Positions 1 through 28,006 of a stretch of DNA of 28,006 nucleotides are shown here, in pieces (the first letter of the stretch is position 1; every line of letters starts with the position of its first letter). The notes beneath the pieces are model-generated. The model did not search any database and was not told the DNA's origin. It was given only the letters and a program-made list of their open reading frames with translations. Source of the stretch: a virus; the IMG/VR virus record IMGVR_UViG_3300043429_000482, positions 1 through 28,006 of that record; one strand, written 5' to 3'. A program made the position numbers and the translations under genes.

Positions 1-133
1 TTAGGGGGGAGACGTGAGGACGAAACTGGCGCTTTTGCTGAACGGCTGTTCGCCGGCCAGCCCGACCTCAGCGATTCCCTGCCCTCGCCGACTCCTTTGC
101 ACGGCGGTATCGGCGTTCTCTAGGCTGGTAGGC
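1..133. other. Non-coding stretch upstream of terminase
   Basis: These bases precede the first confident gene. The small terminase frame stays open back to an ATG at 14, but residues encoded before 134 look unlike the family. In many phages the DNA before the small terminase holds the packaging (cos or pac) site; no clear repeat or site can be defined here. A weak promoter-like pair (TTGCAC at 97-102, TAGGCT at 121-126, 18 bp apart) is too poor to call. Confidence 0.35.
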
Positions 134-613
134 ATGAAGGGCCGCCCGCCAACGCCGAAACACATTCTCGCCATGCGTGGCTCGAAGCACGCGAAGGGCC
201 GCGAGGAGCTGGGTGCGCCGCCAGCAACAGCTATCGAGCCGCCCGAGTGGCTCAAGCCGCGGGCGAAGGAGATCTTCTCCAGGGTCGTCGCCTGGCTCGA
301 TGGCATGGGCACCCTGGCGGAATCGGACGAGAACGTCATCACGAGGTACGCGACGACCTATGTGATGTGGGAGCACGCCGCCCAGCAGCTCCAGGCGATC
401 GACGCGGCCTACGTCGAGGTTCTGGCGCCAGACGGATCGATCCGGTTCTCTCGGCCCGTGGCGATGGCGATGCAGGCCAAGGAGTGCGGCGAGGCGCTGC
501 GGCACCTCGAGACCGTCCTCGGCCTGACCCCAGGCGACCGCACCCGCCTCGGCTACGGCGCGGTGAAGGTGGTCGTCGACCCTATGGATGCCCTGCTCGC
601 CAAGCGTGGTTGA
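134..613 (+). CDS. terS: Phage terminase small subunit (P27-like)
   Basis: 159 residues. The small terminase recognises viral DNA and hands it to the large subunit motor for packaging into the prohead. The sequence fits the P27 family: a basic Gly/Pro/Arg-rich start (MKGRPPTPKHILAMRGS), an acidic-proline linker with PPEWLKPRAKEIFSR, then a helical body with TLAESDENVITRYATTY and a C-terminal helix containing ALRHLETVLGLTPGDRTRLG, the typical end of this family. The ATG at 134 was chosen over an upstream in-frame ATG at 14 because homology-like sequence starts there and GGTAGG lies just before it. It opens the packaging operon; the large subunit lies about 840 bases downstream, separated from it by a nuclease gene, an unusual insertion. 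Recognition is by sequence pattern from memory. Confidence 0.85.
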   Translation: MKGRPPTPKHILAMRGSKHAKGREELGAPPATAIEPPEWLKPRAKEIFSRVVAWLDGMGTLAESDENVITRYATTYVMWEHAAQQLQAIDAAYVEVLAPDGSIRFSRPVAMAMQAKECGEALRHLETVLGLTPGDRTRLGYGAVKVVVDPMDALLAKRG

Positions 614-671
614 TATCCGCGGATACCCCCGACTCGCAGTTTTGGCTTGGAGCCACAACTTCGAGGGGCGT

Positions 672-1457
672 ATGCCTGCAAGGCGACCGGTCAAGGCAGG
701 CCAGCGGTTCGGCCGCTGGACTGCTACTGCGGACGGCGACTACTCGTCAGGTGTCCAGATGGTTGCCTGCAAGTGCGACTGCGGCACTGAGCGGGCGGTT
801 TCGGCTGGCAATCTGCGATCCCGAAAGATCCCTTCGTGCGGATGCATGAGGAGGGACTCAATCGCGGCAAGGTGCCGCAACCCAATCCGCGCGGGCGAGC
901 GATTCGGTCGACTGACGGCAGTCGAGGACGGCCGGTATGACGGACTAGAGAGAGCCAGGGTTCGGTGTGTGTGCGATTGCGGCGAGCCGTGCGACATCCC
1001 GCAGGCGTGCCTTCGCCGAAAGACGACTCTCTCCTGCGGATGCCTGCACCGCGAACGGTCGTCTGAGGCCGCCGCCCGAGACATCGGTAGCAGGGCGAAC
1101 CTGAACAGGCTCTATGAAGGCGCTCGTGGACAGATCTGGATGAGGTCATCGTGGGAGGTGGCTGTCGCCCACAGGCTCGACCGCGACGGCCTCGAGTGGG
1201 AGTACGAGCCGAAGGCGTTCCGTCTGGATGAGCACACGAGGTACACGCCCGACTTCAGGGTCGACCTGGGCACGCTGGGGAGCCTGTGGATCGAAGTAAA
1301 AGGCGAGTTTTTTGGTAGGTCGCGGGAAAAAGTGGCGGCGTTCCGAGCCACTGGCAGACCGCTCTATCTCGTGAGCAAGGATAACTTTAAGCAGTACTCC
1401 GGCATCAGCCCATACATAGCTAATCGGCGTTATCCGCCGAAGGTGCGATTGGTATGA
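672..1457 (+). CDS. Tandem zinc-finger / PD-(D/E)XK nuclease, homing-endonuclease-like
   Basis: 261 residues. Two similar N-terminal repeats (about residues 9-58 and 70-125) each start G(Q/E)RFGR(W/L)TA, then carry a CxCDCG knuckle and end in SCGC, a probable zinc-binding unit of the kind found on phage HNH/AP2 mobile endonucleases. The C-terminal half is a PD-(D/E)XK nuclease: E162 in RSSWE, then YTPDF with D194, then WIEVKG with E208 and K210. That gives the full acid-acid-x-lysine set, so it looks catalytically intact. ATG 672 has a good ribosome site (GAGGGG, 663-668); an in-frame ATG at 588 would overlap the small terminase and lacks such a site. The stop overlaps the large terminase start by 4 bases (ATGA). 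The position between terminase genes is where free-standing homing nucleases often settle; a packaging or recombination nuclease is the alternative. Confidence 0.75.
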   Translation: MPARRPVKAGQRFGRWTATADGDYSSGVQMVACKCDCGTERAVSAGNLRSRKIPSCGCMRRDSIAARCRNPIRAGERFGRLTAVEDGRYDGLERARVRCVCDCGEPCDIPQACLRRKTTLSCGCLHRERSSEAAARDIGSRANLNRLYEGARGQIWMRSSWEVAVAHRLDRDGLEWEYEPKAFRLDEHTRYTPDFRVDLGTLGSLWIEVKGEFFGRSREKVAAFRATGRPLYLVSKDNFKQYSGISPYIANRRYPPKVRLV

Positions 1458-2971
1458 CGCGACAGCCGAGCCTGTTTACGCAGTTCTGCGGAATGCTGCG
1501 GCACTCAAAGGGCGACTTTGCCAACAAGCCATTCGAGCTGATGCCGTGGCAGCAGGACTTCTTTGACAAGCTGCTCTACACGCTGACGCCAGAAGGGTTG
1601 AGACAGTATCGCCGCGCTTTTCTTGCGCTTCCGAGAAAGTCGGGAAAGAGTCAAATGTGCGCGGCTCTTGGCCTTTACTGCCTCTTTATGGACGACGAGC
1701 CTGGCTCAGAGATCGTTGTGGCCGCTGGCGATAGGTCTCAGGCGGGCATCCTGCATACAGCAGCAAAGCATTTGCTCGAGTCATGCCCGAGCTTGGCCCG
1801 GCGAGCAAAGGTGTACCGTAACTCAATCGTCGTCGAGTCGACGAAGTCGACGATGATGACAGTCAGTCGAGAAAGCGCCACCAAGCACGGCCTGAACCCG
1901 TCAGTGGTACTTATTGATGAGTTCCATGTGTTCCCCGATCGCGAGTTGGTCGACGTGCTTGAGACGGGCATGGGTGCCAGAAGCCAGCCCCTTACTATTT
2001 ACATCACAACGGCCGGCACTGACATGAACGGCCCTTGTTACAAAGATTGGCAGCGCGCGCTCAAGGTGCGCGACGGTGTTTTGAAGGACGACACCTTCCT
2101 GCCGTGCATCTACGCGGCAGACCCCGAGGATGACCCTTTCTCGGAGGAGACGTGGAAAAAGGCGAATCCGAATTATGGAATCACCTCGAAGCCCGACTAC
2201 TTCCGCCAGTTCGCCGAGCGGGCCAGAAACTCGCCGACCGACGAGACCGTCTTCCGCACGCTCCATTTGAACCAGTGGCAGAAGTCGGAGACGAAGTGGT
2301 TGCGGCATGGTGCCTGGGACGCGAACAGCGAGCCGCTCCGGCCCACCGCCGGGCGGCCGTGCTGGTGCGGCGTCGACCTCGCGAGCACATTCGACACGAC
2401 GGCGTTCGTGGCGGTGTGGCCGGATGAGGACGGCACCTACGACGTGTTCGCCCACTTCTTCATCCCCGAGGAGAACGCCCACAAGCGCGCCAGGGAGGAC
2501 CGGGTGCCGTATCAGGCGTGGGCCGACGCTGGGTTTGTTACAATGACGGATGGCGACATTACGGACTACGACGCCGTCCGAGACTACATTCTCTCGTTTT
2601 GCGAGAAGAATGCGGTTCGCGGTATTGCAATCGACCGCTGGAATGCGGTGCATCTGACGACGCAACTGGTAGCGGAGGGGATCGACGTTAAGCCTTTCGG
2701 CCAGGGGTTCGCCAGTATGTCAGCCCCCAGCAAGCTGCTCGAAACCTTGGTTGTGGGCAAGAAGCTGAGGCACGGCGGCAACCCGGTTCTCGCCTGGCAG
2801 GCGTCGAATGTTCAGGTGAAGGTCGACGACGCCGGGAACATAAAGCCTACTAAGAAACACTCGCATTCGACTGCCCGCATCGACGGCATCGTGAGCCTGA
2901 TCATGGCCCTCGGCATCTCCAGCAGCGAGTCTCACGGGCCGACCGACGAACCAACCCTCCTGGTGCTCTAG
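1454..2971 (+). CDS. terL: Phage terminase large subunit (ATPase and nuclease)
   Basis: 505 residues, normal for the HK97 gp2-like Terminase_1 family. It is the DNA-packaging motor that docks on the portal and cuts the concatemer. The N-terminal ATPase has Walker A PRKSGKS at 60-66, Walker B VVLIDE at 151-156 with catalytic E156, and the coupling motif ITTAG at 184-188. The C-terminal RNase H-like nuclease begins at about 303 with WCGVDLAS (D308), followed by GIAIDRWNA and a final acidic motif RIDGIVSLIMALG near the end. All key residues are present, so it should be active. It starts with an ATGA overlap with the nuclease gene, suggesting coupled translation. The first ~450 bases have more A/T-ending codons than the rest, as does the 3' part of the nuclease gene, hinting at mosaic origin. 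Confidence 0.95.
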   Translation: MTRQPSLFTQFCGMLRHSKGDFANKPFELMPWQQDFFDKLLYTLTPEGLRQYRRAFLALPRKSGKSQMCAALGLYCLFMDDEPGSEIVVAAGDRSQAGILHTAAKHLLESCPSLARRAKVYRNSIVVESTKSTMMTVSRESATKHGLNPSVVLIDEFHVFPDRELVDVLETGMGARSQPLTIYITTAGTDMNGPCYKDWQRALKVRDGVLKDDTFLPCIYAADPEDDPFSEETWKKANPNYGITSKPDYFRQFAERARNSPTDETVFRTLHLNQWQKSETKWLRHGAWDANSEPLRPTAGRPCWCGVDLASTFDTTAFVAVWPDEDGTYDVFAHFFIPEENAHKRAREDRVPYQAWADAGFVTMTDGDITDYDAVRDYILSFCEKNAVRGIAIDRWNAVHLTTQLVAEGIDVKPFGQGFASMSAPSKLLETLVVGKKLRHGGNPVLAWQASNVQVKVDDAGNIKPTKKHSHSTARIDGIVSLIMALGISSSESHGPTDEPTLLVL

Positions 2972-2972
2972 C

Positions 2973-4616
2973 GTGGACAAGGTTGACGAAGAAGTCTCCG
3001 ACCTGATTGAGCTTCGCGGCAACCTCTCCCGCATTTTCGAGGAGATCGTCAACACCCGCCGCACCGCGTCGGGCGTCACCGTCTCGCCGGAGACGGCCCT
3101 GGAATGCACCTCGGTGCTGGCCTGCGTCCGGGTGCTGTCGGAGTCGATCGCCTCGCTCCCCTTGAACGTCTACCGCCGGCTCCCCGGCGGCGGCAAGGAA
3201 ATCGCCGAGGAGCAGCATCTCCACGAGGTGCTGGCCTACCAGCCGAACTCGTGGATGACGGGTTTCGAGTTCCGCGAGCTGCTGATGAGCTGGCTGCTCC
3301 TCTGGGGCAACGCCTACGCCCACATCAAGAGCGGCCGGCACGGGGCCGTCACAGAGCTGATCCCGCTGCACCCGTCGCGGATGGAGGTCAAGCGGCTGTC
3401 CAACGGCCGGTTGCGGTACTACTACCGCGAGCCGACGACGCCGATCCAGCCGACGCCCGACCCGACCGAGTACCGCCAGGACGAGATCTTTCATTTGCGG
3501 TGGCTCTCGTCGGATGGGGTGACCGGGTTTGTGCCCACGACGCTCTCCCGCGACGCGATCGGGCTGGCGAGGGCGACTGAGCTTCACTCCGGTAGCTACT
3601 TCGGGAACGGTGCCCAGCCTGGCACCTACATCGAGACTGATCAGCCGCACAAGCCCGAGGCCCTCGCCCGGTTCAAGCAGCAGTGGGATGACGCCCACGC
3701 GGGGCCAGACAAGGCGTACAAGACGGTGGTGATGCCATTCGGCTTCCACCGCAAGCAAGTCGAGATCCGTAACGACACCGCCCAGCTCATCGAGACCAGG
3801 AAGTATCAGGTCGAGGAGGTGGCCCGCGCCTATCGCGTACCGCCCCATCTGCTCGGCGACCTGTCGAACGTGCGGCACAGCACCGTCGAGCAGTCGGCCA
3901 TCGACTTCGTCACCTTCTCGCTGTTGCCGTGGTGCAGGCGGTGGGAGATGGCGGCTCGCCGCGATCTGGTCATCGACGACAAACAGTATTTCGTGCAGTT
4001 CGACGTGAACGCGCTGATGGCCGGCGACTACGCCGCGAGGTCGCAGTTCATCCGAGAGATGGCAAACCTGGGCGCCCTCGATGTCGACGAGATCCGCGCC
4101 CAGATCGGCTACAACCCGCTCCCCGACGGCCAGGGCAAGAAGCGGTTCATCCAGGTCAATATGCAACTGCTCGACGCCTTCACGCCGGAGAATCCGACCG
4201 GGCAGAAGGCCGAGCCCGAGGCGGCCCCCGCCCCGCCGGCGAATGTCGATGCGCCGCCTGAGTCGCCGGCCGGCGACGAGCCGGTCGATCCAGGCGCGCG
4301 GCACGTTGCCGGGGCTGAGGTCGTGTTCAAGACCGCCCTGCGGCGGCTGGCGGGCGTCGAGGCCGACGGCATCCTCGAGCGACGCAACAAGCCAGAGAAG
4401 ATCGCCGCCTGGTTCGATCAGGTCGGCAGCCGCATGAAGGACGAACTGCGGGATGCCGCCAAGGCTACCGGACGCGATATCGACGAGTTTGTGAACGGCT
4501 GGATCGCCCGCTCTCGCGAGCTGCTCTTGGACTGCCACCGCAGCGGGCAGAAGTACGAATCGGTCACCGGAGACTGGTGCGACAGGCACCTGACGAACAA
4601 TGCCCCAGCCGCCTGA
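2973..4616 (+). CDS. HK97-family portal protein with C-terminal extension
   Basis: 547 residues. The portal forms the dodecameric ring at one capsid vertex through which DNA passes. Family features include SVLACVRVLSESIASLPL, LLLWGNAYAHI, the RDAIGLARATE helix, VPPHLLGD and NVRHSTVEQSAIDF, followed by a region ending GYNPLPDGQG. The usual family core of about 400 residues ends near residue 400. About 145 more residues follow: a Pro/Ala-rich acidic linker, then a helical domain containing AGAEVVFKTALRRLAGVEADG. Start is GTG, one base after the terminase stop, with no strong ribosome site, so re-initiation or coupling is likely. The last 17 bases overlap the ferritin-like gene. The function of the extension is unknown. 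Confidence 0.93.
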   Translation: MDKVDEEVSDLIELRGNLSRIFEEIVNTRRTASGVTVSPETALECTSVLACVRVLSESIASLPLNVYRRLPGGGKEIAEEQHLHEVLAYQPNSWMTGFEFRELLMSWLLLWGNAYAHIKSGRHGAVTELIPLHPSRMEVKRLSNGRLRYYYREPTTPIQPTPDPTEYRQDEIFHLRWLSSDGVTGFVPTTLSRDAIGLARATELHSGSYFGNGAQPGTYIETDQPHKPEALARFKQQWDDAHAGPDKAYKTVVMPFGFHRKQVEIRNDTAQLIETRKYQVEEVARAYRVPPHLLGDLSNVRHSTVEQSAIDFVTFSLLPWCRRWEMAARRDLVIDDKQYFVQFDVNALMAGDYAARSQFIREMANLGALDVDEIRAQIGYNPLPDGQGKKRFIQVNMQLLDAFTPENPTGQKAEPEAAPAPPANVDAPPESPAGDEPVDPGARHVAGAEVVFKTALRRLAGVEADGILERRNKPEKIAAWFDQVGSRMKDELRDAAKATGRDIDEFVNGWIARSRELLLDCHRSGQKYESVTGDWCDRHLTNNAPAA

Positions 4617-5073
4617 CGGCGTCGTGAACGCCCTCCAGACCGCCGTGCGTCTGCACCTGACGGCGATCGACCACTACCAGAGCCAGGCCGAGCACTTCGG
4701 CCGCTGGGGGTATGGCAAGCTGGCCGCCGCCTTCGCGGAGGACGCCGAGGAGGAGCGGGGCCACCTCAAGATGGCGATGAGCCGCCTCGAGTACTACGAC
4801 GTGGCCCCGGAGATGGCTCATCCGGCCCCCGAGTGGCCCCGGCATGACTTCGAGGGCGTGTTGTCGGCGAATCTGGCGCTCGAAGACGAAGTCGCAGGCG
4901 CCGAACGCGCCGCGATCCTGGTCTGCCGCGCCGCCGGCGACGAGCTTTCCGCACTTGTGTTCGTCGAACTGCTCAAGGGCAGCGAGGCGGCGATCGCTGA
5001 GATCGAGGCAACTCAGCGGGTGATCGATCAGATCGGCCTCGACAACTACCTTGCGGATCAGGTGACGGCATGA
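4600..5073 (+). CDS. Bacterioferritin-like (ferritin-fold) protein with degenerate diiron site
   Basis: 157 residues, the length of bacterioferritin. The pattern runs through the four-helix bundle: LTAIDHYQSQAEHFGRWG for helix A, DAEEERGHLKMA for helix B, LALEDEVAGAERAA for helix C, LLKGSEAAIAEIEATQ for helix D, and the closing QIGLDNYLADQ, very like the E. coli protein's ending. Aligned from memory, bacterioferritin diiron ligands E18, E51, H54, E94, E127 and H130 correspond to H19, E52, H55, E95, Ser and Ala; the heme methionine M52 becomes R53. So three ligands are kept, one is changed to His and the helix-D pair is lost. Normal ferroxidase activity is doubtful. The gene overlaps the portal by 17 bases and the protease by 4, so it is made with the head proteins. 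No encapsulin-type targeting tail is obvious. Ferritin fold is confident; role is unknown. Confidence 0.85.
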   Translation: MPQPPDGVVNALQTAVRLHLTAIDHYQSQAEHFGRWGYGKLAAAFAEDAEEERGHLKMAMSRLEYYDVAPEMAHPAPEWPRHDFEGVLSANLALEDEVAGAERAAILVCRAAGDELSALVFVELLKGSEAAIAEIEATQRVIDQIGLDNYLADQVTA

Positions 5074-6722
5074 GCAGCGAGATCGAGCGGCGTACATTCA
5101 TCTCCGACGCGGCCATCGAGTACCGGGACGCCGGCAACGGCGAGAAAAAGCCGGTGATTTCGGGCTACGCTGCCGTGTTCAACTCCGAATCCCGCGATCT
5201 GGGCGGGTTCGTGGAGACGATTCACCCGAACGCCTTCGACGAGGTGCTCGCCGACGGCCCCGACGTGATCGGCGTGTTCAACCACGACCGCAATCTGCTG
5301 CTCGGCCGCACCGGAAACGGCACGATGCGGCTGACGAAAGACCCGTATGGGCTCCGTTACGAGATCTCGCCGAACGAAAACACGTCCATCGGCCGCGACG
5401 TGATCGAGTGGGTGAAGGATCGGACGGTGGTCGGCTCCAGTTTCGCCTTCGCGATCAAGCGAAATGGTGGCGATGCGTGGTCGACGGACGCGAAACGGGG
5501 CATTCGGCGACGCGAAGTGCGTTCCATCGGGCTGCTCGAGGACGTGGGGCCGGTCGTTCGGCCCGCGTATGACTCGTCGAGCGTCGTCGTGAGCCGCCGA
5601 GCGATCGAAATGGCCCTCGGGGAGTCGTTCCGGCCCGTCCAGACGATGGCAAACGCCGCCAAAAGGGGCCTGAAGCTCGCGCAGAAGCACGAGGAGATCG
5701 ATTCGAGGCTCCTCTGCATCGCAGAACGGGTCGCAAACCGCGAAATCGTGTCGGTTGAGGAGGTTTCCTACCTCTCCGGCGTGTACGAGCGGTGCCTGGC
5801 GGCCAAGGAGACCGGCTGGTCGGGCACTCCGGCGTGGATCGAGTGGCAACTGGCCGGCGGCGACACGGGTCAGAAGTGGGTTTCCAGGCGATCGGAGGCT
5901 CAGAGCGAGCCGGCACCCGTCGAAATCCCGTCTGAAGAGCGTGCGGAGCCGAAAATCGACCTGACGCCGACCGCGGGCATGGCCGCCGCCGCCAAGCGGG
6001 GCCTCGCGCTCCACGAAGCGGGCCGATCGGGCGACGGACTGAAGCCTGAGACCGTCGCCAGGGCCAATAAGATCGCCGCGCGGGAGGATCTGACCGAAGA
6101 TCACGTCCGCGAGATGCGGGCCTGGTTCCGCCGGCACAAGGTCGACAAGAAGGCCGGCTGGAGCAAGCGGGGCGAGGAGACACCGGGGTACACGGCGTGG
6201 ATGCTCTGGGGCGGCGACCCGGCCTGGCGGTGGAGCGAGATGAAGGTCGCCCAGATGGAGCGACGCGACATCGACGAGGACGGCGTCGAAGGCGAGTATG
6301 GCGGTGTCCTGTCGCCGGCGAACCTCGCGCTCGCCGAATCCTACGAGGGCATCGCCGAAGAATACGGCCCGTGGAGCCAGGATGACGCCCACTACATGAC
6401 CGACAACCCGTTCGCCTCCCGCGGGGTGAAGTGCAGCAATTGCATCTTCTTCGAGTCGGAGGAGGGCCGGTGCTACATCGTCCAAGGCGAGATCGCGGCG
6501 GGTGCCGTGTGCAAGCTTTGGATCATCCCCGAGGATCGCATGAGCCAAGAGCCAGAAGCGGAGCGTCAGGCTCCTGTTGTCGAGGCGGCGCCTGAAGTGA
6601 CGGAGCCGGCTGCTGCCGAAGTCTCTCGCGAGGAGCAGGAGGCGATCGACATCGCGGTCAAGCTCGCCGACCTGAAGGCGACAATCCTGCGGACTAAGTT
6701 GCACGGCTCTTCGCAGGGCTGA
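5070..6722 (+). CDS. Prohead protease fused to duplicated repeat and four-Cys (HiPIP-like) domain
   Basis: 550 residues, far longer than the usual ~200 for HK97 gp4-type proteases. Residues 1-185 are the serine protease: ISGYAAVFN, FVETIHPNAFDE, catalytic-type H72 in FNHDRNLLLGRT, and S123/S124 in VVGSSFAF, ending GPVVRPAYDSSSVVVSRR. It should trim the capsid protein during head maturation. Two copies of a ~90-residue module follow (193-277, 304-395), each AAKRGL...GW...W...GGD...W. Next comes C455-x2-C458-x9-C468-x12-C481-x2-W in KCSNCIFF...GAVCKLW, spaced like a HiPIP [4Fe-4S] site. The tail is a charged Ala/Glu helix, possibly scaffold-like since no separate scaffold gene is seen. The start overlaps the ferritin-like gene by 4 bases. 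Protease call is firm; iron-sulfur binding is inferred from spacing. Confidence 0.88.
   Translation: MSSEIERRTFISDAAIEYRDAGNGEKKPVISGYAAVFNSESRDLGGFVETIHPNAFDEVLADGPDVIGVFNHDRNLLLGRTGNGTMRLTKDPYGLRYEISPNENTSIGRDVIEWVKDRTVVGSSFAFAIKRNGGDAWSTDAKRGIRRREVRSIGLLEDVGPVVRPAYDSSSVVVSRRAIEMALGESFRPVQTMANAAKRGLKLAQKHEEIDSRLLCIAERVANREIVSVEEVSYLSGVYERCLAAKETGWSGTPAWIEWQLAGGDTGQKWVSRRSEAQSEPAPVEIPSEERAEPKIDLTPTAGMAAAAKRGLALHEAGRSGDGLKPETVARANKIAAREDLTEDHVREMRAWFRRHKVDKKAGWSKRGEETPGYTAWMLWGGDPAWRWSEMKVAQMERRDIDEDGVEGEYGGVLSPANLALAESYEGIAEEYGPWSQDDAHYMTDNPFASRGVKCSNCIFFESEEGRCYIVQGEIAAGAVCKLWIIPEDRMSQEPEAERQAPVVEAAPEVTEPAAAEVSREEQEAIDIAVKLADLKATILRTKLHGSSQG
5646..6254 (+). repeat. Two protein-level copies of a ~90-residue module in the prohead protease
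   Basis: Residues 193-277 and 304-395 of the protease align: both start M-A-x-A-A-K-R-G-L, have a helix with ANREIVSVEEV / AAREDLTEDHV, then GWSGTPAWIEWQLAGGD / GYTAWMLWGGDPAWRW. Copies are diverged in DNA, so the duplication is old. I recall single copies of this module in other phage head proteins; its function is unknown to me. Confidence 0.75.
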
Positions 6723-6871
6723 TAGGCTACATAGGTAGACATTGCTCCGCGACGGATGTCGCGGAGGGCAGTGCGAGCGACTTGAGGACTCAAGCACGCG
6801 GCGCGCTAGCGGGATCACCCGCCGGCCGCCGCATGTGCGTTTGGCCGGCTCAACCAGGAGCAAGGCCAAAC
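6723..6871 (+). promoter_or_regulatory. Structured leader before the major capsid gene
   Basis: The largest gap in the head operon (149 bases) contains a chain of inverted repeats. These are CTCCGCGAC-GGAT-GTCGCGGAG (6745-6766, 9 bp); CTTGA-GGAC-TCAAG (6781-6794, 5 bp); GCGGG-ATCA-CCCGC (6809-6822, 5 bp); and GCCGGCC (6821-6827) with GGCCGGC (6843-6849, 7 bp, 15-base loop), which would compete with the third. The ribosome site AGGAG at 6856-6860 follows unpaired. None is followed by a T-run, so they are not standard terminators. Plausible roles are RNA processing or stabilisation to raise capsid protein output. No clear promoter is visible. Confidence 0.6.
6745..6766 (+). other. Perfect 9-bp hairpin with 4-base loop
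   Basis: Arms 6745-6753 and 6758-6766 are exact reverse complements around the loop GGAT. It lies just after the protease stop. The sequence after it is GGCAGTGCG, with no T-run, so it is better read as a stable RNA structure than a rho-independent terminator. Confidence 0.7.
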
Positions 6872-8221
6872 ATGGCGTCGAACCTCAAGCGTCTTCAGGA
6901 GCGTGCTGCGGCTGTCGCGGCTCGCATGACCGAACTCTCCGGCATCGAGGATCGGTCTGCGGAGCAGACCAAGGAACTCATCTCCCTCGGCGTGCAGGCC
7001 GACGAGCTGAAGACGAGCCTCGACTTCGAGGAGCGGATCGCGGCCAAGGAGGCCGAGCTGCGTGCTGTGGTCGAGAAGGCCGCCCCGGCTCCCGCCCCGG
7101 TCGCCGAGGTCGCCAAGGTCGAGGAGAAGAAGGTCGAGATCCGCTCGATCCAGCCCCATCACACCAGCCTGCGGGCGTTCAACGATGGCCCCGAGGCCGT
7201 CGAGAGCGCGTACCGCTGCGGCCGGTGGCTTCGGGCGCACATCTTCAAGAACGCCGACGACCTCCGGTGGTGCAAGGATCACGGCGTCGAGAATCGGGCG
7301 CTGGGCGAGAGCAGCAACGCTGCTGGCGGCGCTCTGGTTCCCGAGGAGTTCGCGGCCCGAGTGATCCGGCTCGTGGAGAACTACGGCACCTTCGCGGCGA
7401 GCAATGTCGAGAAGGTGACGATGACCCGCGACACGATGATCATCCCGAAGCGTGTCACCGGCACGACCGCCTACTTCGTCGGTGAAGGCACCGCGGTGAG
7501 CGAGAGCGAGCCGACCTACGCGAACGTCCAGCTCATCGCGAAAAAGCTGGCCTGCGGCACGAGGCTCAGTTCGGAGGTGGTGGAGGATGCTCTCGTGAGC
7601 ATCGCCGACGCAGTCGCCGTCGAGTTCAGCACTTCGCTGGCCCTCAAGCAGGACATGTGCGGCTGGCTCGGTGACGGCACGTCGACCTACGGCGGCATCT
7701 ACGGCGTGGTGCCGAAGGTCAACGATGGCACTCACGCTGCCAGCGTTCTGACTGCTGCCTCCGGCGGCACGGGCTTCGAGTCCCTGACCGTCACCGACTT
7801 CGTGAAGGCGATCGGCAAGATGCCGCTCTACGCCCGCCAGGGTGCTGCGTGGTACATCTCGCCGGCCGGCTTCGCCGCGTCGATGGCCCGCCTCCGCTAC
7901 GCGGCCGGCGGTAACACCGTCGAGCAGGTCGGTGGCGGTGTGACCGAGCAGTTCATGGGCTACCCCGTGAACCTCGTCCACGTCATGGACGGCACGCTCG
8001 GCGCCGACCCCGGCAAGGTCAAGGTGCTCTTCGCGAACCTCGGCCTGTCGAGCATCTACGCCCGGCGTCGGGACTTCAGCGTGCGGATGTACGACCAAGT
8101 GTACGCCACGACCGACCAGCTCCTGCTCCAGGGGACGATGCGGTTCGACGTGGTTCACCACTCGCTGGGTGACAACACGACCGCTGGTCCGGTGGTCGCC
8201 CTCAAGACCGCGGCGTCGTGA
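6872..8221 (+). CDS. HK97-fold major capsid protein with N-terminal delta domain
   Basis: 449 residues. It builds the icosahedral shell. Residues 1-90 form a charged coiled coil (LKRLQERAAAVAARMTEL...) ending in an Ala/Pro-rich linker, like the HK97 delta domain that acts as scaffold and is removed by the protease. The shell domain follows: SSNAAGGALVPEEFAARVI (about 146-164), TTAYFVGEGTAVSESEPTY, GDGTSTYGGIYG, WYISPAGFAASMARL, MGYPVNLVHVM and YDQVYATTDQLLLQGTMRFD. Cleavage probably falls between about residues 90 and 143. ATG 6872 was chosen for AGGAG 11 bases upstream and because the earlier in-frame part (from 6782) is unlike the family and lies in the structured leader. It is the target of the upstream protease. 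Confidence 0.93.
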   Translation: MASNLKRLQERAAAVAARMTELSGIEDRSAEQTKELISLGVQADELKTSLDFEERIAAKEAELRAVVEKAAPAPAPVAEVAKVEEKKVEIRSIQPHHTSLRAFNDGPEAVESAYRCGRWLRAHIFKNADDLRWCKDHGVENRALGESSNAAGGALVPEEFAARVIRLVENYGTFAASNVEKVTMTRDTMIIPKRVTGTTAYFVGEGTAVSESEPTYANVQLIAKKLACGTRLSSEVVEDALVSIADAVAVEFSTSLALKQDMCGWLGDGTSTYGGIYGVVPKVNDGTHAASVLTAASGGTGFESLTVTDFVKAIGKMPLYARQGAAWYISPAGFAASMARLRYAAGGNTVEQVGGGVTEQFMGYPVNLVHVMDGTLGADPGKVKVLFANLGLSSIYARRRDFSVRMYDQVYATTDQLLLQGTMRFDVVHHSLGDNTTAGPVVALKTAAS

Positions 8222-8262
8222 TCTAGAGCCACAACGAGCACACAGAAAGGAACCCCTGACCC

Positions 8263-8688
8263 ATGATCCATTCCCAGAATGACAAGGTCGTCGCTGCTGT
8301 CCCCGCCTCGGTGGGCACCAGCGCCGTGACCCTGACGGTCGACACCCTCGGCTACGATCACGCGAGCGTGACCGTGCTGCGGGCGGCCAACGCCTCCACG
8401 GCGTTTGCCAGCGTCCTCAAGGTCGAGCACTCGGACGACAACTCGTCCTACTCGGATGTCGCCGGCCTGGTCGGCGGCACCGACTTCACCATCCCGACGG
8501 TCTCCGACACCTCGTCGGTCGCCGTGGTGAAGCTCGACGTGGACACCAAGGCGAAGAAGCGCTACCTGAAGGTCACGGCGACCCCCGCGGTCAGCGTGAA
8601 CACGGTGGTGACGGCGCGCTTGTCCCGCGGCGAGGTCGCTCCGGTCACGGCGGCGGAAGCCGGCTGCATCGGCGTGGTCAAGGGCTGA
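8263..8688 (+). CDS. Probable capsid decoration / head-stabilising protein
   Basis: 141 residues, all beta-type sequence: VTLTVDTLGYDHASVTVLRA, a central VLKVEHSDDNSSYSDVAGL, DFTIPT, and a closing KKRYLKVTATPAV...VVTARLSRGE. It resembles small proteins that follow the major capsid gene in many siphoviruses and are predicted to coat the shell, though I cannot name the family exactly. Ribosome site AAAGGA (8246-8251) lies 11 bases before the ATG. Its place 41 bases after the capsid gene, with its own ribosome site, suits a protein needed in high copy. A minor head protein is the alternative. Confidence 0.6.
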   Translation: MIHSQNDKVVAAVPASVGTSAVTLTVDTLGYDHASVTVLRAANASTAFASVLKVEHSDDNSSYSDVAGLVGGTDFTIPTVSDTSSVAVVKLDVDTKAKKRYLKVTATPAVSVNTVVTARLSRGEVAPVTAAEAGCIGVVKG

Positions 8689-8741
8689 TCCCGAACTGCG
8701 GGACGGCCATGACGGCCGACAAAGGCGCAAGGATGCGCGCC

Positions 8742-8759
8742 CGCTCCAATTAAGGAGCG
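8742..8759 (+). promoter_or_regulatory. Hairpin enclosing the glycosyltransferase ribosome-binding site
   Basis: CGCTCC (8742-8747) and GGAGCG (8754-8759) are exact reverse complements around the loop AATTAA. The right arm contains the GGAG of the AAGGAG site (8752-8757) serving the GTG start at 8764, so folding would hide the ribosome site and lower translation of the glycosyltransferase relative to the capsid genes upstream. Confidence 0.6.
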
Positions 8760-8763
8760 AATC

Positions 8764-9492
8764 GTGCTACTGCGTATCGGTAACGTCGAAGCTGAAATCC
8801 GGGTCGCGGCGGTGATGAGCACCCCGCGCCTGGGTTTCACCGACAACTTCTTCTGCGTCTCGTCGGCCCTGGCCCCTCACGGCATCAGTCCCATCAAGGT
8901 GACGGGTGCCTTCTGGGGCCAGTGCCTTCAGCGAGCGATGGAACAGGTCGTCGACTCGAGCGACGTGATCCTGACCATCGACTACGACACGGTCTTCAGC
9001 TCGAAGACGGTCGAGGCGCTCCTGGCCCTGCTTATGCACTCAGGCTACGACGCCATCGCGCCGCTCCAGACCAAGCGGGAGTCGAACGCTGTGATGTTCG
9101 CCCTGGCCGGCGTGACGCCCGACGAGAAGACGACGGTCGACGGCGACTTCTTCTCCAAGGTCGTCCAGCCTGTGGAGACGGCCCACTTCGGCCTGACGTT
9201 CCTGCGAACGTCGGCCCTCAAGAAAATGAAGAAGCCCTGGTTCGTCGCGAGGGCGAACGACGAGGGGACATGGACGGGGGGGCATACCGACGAGGACATC
9301 GGCTTCTGGAAGGGCTGGGCCGCCGTCGGGAACACGCTGGGGATCGCCACGCACATCAGCGTCGGCCACGCCGAACTGATGGTGACATGGCCCTCCCGCA
9401 AGGCGGCGGATGGCCGCGTGCAGCAGCACACGACCGAGTACTGGACGAACGGGCAGAAGGCTCCCGAGGACGCCTGGGGGCAAGTGTCGTGA
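8764..9492 (+). CDS. GT-A fold glycosyltransferase (GT2-like)
   Basis: 242 residues. It would transfer a sugar from a nucleotide sugar to an acceptor, here perhaps a virion protein. Seen: an N-terminal beta-alpha region, VILTIDYDTVFSSKTVEALL with the DxD metal/nucleotide motif D73-Y-D75, APLQTKRES, HFGLTFLRTSALKKM, then GGHTDEDIGFWKGW and ISVGHAELMVTWP, matching the late acidic (ED) and His motifs of such enzymes. The GTG start is preceded by AAGGAG with 6 bases spacing, within a hairpin. It sits between decoration and connector genes and overlaps the next start by 4 bases (GTGA). Virion glycosylation is the likely role given position, but the acceptor cannot be told from sequence. Confidence 0.78.
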   Translation: MLLRIGNVEAEIRVAAVMSTPRLGFTDNFFCVSSALAPHGISPIKVTGAFWGQCLQRAMEQVVDSSDVILTIDYDTVFSSKTVEALLALLMHSGYDAIAPLQTKRESNAVMFALAGVTPDEKTTVDGDFFSKVVQPVETAHFGLTFLRTSALKKMKKPWFVARANDEGTWTGGHTDEDIGFWKGWAAVGNTLGIATHISVGHAELMVTWPSRKAADGRVQQHTTEYWTNGQKAPEDAWGQVS

Positions 9493-9680
9493 AGATCCGC
9501 GTGCTCCAACACTTCGACTGCTACGAGAAGGGCCAGGTATTCGACGACTGGCCGGCTGGCATGTGCGATCTGCTCATCCGCCGCGGCCTCGTCGAAGAGG
9601 TCGAGACGGCGGCGATGCCAGAACCACAGGTCGAGCGTGCGGACGTGACATCGAGGAACACACCGAAAAGGAAGCGGTAA
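9489..9680 (+). CDS. Small phage protein between head and connector genes
   Basis: 63 residues starting at GTG with a GTGA overlap on the glycosyltransferase stop. The sequence KIRVLQHFDCYEKGQVFDDW, then PAGMCDLLIRRGLVEEVET, resembles a recurrent tiny phage protein found near connector genes, with a compact beta-type N-terminus and a basic, disordered C-terminus ending PKRKR. The codons and family-like spacing make it real despite its size. Function unknown; a minor head or neck component is possible. Confidence 0.7.
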   Translation: MKIRVLQHFDCYEKGQVFDDWPAGMCDLLIRRGLVEEVETAAMPEPQVERADVTSRNTPKRKR

Positions 9681-10331
9681 ATGGACACGATTGTCTTCGG
9701 TACTCCGCAGAAGCCGACATCGACGATCACGCCGTATCGCAGTTTGGTCCGCGTAACGCAGCCAACTGTGGAGCCTGTGTCGCTGTCGATGGCGAAGTCG
9801 CAGTGCCGCGTGGACAGCGACTACGACAACGAATACATCATGTCCCTCATCGCGTCCGCGCGTCAGTTCGTCGAGGACACGCTGGACATCACGCTCTGCA
9901 CGAGCGTCTGGGAGGCCCGCTACGACCTGTTTCCCGTCTGGGCGATTGTCCTGCCGCGCACGCCGATGCAGGCGAAGAACGTCACCGTGACCTACCGCAG
10001 CGGTGATGGCACCTACGGCACGCTCACGAGCGATGCCGGCGACTTCCAGATGGACGCGAAGACCGTGCCGGGCCGGATCTACCCGCAGTGGGCACGCGCG
10101 TGGCCCCCGACCCGCGGCGACGAGAACTCCGTCGTCGTCCGCTATTCGGCAGGCTACGGCGATGACGGCGCGAGTGTCCCGCCGAGCATCCGCCACCTGA
10201 TGATGATCCTCGTGGCCCACTGGTACGAATCAAGGGAGCCTGTGACCTACGGCCAGGGCGTATCGGCGATGGACATCCCGTACACGGTGCAGACGCTCCT
10301 GGCGTCGAATGACTGGGGGGTGTACAGATGA
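9681..10331 (+). CDS. Head-tail connector (gp6-like / phiE125 gp8 family)
   Basis: 216 residues. These adaptor proteins form a ring under the portal. Family features: SLSMAKSQCRVDSDYDNEYI (the 'hLrvd...dD..i' start), IASARQFVEDTLDITLCTSVWE, a central strand region with DLFPVWAIVLPRTPM and VTYRSGDGTYGTL, VVVRYSAGYGDDGASVPPSI, and IRHLMMILVAHWYESREP. Ribosome site AAGGAAG lies before the ATG, which follows directly on the previous stop. The next gene overlaps by 4 bases. The assignment is by pattern and position and is well supported by both. Confidence 0.85.
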   Translation: MDTIVFGTPQKPTSTITPYRSLVRVTQPTVEPVSLSMAKSQCRVDSDYDNEYIMSLIASARQFVEDTLDITLCTSVWEARYDLFPVWAIVLPRTPMQAKNVTVTYRSGDGTYGTLTSDAGDFQMDAKTVPGRIYPQWARAWPPTRGDENSVVVRYSAGYGDDGASVPPSIRHLMMILVAHWYESREPVTYGQGVSAMDIPYTVQTLLASNDWGVYR

Positions 10332-10663
10332 GTATCGAGGCCCGAGTTCACGCGGAGATCGTGTACCACGACAAGGGCACGGCCACGTTCACGGTGGGTG
10401 CCGTCACCGACCATGTGTACGGGACGCCGACGCGGGCCGGCATCCTCACGGCTGTCGCGACGACGGTCGCCGCCTCGATCCCCGTGCCGGGCGGGGTCGC
10501 GACGATTGGCGTGAAAAACACGGGTTCCAAGCCGATTCTCATCAATGACGCGGTCGCCGTGTCGCCGACTCGCCTGGCGATCCTTCCTGTGACCGCCACC
10601 GTCAGCATCAGCACGTCGTCTGGGGCCTCCAGCTACACGGCCGTGTGGATTGGTGATCTGTGA
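10328..10663 (+). CDS. Unidentified beta-rich structural protein in the connector block
   Basis: 111 residues with ATGA overlap on the connector and GTGA overlap into the head-tail adaptor. Nearly all predicted beta: AEIVYHDKGTATFTVG, VPGGVATIGVKNTGSKPILI, LPVTATVSISTSSGASSYTA. No Cys, no membrane segment. I do not recognise the family. Its setting inside the connector cluster and its coupled starts suggest a virion or neck component; a small decoration-type protein is possible. Confidence 0.7.
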   Translation: MSIEARVHAEIVYHDKGTATFTVGAVTDHVYGTPTRAGILTAVATTVAASIPVPGGVATIGVKNTGSKPILINDAVAVSPTRLAILPVTATVSISTSSGASSYTAVWIGDL

Positions 10664-10992
10664 ATGCAGGCAAGTTCCGCGAGCGAGTGACGATCCAGTC
10701 GCCGAGGGAGGTTCGCAGCCCCTCCGGCGAAACCGTCCTCGAGTGGGACGACCTTGCGACGGTGTACGCGAATGTCCTGTTTTACTCGGGTCGCGACGTT
10801 TTGCAGGCCATGCAAGTGAACATGATCATCAGCCACAAGGTGACTATCCGGCGTCTGGATGGCGTGACGCCTGAATGCCGCATCCTGTGGCGAGGCTCGA
10901 TCCTTGAGATCGCGGCGATCATGGAGCGCCCCGCCGCGTTCGGGAAGTTCGACCGCTCGCACCTTGAGATTATGACGAGGCAGAAGCAGTGA
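10660..10992 (+). CDS. Head-tail adaptor / head closure protein (Phage_H_T_join-like)
   Basis: 110 residues, the usual size for the SPP1 gp16-like family that closes the head below the connector ring. Features: NAGKFRERVTIQSPREVRSP at the start, the GETVLEWDDLATVYANV segment that resembles the family 'G....W..v.tvwA.v', HKVTIRRLDGVTPECRILW, and a final GSILEIAAIMERP. GTG at 10660 overlaps the preceding TGA; the nearby ATG at 10664 is out of frame. The next gene also starts by GTGA overlap. Confidence 0.83.
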   Translation: MNAGKFRERVTIQSPREVRSPSGETVLEWDDLATVYANVLFYSGRDVLQAMQVNMIISHKVTIRRLDGVTPECRILWRGSILEIAAIMERPAAFGKFDRSHLEIMTRQKQ

Positions 10993-11750
10993 GTATCACG
11001 CAGAGCAACCCGATTCCGCGGATGGTCGGCGGGCGAACGTCGAAAGAGTCGGCGAACGCCTTCGTGCGTGTGTCACTGGAGGGCCTGGAGGATGTGTTCG
11101 AGCGGATGCGGCAGCTAGGCGTCGCCATCTCCGTCAGGCAGAAGCAGGAGGCTGTCAGGCGGGCCTCCCGGCCGATTCTCGAGGGGTACAAGGAACTGGC
11201 ACGCCGGCACGAGGCGACAGGCAACCTCGCCAGGAGCACAAAGACGATCGTCCGCGACTACCGCAATGGCGACGTGGCCGTGGCCGTCACCGGCCCAGAG
11301 CAGACCGGCCCCGTGGGGGCGACGGCGAAGCGGGCGAGTGGGAATCATAGCTGGCTCGTCGAGTTCGGGTCTGGACCCAGAAAGCCGGGGAGCCAGAACC
11401 GCCGCGCCTACATCAACGTCCACCAGTCCATCAACCGCAAGATGCACAGGCACTCGTCGGCGAACGACGAGCAGTTCAGCCGCATGGGGCGCGGCTACTA
11501 CTTCCTCATGGGCAGCATCAACGAGCCGACCCGCCAGAGCGGCGGCAGGGCCGGCTATTCCCGCGACTTCATGCTGGGAACCACCGGCCGGAGCGGCCGC
11601 CAGCACCCGATCACGCTGGGGCCGAATGACACCATAGCGCCCATGCCTGGCCTGCACCTCATGCAGAAGACGATCGACCGCAAGGGGGCGCAGGTGCGGG
11701 CGATCCTCGAGGCCGAGCTGATTTCCCTGATCAATCAGGCGTCCCGCTGA
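10989..11750 (+). CDS. HK97 gp10-like tail-completion protein with internal insertion
   Basis: 253 residues versus about 130-150 for the family. The family frame is visible: VSLEGLEDVFERMRQLG, a helix ending VRRASRPILEGYKELARR, GNLARSTKTIV, a beta region VAVAVTGPEQTG, SWLVEFGSG (the EFGT motif, about 120-128) and, at the end, APMPGLHLMQKTIDRKG plus a last helix. Between the EFGSG motif and that end lie about 90 extra residues rich in Gly, Arg, Ser and His (HRHSSANDEQF, GRGYYFLMGS), likely a loop or added domain. Start GTG overlaps the previous stop by 4 bases; the stop overlaps the next ATG by one base. Confidence 0.8.
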   Translation: MSITQSNPIPRMVGGRTSKESANAFVRVSLEGLEDVFERMRQLGVAISVRQKQEAVRRASRPILEGYKELARRHEATGNLARSTKTIVRDYRNGDVAVAVTGPEQTGPVGATAKRASGNHSWLVEFGSGPRKPGSQNRRAYINVHQSINRKMHRHSSANDEQFSRMGRGYYFLMGSINEPTRQSGGRAGYSRDFMLGTTGRSGRQHPITLGPNDTIAPMPGLHLMQKTIDRKGAQVRAILEAELISLINQASR

Positions 11751-12166
11751 TGCTCATCCTTCCTGAACGGCACATTTACCTGTGGCTGATCACCCGCCCC
11801 GAGGTCGCGAGGCTGGTGGGGTTCAACGTCTACCCGATCGCGGTGCCGAAGACGGGCGCCCAGATGCCGTTCGTGGTCTACCGCCGCAGCGGACTGCAAC
11901 GTGACACCCAGATCGCCGGCCTGGAAATCAAGCCGATCGTGTCGATGCAAGTGTCGATCTGGGGGACGACCTACGACTCCGTCCGCGAGGTCGCCCACGA
12001 GGTCTGGACGGCCCTGGATGGGCACAGCGGCACCCTGGCAAATGCTACAATACAAGAGTTGCGGCTCGTTTCTGAGGTCGACGATTTCCTTGACCCAGTT
12101 CAGACCAGTACGCAATTGCCGCCGGCCTACGAGGTTCGACAGCTTTATCAACTCAGGTGGGGCTAA
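11750..12166 (+). CDS. Tail terminator / tail-completion protein (DUF3168-like)
   Basis: 138 residues, typical of the gp17-like/DUF3168 group that caps the tail tube and joins it to the head. The N-terminal helix IYLWLITRPEVARLVG is followed by VYPIAVPKTGAQMPFVVYRR (the family 'vyp...p......P.vvy'), VSMQVSIWGTTYDSVREVAH (strand plus helix) and a closing strand VRQLYQLRWG. TGATG coupling with the previous gene. The position immediately before tail-tube candidates agrees. Confidence 0.8.
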   Translation: MLILPERHIYLWLITRPEVARLVGFNVYPIAVPKTGAQMPFVVYRRSGLQRDTQIAGLEIKPIVSMQVSIWGTTYDSVREVAHEVWTALDGHSGTLANATIQELRLVSEVDDFLDPVQTSTQLPPAYEVRQLYQLRWG

Positions 12167-12203
12167 CCCTACCGCGTAACACAGCGCAAGGAGGCGCAGC
12201 AAA

Positions 12204-12533
12204 ATGGCAGGAGTCGCAGCTCAGGGCGTCACGTTCACCTACGCTGGACAGTCCGTCCTGATCACCAGCTTCAATGTTCAGGATCAGATCGACAACGCGG
12301 ACGGCACGCACCTGGGCATTGCCCCCGGCGGTCGGCGGGAGTACGTCCCCACGTTCGTGCAGCGTGAGATTTCGTGCGACTACATCTCCACGACGGTCAT
12401 CTCGGCGCAGTCCGGTGCGATCAGCATCGCAGGGCCGGTGTCTTTCACCGGCAACGGCACGCTCACCCAGTCGACCGTCGGCGGTCAGGTGGGCGACCTT
12501 ATCAAGGGCAGTGCCACCTGGCGGGTCGCCTAA
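12204..12533 (+). CDS. Probable major tail (tube) protein, copy 1
   Basis: 109 residues, with the best ribosome site of the tail region (AAGGAGG, 12188-12194, 9 bases before ATG), as expected for a high-copy protein. Beta-rich: AAQGVTFTYAGQSVLITSF, EISCDYISTT, GAISIAGPVSFTGNGT, and an end VGDLIKGSATWRV. It shares its start (GVTFTYxG) and end with the next gene, so the two are paralogues. The position between tail terminator and tail chaperone is that of tail-tube genes; the small size and absence of a clear family match keep this a prediction. Confidence 0.65.
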   Translation: MAGVAAQGVTFTYAGQSVLITSFNVQDQIDNADGTHLGIAPGGRREYVPTFVQREISCDYISTTVISAQSGAISIAGPVSFTGNGTLTQSTVGGQVGDLIKGSATWRVA

Positions 12534-12550
12534 TCCCTGCGAGGTGAACG

Positions 12551-12904
12551 ATGCCAGCGATCACAGCGCATGGCGCCACGTTCACGTTCAACGGGTTCAG
12601 AGCAGACGTGACCGGGCTGTCTGTGCAGACTCCGACTGCCGAGATCGCGGACATGACCGGCGTTGGGAACAGCGCCGGACAGATGGTACTGGTGCCGACT
12701 GGCGACTGGTCTGGCGGGCAAGTGACCGTCGAGTGCCTGGGGGCATCAGACCCCCAGGCACTTGTGCGTTCAAGGGGCGTTGCAACCTTCTCGTCTCCGA
12801 AGCTGACGGTTACCCGCCGCGTCATCTGCGAGTCCGCATCGGTCGAGGCTCGCTCCGGCGAACTTGTTCGCTGCACGCTCAATCTAAGGATTACTGATTA
12901 CTGA
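12551..12904 (+). CDS. Probable tail-tube paralogue, copy 2
   Basis: 117 residues, ribosome site GAGG at 12541-12544. AHGATFTFNGFRADVTGLSV matches the start of the preceding protein, VTVECLGASDP parallels ISCDYISTT, and the end ARSGELVRCTLNLRITDY resembles tail-tube family ends. A tube made of two related subunits, or a tube protein plus a second tail-shaft or capping protein, would explain the pair. A perfect 12-bp hairpin lies in the middle of the gene (12732-12762). The stop sits inside a short ATTACTG tandem repeat. Confidence 0.65.
   Translation: MPAITAHGATFTFNGFRADVTGLSVQTPTAEIADMTGVGNSAGQMVLVPTGDWSGGQVTVECLGASDPQALVRSRGVATFSSPKLTVTRRVICESASVEARSGELVRCTLNLRITDY
12732..12762 (+). other. 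Perfect 12-bp hairpin inside the second tail-tube gene
   Basis: AGTGCCTGGGGG (12732-12743) and CCCCCAGGCACT (12751-12762) are exact reverse complements around the 7-base loop CATCAGA. It falls at about codons 61-71 of the gene, encoding CLGASDPQAL. No T-run follows. Such a long exact GC-rich stem in coding sequence is unlikely by chance and may slow ribosomes or mark an RNA processing site. Confidence 0.75.
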
Positions 12905-12960
12905 TTGCGCATAAGCCGGCAGGGACGCAGGCGACACAGCACACCGCAGAGGTTTTTCTG

Positions 12961-13332
12961 ATGGCACTTGACCGCAAGAGCATCCTGGCCGCCGACGACG
13001 TTCGCAAGGAGAAGGTGGCCGTCCCCGAGTGGGGCGGCGACGTGTATCTCCGCGTGCTCTCCGGCACCGACCGCGACCACTTCGAGGAGAGCTACGCCGA
13101 CCAGAAGATGAAGGCGTTCCGCATCCGCTTCCTGCTCCTGGCGCTGTGCGACGAGCGTGGTGAGCGGCTCTTCGCCGATGACGAGGGCGACATCCTCGGC
13201 AAGAAGTCCTCGGTCGTCATCAATCGCCTGTTCGAGGCCGGCTGGAAGCTCAACGCGCTCTCTCAGGAGGCAGTTGATGCTCTGGGGGAAGATTCGCCTG
13301 TCGCCCCGAACGACGGTTCTACTTCCGCCTAG
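12961..13332 (+). CDS. Tail assembly chaperone, short form (G-like)
   Basis: 123 residues. In lambda-like phages the G protein and its frameshifted GT form hold the tape measure and recruit tail-tube subunits; neither is in the virion. Seen: AADDVRKEKVAVPEWGGDVYLRVLSGTDRDHFEE (start typical of siphovirus chaperones), a helical IRFLLLALCDERGERLFADD, NRLFEAGWKLNALSQEAVDALGED and, after the slip site, a short disordered tail (SPVAPNDGSTSA) like other G ends. GAGG at about 12949-12952 is the probable ribosome site. Confidence 0.83.
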   Translation: MALDRKSILAADDVRKEKVAVPEWGGDVYLRVLSGTDRDHFEESYADQKMKAFRIRFLLLALCDERGERLFADDEGDILGKKSSVVINRLFEAGWKLNALSQEAVDALGEDSPVAPNDGSTSA

Positions 13333-13616
13333 CCGCCACGCTCGGGATGAGCGTCAAGCGGCTCCTTCAGGAGGTCGACAGCGCGGAACTCGCCGAATGG
13401 TACGCCTACGATCAGCGGTGGCCGCTGTCTGACCCGTGGTGGCAGACCGCGCGGATCTGCCGAACCATCATGGCGGCCTCGGGGAATTACAAGAAGTACG
13501 ACATCCCCGAGGAGTCGGCGTTCATCCCGAGCGTCGTCAAGCCGGAGCAGACCCAGAATCAGATCCTTACGGAGTTGATGAAGCTGAACCAGAAACCCGG
13601 TTTGGATCAAGGATGA
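12961..13616 (+). CDS. Tail assembly chaperone, long GT form by -1 frameshift
   Basis: Reading to GAA at 13288-13290 and then slipping back one base gives about 218 residues. The new frame is open from 13278, and from 13290 it reads RFACRPERRFYFRLAATLG before its first ATG at 13347. The RRFYFRLA.TLG, SAELAEWYAYDQRWPL and ARICRTIMAASG pieces match the T half of siphovirus chaperones. Because the conserved part begins before any ATG in that frame, frameshifting, not a separate start, explains it best. The long form should tether the tape measure during tail assembly and is encoded immediately upstream of it (4 bases). Confidence 0.8.
13265..13290 (+). promoter_or_regulatory. Probable -1 programmed frameshift signal
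   Basis: The slip site GGGGGAA (13284-13290) is read ctG GGG GAA in the G frame; after -1 slippage glycyl-tRNA pairs again with GGG, while GAA would shift to GGA. AGGAGG at 13265-13270, 13 bases upstream, resembles the internal ribosome-site element that stimulates -1 frameshifting in dnaX. The heptamer is not the ideal lambda GGGAAAG type. Confidence 0.65.
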
Positions 13617-13620
13617 TTGC

Positions 13621-16600
13621 ATGGGCTACCTCGGCAAGATCTCTGCGCTCGTCACGGCGAACACCGGCGACTTCAGTCGGAACCTGAACGCCGCTGCGTC
13701 GGACGTTCGCAAGTTTGCCACCTCGGTCCAGAACAATATCACCAAGGCGTCGAGCGACGCCGAGCGGGCGTTCAAGTCGATCTACACGCCGCTCCAGACC
13801 CTGGAGCGGTCGCTGGCCGCAGCCGCGTCGATGAAGCTCTCCTTCAAGGGCTTCGACGGTGCGATCCGCGACATCAACGTCCTCAAGGAGAGGCTGACCA
13901 GCATCAAGGGGACTCAGGTCGACCTGATTCTCAAGGCCAGCGGCCTCAAGACGATCACCGAGTTCCGCGAAGCCATTAAGGACATCAGCAACGAGTCCTT
14001 CAATTTCGCTGTCAGGTTCGGCGGGATCGACAAGCTGAAGCTCATCCGCGAGGAGCTTCGCAGCGTCAGCAGCACGTCGATCAACGCGGTCCTGTCTGCC
14101 GGCGGCCTCGAGCGGCTCAGGGAACTGAAGGAGACTGTCGCCGGCCTGAAGGGCGGGCAGCTCAACCTTGCCCTGCGGGTGGGCGGCTCCGAGGCCCTGA
14201 CGAAGGTCGAGCAGCAGGCCACGGGCCTGACCCGTAAGGACATGAGCCTTCTGGTCAAGGTCGGCGGGGCCGAGGCGCTCGACAAGATCGTCGAAGAGGT
14301 CTCCGCGGTCGACAAGCGGACGATCGACGCTCTAGTCAACATCAAGGGTCTCAACGAGTTCGACGCGGTCCTCGAGAGCTTCCGCACCCTTGCCCCCGAG
14401 CAGATCGACGCCGTCATCAAGGTCGTCGGGGCCAGAGACCTTGAAGATGCTGTCACTCGCGTCCAGCAGCTCAAGAGCGCGGCGATGCTCGTCGCCGAGC
14501 CGCTGGCGGCGGCCGCCCAGAAGTTCTCCAAGCTGTCGGTCGATGCCCAGGCTGGATTCGTCGCCGCCCTCAACGTCTCGCAGACGAAGGTGCGTGAGCT
14601 ACAGCAGGACATCAATGACGGCGTAACGGTCGGCACGACGCGGTTCAAGCAGCTCGAGGCCCAGGTGCTGCGAACGGCCGAGGCCATCGACCGCCTCGGA
14701 GAGGCCGAGGCCCTCGTCAATCAGGTTGGCAACGGCAGATCGTTCCAATTCGAGCGACCGCTGGACCGCGAAGCCCTGATGGCGGCGAGCGAGTCGCGGA
14801 ATGCGGCTCTTAAACTCCCCGGCCAGGCGTTGGCCGACAACCCCGAGATCGCGAGCCTCCAGAATCGGATCAACGGCCTCGCCAACCAGTACCCCAGGCT
14901 TCAGTCCAATCTGGAGGCCGCCAAGGAGGCTGGAGCAGACTACTCGCCGCAGATCGCCGCCATCGAGAAGTGGCGAGCACATTTGCTGCGACTGATCGCG
15001 GACCAGCAGAAGCAGATCGAGGTGTCTTCGTCGCAGGGGCAGGCGACCCAGTTGCCTCGCTTTCGCGGCGAAAGCTCGTTCATCGGCGATCGCATCGCGG
15101 CCCAGCGTGCGGCGCAGGAAGAGGCGATGTTTGCCGACAGGGCGTCGGAGACTGCCGCGGCGCGAGCGACCGCAGAGCGACAGCGGCGACTCCAGCGACA
15201 GACATTCGGCGACGCCGTCATTGAGAGCACGCCACAACAGGCGACGAGGCTCTTCGGCGGCGATCGCACTCAGACGCAGTCCCTTGAGACCGCGTTGGCG
15301 AGGACCGCGGAGCTTGACGCGGCCTACTCAAGGCTCTCCGAGACCGCCCGCGCGTCGCTCCGTCCGCAGGCAGACGTTCTGGACGGCATCGCCAGGGCTG
15401 CGAGCGCAGGCGCGGCCTCCGTCGGCGTGCTCGCCGACGCAAACAACCGCATGGCGGCAAGCATTGCGGCAGTCACCGCCGCCACCGAGCGGGACGCCGC
15501 TGCGGAGCGAGCCCGGCAATCGCTCAGGATGCGGTCGATTGCAGAGGATGACCGCCGCATCACGCAAGAGAGGGCCATCGCTGAGGAGCGCCGGCGAACG
15601 GCTGACGAGTTCGCGGCGTCACGCCGGTCGGCCGTCTCTGGCGCGGCGGGGATTCTGGCGTCCCGCGTCTCCAGGCAGGATTCGATGGAGACTGTCCTTG
15701 CTGGCCTTACCGGGCGAGCGCAGCAGGCCCAAACGGCCGTCGCCAGCGCATCGTCCACGGGGGACTACGAGGATCTGCGCCAGCGGCTCACCTCGGTGCT
15801 CGCTGAGTTGCAGGCCGTCGAGTCCGAGGAACGCAGGCTCGCCGCCATCGACCCCGCGAGAGAGCAGATCGAGTCGTGGGTCGCCCTGGATAACGCCATC
15901 CGCAACGCCTACGACAGGCTTGGTGCGATCACCGGGATGGCTGGCCGGGCGAGGCAGGCGGCACAAGATGCCGGCGAGGCGGTTGTTCAGCCGGATATGG
16001 CGCCGCCGGCGGGAGTCACCGGCTTCCTTGATGTCGGATATGTCCAGGCGAGAGCGGTCGACGAGGCGCAGCGGCAGCGTGCGCGTCGCGAGGCCGAGAT
16101 CGCCGTCCCGATCGAGACGCTGAGGGCCAGTGCTGAGACGTTCACTGGTCCCCGCATGGGCGACGCCACGGGCGAGTTCGGCCCCCAGTTGCCGCCCGGC
16201 TTCGGTGGTGCGTCTGACGCCGGCCTCGGCATCGACGTGGAAGACCCTCGCCGGCGGTTGGCGACGCTTATCAGCAGCACTGCGGCCCTCAAGAGCCAGA
16301 TCGCTGAGCTTTCCCCGCCCATCCGCGTCGAAATGGTCGCAGCCATCCGCGCCGCCGAGCAGGAGATGCTGCGGCTGGCGGCCAACTCCGACACGACAGG
16401 AGACCAGATCGAGCAGGCGGCGACGAACCTTCGCAACCTCGAGGCCACCGCTCGCAGGCTGTCGGCTGTCGATGCCTTCAGCAGAAGCTTCGGGAACATG
16501 GACGAGTTCCTGAGCGGCGCGAGGGTCAGGCAGTTCTCCGGCGAGATGACTGCGATCCGAGACATACTCTCCAGCGCGGACGACTCGCCCGAGAGAAGGC

Positions 16601-19600
16601 GGGCTGCCGCAGCCGCACGCAGGCTTGCTGGCGTCAGGCGGCAGCAGCTTGACCTTGATGAGGCAGAACGCGGCGGTGCTGTGTTCCCCGAAGAGAGGGC
16701 AGCGCTCAATCGCCGCGCGGAGACCTTGGGGGCGGTCGTCGACAGGAATGCGGCGGCGGCGGCCGGAATCCCCGTGAATCAGGCGCGGCGGCGACGCATG
16801 CGTGGCGGCGACGTTGGCCGCATGGGGGCCGACAACGCCTCGCTCGCCCTCAATCAGCTCGCTTTCGCTGTCGACGACTTCATGTCATCGACGGGTGGCA
16901 TCGAGTTCAAGCTCCGCGCCATCAGCAACAACATCACCCAGATGGGGTTTGTGCTCGGCGGCACGACGGGGCTGTTCGTCGGCCTCGGGGCAACGATCGG
17001 CGCCTCCGTCGGCATCATGCTGATGAAGTGGGTCAACGGTGGGAGGTCGGCGGAAGACCAGACGAAGGCCCTCAACGACGCCCTCGCACGCCAGAAGAGC
17101 CTCGTCGAGGAATTGGCGCAGGCGTTTAGTTCGCTTGGAGACGACATCGTCAGGGGGGCTTTCTCCCAAGGTGCCGAGGAGGCCCGCGCCTTCCAGAAGC
17201 AGATCGAGGCCATCGAGAAGAAGCAGAAGGAGCTGAGAGAAGGTCGGGTTGCAGATCTCGATCCAAACGTACAGCGGGAGCGTGCAGAGCAGAGCAGGCT
17301 TCAGAGAGAACTTGAGGGTTCGGATGACGCTGGGCAGCGCGTCGCGCTCGTGCGGCAATTGCAGGAGTCCAGGGATCGCGAAAGGCAGGCCGCCGCGACG
17401 GCCGCAGCCGCGCCGCCGCCGTCCCGCGAAGACATGCTGAGGTCCGCGCTGGCGACCGTCCGCGCAAACGAGTTCCTCGTCGGCGGCAGCATGACTGCAA
17501 GGAGCGAGCAGGAGGCAGAGGCTCGCCGCGAGCGGCTGGCGAGAGACCTCGAAAACGCCGGCAATGCTGTGGAGCAAGATCGCGTTATTCGAGAACGTCT
17601 CGCGGAGCGTCAGGAGGTGGCCGCGAGGCCGATCACTGGCGCCTCTCTGCTCAGCGGGGAAGCCACAGAAATTGCTCGCGCCAGAGAAGACGTATTGGTT
17701 TTGGCAAGAATCCTTGAGTCCCTAGGGCTTCCGGTTCAAAGGGCAGTCGACAAGTTTGCCAACGAAGTCGCTCAGTCTGCGAGGGGGCCTGCGGAATCGC
17801 TGCGGCAGGCGCAGGATGATGTCGCCGACGCCATTCGCAGGGGTGTTCCATCCGCTGCCGCTTTCCAGAGAGACCTGGACGAACTCGCAACAAAGCTCAG
17901 CAGTGCTACAAAGGGACTCAGCGATGCTCAAAAGGACTTGTCTGGCGACCCCCAGGCCCGCCAGCAGGCAATCGAGGCCGCTCGAAAGCAAGTCGCCGAG
18001 GTCGAAGCCCAGCAGGCCGCAGTGCAGGCACGCGCCCGCGAGGTGCGGCTAGGACGCACGGTCGGCGGCGAGCGGGCCACGTCGGCCCTGAGCCGCATCG
18101 AGGGCGACGAGCGGTTCAAGAACGAACTGGCGGGCATCACGGCGTCCCTGCGTGCGGCTGTCGACGCAGAGACGGCGGCCCTCGGCCAGCTAGAAGCAGC
18201 CAGGAGGAAGGGCAACGAGGCCGAGCAGCAGGCCGCAGAGCAGAAGCTCGAGGTGGCGAGGAGAGCGTCTGAAGTCGCCGCGGCACTCGCCGAGACTGCC
18301 CTCGCCATCGAAGGTGCGGTCTCCCGCGTCCGCAAGATCGGCGAGAACGCTCTCCAGCAGTCCGAACAGGCAGCCGACGCCGCCCAGCGAGGCTTTGAGC
18401 AGAACCCAGTCCGAGGCGGTGCCCGCGAGGCCAGGGATTTCGCAGAGGGCCGGCTGATCAACGATCGCGCTGAGGTCGCCAGGGCGCAGGCAGCCCTTGA
18501 CCAGCGACGGGCCACGATCCAGCAAGACCCGCGTATGCTCGCCGTCAACGGCGAACTCGAGGCGATCACCCAGCGGAGGAAAGACCTCGAAGCCAAGGCG
18601 AACCTGGGTGGTCTGAACAATGCCGAACGCGACGAACTCGCCTCAGCGACTGCCCGCGAGATCGAGCTGATCCGTCAGCGAGAGCAACTCGCCAGGCAAC
18701 TGACGGAAGCCGAGCGTCGGCAGCTCGACGCCATCAACAACCGGCTGGCGGCCGAGGCCCGCGCCGCCGAAGTTGCCAACCGGCGGAATGAGCAGGCTGA
18801 CCCGATAGCCCGGCGGCAACGCGAGGCCGGGCAGATCGCCGAGGGTGCCGACCGGGAGGCCGAAAACGCCCAGCAGCGATTCCTCCAGAACCCGACAGTA
18901 GACAACGCGCGTCTGCGGGCGGAAACCGAGAGCCGCGCGAGGCAGGAGCGTGCCAGGGGGCAGGAGATCGAGGATCGCCTGGAGACTCGCCGCAGGGAGA
19001 TCGAGGGGTCTCAGCCCGTCCAGGCGATCGACAGAAGAATCGCGGCAAACGACGCGCGGCTTCAGGAGCTGGCCGGCATTGCGGCAACCCGCGACCTAAC
19101 CGGGCGAGAGATCGCCGAGCGGGACGCACTCCAGGCCGCCAACAGGCAAAGGCGCGCCGACAGAGACGGCATCGTGGACGCTGGGCTGGCAGATGCCCGC
19201 GCCGACATCGACAGGGCAATGATCGAACAGGGACAGCGCGAGCGAGCCCTCCGGGGCCGCGACCTGGGGATGACGGAACAGGAGCGAAACCGCAAGGAGA
19301 TCGCAGAGGGCGTCGGCGGCGACATCAACGCCCGCGCCGACGAGATGCGTGGCGCCGGCGAAGACCCGGCGGCGTTCCTGCGGCAAGCTCTCGCCAACCA
19401 GATGGAGCAGATGGCCCCCGCGCTCTACCAGCTTCAGCAGAACCGCGAGAACGCGATGCTCCAGGGTCCGTCGCGGGCTGCACTCAAGGTCAACGACGTG
19501 TCGACTTCCGCCGGGGCCGCTGAGTTGACCCGCCTGCTCCGCGGCGACGACCCGGCGAAGGACGTGAACCTCGCCGAACTCAGGAAGCAGACGGCCAAGT

Positions 19601-19653
19601 TTGACACCCTGATCGAGGTGCTCAAGCAGCAGAATCCAGGGGTGCTTCTCTAA
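13621..19653 (+). CDS. Tail tape measure protein
   Basis: 2010 residues, the longest gene in the window. It sets tail length and is released with DNA into the host. Using the usual ~0.15 nm per residue, the tail would be about 300 nm. Layout: N-terminal GYLGKISALVTANTGDFSRN (a common tape-measure start); eight beta-alpha repeats of about 27 residues (71-287); long Ala/Arg/Glu/Gln-rich coiled coils; a hydrophobic Gly-rich stretch at 1108-1137 (MGFVLGGTTGLFVGLGATIG...) suited to membrane insertion; and a C-terminal coiled-coil module of about 160 residues present twice (from 1582 and 1741). AAGGA lies 7 bases before the ATG. Codons around 17580-17950 are more A/T-rich, suggesting a recombined patch. 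No lysozyme or peptidase domain was recognised. Confidence 0.95.
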   Translation: MGYLGKISALVTANTGDFSRNLNAAASDVRKFATSVQNNITKASSDAERAFKSIYTPLQTLERSLAAAASMKLSFKGFDGAIRDINVLKERLTSIKGTQVDLILKASGLKTITEFREAIKDISNESFNFAVRFGGIDKLKLIREELRSVSSTSINAVLSAGGLERLRELKETVAGLKGGQLNLALRVGGSEALTKVEQQATGLTRKDMSLLVKVGGAEALDKIVEEVSAVDKRTIDALVNIKGLNEFDAVLESFRTLAPEQIDAVIKVVGARDLEDAVTRVQQLKSAAMLVAEPLAAAAQKFSKLSVDAQAGFVAALNVSQTKVRELQQDINDGVTVGTTRFKQLEAQVLRTAEAIDRLGEAEALVNQVGNGRSFQFERPLDREALMAASESRNAALKLPGQALADNPEIASLQNRINGLANQYPRLQSNLEAAKEAGADYSPQIAAIEKWRAHLLRLIADQQKQIEVSSSQGQATQLPRFRGESSFIGDRIAAQRAAQEEAMFADRASETAAARATAERQRRLQRQTFGDAVIESTPQQATRLFGGDRTQTQSLETALARTAELDAAYSRLSETARASLRPQADVLDGIARAASAGAASVGVLADANNRMAASIAAVTAATERDAAAERARQSLRMRSIAEDDRRITQERAIAEERRRTADEFAASRRSAVSGAAGILASRVSRQDSMETVLAGLTGRAQQAQTAVASASSTGDYEDLRQRLTSVLAELQAVESEERRLAAIDPAREQIESWVALDNAIRNAYDRLGAITGMAGRARQAAQDAGEAVVQPDMAPPAGVTGFLDVGYVQARAVDEAQRQRARREAEIAVPIETLRASAETFTGPRMGDATGEFGPQLPPGFGGASDAGLGIDVEDPRRRLATLISSTAALKSQIAELSPPIRVEMVAAIRAAEQEMLRLAANSDTTGDQIEQAATNLRNLEATARRLSAVDAFSRSFGNMDEFLSGARVRQFSGEMTAIRDILSSADDSPERRRAAAAARRLAGVRRQQLDLDEAERGGAVFPEERAALNRRAETLGAVVDRNAAAAAGIPVNQARRRRMRGGDVGRMGADNASLALNQLAFAVDDFMSSTGGIEFKLRAISNNITQMGFVLGGTTGLFVGLGATIGASVGIMLMKWVNGGRSAEDQTKALNDALARQKSLVEELAQAFSSLGDDIVRGAFSQGAEEARAFQKQIEAIEKKQKELREGRVADLDPNVQRERAEQSRLQRELEGSDDAGQRVALVRQLQESRDRERQAAATAAAAPPPSREDMLRSALATVRANEFLVGGSMTARSEQEAEARRERLARDLENAGNAVEQDRVIRERLAERQEVAARPITGASLLSGEATEIARAREDVLVLARILESLGLPVQRAVDKFANEVAQSARGPAESLRQAQDDVADAIRRGVPSAAAFQRDLDELATKLSSATKGLSDAQKDLSGDPQARQQAIEAARKQVAEVEAQQAAVQARAREVRLGRTVGGERATSALSRIEGDERFKNELAGITASLRAAVDAETAALGQLEAARRKGNEAEQQAAEQKLEVARRASEVAAALAETALAIEGAVSRVRKIGENALQQSEQAADAAQRGFEQNPVRGGAREARDFAEGRLINDRAEVARAQAALDQRRATIQQDPRMLAVNGELEAITQRRKDLEAKANLGGLNNAERDELASATAREIELIRQREQLARQLTEAERRQLDAINNRLAAEARAAEVANRRNEQADPIARRQREAGQIAEGADREAENAQQRFLQNPTVDNARLRAETESRARQERARGQEIEDRLETRRREIEGSQPVQAIDRRIAANDARLQELAGIAATRDLTGREIAERDALQAANRQRRADRDGIVDAGLADARADIDRAMIEQGQRERALRGRDLGMTEQERNRKEIAEGVGGDINARADEMRGAGEDPAAFLRQALANQMEQMAPALYQLQQNRENAMLQGPSRAALKVNDVSTSAGAAELTRLLRGDDPAKDVNLAELRKQTAKFDTLIEVLKQQNPGVLL
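13831..14481 (+). repeat. Eight ~27-residue beta-alpha repeats in the tape measure protein
   Basis: Residues 71-287 divide into eight units. Seven are exactly 27 residues (starting at Q99) and the first has 28. Each unit has a short strand with alternating hydrophobics, a Gly at position 10, then an amphipathic helix. Examples of the first ten residues: QVDLILKASG, SFNFAVRFGG, SINAVLSAGG, QLNLALRVGG, DMSLLVKVGG, TIDALVNIKG, QIDAVIKVVG. DNA copies are diverged, so selection at protein level keeps the period. Confidence 0.85.
18364..19260 (+). repeat. Duplicated ~160-residue coiled-coil module in the tape measure protein
   Basis: Two copies start at residues 1582 and 1741 of the tape measure. 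Both open with A(D/E)xAQxxFxQNP (AADAAQRGFEQNP, AENAQQRFLQNP), then a long Arg/Glu helix with DQRRATIQ / ETRRREIEG and a middle AERDEL / AERDAL motif. Tape measures change length by such duplications, so this may record a past tail lengthening. The end of the second copy is approximate. Confidence 0.6.
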
Positions 19654-20741
19654 TGGCGATGATCGCAGAAATCTCGCAGGGCAACGCCTTCTCGGCTTCT
19701 TCTGAGAACGGCAACGCCGCCTATTCGGCCACGCGGATGTGGCGGGTGATCCTTAGCTCGCCGGGCGAAAGCTATAGCGTCAACGGCCTCACCGGCGTCA
19801 ACATCGGCGACCCGTACTCGTCCGAGAACCCCATCCCGTGTGTGAGCCTGGAGGGCCGGGCAGACGGCGACAGCAAGCTCATCAGGATCATCACGGCCCA
19901 GTACCGCGCGACGCTCGGCGGTGCCAGCGGTGGCGGCGAGGTTGGGGCAGACCCGAAGACGCAGCAGCCGGATGTACGGCCAGCGATGTACTCGATGAGC
20001 ACGTCGTTGACGGAGATCACGGCGTGGGGCGGGATGATCGTCGAAGGCGGCGCATCGCAGTCGTGGAGTCCTGTCGTGAACCCGGCGGGAGACTTAGTCG
20101 ACCCCCCGTCGCGCCTCGAGCCTGTGGTGACGATCAACATTGACCAATATTCAGTCAACGATCAGAGCGTCATGCTGGGATACACGGGCTACGTCAACAG
20201 CGAGCCGTTCACGTTCAGTGGCCTGAGCGTTGGCACGCACTGCTGCATGCTTCAAGGCATTTCGTCGCGGCCCGTCGTTGAGCAGTTCGGTGGATTTACG
20301 TTCCGCGGATTCATGGTTACCTTCGCGTTCGGAGTTCGTGCGCACTGGGCAACTACCCGCGAAGGCTTTCAGCCGATCGGTTGGGATCAGGCAGTGCCGG
20401 TCACGGGAATGACGATCGTTCAAGGCGGGCTGGGGAACGGGCAAGTCGAGCAGATGGCGCTCGCACTCCAGCACGACGAGGCGACGGGGCGAGTGAAGGT
20501 TCCACACGAGTACGCAGCGGGCCTCGCAGCGGGTTCCAAGGCGCGGGCGATGGTGCCGCTTCCGTACCCTGGCGGAGGGTTCACGCAAACCCCCGCAGCG
20601 CAGCCAGTGCCGCTGAATCTGGACGGCACGCCGCGGTCACGCAATGCCAGCCCTCCGGTCCTGATTAACCGCATCTGCGTCCAGCCGGAGATGTCCTTCG
20701 GCAACAACTTCTCAGCGTTCGGCATCCGCCTGATAGGCTAA
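19653..20741 (+). CDS. Tail-tip region protein, unidentified
   Basis: 362 residues; its ATG overlaps the tape measure stop by one base (TAATG), so it is translationally coupled. The sequence is beta-rich with many Gly, Ser and Thr (SLEGRADGDSKLIRIITAQY, MLGYTGYVNSEPFTFSGLSV, FGGFTFRGFMVTFAFGVRAH) and ends with FSAFGIRL. No membrane segment or enzyme motif was seen. The place directly after the tape measure is normally that of the distal tail protein or tail hub, so a tip component is likely, but I cannot assign a family. Confidence 0.75.
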   Translation: MAMIAEISQGNAFSASSENGNAAYSATRMWRVILSSPGESYSVNGLTGVNIGDPYSSENPIPCVSLEGRADGDSKLIRIITAQYRATLGGASGGGEVGADPKTQQPDVRPAMYSMSTSLTEITAWGGMIVEGGASQSWSPVVNPAGDLVDPPSRLEPVVTINIDQYSVNDQSVMLGYTGYVNSEPFTFSGLSVGTHCCMLQGISSRPVVEQFGGFTFRGFMVTFAFGVRAHWATTREGFQPIGWDQAVPVTGMTIVQGGLGNGQVEQMALALQHDEATGRVKVPHEYAAGLAAGSKARAMVPLPYPGGGFTQTPAAQPVPLNLDGTPRSRNASPPVLINRICVQPEMSFGNNFSAFGIRLIG

Positions 20742-20744
20742 CCA

Positions 20745-21296
20745 ATGGCGTCCAGGCTACCGCTTAACATTCCCGTGACGATCACGCAGCGTGCGACCCG
20801 CAAGGTTGAGATCACGCTCTGCGAGCCTACGTTCTCCATCACGAGCGGCTCGGCGTGGGCGGTCCCTCAGTTCTACGCCCCCGCCAACATCTTTGCGTTT
20901 CAGTTCGGCGGATCGGAGCCGAACCCCGTCGAAAAGACGTGGTCACCCGGCGAGCCGCTGCACTACATATCCGGCATGAAGTCATGGGCTCCGCAGGGCG
21001 GCGTTCCGCAGGATCAAGCTGTCCTGTCGCCGAGGGCCACGCAATCGCTGTCGTGGTCAAACGCTGGCGGCGTAATAACGGTCACGATACCTCTAGGCAC
21101 TTCTTACCCCAATCCGCCTCCCCTGCGTGGGCAGTTTGACGCCGACTACACGCCGGTGCGATACGGGTGGTATCTGAAACTCAACGATATCTTCGTCGTC
21201 CAGAACAGCCTCATAACCCTCTCGATCCAATCCAGCAGCAGCGGCAGCGGCGGCGGCGGAAACGATGTCGGCGTGTGTGGATTTAAAGTCTTGTAA
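20745..21296 (+). CDS. Tail-tip region protein, unidentified, Gly/Ser linker at the end
   Basis: 183 residues starting three bases after the previous stop. Beta-type sequence: PLNIPVTITQRATRKVEITL, ITSGSAWAVPQFYAPANIFA, SGGVITVTIPLG-like strands and RYGWYLKLNDIFVVQNSLITL, then a flexible Ser/Gly run (SSSSGSGGGGND) and a short end GVCGFKVL. It has no recognised family. The ribosome site is weak, so translation probably depends on coupling. Likely part of the tail tip or a fibre adaptor. Confidence 0.68.
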   Translation: MASRLPLNIPVTITQRATRKVEITLCEPTFSITSGSAWAVPQFYAPANIFAFQFGGSEPNPVEKTWSPGEPLHYISGMKSWAPQGGVPQDQAVLSPRATQSLSWSNAGGVITVTIPLGTSYPNPPPLRGQFDADYTPVRYGWYLKLNDIFVVQNSLITLSIQSSSSGSGGGGNDVGVCGFKVL

Positions 21297-21327
21297 TCGC
21301 CTTCGCGGCCCCTTGTAAACCACCCAT

Positions 21328-21762
21328 ATGCCAGGCGACCAGAAATACTTCGTAGGCGAGTCTCTCAGGGAGAGGCTGCGCACCACGATCGCCAGGGTGG
21401 AGGGGATGCCGCAGGGCGGCGAGCGGACGAAGATCCCGACGGTGATCGAGGGCGGCCCGCCGGCGTTTGCGCAGAAGATGTTCAGGATGGGGACGTTTAC
21501 GGGCGCCTGGTCGATCAACCAGGAGAAGACAGTGACGTTCCGCGGCGTCACGGCCACGCCGAATACGGTGAGTGTGCAGAACCTTGTCTGCGGGCTGTCG
21601 CCGTCTGGGCAGTGCGACGTGTCGATCGCCAAGGACGGGACGGCGTGGTATCTGGTGCAACCAAACTTGACGCAGCAGCCAGGGTACTCCAGCAGCGGAA
21701 CCCAGGTGCTTTCGATGGTCAATGGGTCGCTGCGATGGGTAGGAACAACGGCCTGCGCATGA
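21328..21762 (+). CDS. Unidentified tail-tip / fibre protein
   Basis: 144 residues. The N-terminus is helical and charged (GESLRERLRTTIARVEG); the rest is beta-type with SINQEKTVTFRGVTATPNTV, VQNLVCGLSPSGQCDVSIAK and GTAWYLVQPN. It may be a small attachment domain for the next protein, whose start overlaps its stop by 4 bases (ATGA). No clear ribosome site precedes its ATG. No family recognised. Confidence 0.65.
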   Translation: MPGDQKYFVGESLRERLRTTIARVEGMPQGGERTKIPTVIEGGPPAFAQKMFRMGTFTGAWSINQEKTVTFRGVTATPNTVSVQNLVCGLSPSGQCDVSIAKDGTAWYLVQPNLTQQPGYSSSGTQVLSMVNGSLRWVGTTACA

Positions 21763-22970
21763 GCATAGCAACCAAGAACGGCCAGATCATCGTGAAGGAC
21801 GGCCAGGTCGCGGAGAACTGCGACTGCTGCGGGGGGTGGTATTGCTACTGCGACGCCCCGCCGTGTGACCTCTACGACCTTCTTGACCTTAACGAATCTC
21901 ATGCGCTGGAGGTCACTATCGAAGGCGTAGAAGATGCGACTGGATGGGGCAATGGCTTTGGGTCGGTGGTTCGCAAGCCAGCCGTCGCCCTTAATGATAC
22001 CTTTATCTGCCGCAAGCGTGCATACTCGACACTGTATTTCGACAATACGACGTACAACTTCCTGTACGTCAACAGTGGTGCCTCGTGGCTAGACAGGCCG
22101 CCAGGAGACATCCCCGCCTACGATAACTTTGTCGTGCGGGAGATGCGGCGCGAGTCATTTCTGCTTGGAAGAACCGTAATCTCCGCATCCATCATCGTTC
22201 CTGGCACTTACTCTAGCGTTACGTTTCCGCAGCGACTGACGGCAATCAAGTCGCTTGAATCCTGCACCGCGTCCATTGGCGACGAAATAGTCTTTGATGC
22301 AGACGCCGGAGACTTCGGCACAGCTTTCTCTGGCACCAACCTTCCTCCCAATAACGCGACATGGCAGGAGATTTACGGCGGCACGGCGCTTCTTGGATAC
22401 AACCTCGCGCCACTATACGGATACAACCTTCGGCACGCGAAGTTTCGCGTGAAGATCATTGAAGGCGGCGGCCTAGAACCAGCGGATAGCCGCGCTTGGT
22501 GGTTCGCGACTCCTTACGGCGGCGGCGGTGAGAGCAACACCCCTCCGCAGACGATATCAGTGTCAGTGTCCGCGGCCTCCAATATCGGCTATCTCAGTCA
22601 GTTTGCTGGCAACTACACGCTAGAGCTAGGAAAATATGCGAGCGGCACTGCTGTAGACGGGTCTGTTATTTACGGCTCTCAGCATGGCAGCTTTTATGCG
22701 ACGGCTGCGACTAGAGCGGAGTCTGGTGTCCATCAGACCATATTCGTGGACGCCAGACCTCGGCTTGTCTTCATCAACGGCGATCCTCACGTCTCGTGGT
22801 CTGTCGCACTTAACGGAGCGCCGAAGGTGCCTGGCTGGTACGGAGGCGACGGTTTCGGCACGACCTCCCCTGTCCCGTGGGGAGAGAACACATCCGGCAC
22901 GCTGTCAGGCAGCGGAAGCCTTGCGAGCTACATCGGCGGCGGCGATTTCACCATCACGATCGAGCTGTAG
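21759..22970 (+). CDS. Cys-rich-head tail-tip / receptor-binding candidate
   Basis: 403 residues from an ATG overlapping the previous stop by 4 bases; an open frame continues upstream but only as a shadow of the preceding gene. A short Cys cluster near the start (ENCDCCGGWYCYCDAPPCD) could bind metal or form disulfides. It is followed by LEVTIEGVEDATGWGNG, also echoed in the next gene (LTVTVSGVEDA), and then a long beta-rich Gly/Ser/Tyr region ending GGGDFTITIEL, like tail-tip or receptor-binding proteins. Codon use is less GC-rich than in head genes. No enzyme motif was seen. Receptor binding is inferred from position and composition. Confidence 0.7.
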   Translation: MSIATKNGQIIVKDGQVAENCDCCGGWYCYCDAPPCDLYDLLDLNESHALEVTIEGVEDATGWGNGFGSVVRKPAVALNDTFICRKRAYSTLYFDNTTYNFLYVNSGASWLDRPPGDIPAYDNFVVREMRRESFLLGRTVISASIIVPGTYSSVTFPQRLTAIKSLESCTASIGDEIVFDADAGDFGTAFSGTNLPPNNATWQEIYGGTALLGYNLAPLYGYNLRHAKFRVKIIEGGGLEPADSRAWWFATPYGGGGESNTPPQTISVSVSAASNIGYLSQFAGNYTLELGKYASGTAVDGSVIYGSQHGSFYATAATRAESGVHQTIFVDARPRLVFINGDPHVSWSVALNGAPKVPGWYGGDGFGTTSPVPWGENTSGTLSGSGSLASYIGGGDFTITIEL

Positions 22971-22972
22971 TC

Positions 22973-23854
22973 ATGCCATGCTACCAGCAGCCCTCGCGAC
23001 CGTGGCCCTACTCATACTCCCAGTCTAGTCCGGCGTCTTCCGGTTCCTACGCCACCGAAGCCGAGTGCCTGCAAGCCTGCAAGGAGGGCGCGTGCTGCGA
23101 AGGCACGACGTGCAGCGTCAAGCCGCAGTGCCAGTGCCAGGGGACGGGGAAGACGTTCAAGGGGGTGGGGACGACGTGTGAGCCGAATCCGTGCTTGTGT
23201 TGCTGTGAGTTTCTCGATGCTCGACCCTTCGGTCCTGTATTTTCGACAATCGCCTGCACCTCGCCCAACAACAGGCAAAGACGCGCGTGTGATCCGACTC
23301 CGCTAACAGTCACCGTGTCCGGAGTTGAAGACGCAGTGGTTGCCGACCTCGGAGGCGCATTATTTCTTTTGGGAGATTTTCAGGAAGTACCACATAAAGA
23401 CCTTTCTTTTGCCAATACGTCAGGACTGTCTGCGGAACTATGCGGACAGGGGGGCCTTTATGTTCAAGGTCCAGAAGATCAAATACCGGGCGGGTTTTGG
23501 ATTTACAGTTCAGTCCTTATTGTAGAAGCTTGGTTCTCGCCCTTTTCCATAACTGACGCTGGCGACGAAAGATGCGGCGCCGGCGATATAAGGTTGAATG
23601 TCCAGATTGCCTTGGCAAGACAGTGGCGGGTCGGAGCTTATAATATGCCATACTCATTGACATACGAGGGAAAACATACTCAAGCATGCGAGCCACTAGT
23701 TTCCTATGAAGGAGCGCAGAGCATGCTAAACGGAAAGCAGGTTGACGTTGCCTGCAACGGTTTTTTCCGTGAAGGGCCAGGTGGCATATTTGGTTCTTAT
23801 GCGGCAGAGACTCAAAACATTAAGGTCAGCTTTTCAGCCAACCCCCTCCCATGA
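22973..23854 (+). CDS. Cys-rich tail-tip protein, related to the preceding gene
   Basis: 293 residues. Thirteen Cys occur in the first ~80 residues: EAECLQACKEGACCEGTTC, QCQCQGTG, GVGTTCEPNPCLCCC. From memory this GACC..C...C...G.F.G.GT.C..NPC pattern occurs repeatedly in Planctomycetota surface-type proteins. LTVTVSGVEDAVVADLGG then parallels the preceding protein, so both share a Cys head plus a beta body. The part encoded by about 23320-23850 is visibly A/T-richer than everything around it, suggesting recent acquisition. ATG 22973 was chosen two bases after the previous stop; an upstream open frame is a shadow. A host-recognition role is plausible, not shown. Confidence 0.7.
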   Translation: MPCYQQPSRPWPYSYSQSSPASSGSYATEAECLQACKEGACCEGTTCSVKPQCQCQGTGKTFKGVGTTCEPNPCLCCCEFLDARPFGPVFSTIACTSPNNRQRRACDPTPLTVTVSGVEDAVVADLGGALFLLGDFQEVPHKDLSFANTSGLSAELCGQGGLYVQGPEDQIPGGFWIYSSVLIVEAWFSPFSITDAGDERCGAGDIRLNVQIALARQWRVGAYNMPYSLTYEGKHTQACEPLVSYEGAQSMLNGKQVDVACNGFFREGPGGIFGSYAAETQNIKVSFSANPLP

Positions 23855-24330
23855 TCCCCTGCCACCGCTCACACCTGGAGGCCCGTTGCCGCGAGCGTGG
23901 CTACACGCTCGACGAGGTGCTGCCGTGCGTCGTCTCGCAGGACGGCGACGAGTGGACGATCGACGTGGAGCACCCGGCGTACCCGAGGACGCCGAAGGCT
24001 GGGTATGAGCCGCCGCCCACGCCGCCGCCCCCCGACCTCTCCCGCGACGCCGCCGACGCCCCCGGCTTCTTGGCGAAAGTCCGAAACTTCGCCTCGGCCG
24101 CCGTATCCCATGTCGCCGCTGGGATGCCGACGTGTACCGACGAGGAGATCATCGCTCGTCACAACATCTGCCTGACGTGCGAGCACCTCAAGGACAACGC
24201 CTGCTCGCTCTGCGGCTGCCCCGTGGCGCGGGCGTTTGGGTACGTCAGCAAGCTCTCGTGGGCCGACCAGGAATGCCCGGCTGGTAAATGGGGGAAAATA
24301 GAGCGCAAGGCCCCCGAAAACCCGCATTGA
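23851..24330 (+). CDS. Phage protein with Cys-rich (zinc-ribbon-like) C-terminus
   Basis: 159 residues, ATGA overlap with the preceding gene. The N-terminal part (PCHRSHLEARCRERGYTLDE, VLPCVVSQDGDEWTIDVEHP) is a small conserved-looking domain, then a Pro-rich linker PPPTPPPPD. The C-terminal part has EIIARHNICLTCEHLKDNAC, SLCGCPVARAF and ECPAGKW, a set of Cys pairs like a zinc ribbon that recurs in phage proteins near tail fibres. It could be a tail-fibre-associated or structural metal-binding protein. Function is not known. Confidence 0.75.
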   Translation: MIPCHRSHLEARCRERGYTLDEVLPCVVSQDGDEWTIDVEHPAYPRTPKAGYEPPPTPPPPDLSRDAADAPGFLAKVRNFASAAVSHVAAGMPTCTDEEIIARHNICLTCEHLKDNACSLCGCPVARAFGYVSKLSWADQECPAGKWGKIERKAPENPH

Positions 24331-24361
24331 CACCTAACCCTACTAGGCGACACTACTACCT

Positions 24362-24610
24362 ATGGGCAAACGGAAGCCACCCGCCGACTTCATCTTCACC
24401 GATGACGACGAGGACGAGAACGTCACCGGGGGCGGCATCCCCGATGACGACGGATGGATTCACCTGGAGAAGCCTGCTGATGGATCTAGCCAAGGAGATT
24501 CTGGAGAGCGTAAGGCCGACGGAAGTAGGCCGCGGGTGGTTCGCCGCCCTCCCCGACGACCATCAAAACGCAATCCTCGAGGTCCGCGAAACGTGGCTGA
24601 AGACAAGTGA
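24362..24610 (+). CDS. Possible small acidic protein (doubtful)
   Basis: 82 residues. The first ~45 look natural (KRKPPADFIFTDDDEDENVT, then IPDDDGWIHLEKPADG); the rest is an Arg/Pro-rich run that overlaps the better-supported gene at 24480 in another frame and looks like a shadow translation. No ribosome site is visible. It may be a short real protein, or the front part of the next gene separated by a frameshift. Confidence 0.35.
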   Translation: MGKRKPPADFIFTDDDEDENVTGGGIPDDDGWIHLEKPADGSSQGDSGERKADGSRPRVVRRPPRRPSKRNPRGPRNVAEDK

Positions 24611-24725
24611 GTCGACCGGCGTGTCGGCCTCCCAGATGGCGAGGACGATCTGCCAGAAGCTCACTGCCCGCGGATTCAAAGTCCCAGGCTACCGCCAGGT
24701 GCAACGATGGCTGACCCGGAGCTGA
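24480..24725 (+). CDS. Small helix-turn-helix-like phage protein
   Basis: 81 residues from ATG 24480, with GGAG ten bases upstream. Sequence: DLAKEILESVRPTEVGRGWF, LPDDHQNAILEVRETWL, then SASQMARTICQKLTARGFKV and YRQVQRWLTRS. The last part has the look of a helix-turn-helix, with the recognition helix ending in QVQRWL. It could bind DNA as a small regulator. The end overlaps the metallophosphoesterase start by 19 bases. It opens the non-structural island. The longer frame from 24288 overlaps two genes and was not used. Confidence 0.65.
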   Translation: MDLAKEILESVRPTEVGRGWFAALPDDHQNAILEVRETWLKTSESTGVSASQMARTICQKLTARGFKVPGYRQVQRWLTRS

Positions 24726-25870
24726 CCGCCGACATCCTGGCGACCGCCGCGGCCGGAGCCGCCCCGAAGCCGGCCCCCGACGCCGAACAGGTGACGCAGC
24801 GGCGCGAGGGCGACACGCTCGAGGCCCGCAGCACGTCCAAGCGGATCAAGACGGTCGAAGACCTCCTCGCCCACATCGAGGCGGATATGACCCTCTACGA
24901 GGTCGCCGCCAGCGAGGCGACCTCGTGGCAAGTGGCGACGGCCGACTCCGACGGGCAGCCGACGGTCACCGAACTGCACCGCGTCTGGGTGCGGCTCAAG
25001 CCCAAGGCAGGCCCCGGCGTCAAGGAGGCCGTCGAGGCCATGATCGCCGCGGCGACCCGCGACATCCGCCGGCCGAAGGCCAAGGCCCACAAGGCGCCCC
25101 GAGGGCTCTGGAGCGTCCTCGTCATCAGCGACCTCCACATGGGCAGCCGGTCGTGGAGACACACTACCGGGTGCGACTACGACCTCGGGATCGCCAGCGA
25201 CATCGTCGCCAAGACGACGAGCAACCTGATCGAGCGCTCGGCTCGGATGCCGGTCACCCGCAGGACAATCGTCCTGGCCGGCGACACGATGCACTTCGAC
25301 ACGATCTCAGGCACAACGACCTCCGGCACATACCTGGACCGAGATTCCCGCATCCAGAAGACGATCGACGTGGCCGTGTCAGCGATCGTCGGCGCGATCG
25401 AGCTGTCTGCGGAAGGCGTCCAGACCGACGTGGTCATGGTGCCTGGCAACCACGATTCTGCGATGACCTGGGCGCTCCAGAAGATCCTGGTCGAGCGGTA
25501 TCGGGACGACAAGCGGGTCAGCGTCAATAAGGAGTTCACGAGCCGCAAGTACCTTTCTAGCGGGAAGACGCTCCTGGGCGTCACACACGGCGACAAGGCA
25601 AGGAAGCGGCTCGCGGGCATCATGGCTCTGGAAGCTGCCGAACAGTGGTCGACTTGCACCCACCGGGAGTGGCACGTCGGCCACCTCCACCACCAGGCCG
25701 CCGAGATCAGCACCATTGACGGGGTGATCATCCGAACCCACCCCACGGTGGTCCCTGGCGATGCGTGGCACGTCGAAAACGGCTTCATCGGGGCTGAGCG
25801 GGCCATGCAAGGTTTCGTCTACGCCCCCGAGGGCGGGCTGCTCGAACTCCACATGGCCTACGTCCGATGA
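24707..25870 (+). CDS. Calcineurin-like metallophosphoesterase with N-terminal helical domain
   Basis: 387 residues. The C-terminal two thirds contain the full two-metal phosphoesterase set: D142-L-H144 in VISDLHMGS, D193 in LAGDTMHFD, N248-H249-D250 in VPGNHDS, H294 in THGD, and H326/H328 in VGHLHH. It should cleave phosphate mono- or diesters, possibly in nucleic acid. The first ~130 residues have an Ala/Pro start and a helical KTVEDLLAHIEADMTLYEVA segment, perhaps DNA-binding. Phages carry such enzymes in replication or recombination clusters. The stop overlaps the dCMP deaminase start by 4 bases, and the start overlaps the HTH-like gene, so these belong to one unit. The substrate is unknown. 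Confidence 0.88.
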   Translation: MADPELTADILATAAAGAAPKPAPDAEQVTQRREGDTLEARSTSKRIKTVEDLLAHIEADMTLYEVAASEATSWQVATADSDGQPTVTELHRVWVRLKPKAGPGVKEAVEAMIAAATRDIRRPKAKAHKAPRGLWSVLVISDLHMGSRSWRHTTGCDYDLGIASDIVAKTTSNLIERSARMPVTRRTIVLAGDTMHFDTISGTTTSGTYLDRDSRIQKTIDVAVSAIVGAIELSAEGVQTDVVMVPGNHDSAMTWALQKILVERYRDDKRVSVNKEFTSRKYLSSGKTLLGVTHGDKARKRLAGIMALEAAEQWSTCTHREWHVGHLHHQAAEISTIDGVIIRTHPTVVPGDAWHVENGFIGAERAMQGFVYAPEGGLLELHMAYVR

Positions 25871-26349
25871 GCGACACCGAATGGCTGCGACTCGCCTGCC
25901 GCACCGCTGCCGAACTCTCGGATGACCCACGCACGCAGAATGGGGCCGCGCTCGTGGCGGCCGACGGCCGGCACGTCATCGGCTACAACCACGTCCCTCG
26001 CGGCGTGCGGCAGCACCAGCACCGGCTGACGGCCCCCGCCAAATACGCCTTCCTCGAGCACGCCGAGCGAGCGGCGATCTACGCGGCCGCCAGGGCCGGC
26101 ATCCAGACGGAGGGCGCCACCCTCTACTGCCCCTGGTTCGCCTGCCCCGACTGCGCCAGGGCCTTGATCTGCGCTGGCGTCAAAGAGGTCGTCGGCCTCG
26201 CCGGCCACCGGAATGCGACGCCAGAGCGGTGGCTGGGCAACATCATAGTCGCCGAGACCATGCTGGCCGAGGCGGGCGTCGCCATGCGGTGGCTGGCCGG
26301 TGCCGTGGGGGAGACGATCCTGTTCGATGGGAGGCGGTTCGCATGCTGA
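25867..26349 (+). CDS. dCMP/cytidine deaminase-family enzyme
   Basis: 160 residues. Zinc-dependent deaminase signature: H65-A-E67 in FLEHAERAAIY and C93-P-D-C96 in WFACPDCARAL, with the preceding core GAALVAADGRHVIGYNHVPR. The family converts dCMP to dUMP, feeding dTTP synthesis, though related members act on other cytidine substrates. It is followed by a deoxynucleoside monophosphate kinase (7-base overlap), which supports a nucleotide-supply role. Start by ATGA overlap with the phosphoesterase. No thymidylate synthase is present in the window. Confidence 0.85.
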   Translation: MSDTEWLRLACRTAAELSDDPRTQNGAALVAADGRHVIGYNHVPRGVRQHQHRLTAPAKYAFLEHAERAAIYAAARAGIQTEGATLYCPWFACPDCARALICAGVKEVVGLAGHRNATPERWLGNIIVAETMLAEAGVAMRWLAGAVGETILFDGRRFAC

Positions 26350-26879
26350 TCGGACTGTGCGGGGCCGCGGGGGCCGGGAAGAACACCGTGGCGGGCCTGC
26401 TCGTCGATGCCGACGGGCAGCCGTTCCTCCAGGTCGCCTTCGCCGACCCGCTCTACCAGTGCGTCTCCCTGATCACAGGGATGCCCGTGGAGCAGCTTCA
26501 GGACCGAAGCCTCAAGGAGCAGCCCATCGGCTGGCTAGACGGGAAGTCACCGCGTCAGCTCCTCCAAAGCCTCGGCACCGAGTGGGGCCGCGAGCTTGTT
26601 TGCCGTGAGATCTGGGTGCGGTCAACGATGGAGCGGATCAGGGGCGAGTCGCGGTCAGTGGTGATCACCGATGTGCGGTTCGACAACGAGGCCGAGGCCA
26701 TCGTCCAGGCCGGCGGCCAGGTCTGGCGGGTGGTGCGTGGCGGGCCGTCCTGCCTGGACGCCGCCGCCGCCGCCCACGCGAGCGAGGCCGGCGTCAGCGA
26801 CTATTTCGTCGCCAGAATCATCGCCAATGACGGCACCCTGGATGACCTCAAGGACGCCGTCGCCTCCGCTAAAATGTAA
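26343..26879 (+). CDS. Deoxynucleoside monophosphate kinase (T4 gp1-like)
   Basis: 178 residues from ATG 26343, overlapping the deaminase by 7 bases. P-loop GAAGAGKNT at 7-15 has the GK(D/N)T ending typical of phage dNMP kinases. Further family marks: VAFADPLYQCVSLITG, SPRQLLQSLGTEWGRE, and SVVITDVRFDNEAEAI. It phosphorylates dNMPs, probably including dTMP or dGMP, to diphosphates. With the deaminase it suggests that the phage raises host dNTP supply, or makes a modified nucleotide. An upstream in-frame extension (from 26229) is a shadow of the deaminase gene. Confidence 0.88.
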   Translation: MLIGLCGAAGAGKNTVAGLLVDADGQPFLQVAFADPLYQCVSLITGMPVEQLQDRSLKEQPIGWLDGKSPRQLLQSLGTEWGRELVCREIWVRSTMERIRGESRSVVITDVRFDNEAEAIVQAGGQVWRVVRGGPSCLDAAAAAHASEAGVSDYFVARIIANDGTLDDLKDAVASAKM

Positions 26880-26919
26880 TAAGGCTACTGCACAGCATTG
26901 TCCCCAGCGGAGGGCGCGA

Positions 26920-27231
26920 ATGAGCGACCAGCCCTTGTCACTCGTCGAGTCAGGAATCCGCGTGGCAGAGCGGTTCGGCGTGCCCCTCGTCCTGCTGGTT
27001 GTGATGGTCTGGTTCCTGCGGGACGCGGCGGTGACCCTCCACGGGACGGTCCTCGTGCCGATCGTGAAGAGCCACACCGAGTTCCTCGATTCGACGCGGG
27101 AGACGCTCGGGGAGATGGGCAAGGCCCAGCTCCAGCAGGCCGAGACGCTTCAGGAGCTGGCGGCGGGGCAGCGGGAAATCAAGCAGGCGGTCGTGCGGAA
27201 AAACGGCCTGGCCGGCGACCAGGGGCAGTGA
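26920..27231 (+). CDS. Small membrane protein, holin-like candidate
   Basis: 103 residues with a GGAGGG ribosome site just upstream. One clear membrane segment near the N-terminus (RFGVPLVLLVVMVWFL, about 19-34) is followed by a long charged helix with a coiled-coil look (STRETLGEMGKAQLQQAETL, QELAAGQREIKQAVV). A single membrane span plus cytoplasmic coiled coil fits BhlA-type holins or small phage membrane proteins. No endolysin gene lies next to it, so the lysis role is uncertain. Confidence 0.7.
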   Translation: MSDQPLSLVESGIRVAERFGVPLVLLVVMVWFLRDAAVTLHGTVLVPIVKSHTEFLDSTRETLGEMGKAQLQQAETLQELAAGQREIKQAVVRKNGLAGDQGQ

Positions 27232-27240
27232 GGTGAACCC

Positions 27241-27606
27241 TTGGCTGATTTCGTACAGCTCCCAGGAGAACTCAATATTCGCTGCGTCCGCGCAGACGAA
27301 GTGAATGTCGCGGTCAATCTGAACCGCGACGTGACGGGGCACACCTTTGAGTCCTACGTCTACAACGCGACCCAGATCTTCGGGCAGGGCGGCGTCGGCG
27401 GGCTGAGCGGCGTCGGCACGACCGTGACGGCCCCGACGATCGGGATCACGAACCTGACCGCGGGATCGATGATCATCGGCCTCACTGAGGCCCAGACGAG
27501 CCTCCTGAGCCCTGGCAACAGCTACCGATGGTATCTCCGCTGGGTGGCACCCGGTGAACTGACCAGGACGATCCTGGCCGGCACCGTCACGGCGGTGGCC
27601 CCATGA
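27241..27606 (+). CDS. Fibre-module adaptor-like protein, TTG start
   Basis: 121 residues. TTG at 27241 is preceded by GAGG (27230-27233) at 7 bases and gives a natural start ADFVQLPGELNIRCVRADEV. Beta-rich: VNVAVNLNRDVTGHTFESYV, VTAPTIGITNLTAGSMIIGL and SYRWYLRWVAPGELTR, resembling small proteins that carry phage fibres or baseplate pieces (BppU-like N-termini). It overlaps the fibre gene by 4 bases. Family not certain. Confidence 0.7.
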   Translation: MADFVQLPGELNIRCVRADEVNVAVNLNRDVTGHTFESYVYNATQIFGQGGVGGLSGVGTTVTAPTIGITNLTAGSMIIGLTEAQTSLLSPGNSYRWYLRWVAPGELTRTILAGTVTAVAP

Positions 27607-28006
27607 GCGAGATCAGCGTCGTTGTCGTCGGCTCGACGAGCGTCAACAGCGTCGTCGGTAATGGCGACACCGTGAATGTGTCGATCGTCGGCAACGGCGG
27701 TGCCGTCAATGTGGCCATCGGCGGCGTCTCGCCAGGCAATGCGACGGTCGTCTCAGGCACGCTGACGATCAACTCGACGACGACGCTCAACGCCGGCACG
27801 CCGGCCTACGCGAAGAACGTCGGCACTGCATACGCCGCCAAGATCGATCTCGGCATCCCGGCCGGGCCTGCCACGCTAGTCACGGTCGGGAATACCACGA
27901 CGCTCGCGGCCGGCTCAAACGCGACTGTCACAGGTACGGCCAACGGCAGCAATCTCACGTTGGCGTTCGGCATCCCGGCTGGCGTGGCCGGCACAAATGG
28001 CGTCAA
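27603..28006 (+). CDS. Tail fibre with Gly-rich repeats, partial at the right edge
   Basis: The frame from ATG 27603 is open to the window end (134 complete codons). Gly/Val/Asn/Ser/Thr-rich: SEISVVVVGSTSVNSVV, VNVSIVGNGGAVNVAIGG, then LGIPAGPATLVTVGN and FGIPAGVAGTNGV. The (L/F)GIPAG units, ending in a start of G-x-x-G, are typical of phage fibre repeats leading into collagen-like stretches. It begins by ATGA overlap with the adaptor-like gene. It probably contacts the host surface; most of it is missing. Confidence 0.75.
   Translation, partial: MSEISVVVVGSTSVNSVVGNGDTVNVSIVGNGGAVNVAIGGVSPGNATVVSGTLTINSTTTLNAGTPAYAKNVGTAYAAKIDLGIPAGPATLVTVGNTTTLAAGSNATVTGTANGSNLTLAFGIPAGVAGTNGV

Follow-up and report, generated by a model that had tools for sequence, protein, structure and literature searches.

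A phage family of bacterioferritin-fold proteins with a remodelled metal site, encoded between portal and prohead protease genes and elsewhere

Viral ferritins and the window locus

Ferritin-superfamily genes of phages have usually been recorded singly, as auxiliary genes. A viral bfr gene is reported once in the open-access literature that we found: a putative Bathyarchaeia virus carries one as an auxiliary metabolic gene that is derived from its (Thermoproteota) host, is under purifying selection and specifies an Fe2+-oxidising protein (PMC10904782). The family described here is likewise a virus-carried gene of bacterioferritin (Bfr) type under purifying selection. Judged by the published description, it differs in that no close cellular source was found for it, in its remodelled site and in its location, which is mostly a head operon. 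Searching the same literature for this family, or for the gene order portal-ferritin-protease, turned up no published report.

Encapsulins with ferritin-like cargo (e.g. EncFtn; PMC8346489) provide the other obvious comparison: there, too, a ferritin-superfamily protein adjoins the gene for an HK97-fold shell, and an earlier note on this DNA had proposed a viral parallel. In contrast with encapsulins, whose shell gene lies outside any phage morphogenesis module, the shell gene here is flanked by the terminase, portal and protease genes with which it makes up a full phage head module. The ferritin is a Bfr-type five-helix protein with no conserved N- or C-terminal extension that might serve as a cargo-loading peptide; most family members end ...NYLANQV, where Bfr itself ends. 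The absent extension and the complete head module argue against an encapsulin-like cargo, and the parallel is further weakened by loss and swapping of the gene and by its occurrence outside head operons, as described below.

The window (the whole 28,006-nucleotide stretch of viral DNA that was analysed) has the ferritin gene where the earlier note placed it, between the portal and prohead protease genes and overlapping both: the end of the portal gene by 17 nt and the protease ATG by 4 nt (ATGA). The major capsid gene is next after the protease (Table 1); its start codon is uncertain, TTG 6782 being the listed one, with an in-frame ATG at MASNLKR ~90 nt downstream. The ferritin ORF is a real gene, since it is conserved in more than 80 viral contigs of our scan and is under purifying selection.

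Table 1. Head-module genes of the window
Feature	Coordinates	Strand	Basis
Terminase large subunit, upstream of the portal-ferritin-protease-capsid block	1454..2971	+	
Phage portal protein	2973..4616	+	PF04860, 9e-94
Bacterioferritin-fold protein, 157 aa, remodelled metal site	4600..5073	+	ATG to TGA ORF
Prohead (head maturation) protease	5070..6722	+	Peptidase_S78, 1e-35
HK97-type major capsid protein	6782..8221	+	PF05065, 2e-27

Several other features of the window deserve mention. An HNH/endonuclease-like ORF (588-1457; phrog_374, 1e-25) separates the small and large terminase subunit genes; in the relatives that were compared these genes are adjacent and nothing matches the ORF, which therefore looks like a homing-endonuclease insertion. 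A glycosyltransferase-like gene (8764-9492; PF13632, below cut-off) lies in the head operon 3' of the capsid gene and is kept in those relatives long enough to show that region. Another metagenome record, L125, shares 427 aa of portal with the window at 100% identity and stops before the ferritin; it is probably the same virus, sampled twice. The closest cultured phages among the matches listed are distant (~22-27% identity in the capsid, 41-43% in the terminase), and no host was inferred.

Fold and metal site

The assignment of the ORF to the ferritins is far above chance. It matches Pfam Ferritin (PF00210) at 3.3e-14 and 53.4 bits, against a cut-off of 24.5, and the bacterioferritin model TIGR00754 at 1.8e-14 and 54 bits, short of the equivalog cut-off of 125.55; phmmer aligns residues 9-156 with solved bacterioferritins without gaps (2.5e-11). 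An AlphaFold2 model built from 27 relatives (pLDDT 95.9, pTM 0.89) has its helices in Bfr order: A (8-35), B (39-65), C (84-111), D (115-145) and E (147-152). VIA-align superposes it on Pseudomonas aeruginosa BfrB with Z 24.5 and an rmsd of 1.0 Å over 155 residues, and on Escherichia coli Bfr with Z about 24; Bfr superpositions overall lie at 1.0-1.1 Å. The full-length ferritin fold that had been proposed from the sequence is thus upheld, in the form of a predicted five-helix Bfr subunit. Dps was considered and rejected: helix E is present and the BC helix absent in the model, and the best solved matches are of Bfr/Ftn type.

Dps- and ferritin-like proteins of other phages, as collected in BFVD, share with the window protein a ferritin fold and an origin in tailed-phage genomes. 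They are nevertheless different, at ~7-21% identity and TM-scores mostly of 0.6-0.85, and many of them are Dps-type or fused, whereas the window's is a free-standing Bfr type. Also in BFVD, the ferritin fold is matched, with probability 1.00 but a TM-score of only 0.5-0.7, by several predicted proteins of uncultured Caudovirales that bear the name 'Prohead protease' (333-763 aa) or are long proteins called 'Dps', a hint that the head protease of other phages may carry a fused Dps-like domain. The best PHROG match to the window ferritin has an E-value of only 0.084, so PHROG does not cover the family. Phage-collection matches to P0001 at 22-27% are, where annotated, ordinary Bfrs by name, and some of them are possibly host carry-over.

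Residue numbers in the window protein are those of E. coli Bfr plus one. Alignment to cellular Bfrs confirms what the earlier note had read of the di-iron ligands: E51, H54 and E94 are kept (as E52, H55 and E95), E18 is replaced by H19, and the helix-D pair E127 and H130 is lost to S128 and A131; the heme ligand M52 has likewise become R53. These replacements hold throughout the family. Among 74 distinct viral sequences H19, Y26, W36, E52, H55, R81, H82, D83, E102 and D114 are 100% invariant, position 95 is Glu in 49 and Asp in 25, residue 128 is Ser in all 73 sequences that cover it, and the position of H130 is Ser, Ala or Gly and never His. Where the heme Met would be, 68 of the 74 sequences have Arg, as does the window protein, and the others have F/A/L/Q. 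The 37 distinct cellular Bfrs that were aligned alongside have E18, E51, H54, E94 and H130 at 94%, E127 at 89% and M52 at 78%. The viral family therefore has neither the six-ligand di-iron ferroxidase set nor, at the dimer interface, the conserved heme ligand Met52.

In sequence, every member has lost the ferroxidase centre on its helix-D side, and four polar core positions are fixed, one of them now His. From the fixed H19, E52, H55 and E95 together with the lost helix-D ligands we infer a single-metal site: the di-iron centre has probably been rebuilt into a one-metal 2-His/2-carboxylate site, although zinc held there for structural reasons would fit the same residue set just as well. Because these four polar residues of the core do not vary, a chemical role is favoured over the earlier suggestion that the protein might be only a structural bundle.

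In other respects the family follows bacterioferritin closely. Besides the whole-length fold with helix E and the gapless alignment, it keeps Y25, W35-G36, E51, H54, R61, D113 and E135 (E. coli numbering). It departs from E. coli Bfr and BfrB at E18 (His), E127 (Ser), H130 (Ser/Ala/Gly) and M52 (mostly Arg), and also at N23 (Glu), G80-E81 (Arg-His) and D34 (Arg), and it forms a phage-only clade. Despite the same fold it is not classed as bacterioferritin, because it falls short of the TIGR00754 equivalog score and lacks the full di-iron set and the heme ligand. The phage-specific invariant residues H32, R35, Y38, R81, H82 and D83 are placed at the AB-turn and the start of helix C and would, from the topology, cluster on one face. 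In BfrB this face includes E81 and E85, which together with L68 belong to the surface used by the ferredoxin Bfd for docking, in keeping with the titles of PDB mutant entries; at that surface the viral family has an invariant R-H-D instead. The former heme site was also considered as a ligand pocket, but a conserved one is unsupported, since most of the positions that presumably line it (19, 22, 26, 45, 49 and 53 in E. coli numbering) are variable.

Contexts, exchange and loss of the gene

Scans of viral contigs for the ferritin family gave 34 matches and then the best 80 of 223 matching stretches. In a quick tree with cellular Bfrs, whose deep placement is not secure, the phage ferritins group together as a single clade, set well apart by a long stem (100% SH-aLRT). 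Family patterns run against 84,980 species genomes found no close cellular relative, the only two matches being Bfrs of the ordinary kind with 23-26% identity; rare prophages could escape such a scan because the patterns match only part of the family. Values of dN/dS lie between 0.05 and 0.28 in 17 ferritin pairs spanning all three of the contexts described next, and therefore indicate continued purifying selection in each.

The same gene was looked for between portal and protease in other phages, and it is there: 73 of 89 loci have the order portal-ferritin-protease with overlapping or abutting genes (one of them at a contig edge). These are counts of the matches listed, not frequencies in nature, and among those loci the head operon is the commonest insertion site of phage ferritin. 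At ten loci the gene lies within a primase/UvrD-helicase cluster and at six beside a recombinase/integrase-like gene, with neighbours usually on the opposite strand. One contig of the integrase type (L211) has a lambda-family portal, a GpA-type terminase and a Phage_capsid_4 capsid, a head that by these profiles is not homologous to the window's. In two records of the replication type (G003 and G005) the capsid has 43-47% identity to that of the window, and the sole ferritin gene is ~45-52 kb away. Because it also occurs in replication and integrase contexts, and with a lambda-type head, the ferritin is not confined to a single kind of head or operon.

Two side observations belong to these phages. 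CsrA-like regulator genes lie near the ferritin in integrase-type phages (L081:4921-5151 and L086:4862-5080, both on the minus strand), the former recognised by PF02599 at 4e-13 and the latter by eye. In the related phage G005 a 2389-aa open frame (L043:3116-10282) has among its matches the portal of the window (1e-101) and a portion of its protease (1e-23). The portal of this phage thus forms part of one very large protein; another protease match follows downstream, and no ferritin separates the two.

At the head operon the gene is exchanged in place. Pairs of phages with portals 90-97% identical have ferritins only 51-56% identical: L069 and L122 (portals 95%, ferritins 52%), L009 and L098 (97% and 54%), L050 and L097 (95% and 56%). 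Whereas the flanks of such swapped genes are mostly 80-97% identical, nucleotide identity falls to ~50-65% within the ferritin ORF itself; in the protease it is back at about 76-97%. The simplest reading of these alignments is whole-gene replacement between two old ferritin lineages at one locus.

The gene is also lost. A portal-profile scan listed 80 loci, 43 with ferritin, 34 without and three at a contig edge, so that the portal directly abuts the protease in 34 of 77 informative close portal relatives; the ferritin-less ones have portals 65-84% identical. An essential head protein would be present in all members with this portal and protease. Ten ferritin-less records (nine of 18-70 kb, one of 13 kb), which may be incomplete, contain no ferritin elsewhere in the record. 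The portal tree requires at least five gain or loss changes of ferritin presence, and two loci retain deletion scars. The L113 portal terminates in ...STDQIGLDNYLVNKVQE, left over from the C-terminus of a ferritin (in longer form ...CEKHLAAESTDQIGLDNYLVNKVQE, of which the final part is ferritin-derived). The L134 protease opens with MPQPDN, which is how the ferritin starts, while L083, 95-96% identical to it in the DNA of both flanks, has the ferritin gene intact. The portal and protease frames run on through the scars in both L113 and L134. The ferritin-less relatives, together with these scars, strongly indicate that such heads can be built in the absence of ferritin. The earlier idea that the protein is an integral part of head assembly is not supported, in view of its deletion in close relatives, its swapping and its presence outside head operons.

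Interpretation and significance

The explanation that we prefer, with confidence that is no better than middling, is an accessory, dispensable and horizontally exchanged phage ferritin, descended from bacterioferritin, with a one-metal site and acting in the infected cell. Since close relatives swap or delete the gene, it is optional and not a required part of the head; it is also transferable, under selection and not tied to one module, as an auxiliary metabolic or moron gene would be. H19, E52, H55 and E/D95 would bind a single metal ion, most likely iron but possibly zinc or manganese, in place of a di-iron ferroxidase centre; the protein would dimerise or form a heme-free cage like that of Bfr, and may deal with metal or redox stress while the phage infects the cell or resides in it as a lysogen. 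In the window phage it would be made late, in step with portal and protease through translational coupling, because its gene sits in the head operon and not because head assembly needs it. Two considerations count against the accessory reading: the gene sits between portal and protease far more often than anywhere else, a preference that a pure hitch-hiker would not have to show, and an optional virion protein could likewise be dispensable and swapped. A related possibility, which we hold tentatively, is a ferritin class peculiar to phages, whose di-iron centre became a single-metal 2-His/2-carboxylate site and whose Bfd-docking face became an invariant R-H-D patch, the protein serving as an exchangeable weapon or shield in a conflict over iron or redox state and often made in step with head assembly.

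The strongest of the rivals, in our estimate rather unlikely, makes the protein a virion component, packaged in or attached to the HK97-type capsid as optional cargo or decoration with a part in DNA protection or metal carriage. Phages commonly have virion proteins that are optional and swapped, and the prevailing gene order, with the late co-translation to be expected from the overlaps, would suit one; the frequent loss of the gene, the lack of a conserved terminal targeting extension and the membership of the same family in primase/helicase clusters and beside integrase genes, the latter with a non-homologous head, all speak against it. Co-assembly with host bacterioferritin as a heme-less, ferroxidase-deficient subunit, which would block iron storage or free stored iron, is improbable. 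The close superposition along the whole Bfr length, the kept helix E and GxxNYL end and the R-H-D at the BfrB Bfd surface speak for it, and hetero-oligomeric Bfrs of unlike subunits are known as solved structures (9iig and 9h1u, by title), but the positions of N23, F26, D34 and R117 (E. coli numbering) differ from cellular Bfr. More improbable still, in our judgement, is a counter-defence or superinfection-exclusion gene on a ferritin scaffold: patchy presence, deletion, allele swapping in place and an integrase-proximal site are the usual signature of such accessory genes, yet this proposal leaves the conserved metal-like core unexplained, and no PADLOC model, from a library of defence rather than counter-defence systems, matches the window ferritin. 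Least probable is a metal-free helical bundle, purely structural or scaffolding in head assembly. The loss of three of six di-iron ligands, a heme pocket that is now polar and the place of the gene in the head operon agree with it; in contrast, four polar core ligand positions are kept in 74 of 74 sequences (95 as E/D), unlike a relaxed hydrophobic core, head assembly proceeds without the gene in close relatives, and the gene has other contexts.

With one locus at which the ferritin is present, swapped or deleted, and with unlinked homologues in other types of phage, the family constitutes a natural experiment that separates being near head genes from being needed for heads. It also defines a fixed, testable set of residues for a new putative metal site on the bacterioferritin scaffold.
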